From: Lachnospiraceae bacterium | Lineage (GTDB): Bacteria; Bacillota; Clostridia; Lachnospirales; Lachnospiraceae | DNA length: 64,000 bases | Assembly (NCBI GenBank): GCA_900168235.1 | Contig: FUZG01000009.1 | Coordinates: 1 to 64,000, forward strand | Reading direction: 5' to 3' | Part shown: positions 1 through 64,000 of the stretch, piece after piece | Layout of the letters: the number at the start of each line of letters is the position of its first letter | Position numbering within the stretch: position 1 is the first letter of the stretch | Program-made: the position numbers and the translations under genes | Notes under the pieces: model-generated | Database searches by the model: none | Told to the model about the DNA's origin: nothing | The model's input: only the letters and a program-made list of their open reading frames with translations

Positions 1-218
1 GACTCTACTATAGATAGCTTCTCTTCGAAAGAGTAAACCGTCCGATTGCGTGATCTTTTTAGCCCGTCATCACCAAATTTGTTATAAACAGCAACCCATT
101 GTCTTAATGATTTTTTATCAGACAAACCATGTCTTTGTGCAAGAACACCATAGCTACCATGACCATCCAAATATTCTGTCACCAACTTTTTCTTGAATTC
201 ATAACTGTATTTCGCCAT
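1..218 (-). CDS. IS3-family transposase OrfA, N-terminal part
   Basis: This partial reading frame begins at the ATG at 216-218 and runs off the window start. The first 72 residues start MAKYSYEFKKKLVTEYLDG and contain a helix-turn-helix of the IS3/IS150 OrfA type (GVLAQRHGLSDKKSLRQW), followed by GDDGLKRSR. OrfA supplies DNA binding and is normally joined to the DDE integrase OrfB by programmed frameshifting. Only the N-terminal helix-turn-helix part is visible here. Confidence 0.8.
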   Translation of the reverse strand, partial: MAKYSYEFKKKLVTEYLDGHGSYGVLAQRHGLSDKKSLRQWVAVYNKFGDDGLKRSRNRTVYSFEEKLSIVE

Positions 219-275
219 AAAAAAACCGACCTCCCAATCGTTAGATTTTTGGTCTAACTTTTGGGGGTCGGTACA
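1..275 (-). mobile_element. End of an IS3-family insertion sequence (partial)
   Basis: The left edge of the window holds the 5' end of an insertion sequence read on the minus strand. Its outer end at about 275 begins TGTACCGACCCCCAAAAGTT, which resembles IS3-family (IS150-like) terminal repeats, and the orfA start lies 57 bases inside. A short palindrome (TTAGA at 241 and TCTAA at 253) sits just within the end. The rest of the element, including orfB and the other terminal repeat, lies outside the window, so target duplication and intactness cannot be judged. Confidence 0.8.
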
Positions 276-358
276 TTTATGATACAACAAGGAGATCTTT
301 TGTTCATTTAACGCGTCGTTTAATTGGACTTATTATCTTTGCTAATACCTGTTTTTGT

Positions 359-1042
359 TTATTGATTGGTATTTACTCCTCTCAAATAGTTTTCTTTCGG
401 GATCATGGGGATTTCAAGCTCAGCTATTGTTTTATCTGATAATTTCATATTCGCTGAAAACTCTTCTCCTGCTTTCTTAAATTTCTCAAGCAAACTATCT
501 GCCACAGATGCAGCTTCCAGAATATTGAAAAGCGGAGCCTCCGGAACACATACCATCTGTGAACTGCAGAAACAGTGTCTTATCATTTCTCTGAGTGGTT
601 CAAAATTCCCCTCAAAATCAGGAAAACCACAACCGCTTATCACAAAAGTGTTCATATGAGATAAGTCAGCCAACGCCTCATGACGAATGGTTCCATCTTC
701 ACTTGTTGTCATATTCTTCTGCACCAGAGGAATAGTTCTATCCAAAACAGCTTTTAAATGCGATGGCATGGAATAACAATAAAGCGGAAAACTCCAGATA
801 ACCAGATCTGATTCGCACATACTGTCTAGAATATGGTTTTGATCATCGTTGATAACACAGTGACCATCCCCCGCCATCCAACAGCTAAAACAGCCTTTAC
901 AAGCAGAAATATTCTTTTCAATCACATTTACCACTTCAATATCGTGGTCCTGATTTCTATTCAGTCCTTCCAAAAAGGCTTCCGTCATGCGGAATGTATC
1001 ACTTTTCTTCTTGGGACTCCCATTTAATACCAATACCTTCAT
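359..1042 (-). CDS. Flavodoxin-fold NAD(P)H-dependent FMN reductase-like protein
   Basis: A 227-residue cytoplasmic protein of the flavodoxin/FMN-reductase fold. The N-terminus MKVLVLNGSPKKKSDT is the FMN phosphate-binding loop of this family, followed by CKGCFSCW, a Cys pair seen in the iron-sulfur flavoprotein-like branch, and a second flavin-contact region SDLVIWSFPLYCYSMPS. An upstream in-frame ATG at 1084 exists, but the start at 1042 is preferred: GGAGGT lies just before it and the conserved first strand begins there. The electron acceptor cannot be read from sequence. It stands alone between an IS end and an ACT-domain pseudogene. Confidence 0.8.
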   Translation of the reverse strand: MKVLVLNGSPKKKSDTFRMTEAFLEGLNRNQDHDIEVVNVIEKNISACKGCFSCWMAGDGHCVINDDQNHILDSMCESDLVIWSFPLYCYSMPSHLKAVLDRTIPLVQKNMTTSEDGTIRHEALADLSHMNTFVISGCGFPDFEGNFEPLREMIRHCFCSSQMVCVPEAPLFNILEAASVADSLLEKFKKAGEEFSANMKLSDKTIAELEIPMIPKENYLRGVNTNQ

Positions 1043-1155
1043 TTTTGTTCTACCTCCATGATTCGAGTTTATATCTGAAAACATGAAGGAAAAACCTACG
1101 CAGAGTAGAGACCTGAATACTATGACTTTTGAAATGCAGGCATTCCAAAAGCCAT

Positions 1156-1240
1156 GAAATGGGCAATGCTTCGCAATTAAAAATTGTCCATTTCTGCGCA
1201 GTAAAAACTTTCATACGAAACACGCAGTAAATGCGTGTTT
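1156..1240. other. Two hairpin-forming inverted repeats
   Basis: Two inverted repeats lie in the space between the reductase gene and the broken ACT gene. The first pairs 1156-1167 with 1183-1194 over 12 bp with one wobble. The second is a perfect 9-bp stem, AAACACGCA at 1218-1226 with TGCGTGTTT at 1232-1240. They lie downstream of the minus-strand pseudogene, so they may be its terminator, but neither has a clear U-tract. Confidence 0.4.
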
Positions 1241-1260
1241 CTGATTATTAGTTTCAAAAA

Positions 1261-1462
1261 CTATACAATTATGACATATCCTTCAGAAGCCAGCACATCT
1301 AGCGCATGCTCAAAGTTCTCTTCTTTTACCAGGATATAATCTGTATTATATGTTGATACCGCAAAGATACCTATTTTGTGATCTGCGAGTATTCCGGAAA
1401 TCTTTGATAATATTCCTCACTTTACAGACAGTCAATTTATCCTCTATTCTTTTCAGCTCCAT
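1261..1462 (-). pseudogene. ACT-domain protein, internally deleted and frameshifted
   Basis: The start is well formed: an ATG at 1460-1462 preceded by a GGTGAGGAG ribosome site. It encodes MELKRIEDKLTVCKVRN, and then the frame is wrong and stops early. In another frame the C-terminal half of an ACT-domain protein is readable down to a stop at 1261: ILSKISGILADHKIGIF, then AVSTYNTDYILVKEENF, then HALDVLASEGYVIIV. Intact relatives of this type are about 120-130 residues as I remember them, so roughly 60 residues between the two blocks are missing and the reading frame is broken. The retained ribosome site and clean ends suggest a recent single deletion. Confidence 0.75.
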
Positions 1463-1522
1463 AGTTGTCTCCTCACCCTCTGATACTGACCGATTATGAT
1501 GCAATACTCCTCATTAATTAGA

Positions 1523-2512
1523 TTATCGTACGCAGCTTTTCCTGTTTATCTTTGAAATCCGCTTAAACTTCGCTTTCTTTGCGCGCAAATAATCCTTAGT
1601 GTTTCCACTATATGCATTTTCTGTCATCAGCTTTTGGTATGAATACCATCTGTTTTCTTCCAGTGTACCATTTGTCAGTGCTTTTTGTATCGCACAGCCG
1701 GGTTCATTCGTATGCGTGCAATTCGAGAATCTGCATCCGCATATCATTTCCTCTATATCAGAAAAAGCTATCTCCATACCCTCTTCATTATTCCATAATC
1801 CCAGCTCACGCATTCCCGGAGTATCGATCACACATGCGCCATTATCCAGCTCGATCAATTCACGGTGTGTAGTAGTATGCTTTCCTTTATCATCATCCGC
1901 TCTGATCTCCGCTGTACGAAGCTTTTCCTTTTCTAAAAGAGTGTTGATCAGTGTTGATTTTCCCACACCGGATGAACCGATAAACGCATATGTCTTTTCT
2001 TTTTCCAAATATTTAACTAAACCTGATATATCCTGCTGTTTAGAAGATGTAACAACTATATCCGCTCCAGCCGCCACATCCGACACCTGCGCAGCTATGA
2101 CATCAGGATTTTCACATAGATCAGCCTTTGTAAGCACAATGACAGGCACCGCACCGCTGTCCCATGAGATCGTGACATACCTTTCCAGTCTCCTCAAGTT
2201 CAAATCCTGATTTAGTGACATACATATAAAAATAGTATCTATATTTGCTGCAACAACCTGCTCATCTCTTCCTGTGCCGGCTGCTTTTCTGATAAAAACG
2301 CTTTTTCTGGGATATACTCCGCTTATTATTGAATGGCTTCCGTCCATAGGCCATGATGTGGTGACATAATCACCCACTGCAGGATAATCTGATATACTAT
2401 GTGTTTCATATCTGAATTTTCCGGAAACCTCTGCTATATTTTCAGATTCACCGTATTTTAAGGTATATAGTCCTTTTTCCTGTATTATTACTCTTGCTCT
2501 TACTTCGTTCAT
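1523..2512 (-). CDS. rsgA: Ribosome small subunit-dependent GTPase RsgA
   Basis: A 329-residue circularly permuted GTPase that acts in late 30S ribosome maturation. The order of motifs is diagnostic: an N-terminal OB-fold, then the G4 motif LTKADL, then the P-loop GSSGVGKSTLIN, then the G3 motif DTPGMRELG, and finally a zinc-binding domain with spacing C-x-C-x4-C-x-H and a later Cys (CGCRFSNCTHTNEPGC). Length is normal for the family. It follows yjdF by 11 bases, and its ribosome site AAAGGA lies in that gap, so the two are probably co-transcribed. Confidence 0.95.
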   Translation of the reverse strand: MNEVRARVIIQEKGLYTLKYGESENIAEVSGKFRYETHSISDYPAVGDYVTTSWPMDGSHSIISGVYPRKSVFIRKAAGTGRDEQVVAANIDTIFICMSLNQDLNLRRLERYVTISWDSGAVPVIVLTKADLCENPDVIAAQVSDVAAGADIVVTSSKQQDISGLVKYLEKEKTYAFIGSSGVGKSTLINTLLEKEKLRTAEIRADDDKGKHTTTHRELIELDNGACVIDTPGMRELGLWNNEEGMEIAFSDIEEMICGCRFSNCTHTNEPGCAIQKALTNGTLEENRWYSYQKLMTENAYSGNTKDYLRAKKAKFKRISKINRKSCVR

Positions 2513-2523
2513 TTTTTTGTCCT

Positions 2524-2946
2524 TTAATGTCCTTTGTGTTTTTCCTTTTTCTTAATCTGCTTCAACTCAAACAGTCTATCGCTTTCCATTTCCCGCTCCA
2601 TTTTGCTCTGCTCCTTCCTCGCAAGTTTATTCTGTTCCTGCTGTAATTTAAGCGCCTGCTGTGATTTTGTTCCTATTCCTTTTTCCAATGTCTGCTTTTT
2701 GGCATCGCGCTGTGCTCTTTTAGGATTTTTCTTAACATCCTTTACCGCAGTTTTGACAGCCGGACTGAACTTCAGCCGATAATAGTTCCTGATGATAAAC
2801 TCCTGTACTTCATAATCTTTGGGTTCAGCACCGAAAGTTACTTTCGCCGCAGATAATTTGCCATTTTCAATATTCTCAAACACTCCAACCCAGAATGGAT
2901 CTTCAAAAAATACCGTCAACCTTCCCTGACAATTTTCTGTTCTCAT
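2524..2946 (-). CDS. yjdF: YjdF family protein
   Basis: A 140-residue protein matching the YjdF family of Firmicutes. The N-terminal domain reads MRTENCQGRLTVFFEDPFWV and continues with VFENIENGKLSAAKVTFGAEP. The C-terminal third is a Lys/Gln/Glu-rich helix typical of the family. The frame is open upstream to 2982, but the start at 2946 is chosen because GGTGGG lies directly before it. The biochemical role is not established. In other Firmicutes the gene is often preceded by the yjdF RNA motif, which senses aromatic compounds. The leader here contains a strong hairpin (3019-3056). It is the first gene of a likely yjdF-rsgA unit. Confidence 0.85.
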   Translation of the reverse strand: MRTENCQGRLTVFFEDPFWVGVFENIENGKLSAAKVTFGAEPKDYEVQEFIIRNYYRLKFSPAVKTAVKDVKKNPKRAQRDAKKQTLEKGIGTKSQQALKLQQEQNKLARKEQSKMEREMESDRLFELKQIKKKEKHKGH

Positions 2947-3018
2947 AATACCCACCATTATTACGCGCGCATAATTAAACACATGTTTCTAATCATCATA
3001 AACGTAGCACATAAAAAG

Positions 3019-3056
3019 AAATAAGGTTGCTACCTGCACAGATAACAACCTTATTT
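3019..3056 (-). promoter_or_regulatory. Strong hairpin in yjdF leader
   Basis: On the minus strand AAATAAGGTTG pairs with CAACCTTATTT over 11 perfect base pairs (3046-3056 with 3019-3029), and a short U-rich run follows. It lies 70 bases before the yjdF start. It may be part of a yjdF-type riboswitch, or simply the terminator of whatever transcript carried the racemase remnant upstream. A covariance-model scan would separate the two. Confidence 0.5.
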
Positions 3057-3111
3057 ACACCGAAATTAAATTTTATTATTAAAAACGACATAATCTATCG
3101 AAATAAAAACC

Positions 3112-3240
3112 TTAGATTACGGCTTCAGCGCCTCTATCCCTGAGCTTTGCAATGATATCTTTATAGGCGGTTTTTGAACTGTCTTTTATGACTCCGCAGC
3201 ACAGCTCATAAAAAATGATGACACTATTTTTCACAGAAAA
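3112..3240 (-). pseudogene. Remnant of an aspartate/glutamate racemase-family gene
   Basis: This minus-strand stretch reads FYELCCGVIKDSSKTAYKD and then IIAKLRDRGAEAVI before a stop at 3112-3114. This matches the C-terminal part of amino-acid racemases of the Asp/Glu/hydantoin family, where the segment is normally followed by LGCTEI with the second catalytic Cys. An in-frame stop lies immediately upstream (3241-3243), and the catalytic C-terminus is missing, so this is a degraded fragment. The family call rests on this short block only. Confidence 0.55.
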
Positions 3241-3276
3241 CTACATTCATCATGAGACAGCTGTTAAAACCAATAA

Positions 3277-4176
3277 TCATATATATGCTAGTATCTCGTT
3301 AAAGCCCTGCTTTCCCTCAGGGTAGAATGTGAACATGGGATAGCAGTGGAACATTCCTTCGCCGACAGTCATGGTGTAGGGGACATTGTGCTTTTTGCAG
3401 TTTTCCTCAAATTTAGGTGCGATTGCATATAATGTCTCACAACTTCCATAAAAGAAATGGATTAACGGAACTCCGCTTAAATTTCCTTTTTCAGCGCAGA
3501 TCATATATTCAGGGACGTCTTCACCATTCCGAGTGATCATTTTTTTGACTTTTCCGAGGAATGAAAAAGGAATCATAATATCCTTTTTTTCTAATTCGCG
3601 GAAGCTTTCTTTCAGCTCCTCGTCATCACAACAGCTTCCTGGAGATACAGCGATAACCTGTTTTGGCATCGGGAGCTTCCTGCCAAGCTCATTATTATGC
3701 TCGCATAATATCAAAGCCTGCGCTGCGCCTGAAGAAAAGCCAAGTAAAGTGATCTTATCATGGCTGTACTCCTCCAGCATTTTTGCATATACAGCATAAA
3801 TCATTTCTACTGTATCCTGCATGCTGTGGTCAGTTAAAAGTGGATAACACGGGAACCAAACCTCGACATTCTTTTTATCAGCAATCTTCTTTGCTGCATC
3901 AATATCGCCGTTGTCGCAGTCTACCATATTTCCGCCGCCAAAAATGAACATTACTGCACCGTTGATCGTTCCGTTTTTAGGTCTTATCCTGATGTAATGA
4001 TATTTTCCCAGTATCAGATCATCTGAACAGCGCTTATCAAGCTTTAATGTATTAATTCCTCTTTTTTTATTGGTTTCTATGATCTTATTAAAAAGCTCAT
4101 CATCCGGGAGATTAAACATCTCCTTAGTCTTCATGGCTTTCAAAATCGTTTCAGTGATCTTTGCTCTTAAACTCAC
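3277..4176 (-). CDS. Alpha/beta hydrolase, esterase-like
   Basis: A 299-residue cytoplasmic alpha/beta hydrolase of the esterase (HSL/BD-FAE-like) branch. FGGGN near residue 80 corresponds to the oxyanion-hole HGGG motif with His replaced by Phe. The nucleophile elbow is GFSSGA near residue 147, and the likely catalytic His is in GMFHCYPM near the end. The start is a GTG at 4174-4176 with GGGGGT upstream. It is a single gene with a partly palindromic sequence at 4218-4233, about 42 bases before the start, that resembles an operator seen again near 27.9 kb. The substrate is unknown. Confidence 0.75.
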   Translation of the reverse strand: MSLRAKITETILKAMKTKEMFNLPDDELFNKIIETNKKRGINTLKLDKRCSDDLILGKYHYIRIRPKNGTINGAVMFIFGGGNMVDCDNGDIDAAKKIADKKNVEVWFPCYPLLTDHSMQDTVEMIYAVYAKMLEEYSHDKITLLGFSSGAAQALILCEHNNELGRKLPMPKQVIAVSPGSCCDDEELKESFRELEKKDIMIPFSFLGKVKKMITRNGEDVPEYMICAEKGNLSGVPLIHFFYGSCETLYAIAPKFEENCKKHNVPYTMTVGEGMFHCYPMFTFYPEGKQGFNEILAYI

Positions 4177-4424
4177 TTTTTATTACCCCCGTAAGGCGAT
4201 GATCGCATGGACACTTAGTTAGCTATAGCTTATATCCATGTACAAAAATATTCAATGCGTTCATCTGGGGGTAATTGCACTTTTATTATCAATAAGTATG
4301 GGATTAATACAATCCACTTGTCGGGTAAACGTAAAAACAGACCACAACTTCACATGTTAGATAAGGTAATAAATTTTATAATCAATCTATATGGATGGAT
4401 AAGTGATAAACTTATCGCGATCTG

Positions 4425-5849
4425 CTACTTGTATAAATCTTCTACAGTAATCAGCTTTACATTAGGCATTTCAGCTTTTTTTACCCAATCCGTAAAGCCA
4501 CTTAAAGAAAATAAAATTAATGTTGTGACATTGTAGCTACCAGATATAAGCTTAGATCTTCTAACAAGAGTCTCTAATATCTCCTTGTCTATTTTTTCAT
4601 TTTTAAATTTACACTCTCCTAAAATAGCAGTTTTATCTATGGCAGATATTCCAACAACATCAATATCTGCGGACTGTTGATACTTCTCTCCGTTTACGTC
4701 TACCATCTGTTCAACGCCCCACCATGTACCAACTTCTGTGATAAAGGAACCAAATTCTCCGAGTATACCATGATTCAATGTGTAATAACGGCACATATCT
4801 TCAAACACGCTTCCCATAAAAGAATGTAATCCATTCTTTACAACTTTTTCATAATATACCCGGCCTTGCCCCATTTCTATTACACTTATAGCCTTAGGAA
4901 TATACTGATACCAAAATTTAAACATATGGTCTTTAAGAACATACTGGGTTTTCTTCTTATTCTTTTCCTCTGTAATACATTTTTTCTTTTCAACAAGACC
5001 TATATTTATAAGCTTTTCTAAGGAATATAGAACAGTACTGTCTTTTTCCTTTACCTTAGCGGCTATAATGTTAAGAGCTGTCTCACCTGAAGCAACCTGT
5101 TCTATAATGTTGTTTACAAGAGTAACATCAGAAAACTCCTGTGTTAACAGGTTCTTTGTTTCATCAAATAGATAGCCGTCGGTATTAAAGAAAAGTCTTA
5201 TTATGTTTTCATCCAGGCTCTTTGAAGAATCAAAAAGTGCCAAATACTTAGCCACACCGCCAGTAACACCATAACAAATAGCCTTGTCTTCCGGTGAATA
5301 GTTTGGTACAAACAGAGCTGCATCCTTGTAGTTGAATGCATCCAGTTTTAGCTGAGAATCTCTACGACCGAAAATAGGACTCTTTTCACTAAGCACTTTC
5401 TTTTCCATAAAGCTAAGAGCTGAACCACACAGAATAAGCATCAAGTTTTTATCCAACCACTGAGTATCTATATATTTTTGTAAAACAGACAATAAAGCAT
5501 CGTCTTTTTCTGCCCAGTATGGCAGTTCATCAATAACCAAGATTAGCTTTTCTTCTTTACTTACCGCCTTGCTTGTTATTATATCAAGAACACTTTCTAT
5601 ATTTGGAAATGTGGCGTTACTATACGCCGGATCTAACACGTCAAAAACCTGTTTTGAGAATAACTCCAGATTCCTGTCGGCACCTACTTTTGTAGCTGTG
5701 TAAAATATAGCCTTTTTCCCTTTAATGAACTCACTAATAAGAAATGATTTACCTACTCTTCTACGGCCATATATTACTGTCATTCCAAAGCCATCTTTTT
5801 CGTATATAGTCTGTAGTGATTCTAATTCTTTTTCTCTACCGATAAACAT
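4425..5849 (-). CDS. ATP-binding protein with C-terminal DUF234 domain
   Basis: A 474-residue P-loop ATPase of the archaeal-ATPase/DUF234 type. It begins MFIGREKELESLQTIY, carries Walker A YGRRRVGKSFL near residue 27 and Walker B LILVIDELPYW near residue 142, and ends in a domain (IDVVGISAIDKTAILGECK) that looks like a degraded PD-(D/E)xK nuclease fold. Such proteins are common in archaea and anaerobes, often as patchy families. Their function is unsettled. It has a good ribosome site (GGGGGG) and a promoter region with TTCAAA palindromes. It shares no operon with its neighbours. Confidence 0.8.
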   Translation of the reverse strand: MFIGREKELESLQTIYEKDGFGMTVIYGRRRVGKSFLISEFIKGKKAIFYTATKVGADRNLELFSKQVFDVLDPAYSNATFPNIESVLDIITSKAVSKEEKLILVIDELPYWAEKDDALLSVLQKYIDTQWLDKNLMLILCGSALSFMEKKVLSEKSPIFGRRDSQLKLDAFNYKDAALFVPNYSPEDKAICYGVTGGVAKYLALFDSSKSLDENIIRLFFNTDGYLFDETKNLLTQEFSDVTLVNNIIEQVASGETALNIIAAKVKEKDSTVLYSLEKLINIGLVEKKKCITEEKNKKKTQYVLKDHMFKFWYQYIPKAISVIEMGQGRVYYEKVVKNGLHSFMGSVFEDMCRYYTLNHGILGEFGSFITEVGTWWGVEQMVDVNGEKYQQSADIDVVGISAIDKTAILGECKFKNEKIDKEILETLVRRSKLISGSYNVTTLILFSLSGFTDWVKKAEMPNVKLITVEDLYK

Positions 5850-5863
5850 GTGCGCCCCCCTTT

Positions 5864-5911
5864 ATTCAAATCATTTTAATTCAAACGAATTTGAATCAGA
5901 TCTATTTGAAT
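5864..5911 (-). promoter_or_regulatory. TTCAAA/TTTGAA palindrome cluster before the ATPase gene
   Basis: Two nested inverted repeats sit 15-62 bases before the ATPase start. The inner one pairs ATTCAAA (5879-5885) with TTTGAAT (5890-5896). The outer one pairs ATTCAAAT (5864-5871) with ATTTGAAT (5904-5911). An AT-rich -10-like TATATT lies at the outer edge. The arrangement looks like an operator bound by a dimer or two dimers, possibly autoregulatory, but the regulator is unknown. Confidence 0.45.
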
Positions 5912-6241
5912 ATAATATAGCACATTTTATACTCACTTGCCATACAATATGAACATTAAATTAACTTCATCAGAAACCATTCTCGGGGTTCTGAAGCGTG
6001 AATTACATTCCTGAAAAACAAAGTGGTGTTATTGCGTGAACAGATGGTGCTCAATTAAGAATTGGGTGGGCTCACAGTCCGAAATATTCAAATAGAAAAG
6101 AGCATCTATAATCTACGGTTATAAATGCTCTTTTACTTTGATTATATATAATCAAACAACTTTCCGCTTAATATAAGGCTTTATCACTATTTATTATGCT
6201 ATTCACCTTATATTCCATGATAAGTTGTGGTCTGTTGTTAC
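5912..6241. other. Intergenic region 5912-6241
   Basis: Apart from the terminator hairpin at 6096-6134 no gene is supported here. The part from 5940 to 6095 has no convincing ribosome site or long frame on either strand. Confidence 0.5.
6096..6134 (-). terminator. Intrinsic terminator after the anchored Ser-rich protein gene
   Basis: AAAAGAGCAT at 6096-6105 pairs with ATGCTCTTTT at 6125-6134, and the minus strand then continues into a U-rich stretch. It lies about 108 bases after the stop of the minus-strand gene ending at 6242. Confidence 0.65.
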
Positions 6242-7084
6242 CTATGCTACTGCTTGTCCATTTTTCCTCACCCCGTCAACCATTCCATTGACATCCCCGA
6301 TCTTTTCGTTAAATTCATCGGCGGTGCCGGAGAAGTCTACTTCGGCGATGGTATGATCATCAGCGTTGTAGAGTAAGTATGCTGCTGATTTTTTCTGCTG
6401 TCCGTCTTCGGTGGTGTGGGTGATGAACTTTCTGCACGAAATCCCATTAATTGTAGTGGTTTCATCCTGATCTACGCCGGAGTCCTGTCCGAGTTTGGAC
6501 TTCAGCATCTCTATTCTCTGGTTCATGATGTCATTGTATGAACTGTCATTTATTTCCTGGTCTCCGCCTGCAACAGAGTGGAAAGTGAGTATCGGTGAAT
6601 AGGTATTTTCATCCGGTCGGAAGAAATATCCGTTTCCGCCGAGATTAAACCGCCATCTGTACTGTTCAGGCAGCTTAAAAATAAGTCCATAAACTGACAT
6701 TTCACTTCCCGCAGCGACAGATTCACCATCTGCGCCGTCTTCTGCACTTCCTCCGGAATTTTCATCAATAACATTTACAGATTGCTGTACATCTGAGTTC
6801 TCGACAACCATTTCGCCGCCATCAGAAACTTCATCTGATATAACAGCCTGTTCCGCAGACTGCTCCTGTGCAGACGAAGCAGGCGCAGACGCCTTTTTTC
6901 CTGAATCATAGCTCTTCGCTGCTCCGTCGGCAGATCCGTTCCGTATTTCATGAATCTCCTCGTCTGTTTTAACCAAAGGATCACTTATTGCCTTATATCC
7001 GCTGTAGCACACCACTGCTCCGACCGCCAGTATCACTGCGACCAGCACTGCAACCATCAATTCCCCAAGGATCTTTTTCAACAT
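6242..7084 (-). CDS. Membrane-anchored extracellular protein, function unknown
   Basis: A 280-residue protein with one N-terminal membrane segment (LMVAVLVAVILAVGAVVC, residues about 9-26) and no cleavage site that I can argue for. It is then Ser/Ala/Glu/Gly-rich and low complexity to about residue 125, followed by a folded C-terminal domain beginning SVYGLIFKLPEQYRWRF. The pattern suggests a stalk that presents a compact domain outside the cell. No family is recognised. The ribosome site AAGGAG is 7 bases before the ATG. It is divergent from the MATE gene, and the two share a 160-base intergenic region with an inverted repeat. Confidence 0.7.
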   Translation of the reverse strand: MLKKILGELMVAVLVAVILAVGAVVCYSGYKAISDPLVKTDEEIHEIRNGSADGAAKSYDSGKKASAPASSAQEQSAEQAVISDEVSDGGEMVVENSDVQQSVNVIDENSGGSAEDGADGESVAAGSEMSVYGLIFKLPEQYRWRFNLGGNGYFFRPDENTYSPILTFHSVAGGDQEINDSSYNDIMNQRIEMLKSKLGQDSGVDQDETTTINGISCRKFITHTTEDGQQKKSAAYLLYNADDHTIAEVDFSGTADEFNEKIGDVNGMVDGVRKNGQAVA

Positions 7085-7136
7085 AGGATTCTCCTTACTG
7101 CCGACCCTACAGAACTTTTAACAAATCCATGATCGA

Positions 7137-7180
7137 CCGATAATAAAGGAAAATAATCACTTTCTATAAATGATTATCGG
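7137..7180. promoter_or_regulatory. Inverted repeat between divergent genes
   Basis: CCGATAAT (7137-7144) and ATTATCGG (7173-7180) are perfect inverted arms, and a second pair, ATAATCA (7153-7159) with TGATTAT (7171-7177), overlaps the right arm. It lies between the divergent starts at 7084 and 7247, so one regulator could control both. This is read from symmetry only. Confidence 0.35.
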
Positions 7181-7246
7181 CAAGATTAATCCTGTGGTTT
7201 AATAAGTGGTATCATAGCTTTACTATTTATCAGGAGATCATTATAA

Positions 7247-8599
7247 ATGGCAGTTAATACTCAAAAGACAACTACAAAGGATATGACTGACGGCAATATC
7301 GTGCGTCAGCTTCTTTTATTTGCCCTTCCGCTGATGTTTGGAAATATCTTTCAGATGCTCTACAACACAGTGGATTCTATTGTTGTGGGAAATTTCGTTG
7401 GAACTTCTGCCCTTGCTGCTGTTGGTGCGACTACCATGATCACAAATATGGCTGTCTTTTTCTTTAATGGCTTTTCTGTCGGAGCAGGAGTTATAATCGG
7501 GCGCTTTTTCGGCGCAAAAGATATGAAAAAACTGCACGCTGCTGTTGAGACCACAATGGCTGCAACATTCATTTTCTGCGTGCTCTTCACGGTTGTATTT
7601 ATGATAGGCGTAGGTCCGATGCTTCGTTTCATGTCTACACCTGATGATGTATTCAGCGAGGCAACAACCTACCTCACGATCTATTTCGGCGGCATTTCAG
7701 GACTTCTGATCTACAACATGGGAAGTGGTATCCTCCGTGCTGTGGGCGACACCAGGAGACCGTTATATTTCCTGATACTTACGAGCTTTCTGAATATCAT
7801 TCTGGATCTATTATTTGTTCTCGTTTTCCACATGGGCATTGCAGGAGTAGCTTATGCAACGATCATTGCACAGTTTATTTCTGCGGGACTCACGCTCCTT
7901 CTGCTCTCCAGATCAAATGATGTCTACCGCCTTACCTGGCATGATCTGCGGATCGATACTCAGATACTCGGAAAAATATTTGCAGTGGGTCTTCCTGCTG
8001 CTATCCAGTCCGTCATAACGGCTTTTTCAAATGTATTTGTACAGTCATATGTCAATTTCTTTGGTTCAGAATGTATGGCAGGCTGGAGCTGCTACAACAA
8101 GCTCGACCAGTTTGTCATGCTCCCAATGAGCAGTATGGCTATGGCATCAACTACATTTGTGAGCCAGAATATCGGTGCAGGAAAAACAAAGCGCGCAAAT
8201 ACAGGCACAGTTTTATCCGTGCTTCTCTCTATGGTTATAACCGTCGTGATCGCATCCCTTATGTGGATCTTTGCCAGACAGACCACAGGACTCTTTACTT
8301 CTGACGACGACGTTTTAACATATGGCGCATTGTTCATACGGCTGAATATATTTTTCATGATCGCAAACTGTGTAAATCATGTGCTTGCAGGTGCGCTCCG
8401 CGGCCGCGGGGACTCTACAGGCCCCATGTTTATAATGATCGCGTGCTTTGTGGTGATCCGCCAGATCTATCTCTTCTTCGTCACGAGGTATGTTGCAAAC
8501 ACTCCTGCGCTTGTGGGCTTAGGATACCCCGTAGGCTGGACGAGCTGCTGCATAATGGAAGTCACCTACTTCCTCATCCGCTGGCGGAAGAAGGTGTAA
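7247..8599 (+). CDS. MATE family efflux transporter
   Basis: A 450-residue, about 12-segment membrane protein of the MATE (MatE/NorM-DinF) exporter family. The N-terminus has the family pattern (GNIVRQLLLFALPLMFGNI, then YNTVDSIVVGNFVG), and a related pattern recurs in the second half, reflecting the two-fold repeat. It exports cationic drugs or metabolites in exchange for sodium or protons, but the substrate cannot be predicted. The start has CAGGAG 10 bases upstream. A long bidirectional terminator follows. Confidence 0.92.
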   Translation: MAVNTQKTTTKDMTDGNIVRQLLLFALPLMFGNIFQMLYNTVDSIVVGNFVGTSALAAVGATTMITNMAVFFFNGFSVGAGVIIGRFFGAKDMKKLHAAVETTMAATFIFCVLFTVVFMIGVGPMLRFMSTPDDVFSEATTYLTIYFGGISGLLIYNMGSGILRAVGDTRRPLYFLILTSFLNIILDLLFVLVFHMGIAGVAYATIIAQFISAGLTLLLLSRSNDVYRLTWHDLRIDTQILGKIFAVGLPAAIQSVITAFSNVFVQSYVNFFGSECMAGWSCYNKLDQFVMLPMSSMAMASTTFVSQNIGAGKTKRANTGTVLSVLLSMVITVVIASLMWIFARQTTGLFTSDDDVLTYGALFIRLNIFFMIANCVNHVLAGALRGRGDSTGPMFIMIACFVVIRQIYLFFVTRYVANTPALVGLGYPVGWTSCCIMEVTYFLIRWRKKV

Positions 8600-8619
8600 A
8601 ACATCATCCTCGCAGAGCG

Positions 8620-8666
8620 TTTTTTATTTATAGGAAATTGCTGTGCAATTTCCTATAAATAAAAAA
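8620..8666. terminator. Bidirectional terminator with 21-bp perfect stem
   Basis: Positions 8620-8640 and 8646-8666 are perfectly complementary around a 5-base loop. The arms end in runs of T and A, so the hairpin has a U-tract on both strands. It lies between the convergent MATE gene and the surface-protein gene starting at 9754. A second, weaker stem (GCTGTT near 8671 with AACAGC near 8692) lies beside it toward the minus-strand gene. Confidence 0.9.
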
Positions 8667-8707
8667 AACCGCTGTTCCAACTCCCCTAGAAACAGCAGCT
8701 CCCGAAA

Positions 8708-9754
8708 TCACGAATCATCTTCTGTAAGTTTTATCTTACTTGTATATTCAGCTTTTCCGTATTTTATTGTGATAGTTGCACTTCCCTTTTTCTTTTTGGC
8801 TGTGATATCGCCCTTGGAATCAACTACGACCTTGTCTTCGTCGGATGAAGTAACAGAATCAGGTTTATTCTTCATTTCATCCGCGTTTACAACGATCTCA
8901 TTAAAGTGAAGTGTGGACCCCTTTGCCAGAGACAGCTTTTCAGCTACCTCCGGCTTTTCCACACTGATCATGCATGATCCTATAACTGACTTATTTTTCT
9001 TTGCTGTTATCTTTGCGGTTCCCGGCTTTTTACAGCTTATTGTGCCCTCTTTTGTGACCTTTACAACTTCCGAATCGGATGATGAATACTTCACATCAGA
9101 GCCGGATGCTACAGCCATGAGAGACTTCACGTCTATGCCCTTATCTCCTGCAACATAGGCTTTACTCTGATAGTATTCTTTGAAGCCTACGGATGTGATA
9201 TCCCATCCAAAAAGCTGCTGCAGTGTGTCTTCCAGATAATTAAACCGGTTCGGCTCATTTGTCTTGGCGTAATAGGCAAGATCCTTCTCTGTCTCACCTG
9301 TTTTATTCAGGTCAACCTTGTAATCAATGGAGTCACCCATGTGGAATGATCCGGGCTTTTTGATCTTACCGCTTACAGACGCTACCTTTCCGTAAATACG
9401 CGGATTGTAGTATGTATCGATAAGCTTTCCCTTTTCCGTATTAAATCTCATTCCAGATGTGCTTATGATGGACTTTCCATCGGATTCAACAATAGTAAGA
9501 CGGAAGTTCAGTATATTCGATTTTGAAATGTAGATAAGCTGTGTACTGTAACCATGGTCATTTTTCTTATCCCAGTTGCAGTTCACGTACTTATTGCCGT
9601 CTGATGTAGACTTACCGTTTTTCTTCACATACTTCACAATGGAAGAAATGTTGTTTGCCGTTTCAGATTTTTCTCCGGCTGCGGCAGGGCAAGTTACGGA
9701 AACAGCCATTACGAGTGTCAACAGAAAACATGTTAATTTTTTTGTTATTTTCAT
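8708..9754 (-). CDS. Secreted protein with two Ig-like (BIG_2) domains
   Basis: A 348-residue exported protein. The signal peptide is clear (MKITKKLTCFLLTLVMAVSV, cleavage near TCPAAAG). A middle region of about 170 residues has no recognised family. Two bacterial Ig-like repeats follow, with the typical endings VKVTKEGTISCKKPGTAKIT (about 225-265) and VVVDSKGDITAKKKKGSATI (about 310-340). No sortase motif or membrane anchor is visible, so it may be released or non-covalently bound. The start has GGGAG upstream, and the promoter is embedded in an inverted repeat at 9759-9798. Confidence 0.8.
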   Translation of the reverse strand: MKITKKLTCFLLTLVMAVSVTCPAAAGEKSETANNISSIVKYVKKNGKSTSDGNKYVNCNWDKKNDHGYSTQLIYISKSNILNFRLTIVESDGKSIISTSGMRFNTEKGKLIDTYYNPRIYGKVASVSGKIKKPGSFHMGDSIDYKVDLNKTGETEKDLAYYAKTNEPNRFNYLEDTLQQLFGWDITSVGFKEYYQSKAYVAGDKGIDVKSLMAVASGSDVKYSSSDSEVVKVTKEGTISCKKPGTAKITAKKNKSVIGSCMISVEKPEVAEKLSLAKGSTLHFNEIVVNADEMKNKPDSVTSSDEDKVVVDSKGDITAKKKKGSATITIKYGKAEYTSKIKLTEDDS

Positions 9755-9758
9755 AAAT

Positions 9759-9798
9759 AATCGCTCCCTTAGGATGATTATACCCTAAGAGAGCGATT
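9759..9798 (-). promoter_or_regulatory. Promoter with -10 inside an inverted repeat
   Basis: On the minus strand a perfect TATAAT (complement of 9777-9782) has a weak -35 TTCGCA 17 bases upstream. The -10 lies in the loop of an inverted repeat whose 15-base arms (9759-9773 and 9784-9798) match at 14 positions. Symmetry around a -10 box is a typical repressor-operator layout. The left arm also contains the ribosome site of the surface-protein gene. Confidence 0.55.
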
Positions 9799-9859
9799 TT
9801 GCGAACCCTATTGTTCTATTTTTTGAACATGAAATCATTAATCTTTAAACCCTGTCTTT

Positions 9860-9973
9860 TCACCTCAAAAAGCTCATCAGCAACCCCTGACTGTTCCAGC
9901 CGCACCCCATAAAAATGACGACCAAAACAAACGCCACCATCATCATGGTCACAACAAAAGATCTTCCATTCAT
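9860..9973 (-). CDS. Small membrane protein, 37 residues
   Basis: This is a small frame with a strong GGGAGG ribosome site 6 bases before its ATG (9971-9973). The product has one hydrophobic segment (TMMMVAFVLVVIFMGCGW, about residues 9-26) flanked by short polar ends, so it probably sits in the cell membrane. A longer overlapping frame in another phase (74 residues) is hydrophilic, has no ribosome site and is judged spurious. No family is recognised. Confidence 0.5.
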   Translation of the reverse strand: MNGRSFVVTMMMVAFVLVVIFMGCGWNSQGLLMSFLR

Positions 9974-10059
9974 AATTGTCCTCCCGCAGGACCGCACTAT
10001 CCTGCATCATATATATCGGCAGATCTAAGGGATTTTTCAATAGATTTCATGTCAAATTC

Positions 10060-10100
10060 TTAACGCTTTTATAGACTAAAGCGTTAAAGAGTGCTATACT
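10060..10100 (+). promoter_or_regulatory. aroF promoter with perfect 10-bp operator-like inverted repeat
   Basis: TTAACGCTTT (10060-10069) and AAAGCGTTAA (10078-10087) form a perfect inverted repeat around an 8-base centre. The centre contains a -35-like TAGACT (10072-10077), and 17 bases on comes TATACT (10095-10100). A repressor bound here would block the -35. The gene it controls makes DAHP synthase, so feedback control by an aromatic amino acid regulator is a reasonable guess, but the regulator is not identified. Confidence 0.6.
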
Positions 10101-10150
10101 CTTCACGATAGATTAATTGTGATTAAAAGTTTTAACAGGAGTGCTTTACT

Positions 10151-11185
10151 ATGGAAATGCAGATGGATTTCAAACGCAAGCTTCCGGTTCCTAAGGAGCT
10201 TAAGGAAAAATTTCCTCTTCCGGACAGCGTAAAAAAAGCAAAAGAAGAGCGTGATACGATCATTCAGAATATCTTTACCGGAAAGGATGATCATTTTATA
10301 CTGCTCATCGGTCCCTGCAGTGCTGACCGCGAGGACTCTGTTCTTGAATATATGACACGTCTGGTTGATGTTCAGGAGAAGGTAAAGGACAAGATCTTTA
10401 TCATCCCTCGCTGCTACACCAACAAACCGCGTACAAAGGGAACCGGATACAAGGGCATGCTCCATCAGCCTGATCCGGAAGCCGCTGAGGATATGCTTGC
10501 AGGTATCATCGCTATCCGTCAGATGCACACGGATATCGTTAAAGAAACAGGTTTCACCTGTGCTGAGGAAATGCTCTATCCCGAAAATCACAGGTATCTC
10601 TCAGATTTACTGGCATATGTGGCAGTCGGTGCTCGTTCTGTAGAGGATCAGCAGCATCGTATGGTCGCATCAGGTGTGGGACTGCCTGTCGGCATGAAAA
10701 ATCCTACATCGGGCGATATCACAGTAATGATGAACTCTATAATCGCTGCCCAGAGCAGGCAGACCTTCCTTTACAGAGGCTGGGAAGTAACAACCACAGG
10801 TAATCCCCTGACCCACTCCATACTTCGAGGATTTGTGGACAGCTACGGAAGGAGCCATGCTAATTACCACTATGAAGATCTCCAAAATCTGATGAAGCTC
10901 TACGCTTCAACTGATGTCCAAAATCCGGCTGTAATTGTCGACTGCAACCACAATAATTCCGGTAAGCAGTACCTGGAGCAGATCCGTATCGCAAAGGATG
11001 TTCTGCACAGTATGCATGTTTCCTCTGATATCCGCGGATTTGTAAAGGGTCTCATGATCGAGAGTTACTTAGAGGACGGCTGTCAGTCCATCGGAAACGG
11101 TGTTTACGGAAAGTCCATCACCGATCCCTGTCTCGGCTGGGATAAAACAGAAAAGCTTATCTATGAGCTTGCAGAAATGCTGTAA
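10151..11185 (+). CDS. aroF: 3-deoxy-7-phosphoheptulonate (DAHP) synthase, class I
   Basis: A 344-residue enzyme that joins phosphoenolpyruvate and erythrose 4-phosphate in the first step of aromatic amino acid synthesis. Characteristic segments are GPCSADRED (about residue 55), the substrate-binding PRCYTNKPRT and KGTGYKGMLHQPDP, SGVGLPVGMKNPTSGD, and the metal-binding VDCNHNNSGK. It is the AroF/AroG-like type without an added regulatory domain. The start at 10151 has a CAGGAG site 10 bases upstream. It is a single gene between an operator-like promoter and a strong bidirectional terminator. Confidence 0.93.
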   Translation: MEMQMDFKRKLPVPKELKEKFPLPDSVKKAKEERDTIIQNIFTGKDDHFILLIGPCSADREDSVLEYMTRLVDVQEKVKDKIFIIPRCYTNKPRTKGTGYKGMLHQPDPEAAEDMLAGIIAIRQMHTDIVKETGFTCAEEMLYPENHRYLSDLLAYVAVGARSVEDQQHRMVASGVGLPVGMKNPTSGDITVMMNSIIAAQSRQTFLYRGWEVTTTGNPLTHSILRGFVDSYGRSHANYHYEDLQNLMKLYASTDVQNPAVIVDCNHNNSGKQYLEQIRIAKDVLHSMHVSSDIRGFVKGLMIESYLEDGCQSIGNGVYGKSITDPCLGWDKTEKLIYELAEML

Positions 11186-11230
11186 CCCGGTCAGAGCTGC
11201 ACGTTCCGCAAATCGTGATTATACGAAAAA

Positions 11231-11262
11231 ACGGAGATACAGTCATAAACCTGTATCTCCGT
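11231..11262. terminator. Bidirectional terminator
   Basis: ACGGAGATACAG (11231-11242) pairs perfectly with CTGTATCTCCGT (11251-11262), with T and A tracts on the two sides. It lies between the convergent aroF and the acidic-protein gene. Confidence 0.9.
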
Positions 11263-11272
11263 CTTTTTGTCT

Positions 11273-11677
11273 TTATATCTTTTCCACTTCTACATCATAT
11301 TCAACTATCTTGAACCGATAGCGCTCACCATTATTTTCAGCTTCGCAGATTATCTCATCCTCATCATTTACTCCAAGCGTATCGTAATCTACGTTCATTT
11401 CATCATAATCCGGAGAATGTGCATCGATCCAGTCATCGATGATTCCTTCGATTATCTCCCTTTCCAGATCATCCAGAAATTCTCTGAGCTCGGTCACCGC
11501 ATCTTCCGGGGTTTCTGACTCACATTCAGCGAGAACAGCTCTGTCAATGTTGTAATACAACTTTCCGGCTTCATCACGGTATATTTCTGATTCATTCTTA
11601 TAAAAAGTGCTGGTCACAGCTCCAACAGATGTAACCTCAACAAATTCACCAAAGATCGTCTTCATTTTCTTTGTCAT
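11273..11677 (-). CDS. Acidic hypothetical protein
   Basis: A 134-residue soluble, strongly acidic protein. It begins MTKKMKTIFGEFVEVTSVG, has an Asp/Glu-rich helical centre (EFLDDLEREIIEGIIDDWID) and ends in strand-like FKIVEYDVEVEKI. No family is recognised. The ribosome site GGAGGGG lies 4 bases before the ATG at 11677; a second ATG four codons in has no site of its own. It stands alone, convergent with aroF. Confidence 0.7.
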   Translation of the reverse strand: MTKKMKTIFGEFVEVTSVGAVTSTFYKNESEIYRDEAGKLYYNIDRAVLAECESETPEDAVTELREFLDDLEREIIEGIIDDWIDAHSPDYDEMNVDYDTLGVNDEDEIICEAENNGERYRFKIVEYDVEVEKI

Positions 11678-11836
11678 TTTTCCCCTCCGGAATACCTTTA
11701 GGCAGTTTAAAACCTCTTCATTATTATACTACCATTTATTCCCCTCCGAACAACTTGACTTATTTTAAATAAATAGGCAAAATATACTTCGGCACTTTAA
11801 AAAGACAAAGCATAAATATGTAAGGTATTGATCAAC

Positions 11837-13273
11837 ATGTTAAATACGATTTCTGATATAAATAACTCCGTAAACAGCTTTATCTGGGGCGTTCCTGCCA
11901 TGATCTGCATCATCGGCGTCGGACTGCTTTTAAGTTTTAGAACTAAATTCCTTCAGATACGAAAGTTTCCGTACGCTCTTCGGGTGACTATCGGAAGAAT
12001 GTTCAGCAAGACTGAGAGCCGCGAGGGTGCTATCACACCTTTCCAGGCGGTTTGTACTGCACTCGCTGCTACTATCGGTACAGGAAACATCGCAGGCGTT
12101 GCCGGAGCTCTTGCCCTCGGCGGTCCCGGCGCTATCTTCTGGATGTGGTGCTCAGCTCTTCTCGGCATGTGCACTAAGTTTGCAGAGGTTACGCTTGCTG
12201 TTAAATTCCGCGAAAAAAATAAGGACGGTGAATTTGTCGGCGGTCCTATGTACTACATAAAGAATGGTCTTTCAAAGAAATGGCACTGGCTTGCTGTCAT
12301 TTATTCCATTCTCGGAATCCTTACTGTTTTCGGTACAGGAAATGCTACACAGGTAAATACCATCACCGTTGCTGTAAACGAAGCACTTATTAATTTCAAT
12401 GTTATAAATGAAGCCCAGCTTCCCGCTTCAAAGCTTATCATCGGTGTTATCATCGCGATTCTTGTAGCACTTATCCTTCTCGGCGGTATCAAGCGTATCG
12501 GAAATGTTACAGAAAAGCTTGTTCCATTTATGGCTCTTTTCTATGTGCTTATCTCTTTCGGTGTTATCGTGCTTCATATCCGCGAGATTCCTGCGATCTT
12601 CGCATCAATCTTTGAGGGTGCATTTAATCCTCATGCTGTCACAGGCGGAATTGTCGGAAGCTTTTTCCTCAGCATGAAAAAGGGCGTTTCACGAGGCATT
12701 TTTTCAAATGAAGCAGGTCTTGGTACCGGTTCTATCGCCCACGCCTGCGCAGACACCAACGAGCCTGTTAAGCAGGGACTTTTCGGCATCTTTGAAGTAT
12801 TCTCAGATACCATTGTTGTCTGCACAATGACTGCCCTCGTGATCCTTTGCAGTGGTGTGACCATAAACTACGGCGAAGCAGCCGGAGCAGAGCTCACGAT
12901 CAGCGGTTTTTCATCAACCTACGGAAACTGGATCTCCATCTTTACTGCGATCGCTATGTGCTGTTTTGCCTTCTCCACAGTCCTTGGATGGGGTCTCTAC
13001 GGTCAGCGATGCATTGAGTTCCTTTTCTCTTCTGCATGGACAAAGCCGTTCCTCATTGTATATTCACTCGTGGCTGTTGTCGGCGCAACAATAGATCTTG
13101 GACTCGTGTGGGCTATTTCAGACACCTGCAACGGTCTCATGGTGATTCCAAACCTTATCGCCATGTTCCTGCTTTCCGGAACTGTTGTTAAGCTTGTTAA
13201 TGTATATTTTTCAAAAAATACGGAAACACTTTCTGATGACAGTGCTTCTGACACTCCTGACCCTGTTCTGTAA
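11837..13273 (+). CDS. Alanine or glycine:cation symporter (AGCS family)
   Basis: A 478-residue multi-pass membrane protein of the AGCS family, which imports alanine or glycine with sodium or protons. The family signature is clear (TPFQAVCTALAATIGTGNIA, then GGPGAIFWMW near residue 90), as is the later GGIVGSFFLSMKKGVSRG with SNEAGLGTGS. The frame is open to a TTG at 11828, but the ATG at 11837 is preferred because AAGG lies at proper distance before it. It is a single gene with no sign of a co-transcribed partner. Confidence 0.93.
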   Translation: MLNTISDINNSVNSFIWGVPAMICIIGVGLLLSFRTKFLQIRKFPYALRVTIGRMFSKTESREGAITPFQAVCTALAATIGTGNIAGVAGALALGGPGAIFWMWCSALLGMCTKFAEVTLAVKFREKNKDGEFVGGPMYYIKNGLSKKWHWLAVIYSILGILTVFGTGNATQVNTITVAVNEALINFNVINEAQLPASKLIIGVIIAILVALILLGGIKRIGNVTEKLVPFMALFYVLISFGVIVLHIREIPAIFASIFEGAFNPHAVTGGIVGSFFLSMKKGVSRGIFSNEAGLGTGSIAHACADTNEPVKQGLFGIFEVFSDTIVVCTMTALVILCSGVTINYGEAAGAELTISGFSSTYGNWISIFTAIAMCCFAFSTVLGWGLYGQRCIEFLFSSAWTKPFLIVYSLVAVVGATIDLGLVWAISDTCNGLMVIPNLIAMFLLSGTVVKLVNVYFSKNTETLSDDSASDTPDPVL

Positions 13274-13388
13274 AAAGAACAACTTTTGAGCAGTCTTCGC
13301 GAATTTTTTATACATTTTTGTTCGATATATACTGTATACATTGAAACCCATTGTTATTCGTGTTTCACATTTTCAAAGGGTATACAGT

Positions 13389-13946
13389 ATGGGTAAAAAG
13401 AAAAAAACGCTGGTATATACTACCCTTAACGGAATGAAGATCGTCATCAATGAAGAGGCTAAGCTCATGAAATCTCTCGATATCATTCTTGACGAACTGA
13501 GCAGGATGCGCACATTGGTATCAGAAATGCGCGTTCTTGTTTCCACGCGCTTGAAATATACAGTTTCTGACGAAGAGCGTAATACTCTGCGGATCTGCTG
13601 TAACCATCTGGCAGACTTTGACCACCGCTTTACATCTCTCCTGCCGGAACTGCATACAGCGCTAATAGACGCTTCGGCACTCCTTGTATGCGCCCGTTCC
13701 GGATCTATCGAAAAGCTGAATACGGGAATAGTTTCCAGCTGTCCTACGGTCCAGTATGACCGCGAGGCACTTTTATCCATGCGAAAGCAGTTATCTGATG
13801 TGGCAGAGCTCCGTGGAGCTTCTTACATTAAGCTCAAGGAACGGCTTCTCATAATCTGTTCATTTATGGACTGGCTCATGCAGATGACCGACAAACATAA
13901 TTTTGTACTTAAATCCGAAGGCTTCCGCCTTATCGTTAATCATTGA
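13389..13946 (+). CDS. Hypothetical protein, 185 residues, mostly helical
   Basis: A soluble protein beginning MGKKKKTLVYTTLNGMKIVI, followed by helical segments (KSLDIILDELSRMRTLVSEM, and later LRICCNHLADFDHRF). No family is recognised. The frame is open upstream to 13341, but the start at 13389 has AAAGGG 8 bases ahead. That ribosome site and start codon sit in the right arm of an 11-bp inverted repeat (13329-13339 with 13380-13390), which could either be an operator or hide the start in the mRNA. Confidence 0.65.
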   Translation: MGKKKKTLVYTTLNGMKIVINEEAKLMKSLDIILDELSRMRTLVSEMRVLVSTRLKYTVSDEERNTLRICCNHLADFDHRFTSLLPELHTALIDASALLVCARSGSIEKLNTGIVSSCPTVQYDREALLSMRKQLSDVAELRGASYIKLKERLLIICSFMDWLMQMTDKHNFVLKSEGFRLIVNH

Positions 13947-13954
13947 AAAGTAAA

Positions 13955-13995
13955 AAGCTGCAGTTCTCAGATCATTATTCCAAGAGCTGCAGCTT
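13955..13995 (+). terminator. Intrinsic terminator
   Basis: AAGCTGCAG (13955-13963) pairs with CTGCAGCTT (13987-13995), followed by C and a T-run. It ends the 13389-13946 gene and could also serve the minus-strand gene that stops at 14021. Confidence 0.8.
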
Positions 13996-14020
13996 CTTTT
14001 TATATCAGCTATAAAAACAT

Positions 14021-14254
14021 TCAACGTAAAGGTTCAACCTGGCGGAATCTATTGCTCCTGCCTGAACCCCTGAGTCTTCCATCATCCTTTGTCTTTCGTG
14101 GTACATCCCAGGTTGCATTTTCCGGAATGGACCATATACATCCAAAGCGCTCTGCGCCCTTTATCCTTCCATCAGAGCACAGACTCCTGACATAACTTTC
14201 CGTTAATCCCCAATTCGATGCTATTTCTTCTGTCGTAACATACTTTACCCTCAT
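14021..14254 (-). CDS. Small helix-turn-helix DNA-binding protein (excisionase-like)
   Basis: A 77-residue protein with a winged-helix/excisionase-type fold: VTTEEIASNWGLTESYVRSL followed by CSDGRIKGAERFGCIWSIP. Proteins of this length and motif are common in Lachnospiraceae as excisionase-like or transcriptional regulators. The C-terminus is Arg-rich. The ribosome site AAGGAG is 7-8 bases before the ATG. No integrase or phage gene lies nearby, so there is no positive evidence for a role in excision. Confidence 0.7.
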   Translation of the reverse strand: MRVKYVTTEEIASNWGLTESYVRSLCSDGRIKGAERFGCIWSIPENATWDVPRKTKDDGRLRGSGRSNRFRQVEPLR

Positions 14255-14603
14255 AGGTCCGCTCCTTACTGAGATTAATTCTCTAAAAAATTCTCTGTGA
14301 GATGCAGATCGACAAAACCCCTTATATAGTATATATCCATATTTTGCCTTAACTTCAAGGTGTCATAGATAACAATTTTTTGTTGTATATTTTATGCATA
14401 ATCCCAAATGCACGACAAACAATATTATGATGTCAGGATTCAAAGATACAAATCCGATCGTGCCTGCACAAAAAGGATTTAGAGCTTGGTATCCAATCCG
14501 TGACATCATAACAACAATTTTCTTATGGATTTTTTACTTAGAAGCCTTTATAATATCGAATTTAGGTTTGCAGTAAAACGTATTAGAAATTCGGAGTTTT
14601 ATA
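14255..14603. other. Intergenic region without a supported gene
   Basis: About 350 AT-rich bases between two divergent genes. A 60-codon frame at 14394-14576 has no ribosome site and no recognisable features. The region presumably carries the two divergent promoters, but no box is convincing enough to name. Confidence 0.5.
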
Positions 14604-15131
14604 ATGAATACTACACAGCTTCTTATCGGAAACATTGTTATCTTTATCGGTGCCCTGTTCATGGTGGCTATCGGACTTATCAAGAATAAGAAAAATATCC
14701 TTATCGCCCAGAACTTCCAGTTCCTCATCATGGGAATCGGTAATCTGATCCTCGGCGGTACATCCGGTTTTATTTCAAATATAGTCAGCATCGCACGTAA
14801 CATATTCTGCCTGAAATTTGAACTCACAACACCCTGGAAAGTCTTTTTTGTTTTCATGCAGGCTGCGGTTTCCGGATTTTTTATGTATTTCACAGGATTT
14901 TCTGCATGGGAGCTTCTCCCCATCACTGCAGCGATCCTCTTCACATGGATGCTTGATACCGATAGAGCGAGTGTTCTGAAGATAGTCATCATCCTCGCCC
15001 AGTTTATGTGGCTCGGATATGACTTCCATATCCACAGCGTAACAGGCATGTTCTTCGATTCCATGACCGTTCTTTCAAATCTCGTCGGTCTGGTACGCGC
15101 ACGGAGAACAGAAGCTGTTCTGGAAGGCTGA
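14604..15131 (+). CDS. YgjV-type inner membrane protein
   Basis: A 175-residue protein with about six hydrophobic segments, beginning MNTTQLLIGNIVIFIGALFM. The order of motifs (QNFQFLIMGIGNLILGGTSG, then VSIARNIFCLKF) matches the Imp-YgjV family of small membrane proteins, where a conserved NxxRN-like stretch follows the second helix. The function of that family is not known. The ribosome site upstream is weak (CGGAG). Single gene. Confidence 0.7.
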   Translation: MNTTQLLIGNIVIFIGALFMVAIGLIKNKKNILIAQNFQFLIMGIGNLILGGTSGFISNIVSIARNIFCLKFELTTPWKVFFVFMQAAVSGFFMYFTGFSAWELLPITAAILFTWMLDTDRASVLKIVIILAQFMWLGYDFHIHSVTGMFFDSMTVLSNLVGLVRARRTEAVLEG

Positions 15132-15242
15132 TACACTTTCAAAAATTTGTACAGTGATGTATCTTTATATCATAAATAATTATCCGATATTACTTATGAG
15201 GGATAGTGATTTTAATACCATTTAGACATCGGGGGATTTAAC

Positions 15243-15524
15243 ATGAGAAAATTTGACTTTACTATAACGAGTAAGATCGGTATGCACGCGCGTCCAGCAG
15301 CAATGGTTGCCCGCGGCGCAGAAAAGTACAAGAGTAAGATTTCCATTGCACATGAAGGCGTTACTCTTAACGGTAAGTCCATAATGGGACTTATCGCGTT
15401 AAAAGCACGTTTTGGTGATGTCATTACTATTACGATCGACGGACCCGACGAGGAAGAAGCCGAAACCGGAATGAAGCAGGTTTTGGAAGATATCCTCGGC
15501 GAAAAGGCAAACGAAAATCAATAA
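15243..15524 (+). CDS. ptsH: HPr phosphocarrier protein
   Basis: A 93-residue HPr. His15 is exactly placed in GMHARPAA and is the residue phosphorylated by enzyme I in the phosphotransferase system. Ser46 is in NGKSIMGLIAL and is the site used by HPr kinase/phosphorylase in Firmicutes for catabolite control. Both functional sites are intact, so this is the canonical carrier of the three HPr-like genes in this window. GGGGG lies 8 bases before the start. Its 3' end overlaps the convergent amidase gene by 7 bases. No ptsI lies beside it. Confidence 0.93.
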   Translation: MRKFDFTITSKIGMHARPAAMVARGAEKYKSKISIAHEGVTLNGKSIMGLIALKARFGDVITITIDGPDEEEAETGMKQVLEDILGEKANENQ

Positions 15525-16321
15525 ATGTCCGTCCTTCGCTGTTTCAAGAGCGGAAGCTGTTCACGGACTTTTGATACAAGAGAAAGATCTATCTCCTGTA
15601 CCAAAAGTCCTTCTTTTTCGTCCATACGCGCTGTCACCTCTCCCCACGGAGAAGTAATGATGGAATTACCGTATGACACGTATCCTGCGTCGGTCCGGCG
15701 CGCCTGAGAACATCCTGCAAAATAGACCTGATTATCTAGGGCTCTTGCTCTAAAGGTGAGCTTCCAGTGAGCAGGACCTGTAGTCATATTAAATGCTGCA
15801 GGAACGATTATAAGTTCTGCGCCTTTTAACGTTGTAAACCTTGATAACTCTGGAAATCTGATATCATAGCATATCTCAAGACCCACCATGCAAAATTCTG
15901 TCTGAAAAACATCAACAGTATTCCCGGGACTCAGGGTTTCTGATTCCATAAAATGCTGTCCACCCTTGACTGCAATGTCAAAAAGATGCATTTTTCTATG
16001 CTTTGCAACCTGAACGCCTGCCCTGTCAAAAGCGTAACAGGTATTGTATATCTTTCCTGCATCATCTTTTTCCGGCATGCTTCCTGCCACAAGCCATATA
16101 CCATTGTCCGCAGCAGCCTTTGACATTGCTTTCCAGCAGTATCCTCTCTCCTCTTCCGCATACTTCGGAAAATTCGCTGTGTCATAGGGGCAGTTAAACA
16201 TTTCCGGGAGCACAGCCATATCTGCCCCGGCTTCACCCGCTTTTTTTATAAAATCAGCTGCCACTGCCAGACTGTCCTCTTTTCTCTCTCTGGCTGCCAT
16301 CTGTATCAATGCTAGTCTCAT
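15518..16321 (-). CDS. Nitrilase-superfamily carbon-nitrogen hydrolase (omega-amidase-like)
   Basis: A 267-residue cytoplasmic amidase. The catalytic Glu-Lys-Cys triad is visible: Glu in VLPEMFNCPY, Lys in KHRKMHLFD, and Cys in GLEICYDIRFPE. The KMHLFD and CYDIRFPE patterns are those of the Nit2/omega-amidase branch, which hydrolyses alpha-ketoglutaramate and similar acids. The frame extends to 16336, but the start at 16321 is preferred because GGGAG precedes it directly. Convergent and overlapping by 7 bases with ptsH. Confidence 0.88.
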   Translation of the reverse strand: MRLALIQMAARERKEDSLAVAADFIKKAGEAGADMAVLPEMFNCPYDTANFPKYAEEERGYCWKAMSKAAADNGIWLVAGSMPEKDDAGKIYNTCYAFDRAGVQVAKHRKMHLFDIAVKGGQHFMESETLSPGNTVDVFQTEFCMVGLEICYDIRFPELSRFTTLKGAELIIVPAAFNMTTGPAHWKLTFRARALDNQVYFAGCSQARRTDAGYVSYGNSIITSPWGEVTARMDEKEGLLVQEIDLSLVSKVREQLPLLKQRRTDIY

Positions 16322-16448
16322 TTTATCTCCCATCATAAAATTTAATTTTTTGCGAAATTATCTATTACATGATAATTTTTAATTTGTTATAGTGATTTAG
16401 TTGCGCCAAACTGACACAACATTTTTAAATATATCATGGAGGGGTTTT

Positions 16449-17174
16449 ATGCCAACAGGAATAATCATCAATTCTTTCGCCATCATAATCGGCGGAATAC
16501 TCGGAACCGTTATCGGTCCAAAGCTCAGCGACAATTTTAAGACAGGACTCAATTCCATTTTCGGAGTCTGCGCTATGACTATGGGTGTTTCATCCATCAC
16601 ACAGATGCAGAATATGCCTGCTGTGATACTTTCTATAATTCTTGGAACAATTATAGGTCTTATGATCCATCTTGGAAATAAGATTCAGGCGGGCGGTCTC
16701 CTTATGGAGAAATGCATTTCAAAGATCCTCCCCGGAAAAAGCGAGAGCAGTGAAGAAACCAGAAGTCTCCTTGTCACAGCTATCGTTCTTTTCTGCGCCA
16801 GCGGAACAGGCATCTACGGCAGTATCGTATCCGGCATGACCGGAGAGCACAGTATCCTGCTCGCAAAGTCTGTCCTCGATCTTCCGACAGCGCTTATCTT
16901 TGCCTGCGTCCTTGGCACTGTTACATCATTTATTGCAGTACCTCAGTTCATCATCTTCATGATGCTGTTTTTACTGGCAACTTTTATCTATCCTTTCTGC
17001 ACACCTGCAATGATCGGTGATTTCAAGGCATGCGGAGGAGTGCTCCTTATTGCAACAAGTTTCCGAATGATGAAAGTTAAGGAATTTCCCGTTGCGGACA
17101 TGATACCTGCAATGATCATCGTAATGCCCCTCAGCAGCATCTGGGTGAATTACATTCTCCCGATCGTATCATAA
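16449..17174 (+). CDS. DUF554 family membrane protein
   Basis: A 241-residue protein with about seven membrane segments, starting MPTGIIINSFAIIIGGILG. The pattern GTVIGPKLSDNFK and later SGTGIYGSIVSGMTGEHSIL matches the DUF554 (YdfK-like) family, a proposed but unproven transporter family. The frame is open to 16401, but GGAGGGG precedes the ATG at 16449. Copy 1 of the dispersed repeat lies directly downstream in the opposite direction. Confidence 0.85.
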   Translation: MPTGIIINSFAIIIGGILGTVIGPKLSDNFKTGLNSIFGVCAMTMGVSSITQMQNMPAVILSIILGTIIGLMIHLGNKIQAGGLLMEKCISKILPGKSESSEETRSLLVTAIVLFCASGTGIYGSIVSGMTGEHSILLAKSVLDLPTALIFACVLGTVTSFIAVPQFIIFMMLFLLATFIYPFCTPAMIGDFKACGGVLLIATSFRMMKVKEFPVADMIPAMIIVMPLSSIWVNYILPIVS

Positions 17175-17199
17175 ACCACAGATATTGCTAAATGCTTCG

Positions 17200-17336
17200 A
17201 ACAAGTTACGCTATGCTCGACAAAACCTCGCCAAGCGAACTTGCATAACACGCACAGCACGGCATAGCTTCAATCACGCAAATCATAGATTTGCTATTTC
17301 AGCCATAATCTCGAAACTACCTCGCTAAGTGCTCCG
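17200..17336 (-). repeat. Terminator-associated dispersed repeat, copy 1
   Basis: Full-length copy, about 137 bp. Read on the minus strand it begins CGGAGCACTTAGCGAGGT directly after the T-run of the terminator at 17344-17374. It continues with a middle block (CTGAAATAGCAAATC, then GATTTGCGTGATTGAAGC) and a right block (GTGCGTGTTATGCAAGTTCG, then CTTGGCGAGGTTTTGTCGAG). It shares each block with copy 2 and the outer blocks with copy 3. No open frame is preserved. Confidence 0.85.
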
Positions 17337-17343
17337 AAAAAAA

Positions 17344-17374
17344 AACCGGGTTCACTGTCATCAGCGCCCCGGTT
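17344..17374. terminator. Bidirectional terminator
   Basis: AACCGGG (17344-17350) pairs with CCCGGTT (17368-17374). On the minus strand a run of nine T follows, making it the terminator of the small gene at 17395-17556. On the plus strand a U-rich stretch follows, so it can also end the DUF554 transcript that reads through the repeat. Confidence 0.8.
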
Positions 17375-17394
17375 ATTATTTTCAATATTTATTT

Positions 17395-17556
17395 TTAGTG
17401 CTCATCCAAAGCTTCCTTCTCGTAGGAAGTAACCCATCTCAGAGCAACAACGAACGGAACGTCTAACTCGTGGCAGATCTCCTCTGCAGAATATCCTTCT
17501 TCGATATAAGGTGTGATCCTCGAACTGATCCTTTCATTCTGTGTCATTGTTGTCAT
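17395..17556 (-). CDS. Small protein with predicted HTH-like helices, 53 residues
   Basis: A short frame with AAAGGGG before its ATG (17554-17556) and a good terminator after its stop. The product reads MTTMTQNERISSRITPYIEE, then GYSAEEICHELDVPFVVALR, ending WVTSYEKEALDEH. The segment YSAEEICHELDVPFVVALRW looks like a helix-turn-helix of the kind found in small DNA-binding proteins of Lachnospiraceae. No partner gene is nearby. Confidence 0.6.
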   Translation of the reverse strand: MTTMTQNERISSRITPYIEEGYSAEEICHELDVPFVVALRWVTSYEKEALDEH

Positions 17557-17665
17557 ATAAAACCCCTTTCTCTTACAACGGTCCTCAGCACTGTATACTC
17601 CCTCTGAAAACCTTACAGCAGCCGGATCATTCTTTCCCCTAAGACTTACGATCCAGCCTGAAACA

Positions 17666-17695
17666 TAGACAACATTATTTTAATACTTTTATAAT
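17666..17695 (+). promoter_or_regulatory. Possible promoter of cbiK
   Basis: TAGACA (17666-17671) and a perfect TATAAT (17690-17695) are spaced by 18 bases, about 93 bases before the cbiK start. No cobalamin riboswitch elements were seen in the leader. Confidence 0.4.
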
Positions 17696-17788
17696 GAATT
17701 GACATTCTGTTCAGACAAAAAACATAAAAAATACAGTGCTCGTAAACAATTAAAATAATCAAAGGTTTTTATAAAGGAGATCATTCAC

Positions 17789-18568
17789 ATGAAAAAAGCG
17801 CTTCTGGTAGTGAGTTTCGGAACATCATACCCTGAAACAAGAAAATTAACCATTGAACAGGTTGAAAAAGATCTTTCTGCTGCTTTCCCCGACCGAAAGT
17901 TTTTTCGCGCATGGACAAGCCGTATGATCATTAATGCTATCCGCAAAAAGACCGGAGAACAGATTTTATCCGTTTCCGAAACGCTGGACGAAATGCTTAA
18001 GGAAGGCATCCGTGATGTCCTGATACAGACCACTCATTTTGTGCCCGGCATCGAATATAACCGTTTGCTTTCTGACATAGATGCTTTTAAGGATAAATTT
18101 GATTCGATCCGTATCGGTGCTCCGCTTCTTTCATCAGGAGAAGACCGTATCAAAGTTGCCCATGTACTGCGGAATAAATTCGACTTTATCGAAAAGGACT
18201 CTGTCCTGCTCTTCATGGGACATGGAACGGATCACCCTGTAAACGCAGTCTACGATGATATAAACCGCATTTTTCGAGAATTTCGATATGACAATTTTTT
18301 CCTTGGAACCATTGAAGCCCGCCCCGATATCTCAGATACAGCATTATGGCTCAGAGAAAAAAATCCGTCCAAAATTTACCTGACTCCATTCATGCTCGTT
18401 GCCGGAGACCATGCAAATAATGACCTTGCAGGAGATAAGGACGATTCCTGGAAGAGTGTCCTGACCCGCGAAAATTATGAGGTTTCCGCAATTCTTAAAG
18501 GTATGGGCGAATATGACGGAATCCGCGCGATATACGTAGACCACGCCATAAACGCCGAGTCTGTTTAA
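17789..18568 (+). CDS. cbiK: Sirohydrochlorin cobaltochelatase CbiK
   Basis: A 259-residue anaerobic-type chelatase that inserts cobalt into sirohydrochlorin in the early-cobalt route to vitamin B12. The start is typical (MKKALLVVSFGTSYPETR), and both metal-site histidines are present, in LLFMGHGTDHP (near residue 145) and in MLVAGDHANNDLAGD (near 207). No signal peptide, so it is cytoplasmic, unlike the periplasmic CbiK of some Desulfovibrio. It has AAGGAG at the right distance. No other cobalamin gene lies in the window, so it could also serve another tetrapyrrole route. Its 3' end overlaps sbcC by 4 bases, convergently. Confidence 0.9.
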   Translation: MKKALLVVSFGTSYPETRKLTIEQVEKDLSAAFPDRKFFRAWTSRMIINAIRKKTGEQILSVSETLDEMLKEGIRDVLIQTTHFVPGIEYNRLLSDIDAFKDKFDSIRIGAPLLSSGEDRIKVAHVLRNKFDFIEKDSVLLFMGHGTDHPVNAVYDDINRIFREFRYDNFFLGTIEARPDISDTALWLREKNPSKIYLTPFMLVAGDHANNDLAGDKDDSWKSVLTRENYEVSAILKGMGEYDGIRAIYVDHAINAESV

Positions 18569-21500
18569 TTTCCTACACCTATCAGCTCTACACGGCTCTC
18601 TCCGCCGCGGTTTTTGACGATAACCTTCTGCGTGATGCTCTCCTGCAATCTGTCTACATGGGAAATAATGCCCACCAGATGGTTATTGTCTTCTGTGAGA
18701 TTATTAAGGACTTCTACCGCCTTATCCAGCACGCCTGAGTCCAGCGAACCGAATCCCTCATCAATGAAGAGAGTATCGAGCTCAGTTCCTCCGGCATGAC
18801 TCTGAACAACATCCGAAAGCCCAAGAGCCAGCGCCATTGAGCTCATAAAGGACTCACCGCCGGACAGCGATGCTGAATCTCTTGTCTGACCCGTGCTGTA
18901 ATCCATGATCTCAATCTCAAGACCAGCTTTACCATTCTTTCTGCCTGCACTAACTTTATGGACCATTTCGTAGCGTCCGCCGGACATGGTTTCAAGCCTT
19001 TGATTTGCTCTCTCAAGTATCTCTGCAAATGTCGCGCCCATAACATACCGGTCAAAGCTTAACTGTCCGCCTTCGGAATTAGTACCGTTTGCAACATCTG
19101 AGAGCCTTGATATGAGTCTCCAGGGCTTATCTGTAGCTTCGAGTTTTTCTTTTTCGCGTTTCACAACATCCACTACAGACTTATGATTTGCTATGAGATT
19201 CGTCTGTTTATTCATCGCTGAATTTTCTTCTTCGTAAACAGCGTTTTTCTCTTCGATCTTACTTGTGAGATCTGTCAGGTCGACCATATGTAGATCTCCG
19301 GTTTCTTCCTCAAGCTCTGCGATACGGTTTTTGCAGCTGCTGTAAGCGATATCAAAAGATTTGATCTCTTTATCCGTCGTTTCCAGCCACTCTGTGATCT
19401 TAGTTGTACCTACTGAGGTTAAAATCCCGTTTGCTTCATCCCAGCTTTTAAGCTCTATTCTGTCCAACGCTTCTTTTAACGCCTGAGCCGCTTCCTGCAG
19501 GGAGCTTTCAAGCGCAGGGATCCTGTTCTGCCTGTCAGAAAGCTTTGTCTTGATCTCGTTATCCGCATCAGATGCATTTTTTCTCTGCTCCTCATGTAAC
19601 TTTATCTCTCTATCAAGCTCATCTTTTATCGATGTGATCTCATTGATCCTCTCTTCAACCGAAGCACAGTCAGGATATTTTAGCTCTCTCTCTGATGAAA
19701 AAATAAAAGTACGGATCGCTATGGTCTTTTCGGCGTTTTCCTGTAACTTTTTGTCATTTTCCTTCGCAGAATCTGACAATTCCTCCTGAGATAAACGTGT
19801 TTTTGATATTAGCTCTCTTAATTCGGATACATGCTCAGCCTGAGCCTTTGCTTCGGACAGTTCTCTCTGAACCGCGTTCTGCCCTTCCTTCAGCTCATTT
19901 TCTTTGCTGTCTATATACCCTTCCGATGACAGCGAATCCCAGTCAACGTTTTCACCGAAAGTGCTCTCTGCTTTACTGACCGTATTCTTTTTCAGCTCTT
20001 CTAATCTGGCTTTCCCTGCCTCTATTTCTGACTGCTTATCCTGCCTGTCTTTATCCTTTTTCTCAAAGTCGGACCGGGCTTCATTCACAGCATCTTCCGT
20101 CGGAACATCTTCCGACTTATGTGCAAAATTATGCTCGCACCCTTTCAAAAATCTGCTGCTGCACACAGGACAGACTGCTTCTCCCTTTTCTGACAGCTCC
20201 TGCTCCATTTCGGATCCGATGATTCCTGCCTGTCCGTTTACAAATGCTCTGTATTTTTCTGAATAGACAGCCTGCAGTTTTACAGCCTCAGCAGATAATG
20301 ATCTGAACTCCTCAAGACTCTTATTTTGCTCGTCTTCCAGAGTACCGATTTCCCGTAGCTGAGTCCTGATATCTGAGGCATCCTTTATAAGCCTTCTGAT
20401 TCCCTCTAATTTCGTTTCTTTCTCTGAGACGCGCACTTCTATGCCCTGAAGGGCTTCTGCCTCGATTTCGGCATTTTTGATGGTCTCCTGAGCCTTTCCC
20501 AAGCTGTCATCGATTGACTTTTTCTTTTCTAAGAGCTCTTTTTCTTCAATTTCCTCTGTTTTAAGCTCGTTTCTTTTTTTCTCTATCTCTTCATACTTTG
20601 GAAGCGTATCAGAGAGCGTACTGATCTCTATCATGAAGGCATCGAGCTTTTCTTTATTAGGCTTATCCTCTTCCACTTTTTTCTCGGCTTCCGCGAGAGC
20701 TTTTGCACTACCTTCCTGATCTTCCTTTAACTTTTCGATTTCAGAACGAACCTTATTCAGCTCCCTTGACGCATTTATCTCATCCTTTTTGACAGGAACA
20801 ACTTCCCGCATTATGAGCTCGCAGATTTTGGATCGATCCCGAAGAGCTTCTATTTCCGGTTTCTTTTCCGAAAGCCTCTTTTCTTCCTCTCTTCTGTCTT
20901 CCAGTTCCTTTATACGCTTATTTGTCTCTTCTGCTTTTCCCTTTTCACTGTTCAGCTTATTCACTGCATCAGCTGCTTCTTTTCTCTTTTCAGTGAGGAC
21001 CAGCAGTTCTTTCTCTTCTGCCTCTATCAGATCACAGAGATTTTTCACAAGCTCAGGCTCTGCTGCGAGATACTTTAACAGTTCCTCTGTATCTGCATTT
21101 TCAGGCTTCCGAAATACCTGCGTCATCTGGTTCTGTATAGCAGTATCTCCTGCGTTTCTCTTATCTGAGAGCGCGCTTTTCGCCTGCGCGAGCAGGTTTT
21201 CATAGCGGAGATAGATTGAGTTGTCAAAAAGCCTGCCTAAAATGTCGCTCTTTTTTTCGCTGTCTGCCCTGAGAAACTCCCTAAATTCGCCCTGCGCCAG
21301 CATGACGATCTGACGGAACTGGTCCTTATTTAACCCGAGAAGCTCCGTACAGCGGGCGCTCACCTTCTCGTTTCCGGTTATTACATTGCCGTCTGCTTCC
21401 GTAAAGGATGCATTTGGCATCGGATTACCATATTCATCTTTTTTTCCGCGCTTTTTCGGAAAATGGATAGTTCTGTTGACCGTGTACTCTTTTCCGCCCT

Positions 21501-21759
21501 GACGAAATCTCAGGGAAACTGCTGTATCTGTTTCTTTGCTGACCCTGTCACAATGCATCATTTCAGGCTTTCGGTCAGCTTTATCAGAACCACTCAGTTC
21601 TCCATAGAGCGCATAAACGATTCCATCAAAAATTGTAGTTTTACCGGCACCTGTATCACCTGTCACAAGGAACAGTCCATCTTTAAATTCTTCAAAAGGA
21701 ATGACGGTCTTTGCTGCATAAGAGCCAAAAGCCGTCATTTCCAGACTAAGCGGTCTCAA
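18565..21759 (-). CDS. sbcC: Exonuclease subunit SbcC (SMC-like ATPase)
   Basis: A 1064-residue Rad50-like ATPase, partner of SbcD in the nuclease that opens DNA hairpins and protein-blocked ends. The N-terminal Walker A is GDTGAGKTTIFDG (near residue 34). Two long coiled-coil arms flank a zinc hook CPVCSS near residue 530. The C-terminal signature SLSGGESFMSSMALALG and Walker B LDTLFIDEGFGSLD follow near 963 and 996. Length is normal. The start overlaps the stop of sbcD by 4 bases, so they are translationally coupled. It is the last gene of an HNH-sbcD-sbcC operon. Confidence 0.95.
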   Translation of the reverse strand: MRPLSLEMTAFGSYAAKTVIPFEEFKDGLFLVTGDTGAGKTTIFDGIVYALYGELSGSDKADRKPEMMHCDRVSKETDTAVSLRFRQGGKEYTVNRTIHFPKKRGKKDEYGNPMPNASFTEADGNVITGNEKVSARCTELLGLNKDQFRQIVMLAQGEFREFLRADSEKKSDILGRLFDNSIYLRYENLLAQAKSALSDKRNAGDTAIQNQMTQVFRKPENADTEELLKYLAAEPELVKNLCDLIEAEEKELLVLTEKRKEAADAVNKLNSEKGKAEETNKRIKELEDRREEEKRLSEKKPEIEALRDRSKICELIMREVVPVKKDEINASRELNKVRSEIEKLKEDQEGSAKALAEAEKKVEEDKPNKEKLDAFMIEISTLSDTLPKYEEIEKKRNELKTEEIEEKELLEKKKSIDDSLGKAQETIKNAEIEAEALQGIEVRVSEKETKLEGIRRLIKDASDIRTQLREIGTLEDEQNKSLEEFRSLSAEAVKLQAVYSEKYRAFVNGQAGIIGSEMEQELSEKGEAVCPVCSSRFLKGCEHNFAHKSEDVPTEDAVNEARSDFEKKDKDRQDKQSEIEAGKARLEELKKNTVSKAESTFGENVDWDSLSSEGYIDSKENELKEGQNAVQRELSEAKAQAEHVSELRELISKTRLSQEELSDSAKENDKKLQENAEKTIAIRTFIFSSERELKYPDCASVEERINEITSIKDELDREIKLHEEQRKNASDADNEIKTKLSDRQNRIPALESSLQEAAQALKEALDRIELKSWDEANGILTSVGTTKITEWLETTDKEIKSFDIAYSSCKNRIAELEEETGDLHMVDLTDLTSKIEEKNAVYEEENSAMNKQTNLIANHKSVVDVVKREKEKLEATDKPWRLISRLSDVANGTNSEGGQLSFDRYVMGATFAEILERANQRLETMSGGRYEMVHKVSAGRKNGKAGLEIEIMDYSTGQTRDSASLSGGESFMSSMALALGLSDVVQSHAGGTELDTLFIDEGFGSLDSGVLDKAVEVLNNLTEDNNHLVGIISHVDRLQESITQKVIVKNRGGESRVELIGVGN

Positions 21760-23003
21760 CCTTCTCCGCCTCCGATCTTTGCTGCAAACTCAATAATATT
21801 TTCAACAGTCTTGCTGTCTATACTTTCATGTGTGTCAGCGTTTCTGACTATCTCTCCGACATATTTCATGATCTCATATTCATCATCGTCAGGGGGCGTA
21901 TCATCCCTCCGCTCTTTATACAGATCTGCAAAAAGCTCCTCTATCGGCTTCTCTGCAACAGCCTTTGCACTGGCGGATGCCGAAACCGTCCGAAACTCGG
22001 AAAAAGTGGAAATAAGCTCCATAAGGATGCTTCCGCGGCTTATCAGTATCTCCCTGAAATGATTTGAGATATTTGGCGTTATACGCTGATCCGTTATCGT
22101 TATGCTCACATACTCTTCTTTTCCATCATCGACTTCGAGGAGATTTCTTATTTCTTCCACCGTTCCACTAAGTGCACGCATTTTATGAAGAGGCCGGATC
22201 TCTTTCAGCGTTATAACAGGCGCTTCGCCCTTTTCCTTTAATTCCACGAGGAGCGGGCCTTTTTTTGACTGCCTGGTCTCCTCAAAGTGATAGCAGAGCG
22301 GAGTGCCGGAATAGCGGACCTCCTGACGTCCAACCGGATACGCTGAGTGGATATGCCCCAGCGCAACATAGTCAAACCCATCAAACGCACTGAAATCTAT
22401 CTGACCTACTCCGCCTACCATGGACTCAGAACCGCCGCGCTCTGCTTCTTTTCCGTCTGCTGTTACATTCTGATGGGCAATAAGCACATTTCGCGCCGAA
22501 AAATCAATATCCTGTTTTGCGATCAACTCTCTTACAGCGCTGTCATAGCTCCTTATGGTATCGTCATCCAGCACGTGGGACACCTGTTCAGGGAACAGAT
22601 ACGGCATGAGCCAGAAAGTCACAGGTCCGTTGCCGTCTTTATCCTCAATAGTGAAATGCCTTATTTCCGGCTCAATAATTCCCGCCACATGTATATTTCC
22701 CTTTGAAAGGATCTCACTTCCAAAGGACAGTTTCTGCCCGCTGTCATGATTTCCGGCGATCATAAATACAGGTATCTCCTGCTTATTGAGCTCCGTCAGC
22801 ATGTGATCAAGCAGCATCACCGCATCACCTGAAGGCGCGCTCCTGTCGTACACATCTCCTGCTATCAGCACAGCATCGGGCTTTTCTTCCCTGCAAAGCT
22901 CTATAAAGCTTTCGATCCAAAACTTCTGATCACCGTTCTCCACCATGGATGTTCCATAAATTGTTTTTCCAATGTGAAGATCTGCTATATGAAAAAATCT
23001 CAT
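21756..23003 (-). CDS. sbcD: Exonuclease subunit SbcD (Mre11-like nuclease)
   Basis: A 415-residue metallophosphoesterase nuclease. All metal-binding motifs are present: FFHIADLHIGK at the N-terminus, AGDVYDRSAPS, AGNHDSGQK, LIAHQNVT and ALGHIHSAYP. It forms a complex with SbcC and cuts duplex DNA ends and hairpins, helping to remove palindromes and stalled structures. It follows the HNH gene by 11 bases and overlaps sbcC by 4, so the three genes are co-transcribed. Confidence 0.95.
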   Translation of the reverse strand: MRFFHIADLHIGKTIYGTSMVENGDQKFWIESFIELCREEKPDAVLIAGDVYDRSAPSGDAVMLLDHMLTELNKQEIPVFMIAGNHDSGQKLSFGSEILSKGNIHVAGIIEPEIRHFTIEDKDGNGPVTFWLMPYLFPEQVSHVLDDDTIRSYDSAVRELIAKQDIDFSARNVLIAHQNVTADGKEAERGGSESMVGGVGQIDFSAFDGFDYVALGHIHSAYPVGRQEVRYSGTPLCYHFEETRQSKKGPLLVELKEKGEAPVITLKEIRPLHKMRALSGTVEEIRNLLEVDDGKEEYVSITITDQRITPNISNHFREILISRGSILMELISTFSEFRTVSASASAKAVAEKPIEELFADLYKERRDDTPPDDDEYEIMKYVGEIVRNADTHESIDSKTVENIIEFAAKIGGGEG

Positions 23004-23014
23004 TTATTACTTCC

Positions 23015-24325
23015 TCAGATCACTTCCGCTTCCTGTGCCTTTTGCGTCTCAGGCACATTATCCGCAAAAATATGCTCTCTATGATATTTTAAGTATTTCC
23101 TGTTTCCGTCCCTTATCTCTATCCGCATATTCGGGCGCACGTTGACATATACCCGATCTACTTCATCAAGATCATTTGAGATCATGATGGTTCCGTCATC
23201 CGTAAAGGATATAAGCCCGATCTCAAATAAACGCGCATGATTCGGGCAGAACATAAATCCGTTGTCTACATCCAGTTTTTCATCCGGCGTACATTCATTC
23301 CACGGTTTTAAGTTCGATGCAGTCAGAAGGCTCTTACTGTGAATACGGCAGAGACAGCACTTCCCGTATCTCCTGTACAGCCTTTTTCTAAAAGAATCCT
23401 GATTTAATCTGACATTTAATACAGCTTCCTTTTCATCATCGTTAAGCTCTGCCTGCTCTATCTCCTCGTCTATCTTCTTACTCCGCTCCGCATTTTCTAC
23501 GGTGTAATCCTTTGTGAGGACCATATCGAAAAGGAACTCCTGCAGCTTTTCCGCTCCGCCGAGGAAATCTTCCAGCTCAAACTCCCACTGGAACAAAAAA
23601 TCGTCCGGCGCTTCACGGAGGATCCATATGAAGCTGTGCGCATCCAAAAGCGTCACATGAGTATCAAAGCACTCTTCCAGCTTCTTTCTCACCTCTTCAT
23701 GAACCTTCAGAAAATGCTTATATCCTCTCCATGTGCAGTTTATTATCCCTTCCGTATCCGCTCCGATACGCATAAAACATTCGTAGTGCTGATCCTTCTT
23801 TGACGCGATGGGCACATATTTTGTGCAGTCCCTTGTGAAAAGGATATATGAAAAGAGATGATAATTCCGGCCAAAAAGGAAACATGCATCATCAAAAGCA
23901 GACTCCGGATCTTTCTTCAACATCCTGTAGAGCATATCTTCTGCAAGATCAAGATCCATCTCAGCCTGTTTCTTAAATTCTTTTATTTCCGGGATATCCA
24001 CCATGGGATTATTTCCATGGCTGTCTTTTGACAGCATCGATGCCAGCACCCGGTCCAGGATACGATGACTTCCGATCATATCCGGCGTCCATGCATCAAG
24101 CTTTAGTATAGAATGAGCCGCAGCGTATATTTCCTGTTTATACCCTTCTGACTCATGCAGAAATCCCTTGTAAAAGTCCACTTCCGTGTTCTTCTGCTTA
24201 TAGACTACGTACTTCACGAACCACTCGATGGCTGAGTCCAGCTTTTTCTGATCAAAAACATCAAGCGGCTGCTCTCCCTCGCGTTCGAGGTCAAAATCCA
24301 GTAGATCTACTGCCCTTATCTTCAT
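23015..24325 (-). CDS. HNH-domain protein in operon with sbcDC
   Basis: A 436-residue protein with an unrecognised N-terminal part (about 1-300, including FGRNYHLFSYILFTRDCTKY) and an HNH_2-type domain at about 310-385. The domain shows RKRLYRRYGKCCLCRIHSKS, then LLTASNLKPWNEC, then DVDNGFMFCPNHARLFEIGL. The position that is usually His in ASHIKPW is Asn here, while the later Asn (DNG) and His (PNHARLF) remain, so catalysis may differ or be weak. It is the first gene of an operon with sbcD (11-base gap) and sbcC. That context suggests DNA-end processing or defence. The ribosome site is GGGGAG. Confidence 0.75.
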   Translation of the reverse strand: MKIRAVDLLDFDLEREGEQPLDVFDQKKLDSAIEWFVKYVVYKQKNTEVDFYKGFLHESEGYKQEIYAAAHSILKLDAWTPDMIGSHRILDRVLASMLSKDSHGNNPMVDIPEIKEFKKQAEMDLDLAEDMLYRMLKKDPESAFDDACFLFGRNYHLFSYILFTRDCTKYVPIASKKDQHYECFMRIGADTEGIINCTWRGYKHFLKVHEEVRKKLEECFDTHVTLLDAHSFIWILREAPDDFLFQWEFELEDFLGGAEKLQEFLFDMVLTKDYTVENAERSKKIDEEIEQAELNDDEKEAVLNVRLNQDSFRKRLYRRYGKCCLCRIHSKSLLTASNLKPWNECTPDEKLDVDNGFMFCPNHARLFEIGLISFTDDGTIMISNDLDEVDRVYVNVRPNMRIEIRDGNRKYLKYHREHIFADNVPETQKAQEAEVI

Positions 24326-24392
24326 CCGTTCTCTCCCCTTTTGATAGTCCCCAAAAACAGCTTATACTTACTAAACATTATACAACAAAAAA

Positions 24393-24425
24393 TTGCCGGA
24401 CCGCAGTTTTTATGCAGTCCGGCAA
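24393..24425 (-). terminator. Intrinsic terminator of the HPr/D-lactate dehydrogenase gene
   Basis: TTGCCGGACCGCA (24393-24405) pairs with TGCAGTCCGGCAA (24413-24425) with one mismatch, followed on the minus strand by a T-rich tract. It lies 25 bases after the stop of the fusion gene. Confidence 0.8.
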
Positions 24426-24449
24426 TCATATTTCATGCTGTAAGATTAT

Positions 24450-25748
24450 TTACTTTACTTCAGCCTGTCCGAAAGGAAGTGACTCGTTAAAGTTGCGGGC
24501 ATTTTCCATTGTTACAGCCGCGATAGCCTGGAGAGCTTCACGTGTGAAGAATGCCTGGTGAGAAGTAAGGATCAGGTTCGGGAAAGATGTAAGACGTGCA
24601 ACCACGTCATTTGTAAGTCTGTCCTCAGAACGGTCTGTATAAACATTTGTGTCCTCACCCTCATAAACATCGAGAGCCACAGCGTGGAACTTTCCGTCCT
24701 TAAGAGCACTGATAAGTGCCTCTACATCGATAAGTCCGCCTCTTGATGTATTTACGAGCATAACATTTTCCTTCATCATGCTGATGGACTCTGCATTAAT
24801 GAGGTGATGAGTTCCGCCCTCTCCCATGATGAGCGGAGCATGCAGGGAAATAAGGTCTGACTGAGCGAGAAGCTCTTCTTTGCTCACGTATGTGAGAAGA
24901 CCGTCTTCCTCAAGCTTCTTATTCGGGAAAGCATCCCAGCCAAGAACAGTCATTCCGTAACCCTTGCAGATCTTAGCCATGCAGACACCGATACGGCCTG
25001 TACCCATGATTCCTGCAACCTTATTGTGAAGATCGACTCCGAGAAGACCTGACAGAGCAAAGTTGTTATCACGAACCTTGTTGTAAGCCTTGTGAATCCT
25101 TCTGTTTGCAGCCTGAAGGATAGTCATTGCATGCTCAGCAACTGCATACGGAGAATATGCCGGTACACGAAGAACTGTCATGCCATACTCATGTGCAGCC
25201 TTTGAATCTACGTTATTAAAGCCTGCGCATCTGAGGAGTATAAGCTTTACACCACACTTATTCAGGATCTCAATGACAGGACGGGATGCATCATCATTAA
25301 CAAAAATACATACTGCGTCGTATCCCTGTGCAAGTGATGCTGTCTCCTCTGTAAGACGGCTGCTGAAATACTTGATCTCAGCGTTATATGCACCATCTCC
25401 GCGGTCCTTGCTGAGCTCGCTGAAGAAAATGCGGTCATAATCCTTTGTTCCAAAAAATGCGATTTTGAGGATCTCTGCCTTTTTATTCTTCGGAGCCTCT
25501 TCCTTGATGACCTCGAGGATCTTCTCCACAGCAGCTTCCTCATCTTCTCCATCTACTGTCACGTGCAGAGTCATGCCCTTTTCAGAAGCAAGCCCCAGGA
25601 TCTGGAGCACGTCTTTACCATCTGCTGTATTATCATCCGTTGAAATAGTCACAACGCTCTTGAATGCAGTACACGCCTGAGCAAGAAGTGCAGCAGGACG
25701 AGCATGTATTCCCATAGGATTCTTTACAACGTAATCAAACTTTTTCAT
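24450..25748 (-). CDS. HPr domain fused to D-lactate dehydrogenase (D-2-hydroxyacid dehydrogenase)
   Basis: A 432-residue fusion. Residues 1-88 form a complete HPr domain: MKKFDYVVKNPMGIHARPAA with His15 in place, and ADGKDVLQILGLAS where residue 46 is Asp instead of Ser. After a charged linker (EEAPKNKKAEI), residues 100-432 are a D-lactate dehydrogenase. It shows LLRCAGFNNVD, VPAYSPYAVAEHAM, the NAD-binding GIMGTGRIG, the catalytic Arg in VNTSRGGL, Glu in DVYEGEDTN and His in TSHQAFFT. The start at 25748 is preferred over the frame's 25790 because 25790 lies almost at the predicted transcription start and HPr begins at MKKF. A Rex-like site lies upstream. The product would reduce pyruvate to D-lactate, perhaps under phosphotransferase-system control. 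Confidence 0.9.
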   Translation of the reverse strand: MKKFDYVVKNPMGIHARPAALLAQACTAFKSVVTISTDDNTADGKDVLQILGLASEKGMTLHVTVDGEDEEAAVEKILEVIKEEAPKNKKAEILKIAFFGTKDYDRIFFSELSKDRGDGAYNAEIKYFSSRLTEETASLAQGYDAVCIFVNDDASRPVIEILNKCGVKLILLRCAGFNNVDSKAAHEYGMTVLRVPAYSPYAVAEHAMTILQAANRRIHKAYNKVRDNNFALSGLLGVDLHNKVAGIMGTGRIGVCMAKICKGYGMTVLGWDAFPNKKLEEDGLLTYVSKEELLAQSDLISLHAPLIMGEGGTHHLINAESISMMKENVMLVNTSRGGLIDVEALISALKDGKFHAVALDVYEGEDTNVYTDRSEDRLTNDVVARLTSFPNLILTSHQAFFTREALQAIAAVTMENARNFNESLPFGQAEVK

Positions 25749-25795
25749 AAATATCTTTCGCCTTTCTTCTTTACTGGCAATTTTTTGCATCGCCT

Positions 25796-25845
25796 ATTAT
25801 ACTCGTGAGATTTCCAACTTTCACTAATCATTAATATTTTAACAA
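25796..25845 (-). promoter_or_regulatory. Promoter with Rex-like operator before the HPr/LDH fusion
   Basis: On the minus strand TATAAT lies at 25801-25796. Upstream, at 25845-25828, is TTGTTAA-N4-TTAATGA, which matches the Firmicutes Rex consensus TTGTTAA-N4-TTAACAA in the whole first half and five of seven bases in the second. Rex is an NADH-sensing repressor of lactate and ethanol fermentation genes, so a site here fits a lactate dehydrogenase. It is a motif reading, not a scored prediction. The rest of 25846-26056 holds no supported gene. Confidence 0.6.
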
Positions 25846-26056
25846 TCTTTTCGCGAGGATTAATAGTATTCTCATCAGTATATCGGACATCACAACACCT
25901 AAACACAGAGACAATTTTATGCATTTCACATGCGCTTTAGCTTCATTTGCCGTCATTTCGCTTTATCGAAAAATCTTATCATATACCTAAACCTGCAACT
26001 TTCACAAAATATGGGCTAAAATGCACATTGATCTTCTTTTAGATGATTTGCCGGCT

Positions 26057-26602
26057 TTAACTTAAGATTTCTCTCCGCATTACTGTCCCTGAAAGATCCT
26101 TCCAGATGAACTCTCCGTTTTCGATCGTCATATATCCGTGATGACTGTCCTTCTTTGGTATAGAGACCGATCCCGGATTCATGTAATAAATTCCGTCACT
26201 TTCCTTAAACTTCGGTACATGAGTGTGCCCATGTATGAGAATATCCCCTTTTCGTAACGGAAGAGGGTTCTTCTGGTTGTAGATATGCCCATGGGTCGCA
26301 TAGAGTATCCGTTTCCCAAGGTCAAACACACCGTAATCCGCAAGAACAGGAAACTCAAGGACCATCTGATCAACCTCTGCTTCACAGTTTCCGCGGACGC
26401 AGATTATATCGTTCTTCCGCTCATTCAGCATTTCTATCACCTTTTTAGGTGCATATTCTTCCGGAAGATCATTCCTGGGACCATGATAAAGGATATCTCC
26501 GAGGAGAAGCATACGGTCAGGTTTCTCCCTATCATATGCTTCGAGCATCTTCCTACAGTAATGAGCTGATCCATGTATATCTGACGCAACAAATAATTTC
26601 AT
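26057..26602 (-). CDS. yfcE: YfcE-family metallophosphodiesterase
   Basis: A 181-residue cytoplasmic phosphodiesterase of the YfcE/MJ0936 family. The metal motifs are in order: LFVASDIHGSAH, LLGDILYHG, VRGNCEAEVD, ATHGHIYNQ and LIHGHTHVPK. Family members cleave phosphodiesters in vitro, and the natural substrate is unknown. The frame is open to 26647, but GGGAG precedes the ATG at 26602 and the domain starts there. Single gene. Confidence 0.88.
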   Translation of the reverse strand: MKLFVASDIHGSAHYCRKMLEAYDREKPDRMLLLGDILYHGPRNDLPEEYAPKKVIEMLNERKNDIICVRGNCEAEVDQMVLEFPVLADYGVFDLGKRILYATHGHIYNQKNPLPLRKGDILIHGHTHVPKFKESDGIYYMNPGSVSIPKKDSHHGYMTIENGEFIWKDLSGTVMRREILS

Positions 26603-26900
26603 TTCTTCTCTCCCAAACCTTATAGTCGGTACAGACTCTTTTTCCACACATTATGTCTCTTTTGTATAAAAATATACATTCCGATTTTTATTGATTCAAT
26701 TCCATTTTTGTTTATTTTTCAGGACATGACATGCTTTCAGGTCATATTTAAGTATGTTCAAAAAAATGTATTTTTTATCATTCCTGCAATTTTTTGTTCT
26801 TTACACATTCAATTTTAATCTCCTGTTTACGATATAACTTTTAAGATATTTATCGATTTTTCCTGTATACATCGTATCATCCGTTCAGAAGGAGCAGCCT
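26603..26900. other. AT-rich intergenic region between divergent genes
   Basis: About 300 very AT-rich bases. It must hold the promoters of yfcE (minus) and of the small membrane protein/channel pair (plus). No operator, RNA or further gene could be supported. Confidence 0.5.
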
Positions 26901-27062
26901 ATGTTTGGTAAAAAAAAGATCTCGCAGCCTCAGGAAACACTGATCCAGGACGGCGGTGTAGTTGAAAAAAAGGATATTATGGGCTACATAGCCATAGGTA
27001 TCTGTGTCGCTATCATGATTTTTCTCGTAGTTCTCGGTGTTCTGGCTGTTATCAATGCCTGA
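26901..27062 (+). CDS. Small single-pass membrane protein upstream of the ion channel
   Basis: A 53-residue protein with AAGGAG seven bases before its ATG. The first 25 residues are polar (MFGKKKISQPQETLIQDGGV), and the rest is one hydrophobic helix (MGYIAIGICVAIMIFLVVLG). It ends 12 bases before the start of the potassium-channel gene, so the two are surely co-transcribed. A role as a channel accessory subunit is possible but only inferred from position. Confidence 0.65.
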   Translation: MFGKKKISQPQETLIQDGGVVEKKDIMGYIAIGICVAIMIFLVVLGVLAVINA

Positions 27063-27074
27063 AGGTAAATATAT

Positions 27075-27812
27075 ATGAGTGATTTTGAAGCTTATAAAAA
27101 GCGATTATATGAGATCATCGAGGCATCAACAGGTGATGACGCAACGAGCCGCGCCTATGACCTGATGACAATGACTGCTGTTCTGGTAGGGCTTCTCCCC
27201 CTTACTATGAAGACAGAGACAGTCTATATACGTGCTATCGATATTTCTACTACGCTCATATTTCTTTTTGACTATCTTGCGCGTTTCTATACTTCTGACT
27301 ATAAAATGGGCGTGAAGAGCTATATTGCATATATAGCTTATGTATTGTCTCCTCTTGCGGTATTTGACTTTTTATCGATCGTTCCTATCGTGAGCCTCAT
27401 CCTGCCGTCTCACCCTCTTGTGAGACTTCTTCGTATATTCAGGATATTCAGGCTTGTAAAGCTCGTACGTTATTCGAAGACCATGGTCAATATCACAAAC
27501 GTACTGCGCCGTGTGCGAAAACAGCTCATGGCGGTACTTATTTTGACTGTGACCTATATCTTTGCTTCCGGAATGATCATCTTCCAGATAGAACCCGAAC
27601 TTTTTGACAGCTTCTTTGATGCACTCTATTGGGCGACAATTTCGCTCACAACAATAGGTTACGGCGATATTTCCCCTATCACCAGTGCTGGACGTCTCGT
27701 TACCATGATCTCCTCTCTTATAGGTGTCGCTGTTATCGCCCTTCCATCGGGTATCATCACTGCGGCTTATATGGATGAGATCAAAAAGAAGAAGAGTAAG
27801 CTGGAGCTCTGA
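27075..27812 (+). CDS. Voltage-gated potassium channel-like ion transporter
   Basis: A 245-residue six-segment channel subunit. The fourth segment has the regularly spaced arginines of a voltage sensor (RLLRIFRIFRLVKLVRY, near residues 116-132). The pore carries the selectivity filter TTIGYGD near residue 195, followed by the inner helix (ISSLIGVAVIALPSGI). No cytoplasmic RCK or cyclic-nucleotide domain is attached. The stop of the small membrane protein is 12 bases upstream, and the ribosome site (GAAGG) lies in the gap. Confidence 0.9.
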   Translation: MSDFEAYKKRLYEIIEASTGDDATSRAYDLMTMTAVLVGLLPLTMKTETVYIRAIDISTTLIFLFDYLARFYTSDYKMGVKSYIAYIAYVLSPLAVFDFLSIVPIVSLILPSHPLVRLLRIFRIFRLVKLVRYSKTMVNITNVLRRVRKQLMAVLILTVTYIFASGMIIFQIEPELFDSFFDALYWATISLTTIGYGDISPITSAGRLVTMISSLIGVAVIALPSGIITAAYMDEIKKKKSKLEL

Positions 27813-27849
27813 TCTCTGCGCTTGATCCATGTTTTTTAGCCGAATATTA

Positions 27850-27896
27850 TTGACTTTCACATTGTTTTTGATATCATATAGTTAGATATAGCTAAC
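27850..27896 (+). promoter_or_regulatory. Strong promoter with palindromic operator at the transcription start
   Basis: TTGACT (27850-27855) and TATCAT (27872-27877) are spaced by 16 bases. The near-palindrome GTTAGATATAGCTAAC (27881-27896) covers the expected start of transcription. A related sequence, matching at 13 of 16 positions, lies at 4218-4233 before the hydrolase gene. The general style resembles sites of DtxR-family metal regulators, which is a guess. Confidence 0.55.
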
Positions 27897-27944
27897 CAAA
27901 GGAGAGAGCCATCAGCTCCGTGATAAAGAAGAGAGGTGTACTTT

Positions 27945-28013
27945 ATGAGAAAAACAATTAAGAAAAGGATCCGTATTTTAGAAAAACTCGCTCATTCGAT
28001 CACAAAGAAATGA
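27945..28013 (+). CDS. Very small basic peptide or small-RNA unit
   Basis: A 22-residue frame with GAGAGG upstream and a product rich in Lys, Arg and Ile (MRKTIKKRIRILEK and LAHSITKK). It is the only frame between a well-formed promoter (27850-27877) and a strong terminator (28051-28084), giving a transcript of roughly 200 bases. The unit may therefore be a regulated small RNA, a leader peptide, or a small amphipathic peptide gene. The peptide resembles nothing I can name. Confidence 0.4.
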   Translation: MRKTIKKRIRILEKLAHSITKK

Positions 28014-28050
28014 TAATCTGACAGTCATTGATCATTATTTGCGCATAAAC

Positions 28051-28084
28051 AAGGAGCAAAAGCCATCCAGTGCTTTTGCTCCTT
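28051..28084. terminator. Bidirectional terminator
   Basis: AAGGAGCAAAAGC (28051-28063) pairs with GCTTTTGCTCCTT (28072-28084), followed by a T-run. It ends the small unit and faces the minus-strand gene that stops at 28106. Confidence 0.85.
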
Positions 28085-28105
28085 ATATTTTTTCTTTAAT
28101 ACCGG

Positions 28106-28990
28106 TCACCACACTGACGGGAATCCTAATGCCATGAATATCTCGTCCTTTGGTACGGTGAATATGTTGTCCGGCGAATCAAACTGATCCGCATCCACAA
28201 TGACCATTTGTCCATTTTCATCGACTACCGCAAGCTGGTCATCATCCAATATATCTGCCATTACCGTAGATAGGTATGAATAATCAAATAGGTTGTTTTT
28301 AAGCCGTTCAAATATCTCGTTATACTGATCAGGACGACCTGTAAGTCCTGCAAGAAATACAGATTTTCCATAATCAGCAAGGCTGAGCGTAAAAGTGATA
28401 GTAGGCCGCGGCGATAACCCGCGCTTTACCATCCATTCGTTGTCATGTGCGATCAGCGAGAAGTCTCTCGACAGCATGTATACATGCAGATGCTCTTCTT
28501 CTACTACAGGTTTCTGATCTTCGGATTCGATATATCCGAAAAGATCTCCCGTCTTTTTTATTATCCGTTCTTCCCTTGCACTCTTTTGTTTCTTGCGATG
28601 TTCTCCAACAAACTGATATTTATCAGGTGCTATCTCCTGCATGATCATATAATGCTGGGTCCTTGAATGAAATAGTACCATCGGGACCAACTGATCCAGT
28701 CTATACTCCATCTCTGTGGACGGATTATCCGATATCATATGCTTATTTACGAGATATCCTGCGCCCTCCTTGTGGCTCACCACATGAAGGACATGATCAA
28801 GATCATATACAAAGCAGGTAGAATAACCTTTTACTATCGAGAGCATATGCTCCATAATTTCCGGAAGGTCTTCTTTTTCTGAAATTCCAAGTATTGCACC
28901 TGCTGACGGAGCGATAAACGACGAGATATCATGTCGTCCGGTTACACCGAAGTCCCTGAATGTCAGTTTCCTGACTCTCTTCTCTTCCAT
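28106..28990 (-). CDS. Hypothetical protein, 294 residues
   Basis: A soluble protein with no signal peptide or membrane segment and no family I recognise. It begins MEEKRVRKLTFRDFGVTGRH, and has two similar-looking halves (VKGYSTCFVYDLDHVLHVVS and later HVYMLSRDFSLIAHDNEWM). It ends with an acidic stretch (ADILDDDQLAVVDENGQMVI). The frame is open to 29038, but the start at 28990 has GGAAGGAG before it. Single gene. Confidence 0.65.
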   Translation of the reverse strand: MEEKRVRKLTFRDFGVTGRHDISSFIAPSAGAILGISEKEDLPEIMEHMLSIVKGYSTCFVYDLDHVLHVVSHKEGAGYLVNKHMISDNPSTEMEYRLDQLVPMVLFHSRTQHYMIMQEIAPDKYQFVGEHRKKQKSAREERIIKKTGDLFGYIESEDQKPVVEEEHLHVYMLSRDFSLIAHDNEWMVKRGLSPRPTITFTLSLADYGKSVFLAGLTGRPDQYNEIFERLKNNLFDYSYLSTVMADILDDDQLAVVDENGQMVIVDADQFDSPDNIFTVPKDEIFMALGFPSVW

Positions 28991-29088
28991 CTGATCTCCT
29001 TCCTCCAGCGCTAATCTGTTCCTTTCTGATGTACCCACTAAAACCTATATCGGTTAATTACACAAATTGATTAATTTTATACCGATCT

Positions 29089-30450
29089 TTATTCCTCTTT
29101 TGTCTCAAAAACATCATCCGTAACTGTCAGCGTTCCATATCTGCATGTGATGTCATAATTATCTGCATCAAACCTGCCCTTATCGCTTATGGTAAAACGA
29201 TTCTTACTGCTTCCGACTCTTCTCTGGCTTCCGCTGAAACTGATCTGCGGATATTCACCCTCTGCATATCCGTCTCCGCCGACGATCACCTTTTCTTTTG
29301 TCAGCTCTTCACCATCATAGAACTTTCCTGCCGTCGCAGATGTTATAACGAGTTTTCTGGGTTCTACCGTCAGTGTTCCGTTGATGATGTCTATGATCTC
29401 AAACTGTTCTGATACGTCCATTCCTGATTCGTCCAGAATAACTATCTCATTTTCATCCGATCTCAGGATCTTTATTGAAACTTCGCCAACATCCCTTATC
29501 TTTTTACTTTTTGCTTTGACAATGGCAGTATAGGAAGTCAGCTCTCCGCCGTATTCATCGACAAGGACAGCCTCCTGCCTTTCATTCACATAATGCTTAT
29601 CACCGTCATATTTAACGCGCACATTATTTCCTGATACTTTTACCCGTATTTTTCCGTTTTCCGAATAATTGATATGTACCTCAAAATACTCCGGTAAAAT
29701 ACTTCCGTCTTCTGCCTGTCTGTAAGCACCTTCAAAATTTTTCAGATAAAAAGGAACTGTGATAACAGCAGGCTCCGGCGTATGCACTCTGATCCTATAG
29801 GGTTCTTCCTGCAGTAAAAGCTCCGCGATTCCTGAATCACTGGAACAAACTGCTGTATAATCTATCACTCCTTCAGGATAATATTCATCAATCTCACCTG
29901 CTCTCCGATCTGCATATCCTTTGAACAGATCCATGATCCCAAAGTCACCGTTTTCATCGAGAGATATCGTATAAATATCAGCTATGTCGTTATCAAAATA
30001 GATTTTTACTTCATTTACCGAAACTGAAGGTCTTTCTTTCGGAACTTTTTCTTCATCATCTTCATCATCATCCGACGCATCATTTGACGATGGCGTTGTA
30101 GCCGCAGGTTCAGGAACTTCATCCACGGGTGCTATTTCCTCCGGAAGTTCACCTACAGGAGCCGGATCATCCGGTATATCCTTTACCGGTTCCGCTATCG
30201 GTTCTCCTTCGCCCTCATTTCCCGGTGACTCAGATTCTCCCGGAGCTTTGTCCTTACCATCTTCCTCTTGTTCATTACCATTTGCAGGGGCGTCCTTATC
30301 TGAATCTCCGCCTTCATCCCCAGGTGCTGCATCATTTTCACTAAGCGAATTTTCAGACGCAAAAACATAGCTGCTCACGCAAGCGACCGAAGTCGCAGTA
30401 AGAGCTGCTGTTAAAAACAGACTTAAAATTTTAAATTTCATTCTATTCAT
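29089..30450 (-). CDS. Secreted surface protein with acidic linker and MBG-like domain
   Basis: A 453-residue exported protein. The signal peptide is MNRMKFKILSLFLTAALTAT with cleavage near VFASE. Residues 35-140 form an acidic, Pro/Glu/Asp-rich linker. Two domains follow, and the C-terminus carries an MBG/YDG-type repeat (TLTVEPRKLVITSATAGKFY, then GTLTVTDD). No anchor motif is visible. The ribosome site is GGAGG. Members of this style are found on surfaces of gut Firmicutes, and the binding partner is unknown. Confidence 0.75.
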   Translation of the reverse strand: MNRMKFKILSLFLTAALTATSVACVSSYVFASENSLSENDAAPGDEGGDSDKDAPANGNEQEEDGKDKAPGESESPGNEGEGEPIAEPVKDIPDDPAPVGELPEEIAPVDEVPEPAATTPSSNDASDDDEDDEEKVPKERPSVSVNEVKIYFDNDIADIYTISLDENGDFGIMDLFKGYADRRAGEIDEYYPEGVIDYTAVCSSDSGIAELLLQEEPYRIRVHTPEPAVITVPFYLKNFEGAYRQAEDGSILPEYFEVHINYSENGKIRVKVSGNNVRVKYDGDKHYVNERQEAVLVDEYGGELTSYTAIVKAKSKKIRDVGEVSIKILRSDENEIVILDESGMDVSEQFEIIDIINGTLTVEPRKLVITSATAGKFYDGEELTKEKVIVGGDGYAEGEYPQISFSGSQRRVGSSKNRFTISDKGRFDADNYDITCRYGTLTVTDDVFETKEE

Positions 30451-30570
30451 CTGTTTTTCCTCCGAGGCAGTTCATTCCACCCAGATATTGTTTACCCGCA
30501 TTCTTTATATCGGCATTTTGTGTACATAATACAACGCATTTTATATATTAATTTTTTTATAAATTTTAGA

Positions 30571-30597
30571 AAGCTGCCTTCATTTTTGAAAGCAGCT
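30571..30597 (-). terminator. Possible terminator after the oxidoreductase gene
   Basis: AGCTGC at 30572-30577 pairs with GCAGCT at 30592-30597, and inner bases extend the stem. On the minus strand a short T-run follows. It lies a few bases after the stop at 30603. Confidence 0.5.
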
Positions 30598-30602
30598 CCA
30601 AA

Positions 30603-31703
30603 TTATCTTTTTACATTTACCCATGAGGAATGTTGTCTTGCACTTTCATAAACTGCATTACATACTCTCACGATCCGCGCTCCATCTTTTACTGATGGTA
30701 ACATCTCACTTTTTTCTTTCTCCTCATAAAATTCACGGAACAGTTCTGCGACGCTGTCATTAAATCCCCCGCCAAAGGCATTTATCTCAACAGATACCGG
30801 TTTATTCTTTTTACCGAAATACACGTGATTGGGATCCTCTTCATTCCACCATACAGATCCATCAAGCATGTCTACTTCGATAAAAAGATGATTGTTTCTG
30901 CCATGAGATATTTCTGAAAGCATCACATTTCCCATCGCTCCGTTATCAAAACGCATGGTCACTGCCGCCGCGTCTTCACTATCCACATGGATCTTTTTAT
31001 CTCCAAAATCTTCTTCCATGTTCGCGTCTTCGGAGCTCATTATCCCATCATTCAAAATCCGGTATTCTGAGCCATTCTTAAATGTTGCGGATACTCCTGT
31101 GATAGCACTGTCTGAAACAAATTGTGCAAGATCAAACCAATGGCTTCCGATCTCAGTTACCGCTCTCATCGGTCCTGCCATATCCGGACGGTATCTCCAG
31201 TCATATATCGACGGAAGCGCATGAAACTCCTGCATATAATTGCCATGTACCAGTGTGACTTTACCGAAGCTGCCTTTTCGCACTATCTCACGCATCTTAC
31301 CTGCCGCCGCAAAAAAACGAACATTATAATTTAACGCGAGCCGTCCTGTCTTTTGACCTGTCTGTTTTCTTTCATCTATCAATTTTAGAATATCCGATAC
31401 TTCTTTTTCTGACACGCAGAGAGGCTTTTCACACAGTACATTTTTCCCTGCCGTAATGAGCTTTTTTATAAGCTCTGCATGTGATGCAGGCGGTGTACAG
31501 ATATGTACGTGTGTAACACTCTCATCAAGCGCTGCCTCAACGGCAGTTCCATATTCGGGTATATCATATTCTTCTGCAAATTTTTTAGCAGATTCTTTAT
31601 GTGCAGAGATCACGCACTTTACCGGTATGCCAAGGGTTTTAAGCGCCTTAACATGCATCTTTGCAGCAAATCCCGCACCTATTATCACAGCCTTTTTTCC
31701 CAT
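30603..31703 (-). CDS. Gfo/Idh/MocA family NAD(P)-dependent oxidoreductase
   Basis: A 366-residue sugar-type dehydrogenase. The Rossmann motif is VIIGAGFAAKMHVKALKTLG, the HICTPPASHAE stretch follows, and the diagnostic Lys is in VLCEKPLCVS (EKP motif, near residue 93). The C-terminal half is the typical beta-sheet substrate domain (TEIGSHWFDLAQF). The substrate cannot be told. Divergent from the aspartate kinase gene, with 120 bases between. Confidence 0.9.
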   Translation of the reverse strand: MGKKAVIIGAGFAAKMHVKALKTLGIPVKCVISAHKESAKKFAEEYDIPEYGTAVEAALDESVTHVHICTPPASHAELIKKLITAGKNVLCEKPLCVSEKEVSDILKLIDERKQTGQKTGRLALNYNVRFFAAAGKMREIVRKGSFGKVTLVHGNYMQEFHALPSIYDWRYRPDMAGPMRAVTEIGSHWFDLAQFVSDSAITGVSATFKNGSEYRILNDGIMSSEDANMEEDFGDKKIHVDSEDAAAVTMRFDNGAMGNVMLSEISHGRNNHLFIEVDMLDGSVWWNEEDPNHVYFGKKNKPVSVEINAFGGGFNDSVAELFREFYEEKEKSEMLPSVKDGARIVRVCNAVYESARQHSSWVNVKR

Positions 31704-31826
31704 TACCTGCTCCTTAAGGAAGATTTTATATAGCTTATTTTATCATTATCCCTCTTATTTTTCTTAAAAATCCATGTATAATGGATTAGTTATTAAATCA
31801 GGCTTTTGCCTTAACGGAGTTGGATT

Positions 31827-33143
31827 ATGAAAAAAATAGTAGCTAAATTTGGCGGAACTTCTCTCGCTGACGCAGAGCACTTTCGCCGGATAAAAGATAT
31901 CATTACCGCTGACCCGGATCGTAGATATATTGTGGCTTCTGCCCCCGGCAAACGTTTCCCGGAAGATATCAAAGTCACTGATATGCTCATTTCATGCTAT
32001 GAAAAAGCAGCTAACAACGAACCTTTTGCACCGCTCCTTAATGAGATCAAACAGCGCTTTCAGGATATTGTTGATGGTCTCGAGCTTGATTTTCCGCTGG
32101 AGCCTGAATTTAAGATACTCCACGATCACCTGTCTGATAGTCCTGAACTGGATTATATGGCAAGCCGCGGAGAATACCTTAATTCAAGGATCCTTGCTGA
32201 TTATCTTGGTTTTCACTTTGTAGATCCTGAGTGGTGCGTCTCCTTCCATGCAAGCGGAGACTTTGACGAACCCCTTACAAAAAGGACGCTTGGCGCTGCT
32301 CTCCGCCCTTTAAACCATGCAGTTATCGCAGGTTTTTATGGAGCTGATTCAAACGGAAAGATCCATACTTTTTCACGAGGCGGATCTGATGTAACAGGAA
32401 GCCTTGCAGCATGTGCCGTTGATGCAGATCTTTACGAAAACTGGACAGATGTATCCGGTCTTCTCGCTGCAGATCCAAGGATCGTTCCTTCACCAAAATC
32501 CGTAGAATACTTAAGCTATAGAGAGCTCCGTACCCTTTCTTACATGGGTGCATCTGTTCTTCACACAGACGCTGTGCTCCCTGCTTCAGAAAAGGGAATA
32601 CCCATCAATATCCGAAATACCGACAGACCCGAAGATCACGGAACAATGATAGTCCGCCGTCTCCCTAAGGGAGAACCCCACTATCCTGTTACAGGTGTTG
32701 CCGGACGTCTAGGTATGACTGTTATCCAGGTGGAAAAAGTCATGGTAAGTGACGGCTCAGGCTTCAGTGCTGTCATGCTCGACATACTGAAAAATCGAAA
32801 TCTGCCTTTTGAGCAGTGTCTTACCGGAATAGACACCATTACACTGGTGATAAGAAGTGACCTCCTTGCAGACTGTAAAGAGGACCTTCTCTCAGAGATA
32901 AGGTCTGTTTTGAAACCGGACTTTCTTGGAATTAAAGAAAATCTTTCCATGATCGCTGTTGTCGGAGAAAAAAGTACAGAATCATCTGATGCCAATATTC
33001 AGGTCCTTTATGCACTTAAAAAAGCAAATATAGAGATCAGCACCATAAATCAGGGTGCAGGAAAGCTGAATCTCCTTATCGGAGTTCCTGAAGACCGATA
33101 CGAGGAAGCTGTAAACGTCATATATTCCACCATCGATCAATAA
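31827..33143 (+). CDS. lysC: Aspartate kinase
   Basis: A 438-residue aspartokinase, the first enzyme of the lysine/threonine/methionine pathway. The N-terminal kinase motif is VAKFGGTSLADAEHF, and the substrate region TFSRGGSDVTGSLAACAVDA lies near residue 190. Tandem ACT domains occupy the C-terminal third (VTGVAGRLGMTVIQVEKVMV and LSMIAVVGEKSTESS), so feedback inhibition is expected. The upstream site is GGAG. It is a single gene with a strong terminator. The symbol is given for the reaction; which isoenzyme cannot be told. Confidence 0.9.
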   Translation: MKKIVAKFGGTSLADAEHFRRIKDIITADPDRRYIVASAPGKRFPEDIKVTDMLISCYEKAANNEPFAPLLNEIKQRFQDIVDGLELDFPLEPEFKILHDHLSDSPELDYMASRGEYLNSRILADYLGFHFVDPEWCVSFHASGDFDEPLTKRTLGAALRPLNHAVIAGFYGADSNGKIHTFSRGGSDVTGSLAACAVDADLYENWTDVSGLLAADPRIVPSPKSVEYLSYRELRTLSYMGASVLHTDAVLPASEKGIPINIRNTDRPEDHGTMIVRRLPKGEPHYPVTGVAGRLGMTVIQVEKVMVSDGSGFSAVMLDILKNRNLPFEQCLTGIDTITLVIRSDLLADCKEDLLSEIRSVLKPDFLGIKENLSMIAVVGEKSTESSDANIQVLYALKKANIEISTINQGAGKLNLLIGVPEDRYEEAVNVIYSTIDQ

Positions 33144-33154
33144 TATCATTCATA

Positions 33155-33195
33155 AAAAGCTGCGAACCTAGGTTTTTCCTACATTCGCAGCTTTT
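33155..33195. terminator. Bidirectional terminator
   Basis: AAAAGCTGCGAA (33155-33166) pairs with TTCGCAGCTTTT (33184-33195). It lies between the convergent aspartate kinase gene and the XRE/HD gene, with T/A tracts on both strands. Confidence 0.9.
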
Positions 33196-33197
33196 AT

Positions 33198-34034
33198 TCA
33201 TGCTTTTGCCTGCATTATCATTGCTTTGACTGTTTCTATGACGCTCAGGATCTGATACTTAATAACGTATATCGCGTCACTATAGTCCATGTAATCATCT
33301 TTTATCTTCTGAAGAAGCGGATATACATATTTTTCCGTTTCATCAACGTACTCGATCATCTTTTTTCTGGAAAAAGCTGATGCCATTGTTGAAATATTAT
33401 TGCATCTGTCCAGCGCCTTTACTATCGCCGCTGTACTGTCATTTGCGATCCCCTCATAGTACTCTTCTGTCGTCTGCCCCTCATATTTTGTGAGAAGCGC
33501 TACCGAATGTTGAACCGACTCGGAAAAAGGCAGCTCAAATGCTTTTACGTCACAATCTTCGCATACATCATGAAGAAGTATGACCGTAAGTACTTCATCA
33601 GACCTTATCCCAAGCGCGTGTGCATGACATGCCATCATTAACGGGTGAATTATATACGGTATCTCGATTTCCGGGTTAAATTTATTTGCCTTACGCACTC
33701 CTCCTTTATGCATATTCTGTGCATAGCTCAGAGCCTTCCAGGTCTGATCCAGATGCTCGACCTGTGCCAATGTTTTTAACCTTGTGAACATTCGTGATTC
33801 TGAAAACATCCTGTCTTTAACGGTCCACGAGGGCTTTGATTCCGTCTCAAAAAGCTCTTTAACAGAAATCTGTAAAGCATCTGCTATCCTTGCATAGCAA
33901 TTTCCCTCCGGAAGAAACTGATCACTTTCCCATGCACGTATCACCTCTTCCGAAACAAAGACCTGTTCCGCTAATTCCTGCTGTGTCATTCCAAGTGACT
34001 CTCTTCGTTCCGAAATTTTTTCACCAACAGTCAT
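33198..34034 (-). CDS. XRE helix-turn-helix protein fused to a (p)ppGpp hydrolase-type HD domain
   Basis: A 278-residue fusion. Residues about 1-62 are an XRE/Cro-type DNA-binding domain (ISERRESLGMTQQELAEQVF, EEVIRAWESDQFLP). Residues about 95-278 form an HD hydrolase with the RelA/SpoT/MESH1 pattern: IHPLMMACHAHALG, LLHDVCEDC (the HDxxED motif) and KALDRCNN (equivalent to LADRxHN). No synthetase domain is present, so the enzyme should only break down alarmones, if active. The frame is open to 34118, but GGGAGG precedes the ATG at 34034. It lies next to the rep gene, whose terminator is upstream. Confidence 0.8.
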   Translation of the reverse strand: MTVGEKISERRESLGMTQQELAEQVFVSEEVIRAWESDQFLPEGNCYARIADALQISVKELFETESKPSWTVKDRMFSESRMFTRLKTLAQVEHLDQTWKALSYAQNMHKGGVRKANKFNPEIEIPYIIHPLMMACHAHALGIRSDEVLTVILLHDVCEDCDVKAFELPFSESVQHSVALLTKYEGQTTEEYYEGIANDSTAAIVKALDRCNNISTMASAFSRKKMIEYVDETEKYVYPLLQKIKDDYMDYSDAIYVIKYQILSVIETVKAMIMQAKA

Positions 34035-34341
34035 TACATACGCCTCCCGGATGATATCCGTTTGCCTTACAATGTGACCAGTTTCTATTTCGACAATTAT
34101 TTCATTTTTTCCGCTCAATTATTTCTTTACCTTTACAGGCATTAAATTAGATCAATAAAAACTCAAATCTAATCGGTTTATTTACAAATCCCTTATTCCA
34201 TCAAATACACTTAAATCTCAAACCTGCTTTATATTTGTAGTTCTAAAATTCCCTGATTTTATGCGTGTTATTTGCAAACCCATTTTTGATTTGCATCACT
34301 TTTTAAGACTATATTTGTTTATAACTTTTCTCCACTCAAAA
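34035..34341. other. AT-rich intergenic region beside rep
   Basis: About 300 bases of roughly three-quarters A+T between the rep terminator and the XRE/HD gene. It contains GCAAAC-type hexamers (for example near 34273) like those found on the other side of the origin. No gene is supported. The promoter of the XRE/HD gene must lie here. Confidence 0.45.
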
Positions 34342-34363
34342 CAGGCTGCATAAACGCAGCCTG
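34342..34363 (-). terminator. Terminator of rep
   Basis: CAGGCTGC (34342-34349) and GCAGCCTG (34356-34363) form a perfect 8-bp stem with a 6-base loop, followed on the minus strand by TTTT. It lies 14 bases after the rep stop. Confidence 0.75.
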
Positions 34364-34376
34364 CCCTTGACTTTAA

Positions 34377-35552
34377 TTAATTTTTTGCAAATCGTGCTTC
34401 CAGATCTTCAAAATCATAATCACGCTCTTCAAAGTTTAAGAATGGATCTTTAACGTCACCAGCCTCCGAAATACTGTAGCCTTCTCTTATGGCTGCAATT
34501 ATCCATCCAACCGGATTCTGGACACCTCTTGACTTCCTATAGGCATCTACTGCTTCTTCGACTTTCAAATAATCGTACTCTGCAGCATCTGCGATTTTCC
34601 TTGCATCTTTTGCTGTAAAGTCCCTTCCCAAGAGAGCTTTTATATCCACGATTATATCCAGTTTCTCATCCTCAGAAAGAACCTGCGGAATTATTGGTTC
34701 TACATTTTGTCCAGAAGTTTCTGTTTTTTCGTCCATAACTACCTTGAAATCAATGAGACATACTTTTCCGCCTTTTCCCTTTTTTATCGTCTCATATTCG
34801 ATATGCATGTCCGAAGAATCATTGATCTCTTTAACGGCCTTTTCAAGCACCTTCCTGCGAAAATCTGACCAGCTCTCAAACATCTGCTCAGGAGAAACCT
34901 CTACTGCCCTGTCATAATCAGGATTTTTCTGATTTCTGAGCACTCTCTTTACTGAATCCAGTTCTGCATTAACAATTCCCAATTCCAGCTTCAGCTCTGC
35001 CAGCGAAAAACGGATATTGTAAAAATTACCTGCTGACGGATCATCTTTCATCCTGTAACACTTTGAGTGAAGGAGCTCATACAAACGGAATGAATAGTTA
35101 TTTTTAAAACGCAGCATGAGATTCAGATTCAATCTGGAATAGTTCTTCTTGATCTGATAAATATATTTTCTCAGAGCATGGTTATACTCAATCGTAAAAA
35201 TGCCGTTCTCACAACGCGCTCTTGTTACGACCGCTATATAATCAAATGCTTTGCTGTCTTCAGTTGACATACCAATAGATTTACCGGTCATCTGACTTGC
35301 GACCTGGTTTAACTGCTGATAAAAGCTTCCCTTATTTGCACCAAGGGTTTTTCTCAGCTCTGATACAGATATCCTGCTGTAGATTGGAGAATCTGTGTTT
35401 CTTTCATCGACATCAAAACTGTCTGAATGTGCCAATGATATGGCAAGAATCTTATTTTCCAAAAGACTGGATTTATATTTTGCACCGATCAGGAAATTGC
35501 TTTTTGAGTATTCCGATATTTCAGTCGGCACAAATGGTTCATTTTCAGACAT
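34377..35552 (-). CDS. repB: Replication initiator protein, Rep_3 (RepB/RepE-like) family
   Basis: A 391-residue initiator of iteron-controlled replicons. The tandem winged-helix Rep_3 pattern is visible: SNFLIGAKYKSSLLENKILA (near residue 18), FTIEYNHALRKYIYQIKKNY, and the well-conserved LNLMLRFKNNYSFRLYELLH (near 145). The C-terminal third is an added domain (ALLGRDFTAKDARKIADAAE, ending NPVGWIIAAIREGY) as in initiators of Firmicutes plasmids. GGGGG lies at the right distance before the start. It is transcribed away from a cluster of about nine iterons and its promoter overlaps iteron-like sequences, so it probably represses itself. It defines the replication module of this replicon. Confidence 0.9.
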   Translation of the reverse strand: MSENEPFVPTEISEYSKSNFLIGAKYKSSLLENKILAISLAHSDSFDVDERNTDSPIYSRISVSELRKTLGANKGSFYQQLNQVASQMTGKSIGMSTEDSKAFDYIAVVTRARCENGIFTIEYNHALRKYIYQIKKNYSRLNLNLMLRFKNNYSFRLYELLHSKCYRMKDDPSAGNFYNIRFSLAELKLELGIVNAELDSVKRVLRNQKNPDYDRAVEVSPEQMFESWSDFRRKVLEKAVKEINDSSDMHIEYETIKKGKGGKVCLIDFKVVMDEKTETSGQNVEPIIPQVLSEDEKLDIIVDIKALLGRDFTAKDARKIADAAEYDYLKVEEAVDAYRKSRGVQNPVGWIIAAIREGYSISEAGDVKDPFLNFEERDYDFEDLEARFAKN

Positions 35553-35570
35553 TTGCTTTGACCCCCTTTA

Positions 35571-35646
35571 TCTACAAATCGTCCACGAAATTAATATAGC
35601 AGACAAATTGTAGATTCGCAACGATTTAATGGACATTTTGTAGATT
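35571..35646 (-). promoter_or_regulatory. rep promoter overlapped by degenerate iterons
   Basis: On the minus strand TTGCGA (complement of 35616-35621) and TATATT (complement of 35593-35598) are spaced by 17 bases. Three iteron-like stretches flank or overlap it: CTACAAATCGTCCACGAA from 35572 on plus, and on minus CTACAAAATGTCCAT ending near 35646 and CTACAATTTGTCTG across the spacer. The layout is the usual one for autorepression of an initiator gene by its own product. Confidence 0.6.
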
Positions 35647-35712
35647 GTTTTTTCTCTTCTTATTTCCTCAAGTTTATTGGGTTCCGGCGGTTATTCCTGC
35701 CCTTTTTATATA

Positions 35713-36372
35713 CAACTTCTGGACATTTATGTAGTCCGTCTACATTTTTGTCCAGAAGTTAATGTTTCTATGTCCACATCTTCACCTAAAATCTTATTTT
35801 TTCAGCCCTATATCCACAGTAATCTAACTCTATCTACAAATTGTCCAGAAGTTTCACCCGGACCTTATTTTATGCGGTACTTCGGGCATTCGTTTTCATG
35901 GATATCTACGATTTGTCCAGAAGTTAATGTTATTTTATCCAGATAATAACTTTTTGGATCATTATCGATTGAATCTTTAGCCTTTTAAGATTAGATAATC
36001 TACGAAATGTCCAGAAGTTACTACATAAATTTCCAGACCCCTATTCCCTCTCCTGCTTTTTATATTTTTAAGAACTTTCAAAACTACATAATTGTCCAGA
36101 AGTTTAGTTCTATTACTTTCCTTACTGACGCCTGTAGTCCTTTTTTCAGATTTGTTTATCATCCTGTTTTTATAAAAACCCTGAAAATAAGGCATATTTT
36201 TTCGATAATCTACATTTTTGTCCAGGAGTTAATGTACTGATGTCCAGAAGTTATATTATTTTTGTCCACAGTCTACAGAAAGTCCAGAAGTTAGCGTATT
36301 TTTGGACAGATGTTTCTACATATTTTTCCACATCTTCTGCCGTTTTTTGTCTACATTTTTGTCCAGAAGTTA
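35713..36372. repeat. Iteron array, probable origin of replication
   Basis: Nine direct copies of an iteron with consensus CTACATTTTTGTCCAGAAGT, usually followed by TA, on the plus strand. The GTCC cores begin at about 35750, 35843, 35915, 36009, 36094, 36220, 36242, 36282 and 36361. One inverted copy lies at 35713-35734, and degenerate copies continue to about 36438. Most intervals are near whole helical turns (93, 72, 94, 85, 126, 22, 40 bases). DnaA-box-like sequences lie among them: ATATCCACA at 35810, TTGTCCACA at 36262 and TTTTCCACA at 36324. This is a typical Rep_3 origin upstream of its initiator gene. Confidence 0.85.
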
Positions 36373-36811
36373 TTACACCAGCGTCCACATCTTTCTACAC
36401 CACAGACCAGAACTTTCTACATTTTTGTCCATACTTTATCGGCTGAAACGCTGATAAATACTGGCTTTTTACACTCTCTAAATAAAGAAATAAAAAATGT
36501 TGTTTTTAAATCTAAACAAACAAAAAAAGGATTTTCGGTTGTTGTCCGATCGATGAGAGAAATATGAATGACAGCTTATCTGCAAATTTCTCTCATTTTT
36601 CAAATATATTTATCAGCAAATCTTGTTTGGTTTGCCATTAATTTAAATTGTTTGTTATTTGAATGTAATTATAGATATATTAATCCTCTTTGTAAACAAT
36701 TAGTACAATTATCTGACCATTAAAAACTTGCATGTTTGCTTTTCAACTCTTAAAATATACAATTATCGGGTTCTTATTTTGATTTTTAGTTTACCCAAAT
36801 AAAGGAGTCTT
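36373..36811. other. AT-rich region beside the iterons
   Basis: About 440 bases, very AT-rich, with no supported gene. It begins with degenerate iterons (to about 36438). It includes GTTTGGTTTGC near 36628 and GTTTGC near 36737, the complement of the GCAAAC motif seen again before parM. It may contain the DNA-unwinding element of the origin and the promoter of the coiled-coil protein gene. Confidence 0.5.
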
Positions 36812-37603
36812 ATGGAAACATCAGCAAATTCTGAGAGAGAAAAATTTGATACGGAATTTCGTGAAACAAACATTAGATTTGATGTTGATGACGCTGGCGC
36901 GGCACAGGATATCTTAAATTCGGATCATGTGGAAAGATTTACAACCAGCGAAGCTGCTGAAAGGCTCAATATGAAACCGCAGGTCCTGCGAAACTGGTGT
37001 GTCAAGTTTGATCCATACATTGATGTTGAAAAGACGCCCAGCGGTCACAGGATATTCACGGCAGATAGTCTGGAAAAGATACGCAGGATCAAAGTTGTTC
37101 AGGCAGAGAATAATTTCAAGGATTCTGACATGCTTGAATTTCTGGAATCTTCTACCGGAAGGATTTTTATCGAGAATAAAAATAATATCCGGATGTTAGA
37201 AGCTGCGATGAATGCGATGATAGAAAAAATGGATGAACATATCGCTGCAGCAGTTCAGAAAAATATAGCTGAGGCATTTGATGCTTCCAAAGCTCTTGTT
37301 GATCAGAAAAACTCTGAGGAATTTGAACAGGTATCTACTGAGCTTTCCCAGAAATCTATGGAATTAGAGCAAACAAAGGATGAAATAGCCAAGCTTAAAG
37401 AGGAAAAGGAAAAAGCTGAGTCAGATCTGAGAGCTCAGCAGCAAAAGAATCTGGATCTTATTGAGCAGAACAAGGCGGAGCTTGAACGTCTGAAGAATGA
37501 AAAGGAAACAGTTGAAACCCAGCTTAGAGAACAGATGCAGAAGAATCTTGAACTTCTTGAAAAGGACAGGAAAAAGAAAGGTCTGTTCGGCTTATTCGGT
37601 TAA
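36812..37603 (+). CDS. MerR-type HTH plus coiled-coil protein (RacA/pSK1 Par-like)
   Basis: A 263-residue protein with a MerR-type winged helix at about 48-105 (FTTSEAAERLNMKPQVLRNW, TPSGHRIFTADSLEKIRRIK) and a long coiled coil at about 165-250 rich in Glu, Lys and Gln. The tail is short and basic-hydrophobic, KDRKKKGLFGLFG. This order is shared by RacA of Bacillus, which anchors the chromosome at cell poles, and by single-protein plasmid partition factors such as Par of pSK1. The position between the origin and parM fits a segregation or anchoring role, which remains an inference. A clear AAAGGAG site precedes the start, and a strong terminator and dispersed repeat copy 2 follow. Confidence 0.75.
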   Translation: METSANSEREKFDTEFRETNIRFDVDDAGAAQDILNSDHVERFTTSEAAERLNMKPQVLRNWCVKFDPYIDVEKTPSGHRIFTADSLEKIRRIKVVQAENNFKDSDMLEFLESSTGRIFIENKNNIRMLEAAMNAMIEKMDEHIAAAVQKNIAEAFDASKALVDQKNSEEFEQVSTELSQKSMELEQTKDEIAKLKEEKEKAESDLRAQQQKNLDLIEQNKAELERLKNEKETVETQLREQMQKNLELLEKDRKKKGLFGLFG

Positions 37604-37630
37604 TTATTAATTTGAAATGCTTGTATAAAA

Positions 37631-37657
37631 TGGAGTATCCAATAACTGGATACTCCA
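37631..37657 (+). terminator. Intrinsic terminator
   Basis: TGGAGTATCC (37631-37640) pairs with GGATACTCCA (37648-37657) and runs into nine or more T. Dispersed repeat copy 2 begins directly after the T-run. Confidence 0.9.
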
Positions 37658-37667
37658 TTTTTTTTTT

Positions 37668-37790
37668 CGGAGCACTCAGCGAGGTCTTTTCGAGCTTATG
37701 GCTGAAATAGCAAATCTATTGATTTGCGTGATTGAAGCTATGCAGAGCTGTGCGTGTTATGCAAGTTCGCTTGGCGAGGTTTTGTCGAGC
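37668..37790 (+). repeat. Terminator-associated dispersed repeat, copy 2
   Basis: About 123 bp on plus, beginning CGGAGCACTCAGCGAGGT right after the terminator U-tract. It has left, middle and right blocks as in copy 1. The middle block differs by a few bases (CAAATCTATTGATTTGCGTG), and the right block GTGCGTGTTATGCAAGTTCG and CTTGGCGAGGTTTTGTCGAG is identical. The tail after 37790 is unlike copies 1 and 3. Confidence 0.85.
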
Positions 37791-38205
37791 CTTGTGTTCT
37801 TTGGTCGGCAAATGTTTGAAATTCATTAATTTACATGATAAAACGATGCAGCAAACCAAAATTAATTTGCAAAAAATGCCTAAAATATGAGGATTATTCG
37901 TAAAAGCAAACAATTTTTGCGTTGCACTGTTAAGTGATGATTATTGCAAACAAAACTATATGATTTACAAACGTAAATATTTGTTTTGCAATGCTTCGTA
38001 AATACTAATGCCTTTATAAAGCAAATTTTCCAAAGGTCATGGTTGGCTCTGCTAATTAAAATTCCAGTGTGCTTCAATAATGTACTATAAATGTAATATT
38101 ATCAATATAAAACTAATGCATAAATGTGATATTTATGTTAAATAACTAATGTAATTATAATGTAAAGATGTATTACTTTACCTATAGAAAAAGAAATAAA
38201 AACGA
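37791..38205. promoter_or_regulatory. Non-coding, repeat-rich region before parM (candidate centromere)
   Basis: About 400 AT-rich bases with no supported gene and several repeated words. GCAAAC or a close variant occurs near 37847, 37905 and 37945, and on the other strand near 37980. A second word, AATGTAATATTAT and variants, recurs at 38090, 38123 and 38148. Partition loci of the ParMR type normally have their centromere directly upstream of parM, with iterated ParR sites, so this is the natural candidate. Confidence 0.5.
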
Positions 38206-38235
38206 TTGACAATACCGAACATATGGTAATATAAT
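38206..38235 (+). promoter_or_regulatory. Consensus promoter of parM
   Basis: TTGACA (38206-38211) and TATAAT (38230-38235) are both perfect, with an 18-base spacer that contains a small palindrome (TACC and GGTA). GCAAACAAAGCCAAACAATT follows in the leader, so ParR or the coiled-coil protein could repress it there. Confidence 0.75.
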
Positions 38236-38284
38236 GACCGCATAAAGCAAACAAAGCCAAACAATTTGCCGGGAGGGCAATGCA

Positions 38285-39550
38285 ATGGAAAAGAAAAACA
38301 CAGATAGGAATCTTGAAAATAAGAACATTGTCATATCAGTAGATCCGGGTTTTGATTCAACAAAGATCGTGATCAACGGGGAAATGTTCTGCATCCCTTA
38401 CAATGTTGTAGATATCACAGGAAAAGAAAAGGATGCCATTGGTGCAAAGAAGGCGGGATATATTCTTTCACATTACATCGATGGAAAAAGCTTTCTTGTA
38501 GGTGATGAAGCAAGAAAGAGAATGATGGAAGAGGATGCCAGGATCAACCAAGCATCAAAGCAGACAATGGAAAGCTCTTTCGAGAAGTTTACGACAGATG
38601 ATTTTGAAGTAAACATCATGACTTGCATTGGTGTAGCACTTGTAAGATATTCGGAAATGCTCAGATCAAGCAACAAGGGAATGACATTCGATATTCAGCA
38701 GTATTCACTGTTTGCTGCAAAGAGTGACGAAAGAAATAAAGCTTATGACTCATATTATGAAGGATTTAATTTCTGGGTTGGTGTAGCTCTTCCGCATGAT
38801 GCTGTTGAGGATGTTTGGAGTACTGTTAAAAAGAAGATCGCACAGTTCCATAATTTCAGTATCGAGCTTGCTGATGGTACATATGACATTTGCATTGACA
38901 TAAAGAGAAATCACTGCGCGACTCAGTCTCAGGCGAGAGCAGCATTCCTCGGACTTCTTTCTGATGATAATGGAATCCCGCTTGACGGACCGGAAGCAAT
39001 GGAAGAGAAGAATATCCCGGCACTGCTCATAGACGGTGGATACAGAACAGTAGGTATGTTCAAGATCTCACGAGACGGAGCAGTAGTTCAGGCAGAAAGC
39101 AATACGACATACGCAATGTTCAATATCAATACAGATGTGGAAGAGACACTGGTAAAAAATTATGGTATTGATCATGTAAAAGAATACAATATTGAAGAGT
39201 GGATCAAAGAAGGCGGAGTTGTAAATTACCTTAAAAATGACAGATCTGAGCAGGTTGACCTTACAAAGATCCGCGACGAGAAGATTAAGGAAGTATGTGA
39301 TAATCTCATTGCTTATCTCAATCAGAAATACAATAACCTCCTTGATATCAAGACCATCATTATCACAGGCGGAACAGGAAAGGTATATTTTGACCAGATT
39401 TCAAAATATATAAAGGAATACAGAAACAGCATCAGTGTAAGGATCACCGATTACGAGTTCGAGGGTAAGGAGATCAGTCCTGCATTTGGTGTAGCAACAG
39501 GACTGTATAAGGTACTTAATTACCTTGTGAGAGAAGCTCAGGGCGAATAA
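38285..39550 (+). CDS. parM: ParM-like actin ATPase
   Basis: A 421-residue actin-fold protein. The first phosphate loop is IVISVDPGFDSTKIVING (near residue 15), the second is ALLIDGGYRTVGMF (near 245), and the adenosine loop is IIITGGTGKVYF (near 355). These are the motifs of plasmid-segregation actins (ParM/AlfA/Alp types). The protein would polymerise between replicon copies bound by the adaptor encoded next. The ribosome site GGGAGG is clear, and the promoter at 38206-38235 is consensus. The next gene starts 20 bases after the stop. Which branch of segregation actins it belongs to needs a tree. Confidence 0.85.
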   Translation: MEKKNTDRNLENKNIVISVDPGFDSTKIVINGEMFCIPYNVVDITGKEKDAIGAKKAGYILSHYIDGKSFLVGDEARKRMMEEDARINQASKQTMESSFEKFTTDDFEVNIMTCIGVALVRYSEMLRSSNKGMTFDIQQYSLFAAKSDERNKAYDSYYEGFNFWVGVALPHDAVEDVWSTVKKKIAQFHNFSIELADGTYDICIDIKRNHCATQSQARAAFLGLLSDDNGIPLDGPEAMEEKNIPALLIDGGYRTVGMFKISRDGAVVQAESNTTYAMFNINTDVEETLVKNYGIDHVKEYNIEEWIKEGGVVNYLKNDRSEQVDLTKIRDEKIKEVCDNLIAYLNQKYNNLLDIKTIIITGGTGKVYFDQISKYIKEYRNSISVRITDYEFEGKEISPAFGVATGLYKVLNYLVREAQGE

Positions 39551-39570
39551 ATCCGGCTAGGAGGAGATAG

Positions 39571-40107
39571 ATGGCAACCAGGCGGACAGGATATCAATTT
39601 ACCTGTGGAAGAGCAGATACAAAAATAAATGCCTGGCTCAGCAGCCCTCTGAATACCTGTAAAAGTCATCTGGCACGGGAAGCTATTGAGCATTATGTTT
39701 CAACAGGCAGATATTATCTTATAGGAATGATAAATGAACCTGATCTCGGCAGCCTGAAATACGGGAAAGTCTGTAATATAAGCATCCCGCAAAATTCAGA
39801 GTTTGAACGCTGGTATCTGTCAGAATTGGAAAAGGGCAGAAGCATAGCTCCTTTTGTAAAAAAGATCCTTTACAACAGCATCATATATACAAATGGAGAA
39901 GAGTATATACCTTCAAAATATGATGATCTGACAGAGATTGACGAGAAAATAAAGACATCAGCGGAAAAGCGTACGAAAATTGAAAAGAAAGAAGTGCGTG
40001 TCGAACAGGAAACGATACCAATTATAAGAAAAGAAAAGAAAAAGAACACAGCATTTGAGCAGCTGCTTAAACCCAGCCTGGATAAAGGTTTTGGATTTGA
40101 GGATTAA
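39571..40107 (+). CDS. parR: ParR-like partition adaptor protein
   Basis: A 178-residue protein read from the same transcript as parM, 20 bases downstream with its own GGAGG site. Its N-terminal part (TKINAWLSSPLNTCKSHLAR, EAIEHYVSTGRYYLIG) and the later KGRSIAPFVKKILYNSI resemble small DNA-binding adaptors. The C-terminal half is Lys/Glu-rich and ends in a hydrophobic-acidic stretch (LDKGFGFED), as expected for a tail that contacts the actin. I do not recognise it by strong motifs. The call rests mainly on position and size. Confidence 0.6.
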   Translation: MATRRTGYQFTCGRADTKINAWLSSPLNTCKSHLAREAIEHYVSTGRYYLIGMINEPDLGSLKYGKVCNISIPQNSEFERWYLSELEKGRSIAPFVKKILYNSIIYTNGEEYIPSKYDDLTEIDEKIKTSAEKRTKIEKKEVRVEQETIPIIRKEKKKNTAFEQLLKPSLDKGFGFED

Positions 40108-40316
40108 AAATGGTGAAAGGCATATGAAACTGTCGAAGCCATGGCTCAAATTATATTGTAAACTTGATGAAATTTAAGGGGAAAAACCCGAGATATTGCG
40201 AAATATCAATAAAATTTCGGAAAATGTTTGCCGAAACGCAGTATTTCTGTTAATATACGGGTCTGACCCTATAATGGTTGAAAGGAGAGGAGTTTTAATT
40301 AACTCCGGTAAACAAC

Positions 40317-40592
40317 ATGAATAAGACAGAATTAATCGATGCAGTAGCAGCTAAGGCAGAGCTTTCTAAGAAGGATTCTGAGGCTGTTGTAAAGGCTTTC
40401 GTTGACGTTGTATCTGAGGCTCTTGCAAAGGGCGATAAGGTTCAGCTTGTTGGCTTCGGTACATTCGAGGTTGGTGAGAGAGCAGCAAGAACAGGTAGAA
40501 ATCCTCAGACTGGTGCAGAGATCACAATCCCGGCTAGCAAGAACCCGAAGTTCAAGGCTGGTAAGGCTCTTAAGGATGCTGTAAACGCTTAA
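40317..40592 (+). CDS. hup: DNA-binding protein HU
   Basis: A 91-residue nucleoid protein of the HU/IHF family. The pattern is complete: [20 protein letters not shown], then [20 protein letters not shown] and the DNA-binding arm with [22 protein letters not shown] bends DNA and often assists initiation at iteron origins. Promoter-like boxes TTGCCG and TAATAT lie near 40230 and 40251. A short palindrome GGGTCTGACCC (40259-40269) sits just downstream of them. A strong terminator follows. Confidence 0.95.
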
Positions 40593-40626
40593 TTTCAGCA
40601 TTGAAATAATATGTTAATTAATGAAA

Positions 40627-40655
40627 GGGAGATGTCATGAGGCATCTCCCTTTTT
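40627..40655 (+). terminator. Terminator of hup
   Basis: GGGAGATG (40627-40634) pairs with CATCTCCC (40643-40650), followed by five T. Confidence 0.9.
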
Positions 40656-40660
40656 CCGGC

Positions 40661-40980
40661 TTGACATATTTTATGGAGCTTACTAAAATAAGCGGTAAAT
40701 GCGATGATCGGATCAAGTAACTGATCGAAAGGAGCTACAGAGAGCAGCCGGTTGGTGAGAGGCGCAGCAAACAGCTTTCAGTGAATACCTCCGTGAGCAG
40801 CTTTTCGGAACAGGAGATATCCTAAGTAGGGAAAGACGGGGATGCCCGTTATCGTGCATAGGACTGTGACAGCAGCCCGCGAGGCATGGCGTGTGAGCGT
40901 TATGTGAATAAAGGTGGTAACACGGAAAATTTTCCGTCCTTTGCAACTAATTAAATTTAGATGCGGAGGGCGTTTTTTAT
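40661..40980 (+). promoter_or_regulatory. Tyrosine T-box riboswitch with promoter and terminator
   Basis: The promoter is TTGACA (40661-40666), a 17-base spacer and TAAAAT (40684-40689). The leader then shows the T-box features. The specifier codon UAC for tyrosine is at 40786-40788 (in GAATACC). The T-box sequence AAGGTGGTAACACGG starts at 40911, where UGGU at 40915-40918 would pair with the ACCA end of uncharged tRNA-Tyr. A terminator stem pairs 40935-40944 with 40963-40972, followed by six T. It would turn tyrS on when tRNA-Tyr is uncharged. Confidence 0.92.
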
Positions 40981-41028
40981 ATTTAAACGGCCCGTATCCG
41001 TCATCAAAAGAGAAAAGGAGCAGAAAAA

Positions 41029-42264
41029 ATGACAATCTATGATGAACTGAAGCAGAGAGGACTGCTTGCGCAGTTTACAAACGAAGAGAAGGTTAAGGAA
41101 GTTATCAATAACGGAAAGGCTGTATTTTACATCGGATTTGATCCTACAGCAGATTCTCTTCACGTAGGTCACTTTATGGCACTTTGCCTCATGAAGAGAC
41201 TTCAGATGGCAGGAAACAGACCTATCGCTCTTGTAGGCGGCGGTACAGGTATGATCGGAGATCCTTCCGGAAGAACAGATATGCGCGGAATGATGACAAA
41301 TGACATCATCGACCATAACTGTGAGTGCTTTAAGAAGCAGATGAGCCGTTTTATCGAGTTTGGCGAAGGCAAGGCTCAGATGGTAAATAATGCTGACTGG
41401 CTCCGTGATCTTAACTTCATGAACTTCATGAGAGAAGTAGGTGTGCACTTTAACGTAAATAACATGCTCCGCGCAAGAGCATACGAGAACCGTATGGCTA
41501 GAGAGGGCGGTCTCACATTCTTTGAGATGAGCTACATGCTTCTTCAGGCATATGATTTCTACATGCTCTACCAGAAGTACGGCTGCAATATGCAGTTTGG
41601 CGGTGATGACCAGTGGTCAAACATGCTTGCAGGAACAGATCTTATCCGTAAAAAGACAGGTAATGACGATGCATATGCTATGACTATCACTCTGCTCACA
41701 AACTCTGAGGGCAAGAAGATGGGTAAGACAGCAAAGGGCGCAGTATGGCTTGATCCGAATAAGACAGCTCCTTACGACTTCTACCAGTACTGGAGAAATA
41801 TTCCGGATGCTGATGTCAGCAAGTGCATGAGAATGCTCACATTCCTTCCTCTTGAGCAGATTGAGGAGATGGAGAAGTGGGACGACTCACGCATCAATGA
41901 GATGAAGGAAGTCCTTGCATATGATCTTACACAGCTTGTTCATGGAGAAGAGGAAGCAAAGAAGGCTGAGGCTGGTGCAAAAGCTCTGTTTGCAGGCGGC
42001 GGTGATGATATCACAACAGTACCGGCAACTCCTCTTAAGGAAGAAGATTTCAAGGACGGAAAGGTTGATATCCTTCAGGTTCTCGTATCAGCAGGTCTTG
42101 CTCAGTCAAGAAGCGAAGCACGCCGTAACGTTCAGCAGGGCGGTGTAACAGTAGCTGACGAAAAGGTAACTGATATCGCAGCTTCATATGATAAAGAGTT
42201 TTTTGCCGGTGATGGTGTAATGGTTAAGAGAGGAAAGAAGGCTTTTAAGAGAGTAACTTTCTGA
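41029..42264 (+). CDS. tyrS: Tyrosyl-tRNA synthetase
   Basis: A 411-residue class I synthetase that charges tRNA-Tyr. The HIGH motif is present as HVGH (near residue 44), the KMSKS loop as KKMGKTAKG (near 228), and a C-terminal S4 RNA-binding domain is visible (VLVSAGLAQSRSEARRNVQQ). The ribosome site AAAGGAG lies before the start. It is controlled by the tyrosine T-box upstream. It is an essential function unless a second copy exists elsewhere, and it sits less than 5 kb from a plasmid-type origin. Confidence 0.97.
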   Translation: MTIYDELKQRGLLAQFTNEEKVKEVINNGKAVFYIGFDPTADSLHVGHFMALCLMKRLQMAGNRPIALVGGGTGMIGDPSGRTDMRGMMTNDIIDHNCECFKKQMSRFIEFGEGKAQMVNNADWLRDLNFMNFMREVGVHFNVNNMLRARAYENRMAREGGLTFFEMSYMLLQAYDFYMLYQKYGCNMQFGGDDQWSNMLAGTDLIRKKTGNDDAYAMTITLLTNSEGKKMGKTAKGAVWLDPNKTAPYDFYQYWRNIPDADVSKCMRMLTFLPLEQIEEMEKWDDSRINEMKEVLAYDLTQLVHGEEEAKKAEAGAKALFAGGGDDITTVPATPLKEEDFKDGKVDILQVLVSAGLAQSRSEARRNVQQGGVTVADEKVTDIAASYDKEFFAGDGVMVKRGKKAFKRVTF

Positions 42265-42396
42265 TATCGGTCAAGTATCTGCCAAAACGATCCGATAAAC
42301 TATTCGGAGGACTATCCACAAAAATTCTTAAGATGATAGTTTTCTAAAACAGGTTTATAATTGTTATAAATATAGAAACTAGACGGAGATACTGAT

Positions 42397-43917
42397 ATGA
42401 ATAGAAAAGCACGGATCGCTAAGTTTCTTGCAGTTATGATAGCTGTATCCATGGCTTTCCCGGTGACAGCCGGAGCGGAGGCCATGGATTCACCTAATCT
42501 TCCTAATACAGGTGAAAGTTCGGAGTTTGATGCACCGAATATTGCTAACGGAACTGCACCGACATCTGAATATGATACGCCGAATATTGCAAATACTGCT
42601 CAGACAGCGCAGTATGATTCGCCTACAGAAAAAAAGGTTGAAACAAAGACAAATGCTTTGGACAGACCTGAGGTGATAATCAGGGAGAAGGTAAAGTCAA
42701 AGAAGCTCTGTACAGTTTCCTTCTGCTACAATTATGGAAGTGAAAGAAATCAGGACAAAGACATTGACGAAAAGATCATGCCTTCAAAGACTGTAAGTGA
42801 AGCTGATTATGTTCTTCCGTATTGTGAATATTCCAGAGACGGATATGTATTCTCCGGATGGAGCACATCACGGGAAGGTGAAGATATCTATCCGTACGGA
42901 GACAGCCTGAGACTTTCATCAGGTCAGAAAAATCTGTATGCGAGATGGAAAGAACGTAATAAAGTCGGAAGTTTCAAAGTCAGATTTAATGCTAATGGCG
43001 GAACCGGCAGTATGAAAGCGCTGACGGCTAACGGCGGAAGCATAAATTATCCTGAGAATGAATTCACAAGAGAGGGATATGCTTTTCTTGGATGGGGTGT
43101 AGACGCCAAGACAACAGTTAAGGATGATTCCGAGCACTTCTTTAAGGATGGTTCAGTAGGTATCTATCTTAATTGCGAAACGACAACACTCTATGCGATA
43201 TGGCAAAAGACAGCGCTTAAGGATGGAGATAAGATCCTGGCAAATGGTTATACAAAGGACATGAATAAGTCTCTTAGCTATAACCGTATCCTGAGAAGGA
43301 TCAGGTTCAAGGATGCATCCGGTAAAGAGTACACTGTCAGCATGAATCTGAGGCTTGCTAAGGCAGTAAAATATAACGGCACAGGTCATCGGTACACAAA
43401 GAATAATGATGAAAGCCCGATCGTTGATGTTGATAACAGCAAAATTTATATCAACGGTACAAAGGTTAGGATCAAGAGTCTTGTGGTAAAGAATGGAAAG
43501 AATGCATGGGTAAGTCAAAATTCTGTATTTGGACCATTGCTCAGCGCTGAAAATATGGAAACATATTCAAAAGTGCCTTTGAAGAAGCAGCCTGTATATT
43601 ATCTTCAGTTAAAGCCTATAGAAGATTCCAGTAAGGCGACAAAGAAAGCTGTAAGATATCTGAATAAATACTTTAAGAAGAATCCTACAACCTTTGAGAT
43701 CGTACCGATCCAGCTCGGCAAGGAGAAGTTTAAGACTGCAACAGTCGCATCCGGCGGAGCAAAGATAAAGAAGCTTGTAGGAACGACGATAAAGAAGGGT
43801 CTTAAAGAGAATAAGGATGGAAAGAAAGATTACAAGCTTTTGTCCATCGAAAATGGAGTCGCAAAGATACAGGGAACAAATAATTATAACGGAACCATCA
43901 AGATAAAACTTAAATAA
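42397..43917 (+). CDS. Secreted protein with InlB-type beta-repeats
   Basis: A 506-residue exported protein. The signal peptide is MNRKARIAKFLAVMIAVSMA with cleavage near TAGAEA. Residues about 30-75 contain three imperfect repeats around YDTPNIAN. Two Listeria-Bacteroides (InlB B) repeats follow: one ending EYSRDGYVFSGWSTSREGE (near 150) and one with FNANGGTGSMKAL and REGYAFLGWG (near 200-230). The remaining 240 residues are Lys-rich with no recognised fold. No sortase signal. It is probably a surface or extracellular adhesin-like protein. Confidence 0.8.
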   Translation: MNRKARIAKFLAVMIAVSMAFPVTAGAEAMDSPNLPNTGESSEFDAPNIANGTAPTSEYDTPNIANTAQTAQYDSPTEKKVETKTNALDRPEVIIREKVKSKKLCTVSFCYNYGSERNQDKDIDEKIMPSKTVSEADYVLPYCEYSRDGYVFSGWSTSREGEDIYPYGDSLRLSSGQKNLYARWKERNKVGSFKVRFNANGGTGSMKALTANGGSINYPENEFTREGYAFLGWGVDAKTTVKDDSEHFFKDGSVGIYLNCETTTLYAIWQKTALKDGDKILANGYTKDMNKSLSYNRILRRIRFKDASGKEYTVSMNLRLAKAVKYNGTGHRYTKNNDESPIVDVDNSKIYINGTKVRIKSLVVKNGKNAWVSQNSVFGPLLSAENMETYSKVPLKKQPVYYLQLKPIEDSSKATKKAVRYLNKYFKKNPTTFEIVPIQLGKEKFKTATVASGGAKIKKLVGTTIKKGLKENKDGKKDYKLLSIENGVAKIQGTNNYNGTIKIKLK

Positions 43918-43934
43918 ATAGCTTAAAAAGTAAG

Positions 43935-43968
43935 AATGATGCCATGTTAAAAACGACATGGCATCATT
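43935..43968 (+). terminator. Intrinsic terminator
   Basis: AATGATGCCATGT (43935-43947) pairs perfectly with ACATGGCATCATT (43956-43968), followed by a T-run. Confidence 0.9.
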
Positions 43969-44160
43969 TTTTTGTACAATCCTTGAAACAATCGCAATAT
44001 TCTAAAAAAAATATGTTCAGGTGCTGTTTTTCAGACAAATATTTGACGAAATAAGAGACGGAATACATAAATTTGATAATTGTTTTTTAACAAAAATCAA
44101 ATTAATGCAATTAATATCAAAAAAATGTACACGTTTTGGCTTATTTCATTGGATGTTTAT

Positions 44161-44230
44161 GCCGATAAGCTAAATATGACAGGAGTCCGCCATTAATCGA
44201 AGCTAAAGGGTAGGCGAAATACAAACGGCT
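44161..44230 (+). promoter_or_regulatory. Structured-looking leader before the WYL regulator gene
   Basis: The stretch starts with GCCGATAA (44161-44168), which also matches a sigma-28 -10 box, though no TAAA -35 is found at the right place. CGCC and GGCG (about 44189 and 44213) can close an inner loop that contains GAAGCTAAAGGGTA, and GCCG with CGGC near 44225 can close the whole. Parts resemble conserved pieces of c-di-GMP-I riboswitches, but the canonical two-helix layout is not evident. The part from 43969 to 44160 is AT-rich with no supported gene. Confidence 0.3.
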
Positions 44231-44250
44231 TCATGGAAGGAGACGGGGTA

Positions 44251-45237
44251 ATGAAGGTAATCGGAACAGGAAGTAAGAAAGTGCTGATCCTGCAGATTCT
44301 GGATATTTTAAAGAAATATTCAGACGAAGATCATCCGCTTACACAGCAGGAGATCATCAGATACCTGAAGGACGACGGCACAGAGTGTGACAGAAGATCT
44401 GTCAGAGCAAATGTTCAGGCACTTCAGGATTATGGTTTTGAAATTTCCATGGAAAAAGACGGCTATTGTCTGTATGGAAGAAGTTTTGATGAAACAGAAC
44501 TGAGACTGTTGATCGACAGCGTTTATTCTTCAAGGAGTATTCCGAGATCCCGTGCACAGGTTCTTATCGGAAAGCTCAAGAATGAAGCTAGCATTTATTT
44601 TGAGGCACGGGTTAATCACATTACAAACCTTCCGGATCTGAATCAGAATAAAAAGCTTTATAGTCTGATGGATCAAATTGATAAGGTTATCGATGAGAAA
44701 AAGAAGCTGAGATTTACATATAATTCATATGGTTCTGATTTAAAGCTGCATCCTACGAGGGAAAAGCCCTATATCGTGAGCCCGTATCAGATAGCAGCAG
44801 TAAATGGCTGGTATTATCTGGTTGGAAATACAGACGGACAGGACGGTGTTTCCTACTATCGTCTGGATAAGATAACTAAGGCAGAGACGTTGGATGAAAA
44901 GCTCGTTCCTATGAAGAATGTGAAGGGACTTGAAAAGGGACTCAATCTTCCGAAGTTGATGGTAGAGCACGTAAATCTCTACAGCGGAGACAGCGTTCCT
45001 ATCCAGTTTATAATGGGAAGCAATAATGTGGATGCATTGGTAGACTGGCTCGGTAAAGACTTCACGATCCTTGAAGACAAGGCAGGAAAGCTCAAGGTAA
45101 AGGTTATCTGTAATGAAGAAGCATTTTATAAATGGTCTCTTCAATACGGAGCTGATATAGAAGTTCTTCAGCCGGCAGATCTCAGAAAAAAGATTGCTGC
45201 GACAGTAGCTGAAATGAGTAAAAGATATAAAAAATGA
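44251..45237 (+). CDS. WYL-domain transcriptional regulator
   Basis: A 328-residue regulator. An N-terminal helix-turn-helix covers about residues 10-80 (ILDILKKYSDEDHPLTQQEI, CDRRSVRANVQALQDYGFEI). A WYL domain lies at about 140-215 (KKLRFTYNSY, then VSPYQIAAVNGWYYLVG and YRLDKI). WYL proteins sense small ligands or nucleic acids and often control DNA-damage, defence or metabolic genes. The start at 44251 is preferred over 44233 because AAGGAG with GGGG lies between them. Target genes are not evident from context. Confidence 0.88.
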   Translation: MKVIGTGSKKVLILQILDILKKYSDEDHPLTQQEIIRYLKDDGTECDRRSVRANVQALQDYGFEISMEKDGYCLYGRSFDETELRLLIDSVYSSRSIPRSRAQVLIGKLKNEASIYFEARVNHITNLPDLNQNKKLYSLMDQIDKVIDEKKKLRFTYNSYGSDLKLHPTREKPYIVSPYQIAAVNGWYYLVGNTDGQDGVSYYRLDKITKAETLDEKLVPMKNVKGLEKGLNLPKLMVEHVNLYSGDSVPIQFIMGSNNVDALVDWLGKDFTILEDKAGKLKVKVICNEEAFYKWSLQYGADIEVLQPADLRKKIAATVAEMSKRYKK

Positions 45238-45250
45238 TAATGAATATGCA

Positions 45251-45280
45251 GGCTCGGGTAGATAATGCCCGGGCCTTTTT
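45251..45280 (+). terminator. Intrinsic terminator
   Basis: GGCTCGGG (45251-45258) pairs with CCCGGGCC (45268-45275) with one wobble, followed by five T. Confidence 0.85.
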
Positions 45281-45351
45281 CGAAGGCGATAAAAAATCCT
45301 TATTTTTTCTTTATTATTTATGAATTTTTAATATTCTCGCTTTGTATATGA

Positions 45352-45424
45352 TATAATGATGCGGTGAGTGACGCATGAACAAAAATATGCGTTTGATAAC
45401 AGGTTCTGATACGTGGATCAGAAC
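45352..45424 (+). promoter_or_regulatory. -10 box and leader hairpin before the DUF4234 gene
   Basis: A perfect TATAAT lies at 45352-45357 with no strong -35. The leader contains GTTCTGAT (45403-45410) paired with ATCAGAAC (45417-45424), a perfect 8-bp stem 30 bases before the start codon. Its role, if any, is unknown. Confidence 0.45.
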
Positions 45425-45454
45425 GTAATAAAGTTTTTATTGGAGGAGAAAACT

Positions 45455-46033
45455 ATGAATTGTCCTAATTGTGGTGGTTCCATTCCGGATACCGCATCAT
45501 TCTGCCCTCTCTGTGGATCAGGAGTAGATGTAAACGCTGCATCTTCTGCTAATGAGCAGTCAGGAAGCTACGAGAAGGTTCCGAATTATAATCAGGCTGG
45601 TCAGCAGAACTTTGGTCAGTCAGACTACAATCAGTATAACAATGGCCCTCAGGGTTATAATCAGCCGCCTATGGGTGGACGTTTTAAGCCTAGAAATATC
45701 GCACTTTGCATCATCTTCAGCTTCATCACATGCGGTATCTACGGTCTTTACTGGATGTACCAGCTTAATGAACAGATGAATGACCTTTCCGGTGATCAGA
45801 ATGCTACAGGCGGCGGAATGGTAATCCTTCTCAGCATCATCACATGTAACATCTATGCATGGTTCTGGCTGTACAAGATGGGTGAGAGAGCCGGTATGGT
45901 TAAGCAGAGAATGGGAAGATCCGGCGGATCCGACAGTGTTCTTTACCTTATCCTTGCAATCTTCGGTCTTAATATCGTTGCATATGCACTTATGCAGGAT
46001 ACTATCAACAATGCAGTTGAGTCCGGAATGTAA
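45455..46033 (+). CDS. Zinc-ribbon, DUF4234-type membrane protein
   Basis: A 192-residue protein. It begins with a zinc ribbon (MNCPNCGGSIPDTASFCPLC). A Gln/Asn/Tyr/Gly-rich linker follows (about 35-75), then three hydrophobic segments with the DUF4234 pattern (FSFITCGIYGLYWMYQLNEQ, LLSIITCNIYAWFWLYKMGE). Such proteins are common in Lachnospiraceae, and the function is unknown. GGAGGAG precedes the ATG at 45455, so the longer frame from 45413 is not used. Confidence 0.85.
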   Translation: MNCPNCGGSIPDTASFCPLCGSGVDVNAASSANEQSGSYEKVPNYNQAGQQNFGQSDYNQYNNGPQGYNQPPMGGRFKPRNIALCIIFSFITCGIYGLYWMYQLNEQMNDLSGDQNATGGGMVILLSIITCNIYAWFWLYKMGERAGMVKQRMGRSGGSDSVLYLILAIFGLNIVAYALMQDTINNAVESGM

Positions 46034-46107
46034 TTTCGGATATTAAGCAGTAATACAAATGAGAGAGGGTCCAAAAGGATCCTCTTTTTCTCATTCAGAG
46101 CGGTGTA

Positions 46108-46485
46108 ATGAATAAAATAAAAGCATTGGCAAAAAAATACCGTACAGAAACAGCAGTACTGATATTGGGTGTGCTGTATTTTCTGTGGTATACAAAGACC
46201 GGAATAGGTATACCCTGTGTTTTTCATCGGATCACAGGTTTCAGATGCCCGGGATGCGGTATAACCCATATGGTGCTTCATACAGTAAAGCTTGATTTTA
46301 ATGCCGCTTATCACGATAATCCATTTCTATTTGTATCATTACCTTTTCTCGCCGGAGAAATAATTTTTGATAAATATTTAAGGCACAAGGGTAAGAAAAT
46401 GCCTTTGTGGAACAATGTACTTCTTATAGTGTATCTCGTAATGCTTTTGGGCTTTGGAGTATACAGAAATATCTACAATTTCTGA
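46108..46485 (+). CDS. DUF2752 membrane protein
   Basis: A 125-residue protein with about three hydrophobic segments. The diagnostic motif CVFHRITGFRCPGCGITHMV (near residue 37) is that of the DUF2752 family. It lies 74 bases after the DUF4234 gene, a pair often seen together in Lachnospiraceae in my recollection. The function is unknown. The ribosome site is modest. Confidence 0.8.
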   Translation: MNKIKALAKKYRTETAVLILGVLYFLWYTKTGIGIPCVFHRITGFRCPGCGITHMVLHTVKLDFNAAYHDNPFLFVSLPFLAGEIIFDKYLRHKGKKMPLWNNVLLIVYLVMLLGFGVYRNIYNF

Positions 46486-46518
46486 TCATCATTTTCACAG
46501 ATAAAAATATATTTACAG

Positions 46519-46546
46519 TAAATATAAAATAGAGTCATGCCGATAG
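46519..46546 (+). promoter_or_regulatory. Sigma-28 (SigD)-type promoter before an EAL gene
   Basis: TAAA (46519-46522), a 16-base spacer and GCCGATAG (46539-46546) match the SigD/FliA consensus TAAA-N15-GCCGATAT closely. It lies just upstream of a c-di-GMP phosphodiesterase gene, which would place that gene in the motility regulon. The start of transcription would fall at about 46553, only a few bases before the first ATG. Confidence 0.6.
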
Positions 46547-46556
46547 ACTTTATTAG

Positions 46557-48836
46557 ATGACATTTTTCAGAAAAAAATCAGGAGGATATTGCGGCAGGGA
46601 ACAATGCGAGTCCGCAAGACAAAACAGTATGGATATATATGCTTTTCCGGAAGCAGAGAGAAACCAGCTGGAGAAATCGACTGTTCCGTTCGTCATATAT
46701 CAGTTTGTGGACAACAAAGTAGTTGTTGTCCTTATTTCTGATGGCTTTTGTGAGTTGTGCAGCTGTACAAGAAAAGCTGCAGAAAAACTCATGAATGAAG
46801 ACATGTACCGTGATACACATCCTGATGACAAAGAGCGTGTGATGGCAGACGCTGATAAATTTGTGCATGAGGGCGGTATTTATGATGCTGTATATCGCAC
46901 GAAATCTGCGAGAGACGGCAAGTACCATGTCATTCATTCCCGCGGGCAGAATATGTATACGAAGGATGGAACATGCCTTTCTGTTATCTATTATATGTAT
47001 GAAGGTTCCTACCATGAGACCGCTGATTATCTGCAGACAAACGACTTTGTAAAAAAACATTCTGCGCCTCATTTCAGGGATATGTTTTTCCTGAATAATT
47101 ATTATGATGAGCTGACAGGACTGCCGAATATGTCCAACTTTTTGAATACAGCACTGATGGAAAAAGATACGCTGCTGATATCAAATAAAAGACCGGCAGT
47201 AATTTCATTTAATCTTAACGGGTTAAAGATGTTTAACATCAAATTTGGTGTAGAAGAGGGAAATAAAGTCCTTATCGCCTTTGCTGATATTCTGAGAAAG
47301 CACTTTGGAAACGAGCATAGTGCGCGATTTGGAGAAGATCATTTTTATGCTGTTGCGGGATCAGAGCATCTGGAAGAAGAGATCGAGCAGATTTTTGATG
47401 AGATGCGGAAGATCAATAACGGCAGATCCCTCACCGTAAGAGTCGGTGTTTATGTATATGACCGTGAAGATGAAGAAAAGATCACGGATATAAGTGCTGC
47501 CTGTGACAGAGCGAGAACTGCCTGTGATTCTGACCGTACCACATATGATTCCATTCTCACATGGTATGACGGAGACATGGGAAAAGCTTACAGAGACAGG
47601 GATTATGTGGTTAATAATCTGGAACGCGCAATAGAGTACGGGTATATTAAAGTCTATTATCAGCCGCAGGTTCGTTTGCTTGATGGTAAAGTATATGGTT
47701 TTGAGGCGCTTGCCCGTTGGGATGATCCTTCATACGGAACGCTGTCGCCAATGATCTTTGTACCGATCCTTGAAGAGACAAATCTTACATATAAACTTGA
47801 TGAGTTTATGGTGAAACAGGTAATAGAGGATCAGAAAAAACGTAAGGACATAGGTGTAGAGCTGGTTCCTGTATCCTTAAATCTCTCGAGAACCGATTTT
47901 CAGACGGGGGATCCTGCAGAAACCATACCGAAACTAATTAAGAAAAATAATCTGACACCTGATCTTTTTAAGGTTGAGATCACAGAGTCTACGGTCATGT
48001 CGGACCCTGAGGGTATCAGGAAAGCGGTAATGAGATTCCACAGCGCCGGGATCGAAGTATTGATGGATGATTTTGGAAGCGGATATTCATCACTTGCGAC
48101 GCTTTTGGATCTGGAGTTTGACGGAATAAAGATCGATATGGGGTTCATGCGGAAGTTTAGTGAACGTACTAAAAAGATAATACTTCCGATCATATCCATG
48201 GCGAAGAATCTTGGCATCCACACTCTTATGGAGGGCGTTGAAACAGAGGAGCAGCTTGAGTTTTTAAGCAGTGCAGGCTGTGAAGTAGTTCAGGGATATT
48301 ATTATGGACGTCCAACACATATAAGTGAGTTTGATACATTGATCACTACAAATAACCTTGTAGGCGAGACCCGGGAAGAATGTAGATTTTACAATGAGAT
48401 CGGCATTGTTGATGTGATCAATCGGTCGATAGCCTTTCTGTTTTTTGATAAAAAGAGCTTTACTCCCGTATTTATGAGCCGGGAATTTCGGGAATCTGCG
48501 TCTCATACAGGATATGAGGCAGATGAAGCAGTACAGAGGATACTGAATGAAGACGGAGATGTATTTTTCCGTCTTGCCAGAAAAGCGATAAAGTCCGGAA
48601 ATGAAGAGAGGATATCAGGTCTCCTGAATGGAAGGTACTTTAACTTTACGCTTGAAGTTGTTGCAAAGAATGAGGATGGGATCATGCTGATCTCCAGACT
48701 TAATGATTATATATTCCATGAAAATAATACGATGTCTGATTTTTATAAAGAATTTATGGGAAGGATGAAAGAGGTAGGATTAAAGGATCCGAAACTAAAT
48801 AAAATGTTCCGCAGTATTACAAGTAAAAAGTCTTAG
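46557..48836 (+). CDS. PAS-GGDEF(degenerate)-EAL c-di-GMP phosphodiesterase
   Basis: A 759-residue cytoplasmic protein with a PAS-like sensor (about 45-165), a GGDEF domain (about 185-320) and an EAL domain (about 345-590), then a C-terminal PAS-like part. The GGDEF site reads RFGEDHF, so cyclase activity is unlikely. The EAL domain keeps its catalytic residues: FEALARW, SLNLSRTDF, EITEST, DDFGSGYSS, IKIDMGF, EGVETEEQ and QGYYYGRP. It should break down c-di-GMP. The start is uncertain: the ATG at 46557 has no ribosome site and lies near the predicted transcription start, and the next Met is at 46629. Confidence 0.88.
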   Translation: MTFFRKKSGGYCGREQCESARQNSMDIYAFPEAERNQLEKSTVPFVIYQFVDNKVVVVLISDGFCELCSCTRKAAEKLMNEDMYRDTHPDDKERVMADADKFVHEGGIYDAVYRTKSARDGKYHVIHSRGQNMYTKDGTCLSVIYYMYEGSYHETADYLQTNDFVKKHSAPHFRDMFFLNNYYDELTGLPNMSNFLNTALMEKDTLLISNKRPAVISFNLNGLKMFNIKFGVEEGNKVLIAFADILRKHFGNEHSARFGEDHFYAVAGSEHLEEEIEQIFDEMRKINNGRSLTVRVGVYVYDREDEEKITDISAACDRARTACDSDRTTYDSILTWYDGDMGKAYRDRDYVVNNLERAIEYGYIKVYYQPQVRLLDGKVYGFEALARWDDPSYGTLSPMIFVPILEETNLTYKLDEFMVKQVIEDQKKRKDIGVELVPVSLNLSRTDFQTGDPAETIPKLIKKNNLTPDLFKVEITESTVMSDPEGIRKAVMRFHSAGIEVLMDDFGSGYSSLATLLDLEFDGIKIDMGFMRKFSERTKKIILPIISMAKNLGIHTLMEGVETEEQLEFLSSAGCEVVQGYYYGRPTHISEFDTLITTNNLVGETREECRFYNEIGIVDVINRSIAFLFFDKKSFTPVFMSREFRESASHTGYEADEAVQRILNEDGDVFFRLARKAIKSGNEERISGLLNGRYFNFTLEVVAKNEDGIMLISRLNDYIFHENNTMSDFYKEFMGRMKEVGLKDPKLNKMFRSITSKKS

Positions 48837-48842
48837 GGAACG

Positions 48843-50054
48843 GTGAGAGGTATGGGTGACAGGAAACAGGGTTTTTTTAAGACAAATGATCTCGCGGCGC
48901 TTTTGCTGCTCTCTATCTTTATGAACGGCTTTGAGTCAGGCGGGTATCAGGCTGCTCTGATACATATCGGAACGGAGTATTCTCTGGATAACCGGGCTCA
49001 GGGAATAATGGCGTCCATAGAACTGTTTGCAACGATGATAGCACCATTGCTGCTTGGAACGCTTGCTGATAAGGTTGGTAAAAAAATTGTCCTTGTCGCT
49101 TTTACAGTCATCCGTGCAGTATCCTGTGTGGTGATATCTGTAGCTACCGGATCCGTTTTGTTTGCTGTCGGGATTTTTGTACTGGGGTTTGCGACCAGTA
49201 TCATCCAGTATGTGGCTATTGCCCAGATGATGGACGGCTATCCTGTTTCCAATCATAACCGTATGGGACTGATCGCTGCCATGTATGCGCTGGGGGCAGT
49301 GGTCGCACCTATCATAGTAGGAAATGCAGTAAAAACATCACTTGGTTGGAAAGCATTTTTTGCAGTGGATCTTGCGGTGTCTGCGGTATTGTCGATCCTT
49401 CTTATTATTACATCCTTTAAGCCGAGAGAAGAGATACCCGATACACCTGAATTTGCAGAAAGTGATCAGGGAAAGGCGACCTATACCGGAAGCGGATTTT
49501 ATGTTGTGGGTGTGGCGCTCTTAAGTATCATCATGTTCATTTATGTTGGCGTTGAAAATGGTGTGGGTTTCTTTATAAATGGCTATATGCACGACACGAT
49601 GGATTCAATGAACGGTTATATCGCGCTGTCACTTTTCTGGATGGCGATGATACCTTCAAGGGTTCTGTGTGGTGTATTTGCGAAGTACAGACGAGAGCTT
49701 TTATGCGGAGCGCCTGCAGGAGCTGCGCTGAGCCTTGCGGCATTTTCCTTTATACGGACAGACATTTCAGCATTTGTGATCGTGTTTATAATGGGATTAT
49801 TCTGCGGTGCGATCTACCCGAATGTGCTGACCTATGCATCTGATTTTGCAGGTAAAAAGACAGCGACAGTTACTGCGATCATAACCGTTGCAACAGGTAT
49901 CGGAGGAACGGTCATGTCCGCAGCATTTGGATTTTTGGAAACAGCATTCGGATATACCGGAGCCTTCCTCATATTGTCAGGTCTCCTTGCATTAGACACA
50001 GTGTTTGCAGTAATGGTCGTAAGAAGAGCTGCAAAGCCTGTGAAAAATACATAA
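48843..50054 (+). CDS. Major facilitator superfamily transporter
   Basis: A 403-residue, 12-segment transporter. The loop between segments 2 and 3 carries the MFS motif as GTLADKVGKKIVL (near residue 75). Two six-helix halves are visible. The substrate cannot be told. It follows the EAL gene by 6 bases and is likely co-transcribed. The start is GTG at 48843 with AGGGA just upstream, or ATG at 48852. Confidence 0.82.
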   Translation: MRGMGDRKQGFFKTNDLAALLLLSIFMNGFESGGYQAALIHIGTEYSLDNRAQGIMASIELFATMIAPLLLGTLADKVGKKIVLVAFTVIRAVSCVVISVATGSVLFAVGIFVLGFATSIIQYVAIAQMMDGYPVSNHNRMGLIAAMYALGAVVAPIIVGNAVKTSLGWKAFFAVDLAVSAVLSILLIITSFKPREEIPDTPEFAESDQGKATYTGSGFYVVGVALLSIIMFIYVGVENGVGFFINGYMHDTMDSMNGYIALSLFWMAMIPSRVLCGVFAKYRRELLCGAPAGAALSLAAFSFIRTDISAFVIVFIMGLFCGAIYPNVLTYASDFAGKKTATVTAIITVATGIGGTVMSAAFGFLETAFGYTGAFLILSGLLALDTVFAVMVVRRAAKPVKNT

Positions 50055-50192
50055 ACACAGGAATTGTTTTTTGAATATTGTAGGCAAAGTGGCGAAAATT
50101 TAAGAATTTGTTAATTTATAGACTAGCAGAAAGGTTTCTATGATAATATATGCGTGATCGCACGTGGTTTTTTGCAGAAAGAAGGGACTAAG

Positions 50193-50456
50193 TTGAAAAG
50201 CAAAAAAATTATCGTAGAGGCAGCAAAGAAGATATCTGCAACACCGATCGCAGAGCTTGTTCAGGTAGCTTGCCGTTATGACAGTGGTATTCATATTCAG
50301 TCAGGAACCAGCAATGCGAACGCAAAGAGCATTATGGGAATGATGGCACTTAACTTCAGCGATGGACAGGAGCTTACTGTTATTGCAGAAGGCTCTGATG
50401 AAGAGATTGCCATCGATGGAATCGAAAGCTTTCTTACAGGGAAGGCTGTCTCTTGA
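50193..50456 (+). CDS. HPr-like protein lacking His15 (Crh-like)
   Basis: An 87-residue HPr-fold protein, read from a TTG with AAGGGA 6 bases upstream. Counting from that start, residue 15, the PTS phosphorylation site, is Ser (KISATPIAEL in place of GIHARPAAEL), and Arg17 is Thr. Residue 46 is Ser in the conserved NAKSIMGMMAL. So it cannot act as a PTS carrier, but keeps the HPr-kinase site. This is the logic of Crh in Bacillus, where residue 15 is Gln. It probably acts in catabolite control, although it need not be orthologous to Crh. A longer frame from 50154 exists and is less likely. Confidence 0.85.
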   Translation: MKSKKIIVEAAKKISATPIAELVQVACRYDSGIHIQSGTSNANAKSIMGMMALNFSDGQELTVIAEGSDEEIAIDGIESFLTGKAVS

Positions 50457-50462
50457 TTGATC

Positions 50463-50496
50463 AGGACGAAGTGGACTTGAGGGTCTGCTTCGTCCT
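50463..50496 (+). terminator. Intrinsic terminator
   Basis: AGGACGAAG (50463-50471) pairs perfectly with CTTCGTCCT (50488-50496), followed by a T-run. Confidence 0.9.
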
Positions 50497-50627
50497 TTTT
50501 TCAATAATTTTCAAAAAAATGTCGACTTTAATGGTTTAGTGGATTGACGTATGTTCATTTGAGTTTTATCTTAAAAGTAACCCGTGCGCAAAGAGTATAA
50601 TATATTGAGAAATATGGAGGAGGAAGT

Positions 50628-51053
50628 ATGAAAAAAAAGGCTGTAAAAAAAGCAGCTTCAACAACTACAGTTGAAACAAAGGCAGCAGCTACAGAAACAG
50701 CAGTAAAGGCAACAGCGAAAGCTCCTGTAAAGGCAGCAGAAGAAAAGAAAGAAGCAGCTCCTAAAAAGGAAGCAGCACCTAAGACAGCATCAGCTAAGGC
50801 TGCTCCCAAGAAGGCAGCAGCAAAGGCACCGGCAGCTAAGAAGGAAGCAGAGCCAAAGCCGGGATTCGTTCTTCAGTTTGCCGGTAAGGATTACGAGCTT
50901 GATACGCTTTACCAGAATGCAAAGAATGTTTGGGTTTATGATATGGGAAGGAAGCTCGAGGACATTAAAGAGCTTCAGCTCTATATAAAGCCTGAAGAGA
51001 AGAAGGTTTACTTTGTTGTCAATGATGTAGACAACGGCAGCTTTGATATGTGA
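50628..51053 (+). CDS. Lys/Ala-rich protein with C-terminal DUF6465 domain
   Basis: A 141-residue protein. Residues 1-78 are almost only Lys, Ala, Thr, Glu and Pro in repeats such as KKEAAPK, resembling histone H1-like tails. Residues 79-141 form a compact domain (GFVLQFAGKDYELDTLYQNA, KNVWVYDMGRKLEDIKELQL, ending VYFVVNDVDNGSFDM) matching the DUF6465 family of Lachnospiraceae. The function is unknown, and the tail would bind nucleic acid or another acidic surface. A strong GGAGGAGG site and a TATAAT near 50600 indicate high expression. Confidence 0.8.
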   Translation: MKKKAVKKAASTTTVETKAAATETAVKATAKAPVKAAEEKKEAAPKKEAAPKTASAKAAPKKAAAKAPAAKKEAEPKPGFVLQFAGKDYELDTLYQNAKNVWVYDMGRKLEDIKELQLYIKPEEKKVYFVVNDVDNGSFDM

Positions 51054-51155
51054 TTTAGAAGCGCGAGAGCTGCTGTATAGCAGCGAAGCGATTCGTGACA
51101 TCAGTAAAGGGCAAAATTAATTTTTGACCCTTACATCCTTTTATAACGGGTTATG

Positions 51156-51192
51156 AAAAATGCCTCACAGTTCGTACTGTGGGGCATTTTTT
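51156..51192. terminator. Bidirectional terminator
   Basis: The stem AAATGCCTCACAGT with ACTGTGGGGCATTT has one wobble and runs into T and A tracts. It lies between the DUF6465 gene and the convergent kinase gene. Confidence 0.85.
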
Positions 51193-51208
51193 AATGATTC
51201 TTCTGTAA

Positions 51209-51988
51209 TCAATCGGTTGGAAGACTATAGCTGTTGTCAGGGTTTAATACAAGCGTCAGATCCGCAGGATATGATTCATCAAGGCAGAGCCTTACATTTC
51301 TCATGTCACTGAAATCGACAAATTTTTCCACATCAAAAAGTGGTTTTCCACTGCTCAGATGCTTTCTCTCGACGAGACGTGTACGGAGAAAATCAGGATC
51401 GGCAATGATGCGTATGGTGAAGTCAGCGTAGTCGGCAAGATCTTTCCAGCCTTCATCCTTTAAGAGCAGGTAGTTACCCTCTATCAGGACGATATCCCGC
51501 TCAACGGTAACGGCATCCTGAACAGGATTATGCAGGAGCCTGTCGTAGAAGGGCCATTTACAAAGAGCGCCTTCTGAAATCTCACGAATCTTTTGATGGA
51601 TGCCGTCGAGGTCGTATGTTGGCGGAGCACCTTTGATCTTTGCGAGAGGAACTACTTTTCCGTCTATCTTTACAGCGTGATTTATGAGGTACTGATGCTG
51701 AAGGTGAAAACCATCCATACCAATGCTGTCTATCGGCTTCAGACCGCTATGCTCTTCGGAAAGGTACTTTAGAAAACTCGCAAGTGTACTTTTTCCTGCC
51801 GCCGGCGGCGCAGCCAGATAAACTATCAGCCGTCCGCCCTTTTCAGCCTGCATCTCTTTAAGGTGCTGCAGGAGAGGGATAAATATAGTCTCAATGCTTG
51901 TCTTAGTATAGGATGCTTCAACAGGAAGCCCGTTGGTCCGTATGGAATAAGTGATCCAGTCTTCTGAATCCGTTACCGAGTAGTCCAT
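51209..51988 (-). CDS. P-loop nucleoside/nucleotide kinase family protein
   Basis: A 259-residue cytoplasmic kinase of the uridine kinase/pantothenate kinase-like group. Walker A is LAAPPAAGKSTLASFL (near residue 58). SIGMDGFHLQHQYL follows near 88, the lid region has KGAPPTYDLDGI, and IVLIEGNYLLLKDEGW lies near 168. It is of the YggC/YFH7-like type whose substrate is not settled. AGAGG precedes the start. Single gene, opposite to the dominant strand here. Confidence 0.8.
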   Translation of the reverse strand: MDYSVTDSEDWITYSIRTNGLPVEASYTKTSIETIFIPLLQHLKEMQAEKGGRLIVYLAAPPAAGKSTLASFLKYLSEEHSGLKPIDSIGMDGFHLQHQYLINHAVKIDGKVVPLAKIKGAPPTYDLDGIHQKIREISEGALCKWPFYDRLLHNPVQDAVTVERDIVLIEGNYLLLKDEGWKDLADYADFTIRIIADPDFLRTRLVERKHLSSGKPLFDVEKFVDFSDMRNVRLCLDESYPADLTLVLNPDNSYSLPTD

Positions 51989-52020
51989 GTGTACCTCTTT
52001 TTTGTAAACAAAAAATGTGT

Positions 52021-53898
52021 TTAGTTAGATGATACAAAGGTGCGCATTGAAGCGGTTACCTTTTTCTGTTTAACCGTATTTCCTGATATGGTATCGCCAA
52101 AATATGCGGTTATGCGGGTCTTGCCTTCGCCCTTTATAGTTATGCGCCCGGTTTCTTCGTCAACATCTGCTATAGATGGTTTACTGCTTTCCCATTTCAC
52201 AGGGAGCTGTCGGGCAGTAGATGTCGTCGTAAAATACGAATTTCCGTCCATTACAGAGCCGATGGCACCTGTATGACGTTTGGGTATTGAAAGGATCGGT
52301 TTTTCCAGCACGATTATAGAGCAGGAGCTGACAGAGGTATAGTAAGACCCCTCTTTAACCTGTGCTTCCACAGTTACGGTCTTTCCTTCGGAATTGCTTC
52401 CTTTGGCAGTAAAGACACCTTTTTTGTTTATCCGTCCTGCCTTTTTCTCAGCTTTGTCCCGAATATAGTAGCAGCTTATGTTATCAGAAACAGTAAATAA
52501 TGAGGACATATCGATCTGCTGGCCGCCGACGATGGTTCCGGCAGAAATCGATGCTGCCATAAAGGCACCATGCTTATCGGTCTTCGGTGTCTTTTTCTTT
52601 ACCTTCATCGTGACAGGGTCCAGAAGATAGAGAGTGGTCTTACCATTATCGTCTGTTGTGAACCAGGTGAGTTTATTATTGAACATCACGGGTTCGCAGT
52701 CAGAAAGATGAGCTTTGGCAGAATAAATTCGTCCATCAACGTCACCGTCAGCCTTTAGCTTCTGAAAATAGATCTTATCATTTGAACCGCGTTTTCCGTT
52801 TCTATTGTCTATTCCGGAAAGCGTGGACCAGAGAAGCATATAGTGATTGTTGTTTATCGGAACTATAAATGGGTTTGAGGCATTGGAAGATGTGTAGGAC
52901 GTAATGTAGTTTACTTCGGCGTGCTCGCTGAAACTGTCTATTGATGCGACAAATACATTACGCTCATTATCCATGGCGTTTTCGCTGTCGTCATTTTTAT
53001 ATGCGGATGTTCCTGCAATGAGAAATGTGCCGTCAGAATTTTGCAGTCCGCCCAGAGTCACTCCGGTGTTATTGTCACCTGTGGCACCCGGGATACTAAG
53101 GATTGTTGCAGGAAGCATGGTGCTGTTATTGAAATTGCCGTCCGTAACGTCATCCATATACCGGGTCATATGGATCTCGCGGGGATATGCATCGCCGTGA
53201 TCCACAGACACGAGCTGGTCTCCGTTCAGGACAGAGTATTGATTAAAAGAATGAGATACATAGCCGTAGTCATTGGTGACTTCAGTTTTCATCTCAGTGA
53301 CGTTCATAGCGGCTGTATTGATCTCAAAAACAGCATTTGCCTGATGGTGTGTAGAGTCTGATGAGTACATGGTGTGACAGGTGTGGACGATAAGGAAGTC
53401 ACCCATTGAGACGATATCACAGCTTCCGGCTGCAAAGGGTTCATAAGTATTTGCACCGAAAAGACCGACAGACCCTAAACGTTTCCAGTCTTTATCATAT
53501 TTTGTGACGCGGTAGACCTCTGTTTCGTCATCACAGCCATGATTTTCCTGACCTGTGATGAGATAGTAATAAGTGCCGTCAGAATGAAAACCACCGAATA
53601 ACGGAAGCTCCTTAGGTACATTTTTCTGACCGTAAGTCTTATATTCATTATTGTACCAGTAAACAGTAACACCTTTATCTTTTCCTCGTGAGCTTACACG
53701 CATGAGGTGGCTTTCGTCTATGACATAGAGGTATGAAAGTGTTGGAGAAGCAACGTCTCCTACATGAGAAGAAACGCTGTTGTGAGCATCGATATTTGAG
53801 GGTATTGTGGCGGCGGAAACGGACACATTTCCTGATAAAGACAAGGTCAGTGAAGTGACGAAAGCTACAGCAGCAAATTTTAGAATCCCCATTTTCAT
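52021..53898 (-). CDS. Large secreted protein, propeller-like with Ig-like C-terminus
   Basis: A 625-residue exported protein. The signal peptide is MKMGILKFAAVAFVTSLTLS with cleavage near VSVSAA. Residues about 40-400 have repeating strand-rich segments (SHLMRVSSRGKDKGVTVYWY, TYYYLITGQENHG, MGDFLIVHTCHTMYSSD) that suggest a beta-propeller. The last 180 residues contain Ig-like folds (SISAGTIVGGQQIDMSSLF, KPSIADVDEETGRITIKGEG). No anchor motif. The frame extends to 54048, but GGGAGGT precedes the ATG at 53898 and the signal peptide starts there. Confidence 0.75.
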   Translation of the reverse strand: MKMGILKFAAVAFVTSLTLSLSGNVSVSAATIPSNIDAHNSVSSHVGDVASPTLSYLYVIDESHLMRVSSRGKDKGVTVYWYNNEYKTYGQKNVPKELPLFGGFHSDGTYYYLITGQENHGCDDETEVYRVTKYDKDWKRLGSVGLFGANTYEPFAAGSCDIVSMGDFLIVHTCHTMYSSDSTHHQANAVFEINTAAMNVTEMKTEVTNDYGYVSHSFNQYSVLNGDQLVSVDHGDAYPREIHMTRYMDDVTDGNFNNSTMLPATILSIPGATGDNNTGVTLGGLQNSDGTFLIAGTSAYKNDDSENAMDNERNVFVASIDSFSEHAEVNYITSYTSSNASNPFIVPINNNHYMLLWSTLSGIDNRNGKRGSNDKIYFQKLKADGDVDGRIYSAKAHLSDCEPVMFNNKLTWFTTDDNGKTTLYLLDPVTMKVKKKTPKTDKHGAFMAASISAGTIVGGQQIDMSSLFTVSDNISCYYIRDKAEKKAGRINKKGVFTAKGSNSEGKTVTVEAQVKEGSYYTSVSSCSIIVLEKPILSIPKRHTGAIGSVMDGNSYFTTTSTARQLPVKWESSKPSIADVDEETGRITIKGEGKTRITAYFGDTISGNTVKQKKVTASMRTFVSSN

Positions 53899-54089
53899 AA
53901 GATACCTCCCATTTATATACTTATAATAACAGAAGAAGTGCAGAGTGGAAGTTTTTTTAATTCGGATAATACGCCTATAGAGGAACTTCAGGCAGTATGA
54001 TATATTTAAGTAGTGTGTTAAATGTCGATATCCCTCGATTTTTGACATAGTTTTAAGCTGAAAGATTCGGCAGATTTTGAGGTAATAAA

Positions 54090-57000
54090 ATGGGAAAGCA
54101 GGAGTTCATTAAGGGCGATTTCGCCGGACAATTTATATCAAGCGGTATTTCGTCAATGCCCGGCGGTTTCTTCATATACAGAGCTGACGAAACAGAAGAA
54201 CTGCTTTATGCTAACCAGGCCCTTTTGGAACTTTCTGAATGTGACAGTTTTGAACAGCTGCAGGAATTAACATGCGGATCATTTAAAGGACTTGTTTTCA
54301 GCAAGGATGTTCCGGCAATAAGAAAAAATATAAGAGAGCAGATACAGGCAGCAGAAAATCATTTTGATCATATCAGTTTCCGCATCAGAACAAAGCATGG
54401 GAAAGTAGAGTATGTCGAGTCATATGGGCGGTTAGTTCAGGATCCGTCGGAAGGTCCTTTATATTACGTATTCATAGTTGATGCCCGCACAAGATACTTG
54501 GCATTTGATATGGATGAACTTACAGGACTTCCCGGACGGAGAAGATTTCTTGAGAATGTATCAAGACACCTGGAATTAAAGAATAGCAGCAGCGATAGAG
54601 AATGTTATTCATTTGCTTATATAAATCTTACAGAGTTTAAGGCTCTGAATGTACGTTACGGTGTGACAGAGGGTGATAATGTTCTGAAAGCATTTGCAGG
54701 CATTCTTCATGCTGTATTTCCGGAAAATTCTATTTCACGTTTTTCAGATGATCATTTTGTAGTATGTGCTAAAACAAAAGGAATGATCGAAAAACTGGAA
54801 CGGATCCATGATGGTTTTGTAGAGGAAAAGATAAATGATATTGTGGGTCTGAAAGTCGGAATTTATCACATGTCAGATACCGGAGATGAGGTTACGCCTG
54901 CTGTTGCCTGTGACCTGGCAAAGTATGCAAGCGACTATATAAAAAATGATGAACGTTCATTTTACTGTGTTTATCATCCGGGTATCGAGCAGAAAAGCGA
55001 CCTTGAAAAATATCTCATAAGGAATCTGGACCGTGCTATAAGTATGGGACATATCAAGGTTTATTATCAGCCGGTAGTCCGTACGCTTACAGGTGATGTA
55101 TGTGGAAAAGAAGCATTGTGCCGCTGGCTTGATCCGGAGAAGGGATTCATTTCTCCCACGGATTTTATACCTGTACTCGAGAAAAGCAAGATCATCCATA
55201 AGCTGGATAATTTCATAGTGAATCAGGTGTGCAGGGATCTGCACGAAGAGCTGAAAGAGGGCGGTTTCGCTGTCCCTGTTTCATTCAATCTCTCGAGACT
55301 TGATTTTACTCTCGGTAATCCTTTTGAAGAGGTAGAAGCCGCAGCGCGCGAATATGATATTCCGCGTGAATTTCTCCGTGTAGAGATCACAGAGACTACA
55401 CTTATGGATAACCCGGACAGGACACGAGTTGAGATAGACAGATTCCATAGTGCCGGTTATCAGGTCTGGATGGATGATTTTGGAAGTGGTTTTTCATCGC
55501 TGAATGTCTTAAAAGATTTTGATTTTGATGAGATCAAGATTGACATGCTCTTTCTTTCAAATTTCAATGAAAGATCCAAGAGTATTATTCGTCATACCAT
55601 AATGATGGCAAAGGATCTCGGAGTAAAAACTCTTGCAGAAGGCGTAGAAACGAAAGAGCAGTTTGAGTTCTTAAAATCTATCGGCTGCCAGAAAATACAG
55701 GGAAGCTATTTTGGAAAACCGATGGCGCCGGCTGATATCCGTAAAAACATAATCAAACGGAATATGAAAGCTGAAACTGCGGAAGAGAGAAGATATTTTA
55801 CCCAGGTAGGCAGGGTAAACGTTATAACAGACGAGGCGCTGGCGCTGGTCGAAGATGACGGAAAGAAATTCCGGTTTTATTTTATTAATGATGAATATAA
55901 GAAGGCGCTGTCGACAATGGGAACTATATCTATTGAACAGGCAGAGGCCAATCTTAATGATCGCGGCACGGCACTTGGCATGGCGTATAGAAACTTTGCC
56001 CTTCAGGTTGAGATGGCAGGTGAAGAGACAGTATTCACCTACATGGACCGCGGACAGAGCATGAGAGTCATTGCAACTCCCATAGCGCAAAATAAAAATA
56101 AGCATATGCTGAAGCTTCAGCTTCAGAATCTCTATATTCAGGATACATCTGACAGACAGCAGATGATAGATACGTATATCAGAAGCCTTATGTATACCTA
56201 TGATTCGGCGGATATCCTTCATCTGGAAGAAGATTATGCGGAAGAACTGATGCGTCATGGCTCTTTCACGAATTTTGGTTCGAGGCTTAATGGACTTGAA
56301 AGTATTCGTAATTATTTCGCGGATAATGTTGTATATGGCGATGATTACGAGAGATATCATGCTTTCTCAGATCCGAAGAACCTTGCGGAAAGGATCCGAA
56401 GATCGGGACAGGGATACATACGTGACGATTTCAGATTTAAGAATATTGATGGAGTTTATGAATGGAAGACGGTTTTGGAACTGCTCCTTCCGAATACGGA
56501 TAAAGACGTCGTAGTTCAGTTTATTCAGGATCCATATAAATACAATGGAACAGAGGCAAGACCGGATCAGGAGAATATTCCTGCTTTCTGGGATGCGCTT
56601 ATGAAAAATACCGATCACTGTTATTTCTGGAAAGACAGCAACAACAGGTATATTGGCGCAAACAGAGCTTTCATGGATTACCATAGAGTAAAGTCTGTTG
56701 AAGAGATAAGAGGAAAGAGCGATGATGAACTGGGATTCCATACAGGACTTACTCAGGTATATGAGATAGAGCAGTTTACCGAGCTTTCTAAAAAGGGTGA
56801 GTATAAAAATGTACATCTTATCAGGGAAAAAGATGGATTAACAAGACGCGTGATCGCGAGCAAATATCCGGTTTATGAGGACGCAAAACTTATAGGATAT
56901 CTGGGTTCATTTGATGATGAAGACATAAATGCCAGATTTTCTAATATTCTTCCGAACAGTCAGAGTGTTGATCCTGTGACTGGTCTCATGAATGCCGGAT

Positions 57001-58811
57001 CGGCTTATGAAACAGAACTCAATTTCTATGAAAAATATCATCAGCAGAAAATAGATTTTGCAGTGATCGAGCTTGAGATCTCAAAATTTAAATCTTCTAT
57101 CGAGATACTTGGTGAAGAAACAGTAAATGAACTTTTGCGTATGGTAGGCGAAAAGATCAGGGAGCATATTACCAGATCTGAAGCTGCTGCACGTATCGTA
57201 GGAAGCCGTTTTGTAATATTCTCGGATTCATCGAATCATAATTATGTACTTAAGATTGTTCAGGATATTATCGCAGATATACAGGGAATAAATGAGGTAA
57301 ACGGTGTTGAATGTATGCTTACGGTAAATGTGGGTGTGGCATTTGCATCAGAGGTTTCTGATATTGAGAGTCTGAACAGGACCGTTACAAACCGCAGGAT
57401 GGAATATGCGGAAAAGCATGAAGAAAAATATGCTGTTGAAAAGGTTCATAAGGATTCGGAGATAAACAGTGAGCTGAGGCTATATTATAATCTTCCTATT
57501 GCTGTTGCAGTATTCCGCCTGATCTTTGATGAAGAGCGTAAAAAAGTCATTGACGGAGAATTTGTTTACGTTAATGACCGTTATTGTAAGGCTGTTAATA
57601 AAAAAGAAAGCGAGCTTATAGGAAGCAGATTTAAGTCCTCTATCAATCATGCTGACAGTATATGGGGATCGTACTGCTATCGTGCTATCACCGAGAACAG
57701 AGAATTTCATGACAGGACATACAGTAAAGAAACCGGTATCTGGACAGAGTTTACGGTATCACCATCAACTATAGCCGGATGTTGTGTATTTACATTCATG
57801 AATATCGAGGATGGTTATGAGAATATGGAAAGCCTTAGTAAGAATGTTACTACGGATGATCGTATAATCCGTATCGCAAAACGCCTTATCTCTGATGAAC
57901 CATATAATGATATGATGAATGCGGTTTTAGAGGAACTCAGCCATATGATCCATCCTGAAAGAGTTTATATTCTTGAGCAGGATGAAAAATATATCAACAA
58001 TACATTTGAATGGTGTGCAGACGGTATAGAGCCGGAAATCGACATGCTCCAGGATCTTGACAGAAAAATGTACAGTGGCTGGGAGGAGATGCTGAACTAC
58101 GATACATGTATAAATATTCCTGAGGTTGAAGCCATAAAAGAAGATAATGAAGTTCTTTATGAGCTCCTAAAAAAGCAGTATATTAATCGACTGATCGCTG
58201 TGCCGCTTTACGACAACGGAAAGCTGATAGGATATCTGGGTGCGGATAATTATGAGTATTCAAGAGCGATCGATACAAGAAGGCTTCTTGAAACAGTTGC
58301 AGCGTTTATCGCGTCAAAGATCGCAAGCCATCAGATGCTGTCAAAGCTGCATCATATGAGTCACTATGATACATTGACCGGAGTTCATAACAGAAATGCG
58401 ATCTTTGCCCGCGAAAAAGAACTGGCGAAGGAAAACAGGACAGCCGGTATAATTTATCTGGATATGAATGGTCTCAAGCAGGCAAATGATGCCAACGGAC
58501 ACGAGGAAGGAGACCGGAGACTTAAGGAAACCGCAAAAGTACTCAGTGATGCTTTTGGTCTTAAAAATGTGTATCGTATCGGCGGAGATGAGTTTGTGGT
58601 GATCCTCGCTGATATTCATGAAAAAGAATTTGAACGGGAAAAGAAGAGGCTTCTCAATATCCTTAAGGATAACCCGGAACTGAAGCTCTCAAAGGGATTC
58701 CAGTGGTGTCCCGGAACAGAGCACATCGAAGACGCGGTAAAGAGTGCGGACAGAAAAATGTACGAAGATAAAAATGCCTACTACATAGCCCACGACCGCA
58801 GAAAAAATTAA
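54090..58811 (+). CDS. Very large PAS/GGDEF/EAL/GAF c-di-GMP signalling protein
   Basis: A 1573-residue cytoplasmic protein of many domains. Estimated order: PAS (20-140), degenerate GGDEF (145-285, RFSDDHF), EAL (300-545, with KEALCRW, SFNLSRLDF, EITETTL, DDFGSGFSS, EGVETKEQ), two PAS-like domains (690-940), a second degenerate GGDEF (965-1105, GSRFVIF), a PAS (1140-1240), a GAF (1260-1410) and a final intact GGDEF (1425-1573, RIGGDEFVVIL). It therefore combines an active phosphodiesterase, an active cyclase and two inert GGDEF copies. No membrane segment. A small gene and corA follow. Confidence 0.88.
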   Translation: MGKQEFIKGDFAGQFISSGISSMPGGFFIYRADETEELLYANQALLELSECDSFEQLQELTCGSFKGLVFSKDVPAIRKNIREQIQAAENHFDHISFRIRTKHGKVEYVESYGRLVQDPSEGPLYYVFIVDARTRYLAFDMDELTGLPGRRRFLENVSRHLELKNSSSDRECYSFAYINLTEFKALNVRYGVTEGDNVLKAFAGILHAVFPENSISRFSDDHFVVCAKTKGMIEKLERIHDGFVEEKINDIVGLKVGIYHMSDTGDEVTPAVACDLAKYASDYIKNDERSFYCVYHPGIEQKSDLEKYLIRNLDRAISMGHIKVYYQPVVRTLTGDVCGKEALCRWLDPEKGFISPTDFIPVLEKSKIIHKLDNFIVNQVCRDLHEELKEGGFAVPVSFNLSRLDFTLGNPFEEVEAAAREYDIPREFLRVEITETTLMDNPDRTRVEIDRFHSAGYQVWMDDFGSGFSSLNVLKDFDFDEIKIDMLFLSNFNERSKSIIRHTIMMAKDLGVKTLAEGVETKEQFEFLKSIGCQKIQGSYFGKPMAPADIRKNIIKRNMKAETAEERRYFTQVGRVNVITDEALALVEDDGKKFRFYFINDEYKKALSTMGTISIEQAEANLNDRGTALGMAYRNFALQVEMAGEETVFTYMDRGQSMRVIATPIAQNKNKHMLKLQLQNLYIQDTSDRQQMIDTYIRSLMYTYDSADILHLEEDYAEELMRHGSFTNFGSRLNGLESIRNYFADNVVYGDDYERYHAFSDPKNLAERIRRSGQGYIRDDFRFKNIDGVYEWKTVLELLLPNTDKDVVVQFIQDPYKYNGTEARPDQENIPAFWDALMKNTDHCYFWKDSNNRYIGANRAFMDYHRVKSVEEIRGKSDDELGFHTGLTQVYEIEQFTELSKKGEYKNVHLIREKDGLTRRVIASKYPVYEDAKLIGYLGSFDDEDINARFSNILPNSQSVDPVTGLMNAGSAYETELNFYEKYHQQKIDFAVIELEISKFKSSIEILGEETVNELLRMVGEKIREHITRSEAAARIVGSRFVIFSDSSNHNYVLKIVQDIIADIQGINEVNGVECMLTVNVGVAFASEVSDIESLNRTVTNRRMEYAEKHEEKYAVEKVHKDSEINSELRLYYNLPIAVAVFRLIFDEERKKVIDGEFVYVNDRYCKAVNKKESELIGSRFKSSINHADSIWGSYCYRAITENREFHDRTYSKETGIWTEFTVSPSTIAGCCVFTFMNIEDGYENMESLSKNVTTDDRIIRIAKRLISDEPYNDMMNAVLEELSHMIHPERVYILEQDEKYINNTFEWCADGIEPEIDMLQDLDRKMYSGWEEMLNYDTCINIPEVEAIKEDNEVLYELLKKQYINRLIAVPLYDNGKLIGYLGADNYEYSRAIDTRRLLETVAAFIASKIASHQMLSKLHHMSHYDTLTGVHNRNAIFAREKELAKENRTAGIIYLDMNGLKQANDANGHEEGDRRLKETAKVLSDAFGLKNVYRIGGDEFVVILADIHEKEFEREKKRLLNILKDNPELKLSKGFQWCPGTEHIEDAVKSADRKMYEDKNAYYIAHDRRKN

Positions 58812-58845
58812 ATTGAATTTAGATATGTGACAGAAGGGAGTCAAA

Positions 58846-59076
58846 ATGGTCCTGAATCTTACAGAAGAAGAGAAGAAGCTGCTTAAAATGGCAGAGATAA
58901 ATTTTGATACGTCAAAGGATTATTCAGATGATGAGATCCTTGAAATGGCGGATATCCTTTTTGATATGGAAATGGAGTTTGAGGAGAAGCCCACAACTGA
59001 CAAAAAGGCTATGAAACTCGCAAATGATTACAGTAATCTGGTAGATAAGCTTCAGAATATGCTGCCGGAGGAGTAA
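58846..59076 (+). CDS. Small acidic protein, 76 residues
   Basis: A soluble acidic helical protein beginning MVLNLTEEEKKLLKMAEINF and continuing YSDDEILEMADILFDMEMEF. No family is recognised. AAGGGAG lies at the right distance, 34 bases after the end of the large signalling gene, and corA starts 17 bases after its stop. All three may be co-transcribed. Confidence 0.7.
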   Translation: MVLNLTEEEKKLLKMAEINFDTSKDYSDDEILEMADILFDMEMEFEEKPTTDKKAMKLANDYSNLVDKLQNMLPEE

Positions 59077-59093
59077 TGTCAGGTAATAGATAA

Positions 59094-60035
59094 ATGATCA
59101 GATATTTTTACACAGAACATCATGTGACAACGGAAACTGAATCCATAAAAAACGGAACATGGATAGAGCTTACAGACCCTACCGAGGAAGAAGCCCGCAA
59201 GATCGCGTCCAAGTTAAAGATCGATATCGCAGATGTTATGGCTGCTATCGACCCGGAAGAGAAAAACCGAATCGAGCTCCAGGAAGGCTATACGCTGATC
59301 CTTGTGGATATCCCTGCCCTTGAGGTTCGTCACGGACAGCGTTCATATACGACAATTCCTCTTGGCATCCTTCTGACTCAGGATGAGATCGTGACTGTGT
59401 GCTCGGAAGTTACTCCGATCCTTGCACAGTTTGAGCGGGACCAGGTACGTGATTTCTCGACCAAGAAAAAGCTCAGATTTGTGTATCAGATACTTCTCAG
59501 AACCTCTATCGTTTATCAGAAGGCACTTCAGCTCATCGACAGACGAAGGAGTGAGATAGAGGGAAGGATTGACAAGGTGGAGAGCGAAGAGGACCTTATC
59601 CGTCTTCATGAGCTTGAGACGACACTGGTTTACTTTGCGACATCGCTCCGTGGAAACGGCAATGTCCTTGACAGGCTGACGAGATACAAGAGACTCCAGC
59701 AGTTTCCGGAAGACCGCGAGCTTCTTGATGACGTGATAGTAGAAAATAAGCAGGCAATCGAAATGACTGCGATCTACAGAGATATCACAGACAGTACCCG
59801 TGAACTCCTGTCAAATGTCATGGATGCACGCCTTAACAACGTGATGAAGCGTCTTACATCAATTACACTTATCCTCGCTATACCGACCATGATATCAGGA
59901 ATGTACGGAATGAACGTGGACGGGCGATGGATGCCACTTGCAGGTGCGGTGCATGGTTTTGGTATCATAATCCTTATCACCATTGTTGTCTGCATACTGC
60001 TCATATTGCTGCTTCATAAAAAGAAAATGCTCTGA
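59094..60035 (+). CDS. corA: CorA-family magnesium transporter
   Basis: A 313-residue CorA-type channel for magnesium or cobalt. A long helical cytoplasmic domain is followed by two C-terminal membrane segments, and the diagnostic motif is present as SGMYGMNVDG (GMN at about residue 280) just after the first of them. The ribosome site is weak and the start is set by the family's usual beginning. It overlaps its own terminator: the stem begins in the stop codon. Dispersed repeat copy 3 follows. Confidence 0.92.
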   Translation: MIRYFYTEHHVTTETESIKNGTWIELTDPTEEEARKIASKLKIDIADVMAAIDPEEKNRIELQEGYTLILVDIPALEVRHGQRSYTTIPLGILLTQDEIVTVCSEVTPILAQFERDQVRDFSTKKKLRFVYQILLRTSIVYQKALQLIDRRRSEIEGRIDKVESEEDLIRLHELETTLVYFATSLRGNGNVLDRLTRYKRLQQFPEDRELLDDVIVENKQAIEMTAIYRDITDSTRELLSNVMDARLNNVMKRLTSITLILAIPTMISGMYGMNVDGRWMPLAGAVHGFGIIILITIVVCILLILLLHKKKML

Positions 60036-60057
60036 CCTGCGGGTCAGGGCTTTTTTT
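60032..60057 (+). terminator. Intrinsic terminator overlapping the corA stop
   Basis: CTGACC (60032-60037) pairs with GGTCAG (60042-60047), and seven T follow at 60051-60057. The stem includes the last base of the corA Leu codon and the stop codon itself. The dispersed repeat starts at the next base. Confidence 0.75.
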
Positions 60058-60144
60058 CGGAGCACTTAGCGAGGTATTTTCGAGCTTAGTGCGTGTTATG
60101 CAAGTTCGCTTGGCGAGGTTTTGTCGAGCCTAGCGTAACTTGTT
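60058..60144 (+). repeat. Terminator-associated dispersed repeat, copy 3 (short form)
   Basis: About 87 bp, starting CGGAGCACTTAGCGAGGTAT after the T-run. It lacks the middle block of copies 1 and 2: CGAGCTTA joins directly to GTGCGTGTTATGC. The right block is identical to the others and extends into AGCGTAACTTGTT, which is shared with copy 1 but not copy 2. Confidence 0.85.
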
Positions 60145-60175
60145 GCATATTTAAGTGGACAAAATAGTTTTTTCT

Positions 60176-60183
60176 GCCGATAA
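60176..60183 (+). promoter_or_regulatory. GCCGATAA box before the GH13 gene
   Basis: The same GCCGATAA word as at 44161, again followed by ATAT and AGGAGT. It matches a sigma-28 -10 box, but no TAAA -35 is found at 14-16 bases. It may be a shared regulatory word of unknown kind. Confidence 0.3.
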
Positions 60184-60250
60184 AATATAAGGAGTGTTGT
60201 ATTATATAATACAAAAAAATGTACATGAGTTTGTTGGAAAGGATTGAGTT

Positions 60251-61960
60251 ATGGCTTGGTATGATGAAGCAGTTTTTTATCACATTTATCCCTTAGGACT
60301 GTCAGGAGCACCGGCTGATAATCATTATGAGAAACCTGTCCACAGATTAAATGATCTGACACCGTGGATCGGACATATACGAGATATTGGCTGTAATGCG
60401 CTGTATATTGGACCGCTCTTTGAATCGGGAAGTCACGGTTATGATACGACAGACTATAAAAAAGTTGATTCAAGGCTCGGAACAAATGAAGATCTGACAG
60501 AATGGGTAAAAAAATGTCATGAAGCCGGGATCAAAGTCATATTAGACGGTGTGTTTAACCATACCGGAAGGGATTTCTTTGCTTTTAAGGACATAAAAGA
60601 AAAGCGCGAGGGCTCCCAGTATCGTGACTGGTACTGTAATGTAAATTTCTACGGAAATAATTCATATAATGATGGATTCGGCTATGAAAACTGGGGCGGT
60701 TATGACCTTCTTGTAAAGCTTAACCAGAGAAATCCTGCTGTCATTGACTATATCTGCGATGTGATCAGATTCTGGGTCAGTGAGTTTGACATTGACGGAA
60801 TCCGTCTCGATGCGGCGGATGTGCTGGACTTTGACTTCATGAAGACCCTGAGACGGGTAGCAAATGAGGTAAAGCCTGATTTCTGGCTCATGGGAGAAGT
60901 GATCCACGGTGATTATTCCAGATGGTGCAATAATGATACCCTGCATGCGGTAACAAACTACACCCTGCATAAAGCCCTTTATTCCGGACACAATGACCAT
61001 AACTATTTTGAAATAGCTCATACTGTCAAGAGGCTCTATGATATGGCTGGACAGAATCCGCTTGGACTCAGGCTGTACAATTTTGTGGACAATCATGATG
61101 TAGAACGTATCGTGAATAAGCTCCAGAACAGGGCTCAGCTCACTCCTGTGCATATACTTACATATACTCTGCCCGGAGTTCCGTCTGTTTACTATGGCTC
61201 CGAGTTTGGCATAGAGGGAAAAAAGGAGCGGGGCTCTGATGCGTCACTTCGTCCTGCATTAAAGATAGAGGATTATAAAAATGCGCTGAAGGATAATACA
61301 CTGACACAGCTCATAGCTGCATTGGGTAAGGTGCGTAAGGATGTGAAAGCCCTGTCCTACGGCGGGTATACGGAACTTTTACTTACAAACAGGCAGTATG
61401 CTTTCTCCAGAAAACTGGATGCAGAAAACGTGATCATCACAGTTAATAACGACGATAATCCTGCATGGATAAATGTTCCGGATGACGGGATCGGGACATA
61501 TGTCGGCGCGTTGTCGGGAAAGACTGTTAATACAGAAAACGGGCGCTTAAATGTCGAGATCGGCTCATGCAGTGGTGAAATCTGGCTTCCGGTAAGAGAT
61601 GGAGAAACAAAGTATAAGCCTGTTAAGAGCAATGTGATAAAGAATATCGAGAAAAAACAGAAAGAGCAGGCTAAGGCAGAAAAAGCAGAAAATACAGAAA
61701 AAGCAGAAAAGGCTGTAAAAGAAAAGAGTGAAAAGAAGCCGGCGAAGGGAAAGAAAGCATCTGAAAAAGATGAGAAAAAGGCAGATTCAGTAAAGATCCG
61801 TGAAGGAATCCCTTATGAGGAAATGACCATCGAGGAGCTCCAGGCTGCGATCCTTGCAAAAATGGCAAATAACGGACCTGTCACAGATCAGATGAAGCAG
61901 ACTGTTTATGAAAACACTCATCATGGATCATTAATAAACTGGGTTAAGAGTTTTAGATAA
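60251..61960 (+). CDS. GH13 family alpha-glucanase with charged C-terminal extension
   Basis: A 569-residue alpha-amylase-family enzyme without a signal peptide, so it acts in the cytoplasm on maltodextrins or glycogen. The GH13 regions are clear: GVFNHTGRDF, DGIRLDAADV with the nucleophile Asp (near residue 180), GEVIHGDYS with the acid Glu (near 217), and VDNHDVERI. It resembles neopullulanase or cyclomaltodextrinase types. After the catalytic part and a short beta domain (to about 460), there is a Lys/Glu/Ala-rich stretch (470-520) and a small helical end (YEEMTIEELQAAILAKM, ending HHGSLINWVKSF). This added part is not usual for GH13. Confidence 0.88.
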   Translation: MAWYDEAVFYHIYPLGLSGAPADNHYEKPVHRLNDLTPWIGHIRDIGCNALYIGPLFESGSHGYDTTDYKKVDSRLGTNEDLTEWVKKCHEAGIKVILDGVFNHTGRDFFAFKDIKEKREGSQYRDWYCNVNFYGNNSYNDGFGYENWGGYDLLVKLNQRNPAVIDYICDVIRFWVSEFDIDGIRLDAADVLDFDFMKTLRRVANEVKPDFWLMGEVIHGDYSRWCNNDTLHAVTNYTLHKALYSGHNDHNYFEIAHTVKRLYDMAGQNPLGLRLYNFVDNHDVERIVNKLQNRAQLTPVHILTYTLPGVPSVYYGSEFGIEGKKERGSDASLRPALKIEDYKNALKDNTLTQLIAALGKVRKDVKALSYGGYTELLLTNRQYAFSRKLDAENVIITVNNDDNPAWINVPDDGIGTYVGALSGKTVNTENGRLNVEIGSCSGEIWLPVRDGETKYKPVKSNVIKNIEKKQKEQAKAEKAENTEKAEKAVKEKSEKKPAKGKKASEKDEKKADSVKIREGIPYEEMTIEELQAAILAKMANNGPVTDQMKQTVYENTHHGSLINWVKSFR

Positions 61961-62051
61961 AAAAAACGGATTTTTTGCCGAAATATTATCTAGACGTGGT
62001 TTATCACGAGCTTTTTTCACGGTAAGGGGAGTTTGATCCAGAGGGGACCGG
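61961..62051 (+). other. Intergenic region before the last EAL gene
   Basis: About 90 bases. CGTG and CACG (near 61996 and 62006) form a weak stem followed by six T, a possible terminator of the GH13 gene. GCCGAAAT near 61977 is a weak relative of the GCCGATAA box. The ribosome site GAGGGG of the next gene lies at its end. Confidence 0.4.
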
Positions 62052-64000
62052 ATGAATACTGAGACATATAGTAATCTTAATAGAGAAGAATCAGCTTTTG
62101 ATCGCTTAACCGGTCTTCCGGCGATGAACTATTTTTTGGAACTGGCGGACGAGGGCTTTAAGACCATGATCGAAAAGGCGGTAACTCCGTCTGTGCTTGC
62201 GTTCAATCTTAACGGTCTTAAGATGTTTAATCAAAAGTATGGTATTGAGGAAGGCAACAGGATACTTGTTGCCTTCGCTGATATCCTAAAAAAATACTTT
62301 ACTCCGATGAACTGCTCACGTTTTGGCGAAGATCATTTCTATGTCTTTACGGACAGTGCAAATGTCGAGCTGGAGCTTTATCAGATTTTTGATGAATTAA
62401 GGTCATATAACAATGGTCAGAGTCTGCCTGTAAGAGTAGGTATCTATAAACCGGAGGGCTTTACGGATATAGTAAATGTCGGGCTTGCCTGTGACAGGGC
62501 GAGAACAGCGTGTGATATTGACCGTAAGACCTATGAGTCAAAATATACCTACTTTACCAGCCAGATGGAAAAGGCGGCAAAAGAGCGGGATTATATCGTA
62601 AACAGTATCGATAAGGCGATAGAGAACGGATATATAAAGACCTTCTATCAGCCAAAGATACGCACCATGACTGGCAATCTCTGCGGTGCAGAAGCCCTTG
62701 CAAGATGGGATGATCCTGAGTACGGTTTTTTGTCTCCGGGAAGCTTTATTCCGATACTTGAAGACAGTAATCTGACATATAAGCTTGACAGCTGTATCCT
62801 TGAACAGCTTGTTCAGGATATGAAAACCTATAAGGAAGCAGGATATGAGCTTGTTCCCGTATCCATCAACTTTTCTAGAACAGACTTCCTTATGACGGAT
62901 CCTCTGCAGCTTCTGGAAAATATAGTTGAGAGATCAGGAATCGACAGGCAGTATTTTCGTATAGAGATCACAGAGTCTACGGTCATGGATGATCCTGTCC
63001 GTATGAAGAGCTATATCGACAAATTTCAAAATGCAGGATTTGTCGTTATAATGGACGATTTTGGAAGTGAGTACAGTTCGCTTGCGATGCTTCGTGAGTT
63101 TCATTTTGATGCCTTAAAGATCGATATGGAGTTCATGAAGAACTTTAACGAACGCAGCCGAAAAATCCTTAAAGCTATCGTAACAATGGCAAAGAGTCTC
63201 GGTATGTGCATCGTAGCGGAAGGTGTGGATAATGATGAACAGTTTAATTTCCTGAAATCTATTGGATGCGAGATAATCCAGGGATATTATTTTGCAAAAC
63301 CAATGAAGCTTCAGGATCTGATAGATGATATTTCAGAGAAAAAGCTGAGACCCGAAGACGAGATCGATCGGGAGTTTTATGAGACCATCGGAAAAGAAAA
63401 CCTGATCACTGATATGGCTACTTCTCTGCAATATTTTGACGGTAATAAATTCACGATACTGTACAGCAATGCAGAATACGAAAGGCTGATAGCTGTACAG
63501 GGTCTTACTGTGTCCAATGTCATGGATAAGACCACAAATACCATGGAAAAAGAGACGAGCAGAAGTTTCCGCAGAGTAGTCAGCGCTGCGATGGAGAGCG
63601 GAGAAACAGAAACTCTGCTTTTTTCCATGGGAGGTTTTGATTACCGCCTGGATATAAAGCTCATAGCCCAATGCAGTAAGGGATATATGTTCCGCATACA
63701 TCTCTTTGAAGTGTCTTTTGACCGTACCATTCAGAAATCCATAAGACAGACGGGTGATTACAGCATCCAGATAAAGGATAATGAAGCTTCGATATGGAAC
63801 TCCTTCGTAAATAATGTAAAATTCAAGATTTACTGGAAGGATGAACAGGGCCATTTCCTTGGGGCAAGTAAGGCTTTTTTGGAGTATTACAGATTTTCTT
63901 CCATAAAAGAAATAATAGGTCAGAGTTCTAAGGACCTGGGGATAACAGCTTATTTAAGCGAGGAAGAAGATGATGAATACTGGGTTCTTCACGGAGATAT
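62052..64000 (+). CDS. GGDEF(degenerate)-EAL phosphodiesterase, C-terminus outside window
   Basis: An open frame of 649 codons with no stop, running off the end. It begins MNTETYSNLNREESAFDRLT, has a degenerate GGDEF (RFGEDHF near residue 92) and an EAL domain from about 190 to 430 (CGAEALARW, SINFSRTDF, EITEST, DDFGSEYSS, LKIDMEF, EGVDNDEQ, QGYYFAKP). One Gly of the DDFGSG loop is Glu, a minor change. After the EAL come a linker with the FYETIGKENLI pattern seen in the other two proteins and a PAS-like domain. It is a paralogue of the genes at 46557 and 54090. GAGGGG precedes the start. Confidence 0.85.
   Translation, partial: MNTETYSNLNREESAFDRLTGLPAMNYFLELADEGFKTMIEKAVTPSVLAFNLNGLKMFNQKYGIEEGNRILVAFADILKKYFTPMNCSRFGEDHFYVFTDSANVELELYQIFDELRSYNNGQSLPVRVGIYKPEGFTDIVNVGLACDRARTACDIDRKTYESKYTYFTSQMEKAAKERDYIVNSIDKAIENGYIKTFYQPKIRTMTGNLCGAEALARWDDPEYGFLSPGSFIPILEDSNLTYKLDSCILEQLVQDMKTYKEAGYELVPVSINFSRTDFLMTDPLQLLENIVERSGIDRQYFRIEITESTVMDDPVRMKSYIDKFQNAGFVVIMDDFGSEYSSLAMLREFHFDALKIDMEFMKNFNERSRKILKAIVTMAKSLGMCIVAEGVDNDEQFNFLKSIGCEIIQGYYFAKPMKLQDLIDDISEKKLRPEDEIDREFYETIGKENLITDMATSLQYFDGNKFTILYSNAEYERLIAVQGLTVSNVMDKTTNTMEKETSRSFRRVVSAAMESGETETLLFSMGGFDYRLDIKLIAQCSKGYMFRIHLFEVSFDRTIQKSIRQTGDYSIQIKDNEASIWNSFVNNVKFKIYWKDEQGHFLGASKAFLEYYRFSSIKEIIGQSSKDLGITAYLSEEEDDEYWVLHGD

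What the first reader, a model, noticed from the sequence alone, without database searches (positions are those of the whole stretch)
24450..25748. HPr domain fused to D-lactate dehydrogenase
A complete HPr domain with His15 is the N-terminus of a complete D-LDH with all catalytic residues. Residue 46, the regulatory serine of HPr, is Asp, which mimics permanent phosphorylation at that site. The fusion could tie sugar uptake state (His15 phosphorylation by PEP) directly to pyruvate reduction in one polypeptide. I do not recall a characterised example.
Basis: partly seen in the sequence, partly recalled or inferred. Interest (0 to 1): 0.8.

Follow-up and report, generated by a model that had tools for sequence, protein, structure and literature searches.

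The report
Sugar-uptake domain fused to lactate dehydrogenase
A real, evolutionarily conserved protein of gut and rumen bacteria joins the small phosphate-carrying protein of the sugar-uptake system (HPr) to an enzyme that makes D-lactate, so one molecule may sense sugar uptake and set lactic acid output; the join is solid, the regulatory effect is untested.

Summary
One uninterrupted 432-codon ORF (minus strand, 25748-24450) encodes an HPr domain (residues 3-82, His15 present), an ~11-residue linker and a complete D-lactate dehydrogenase (94-426). It is no assembly accident: all 80 kept loci from other genomes match residues 1 to 431/432, including cultured isolates (Sharpea, Mitsuokella, Faecalibacillus, Lactimicrobium, Selenomonas). 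In 90 distinct fusions His15-Ala-Arg-Pro and the LDH Arg/Glu/His are invariant. The fused LDHs form one clade; its sister lineage includes two genomes with HPr and D-LDH as separate adjacent genes. One fusion followed by horizontal spread is the simplest account.

The 'Asp46 phosphomimic' is not the family rule: residue 46 is Asn in 80 of 90, Asp in 7. What is shared is loss of Ser46 (1 of 90, against 23 of 31 stand-alone HPrs), leaving His15 as the only classical HPr input. Four of four Selenomonadaceae carriers tested lack HPr kinase; Enzyme I is in 23 of 23 fused genomes tested, but also in 53 of 60 family genomes.

Best reading: a D-LDH tuned by Enzyme I-dependent His15 phosphorylation. 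Effect and sign are inferred. No description was found in the open-licence papers searched.

The parts
24450..25748 (-). HPr-D-LDH fusion gene, 432 codons plus stop
   Evidence: full-length relatives
25503..25748 (-). HPr domain, residues 1-82
   Evidence: Pfam PF00381 residues 3-82; AF2 block pLDDT 84-93
25704..25706 (-). His15 codon, predicted EI phosphorylation site
   Evidence: invariant in 90 of 90 fusions; His in 20 of 31 stand-alone HPrs
25611..25613 (-). Asp46 codon at the HPr-kinase site position
   Evidence: Asn 80, Asp 7, Glu 1, Arg 1, Ser 1 of 90
25470..25502 (-). Interdomain linker, residues 83-93
   Evidence: between the Pfam/PDB matches; pLDDT about 60 for residues 81-90
24471..25469 (-). 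D-lactate dehydrogenase domain, residues 94-426
   Evidence: phmmer to 5z21 E=1e-95; Foldseek to 5z21_B E=8.3e-37
24741..24743 (-). Arg336 codon (catalytic Arg; equivalence to Lactobacillus D-LDH numbering is recalled)
   Evidence: 90 of 90
24654..24656 (-). Glu365 codon (catalytic Glu; same basis)
   Evidence: 90 of 90
24558..24560 (-). His397 codon (catalytic His; same basis)
   Evidence: 90 of 90
25796..25824 (-). Promoter-like site GTGAAA-17-TATAAT
   Evidence: consensus scan, 10 of 12; not evidence of function
25828..25845 (-). Rex-like box TTGTTAAAATATTAATGA, 2 mismatches to TTGTTAANNNNTTAACAA
   Evidence: consensus from passages of PMC5367854; one match to the Rex-type DNA-binding domain in the genome
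25761..25768 (-). Purine-rich ribosome-binding-like stretch AAGAAAGG
   Evidence: read
24391..24427 (-). Terminator-like hairpin, 15 pairs, shortly after the stop

Best explanation
It is a D-lactate dehydrogenase with an N-terminal HPr domain acting as an on-board sensor of PTS charge. SHOWN: the fusion is real, recurs in many genomes, is under purifying selection in both halves, keeps His15/Arg17 and the LDH catalytic residues without exception in 90 sequences, has lost Ser46 in 89 of 90, and lives in genomes that have Enzyme I and, where tested, other HPr proteins. INFERRED: EI phosphorylates His15 from PEP when PTS sugars are scarce; when sugar flows, phosphate is drained towards EII proteins and the domain is unphosphorylated. 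Because the HPr is joined to the N-terminal strand of the LDH catalytic domain, its state shifts the activity of an enzyme whose structural group is known for allostery. Likely sign, by analogy only with Vibrio vulnificus HPr and pyruvate kinase A: unphosphorylated HPr (fast sugar uptake) favours lactate formation, phospho-HPr restrains it. Loss of Ser46 would free the enzyme from HPr kinase.
For: Architecture. His15, Ala16, Arg17, Pro18 in 90 of 90, with V/I, L/I and L/M at 47, 48, 51. Contrast with the 31 distinct stand-alone HPrs held: His15 in 20 of 31, Ser46 in 23 of 31, so the fusions keep His15 more strictly and Ser46 far less. HPr-part dN/dS 0.007-0.17 in the 10 of 11 pairs where it could be computed, dS saturated in at least one of these. 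EI in 23 of 23 fused genomes tested and in the own genome. All 10 fused genomes tested also hold at least one other HPr, so the fusion need not serve as general phosphocarrier. HPr kinase absent in 4 of 4 Selenomonadaceae carriers tested, so the Ser46 route cannot be the general input. Two genomes of the sister lineage have adjacent separate HPr and D-LDH genes. The closest structure is FnLDH, whose group shows pyruvate cooperativity and, for FnLDH, activation by fructose 1,6-bisphosphate (abstract of PMC4230899). HPr control of a pyruvate-node enzyme has precedent (passages of PMC5987630).
Against: No biochemical data. EI is common anyway (53 of 60 sampled family genomes), so its presence in the fused genomes is weak support. 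No recurrent neighbour gene family (66 of 80 loci analysed). The HPr half evolves faster than the LDH half (mean pairwise identity 56% v 78%). The AF2 model does not fix how the domains pack (pTM 0.70, linker pLDDT about 60). Of 15 LDH positions typical of fused enzymes none is tied here to an HPr interface. Ser46 is also lost in some stand-alone HPrs, including both ptsI-linked ones of this genome (Lys46), so its loss is not unique to the fusion. Asp46 in the window protein might itself hinder EI (recalled from S46D work on ordinary HPr).
Confidence: 0.5

Rival explanations
1. Proximity tether: the HPr domain docks on Enzyme I, where PEP is converted to pyruvate, and simply holds LDH next to a pyruvate source and the PTS; His15 phosphorylation has no allosteric effect.
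For: EI yields pyruvate when it phosphorylates itself (established chemistry; also stated in a passage of PMC2773005); positions 47, 48, 51 stay hydrophobic and His15/Arg17 invariant; the poorly ordered linker suits a tether.
Against: Pyruvate from pyruvate kinase is freely diffusible (general knowledge); a tether alone does not obviously need His15 in 90 of 90; no recurrent neighbour gene.
Confidence: 0.2
2. Working phosphocarrier: the fused HPr passes phosphate from EI to EII proteins like ordinary HPr; the LDH is a passenger or benefits from co-expression.
For: Complete HPr profile match with His15 and Arg17; HPr domains are known in multiphosphoryl transfer proteins (passages of PMC2405797).
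Against: All 10 fused genomes tested already have another HPr; no recurrent neighbour family, and in the window the flanking genes are an HNH-domain and a phosphoesterase gene.
Confidence: 0.15
3. Structural or stabilising domain without PTS contact: the HPr fold is retained only for folding or oligomer contacts.
For: Faster sequence change in the HPr half.
Against: His15-Ala16-Arg17-Pro18 invariant in 90 of 90, which a purely structural role does not predict; HPr paralogues of this same genome without His15 (L005, L007, L008) still match the HPr profile, so the residue is not needed for the fold.
Confidence: 0.12
4. Assembly or annotation artefact.
For: None found.
Against: Same junction in many independent genomes, including isolates.
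Confidence: 0.01

Closest known systems
Tetrameric allosteric D-LDHs of Fusobacterium nucleatum, Pseudomonas aeruginosa, E. coli (5z21, 5z20, 5z1z/3wx0)
   Same: LDH half aligns end to end, 47% identity to FnLDH in the Foldseek alignment; Arg/Glu/His conserved
   Different: No HPr domain; 15 positions nearly fixed in 91 fused LDHs and rare in 19 unfused relatives, e.g. Trp271 for Tyr
HPr (PtsH) of Bacillota
   Same: Full HPr profile match, His15, Arg17
   Different: Ser46 replaced, usually by Asn; Cys26 in 88 of 90 against 0 of 31 stand-alone HPrs; C-terminal enzyme
Crh (HPr-like, no His15, has Ser46; recalled)
   Same: HPr fold with one of the two sites lost
   Different: Mirror image: the fusion keeps His15 and loses Ser46
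Multiphosphoryl transfer proteins (FPr/FruB and dihydroxyacetone-kinase-linked types)
   Same: HPr as a domain of a larger protein (passages of PMC2405797)
   Different: Partners named there are PTS phosphotransfer domains (IIA, EI), not a fermentation enzyme
V. vulnificus HPr-PykA regulation
   Same: HPr phosphorylation state sets the activity of a pyruvate-node enzyme (passages of PMC5987630)
   Different: Two separate proteins, and pyruvate kinase rather than LDH

Membership tests
PTS HPr family (PF00381 / TIGR01003) | Profile match over curated cut-off | tested here: met
   85.9 bits v 23; 79.2 v 47.9
PTS HPr family (PF00381 / TIGR01003) | Active-site His15 with following Arg17 | tested here: met
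   90 of 90
PTS HPr family (PF00381 / TIGR01003) | Ser46 regulatory site of Bacillota HPr | tested here: not met
   Asp in the window protein; Ser in 1 of 90 fusions, against 23 of 31 stand-alone HPrs. The genome's two ptsI-linked HPrs also lack it (Lys46)
PTS HPr family (PF00381 / TIGR01003) | Accepts phosphate from EI and donates it to EII | not testable with these tools
   EI is present
D-2-hydroxyacid dehydrogenase / D-LDH | 2-Hacid_dh and 2-Hacid_dh_C domains over cut-off | tested here: met
   102.1 v 24.6 and 158.1 v 25.1 bits
D-2-hydroxyacid dehydrogenase / D-LDH | Catalytic Arg, Glu, His | tested here: met
   R336, E365, H397 in 90 of 90
D-2-hydroxyacid dehydrogenase / D-LDH | Reduces pyruvate rather than another 2-keto acid | not testable with these tools
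   Best matches are D-LDHs; FnLDH also takes 2-ketobutyrate. No dehydrogenase model among the 25 NCBIfam rows shown (of 30) reaches its cut-off
Multiphosphoryl transfer proteins | HPr fused to IIA and/or EI domains | tested here: not met
   Only HPr and 2-Hacid domains found in the window protein and six other fusions
Crh | His15 absent, Ser46 present | tested here: not met
   His15 present, Ser46 absent

The most novel reading that the evidence does not exclude
A new class of fermentation enzyme: a D-LDH with a built-in, single-input PTS phospho-switch. Loss of Ser46 and strict retention of His15 turned the two-input HPr into a pure EI-charge sensor that directly gates lactate formation, and the module spread horizontally among gut and rumen Bacillota.
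Probability: 0.42. Interest if true: 0.78.

Novelty: new variant of a known kind. Interest (0 to 1): 0.6.

Why it matters
To my knowledge (recalled), PTS control of central enzymes is known mostly through binding between separate proteins, which is hard to dissect. Here the sensor and the enzyme are one chain, so the question whether PTS charge directly sets fermentation output can be tested with one purified protein. Carriers include rumen and gut bacteria, some of them known lactate formers (recalled, e.g. Sharpea), where the choice of D-lactate as end product matters for acidosis and cross-feeding (general knowledge).

Tried and rejected
Asp46 as a conserved phosphomimic: rejected as a family feature (Asn in 80 of 90).

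Conserved operon partner: none. The most frequent neighbour families occur in 8 of the 66 loci in which my gene caller recovered the fusion (80 were given; 14 lost to the simple caller). A same-strand neighbour within 150 bases exists upstream in 22 of 64 and downstream in 17 of 61, so the gene may be co-transcribed in some species. The neighbours were clustered, not annotated with Pfam, so single PTS neighbours could have been missed.

Rex control as a family rule: rejected. Boxes with at most 2 mismatches lie upstream of 10 of 94 rows (7 distinct loci after removing identical ones): the window, L044, L045, L046, and L050, L077/L013, L116. Simple base shuffles, not dinucleotide-preserving, gave about 1%. 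Kept only as a feature of the window and its nearest relatives.

EI presence as a specific correlate: weak, since 53 of 60 family genomes have it.

HPr tree: fused domains fall together, and together with the split-pair HPrs, but with support 80 and 82 on about 85 columns.

HPr gene beside other unfused LDHs: found only in L022 and L023; none in the held flanks of L024-L038 or the 10 kb around L024. L167 and L168 were not checked for this.

Papers that the HPr + lactate dehydrogenase searches listed: PMC3198936 and PMC2773005 were checked by passages and do not describe such a fusion; PMC5987630 by passages; PMC7214760 and PMC4018673 were seen as listings only.

Full report
OBSERVATION. The minus-strand ORF 25748-24450 encodes 432 residues with no stop or frame change between the two halves. 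Pfam gives PTS-HPr at residues 3-82 and both 2-hydroxyacid dehydrogenase domains over residues 122-422. The best solved relatives are D-lactate dehydrogenases aligned from residue 94 (all 60 rows shown of 186 are on the dehydrogenase side).

NOT UNIQUE, NOT AN ARTEFACT. A scan of species-representative genomes found 162 candidate stretches, 148 of them relatives; the best 80 were kept and all 80 match from residue 1 to 431 or 432. The other 68 were not returned. Titles include isolates: Sharpea azabuensis and S. porci, Mitsuokella multacida and M. jalaludinii, Selenomonas montiformis, Faecalibacillus intestinalis and F. faecis, Lactimicrobium massiliense, Floccifex porci, [Clostridium] spiroforme. 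It is in 7 of 61 genomes of the Mitsuokella family and in 5 of 57 of the Lactimicrobium family, which also has 2 unfused close LDHs. Across the phylum it is in 2 of 199: the own genome and one whose match has the same coordinates and score as the Mitsuokella one. Of the two other genomes of the window's genus, G380 has it and G079 has only a dehydrogenase match.

CONSERVATION. Of 94 recovered fusions 90 are distinct. In these Gly13, His15, Ala16, Arg17 and Pro18 are invariant, positions 47, 48 and 51 are V/I, L/I and L/M, and R173, R336, E365, H397 are invariant. The spacing of R336, E365 and H397 (29 and 32) equals that of the catalytic Arg235, Glu264, His296 of Lactobacillus D-LDH (recalled numbering). 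Residue 46 is Asn 80, Asp 7 (the window, L044, L045, L046, L048, L067, L072), Glu 1, Arg 1, Ser 1 (L021, a long-branch member). Thus the phosphomimic reading applies at most to a few members; the common property is that the HPr-kinase serine is gone and His15 is strictly kept. From recall, S46D in ordinary HPr impairs phosphorylation by EI, so Asp46 here could slow charging; that is untested.

SELECTION. Nei-Gojobori dN/dS for codons 1-82 is 0.007-0.17 in the 10 of 11 close pairs where it could be computed (one undefined by saturated dS; the lowest value also rests on a saturated dS), against 0.011-0.068 for the LDH part. Mean pairwise identity is 56% for the HPr part and 78% for the LDH part among 90 fusions. 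The HPr half is therefore kept by selection but changes faster.

ORIGIN. In a tree of 73 LDH domains (quick IQ-TREE, SH-aLRT support only; the chosen outgroup was not one side of a branch) the 54 fused rows are one clade with support 100. They join, with support 94, a group (support 90) of one plain LDH (L024) and two genomes, G348 and G030, of one genus. In both of these an HPr gene of 86 codons (His15, Arg17, Cys18, Gln46) lies directly upstream of the D-LDH gene on the same strand, 80 and 102 bases away; Pfam confirms both parts. The HPr tree also places these HPrs next to the fused domains, but with support 80-82 only. L024 has no HPr gene within the 10 kb examined, so if adjacency is ancestral it was lost there. 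The simplest account is: adjacent genes, one fusion, then spread. Independent juxtaposition in G348/G030, or fission there, is not excluded. Rows from Erysipelotrichia, Lachnospiraceae and Selenomonadaceae are interleaved within the fused clade, which points to horizontal transfer; many of these labels come from metagenome bins.

GENOME CONTEXT. The own genome has 10 HPr-profile matches, the fusion included, 9 of them over the cut-off, 2 Enzyme I matches, and one full-length HPr kinase match plus two partial ones, of which one is over the cut-off. EI is present in all 26 genomes tested, 23 fused and 3 kin, but also in 53 of 60 sampled genomes of the family, so this is a necessary condition met rather than a correlation. 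HPr kinase is found in 21 of 26; the five without are four Selenomonadaceae carriers (G398, G401, G436, G452) and G030, which is 86% complete. The fusion thus occurs without the kinase that would read Ser46. All 10 fused genomes searched have at least one other HPr.

TRANSCRIPTION UNIT. Upstream lie a purine-rich ribosome-binding-like stretch, a GTGAAA-17-TATAAT promoter-like site and, just upstream of it, TTGTTAAAATATTAATGA; a 15-pair terminator-like hairpin follows the stop codon. These are consensus matches. The Rex consensus TTGTTAANNNNTTAACAA was seen in passages of PMC5367854. The genome has one match to the Rex-type DNA-binding domain PF06971 (the Rex name is recalled). The box is kept in three near relatives (L044, L045, L046) but not family-wide. 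No neighbour family recurs in more than 8 of 66 loci. In the window the gene looks monocistronic; elsewhere a same-strand gene lies within 150 bases upstream in 22 of 64 loci and downstream in 17 of 61.

STRUCTURE. AlphaFold2 on 55 fusions gives mean pLDDT 84.8 and pTM 0.70: an HPr-like element order (E2-7, H16-27, E32-36, E41-43, H47-51, E60-66, H70-82), a stretch at residues 81-90 with mean pLDDT 60, then the LDH. The loop 364-368, which holds Glu365, is below 50. Foldseek's 50 rows shown are all D-LDHs or related dehydrogenases, led by FnLDH 5z21; no HPr chain is among them, so the HPr half rests on sequence profiles and the element order. Relative placement of the domains should not be read from this model.

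MECHANISM. LDHs of this structural group are allosteric: the abstract of PMC4230899 reports positive cooperativity for FnLDH and EcLDH, negative for PaLDH, and activation of FnLDH and PaLDH, but not EcLDH, by fructose 1,6-bisphosphate. Passages of PMC5987630 report that unphosphorylated HPr binds and stimulates V. vulnificus PykA, and that this does not occur in E. coli. The most likely mechanism is that the fused HPr reports EI charge through His15 and shifts LDH kinetics. I give this 0.5, with a tether to EI (0.2), a phosphocarrier (0.15) and a structural role (0.12) as rivals. The strict conservation of His15-Arg17 argues against the purely structural role, because HPr paralogues of this same genome have lost His15 (L005, L007, L008) and still match the HPr profile.

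NOVELTY. Six full-text searches of the open-licence library combined HPr with lactate or 2-hydroxyacid dehydrogenase. They listed five papers in all; three were checked by passages and describe no such fusion there, two were seen as listings only (PMC7214760, PMC4018673). A search on HPr domain fusions led to a 2008 phylogenomic paper on EI and HPr (PMC2405797, passages only) that names fusions of HPr with IIA and EI; the word 'dehydrogenase' does not occur in its main text. Subscription journals and domain databases were not searched, and automatic domain listings may well show this architecture. I rate it a new variant of a known kind: HPr as a module is known, its fusion to a fermentation enzyme appears undescribed.

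Noticed in passing
window 15243-15521(+): A stand-alone HPr with both His15 and Ser46, about 10 kb from the fusion; the genome's two ptsI-linked HPrs have Lys46 instead.
   Followed up: partly
window 50154-50456(+): A Crh-like HPr paralogue with Ser at the His15 position and with Ser46, next to an MFS transporter gene. Three HPr relatives with three different site combinations thus lie within about 35 kb.
   Followed up: partly
L001, L002 (own genome C19, C22): Two HPr-EI gene pairs, both HPrs with Lys46 instead of Ser46, although an HPr kinase gene is present elsewhere.
   Followed up: partly
L149, L150 (Mitsuokella multacida, Selenomonas montiformis): An HPr-like domain (GIHAR[VI]A) at the N-terminus of a separate frame of 567-569 aa, about 2 kb upstream of the stand-alone HPr gene; partner domain not identified.
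   Followed up: no
HPr residue 26 of the fusion family: Cys26 in 88 of 90 fused HPr domains and in 0 of 31 stand-alone HPrs, where it is Ala in 29; role unknown.
   Followed up: partly
L160 / G436: A fusion from the Mitsuokella family that groups with a Lachnospiraceae member (L020, support 92) away from the Mitsuokella sequence in the LDH tree, which suggests a second transfer.
   Followed up: no
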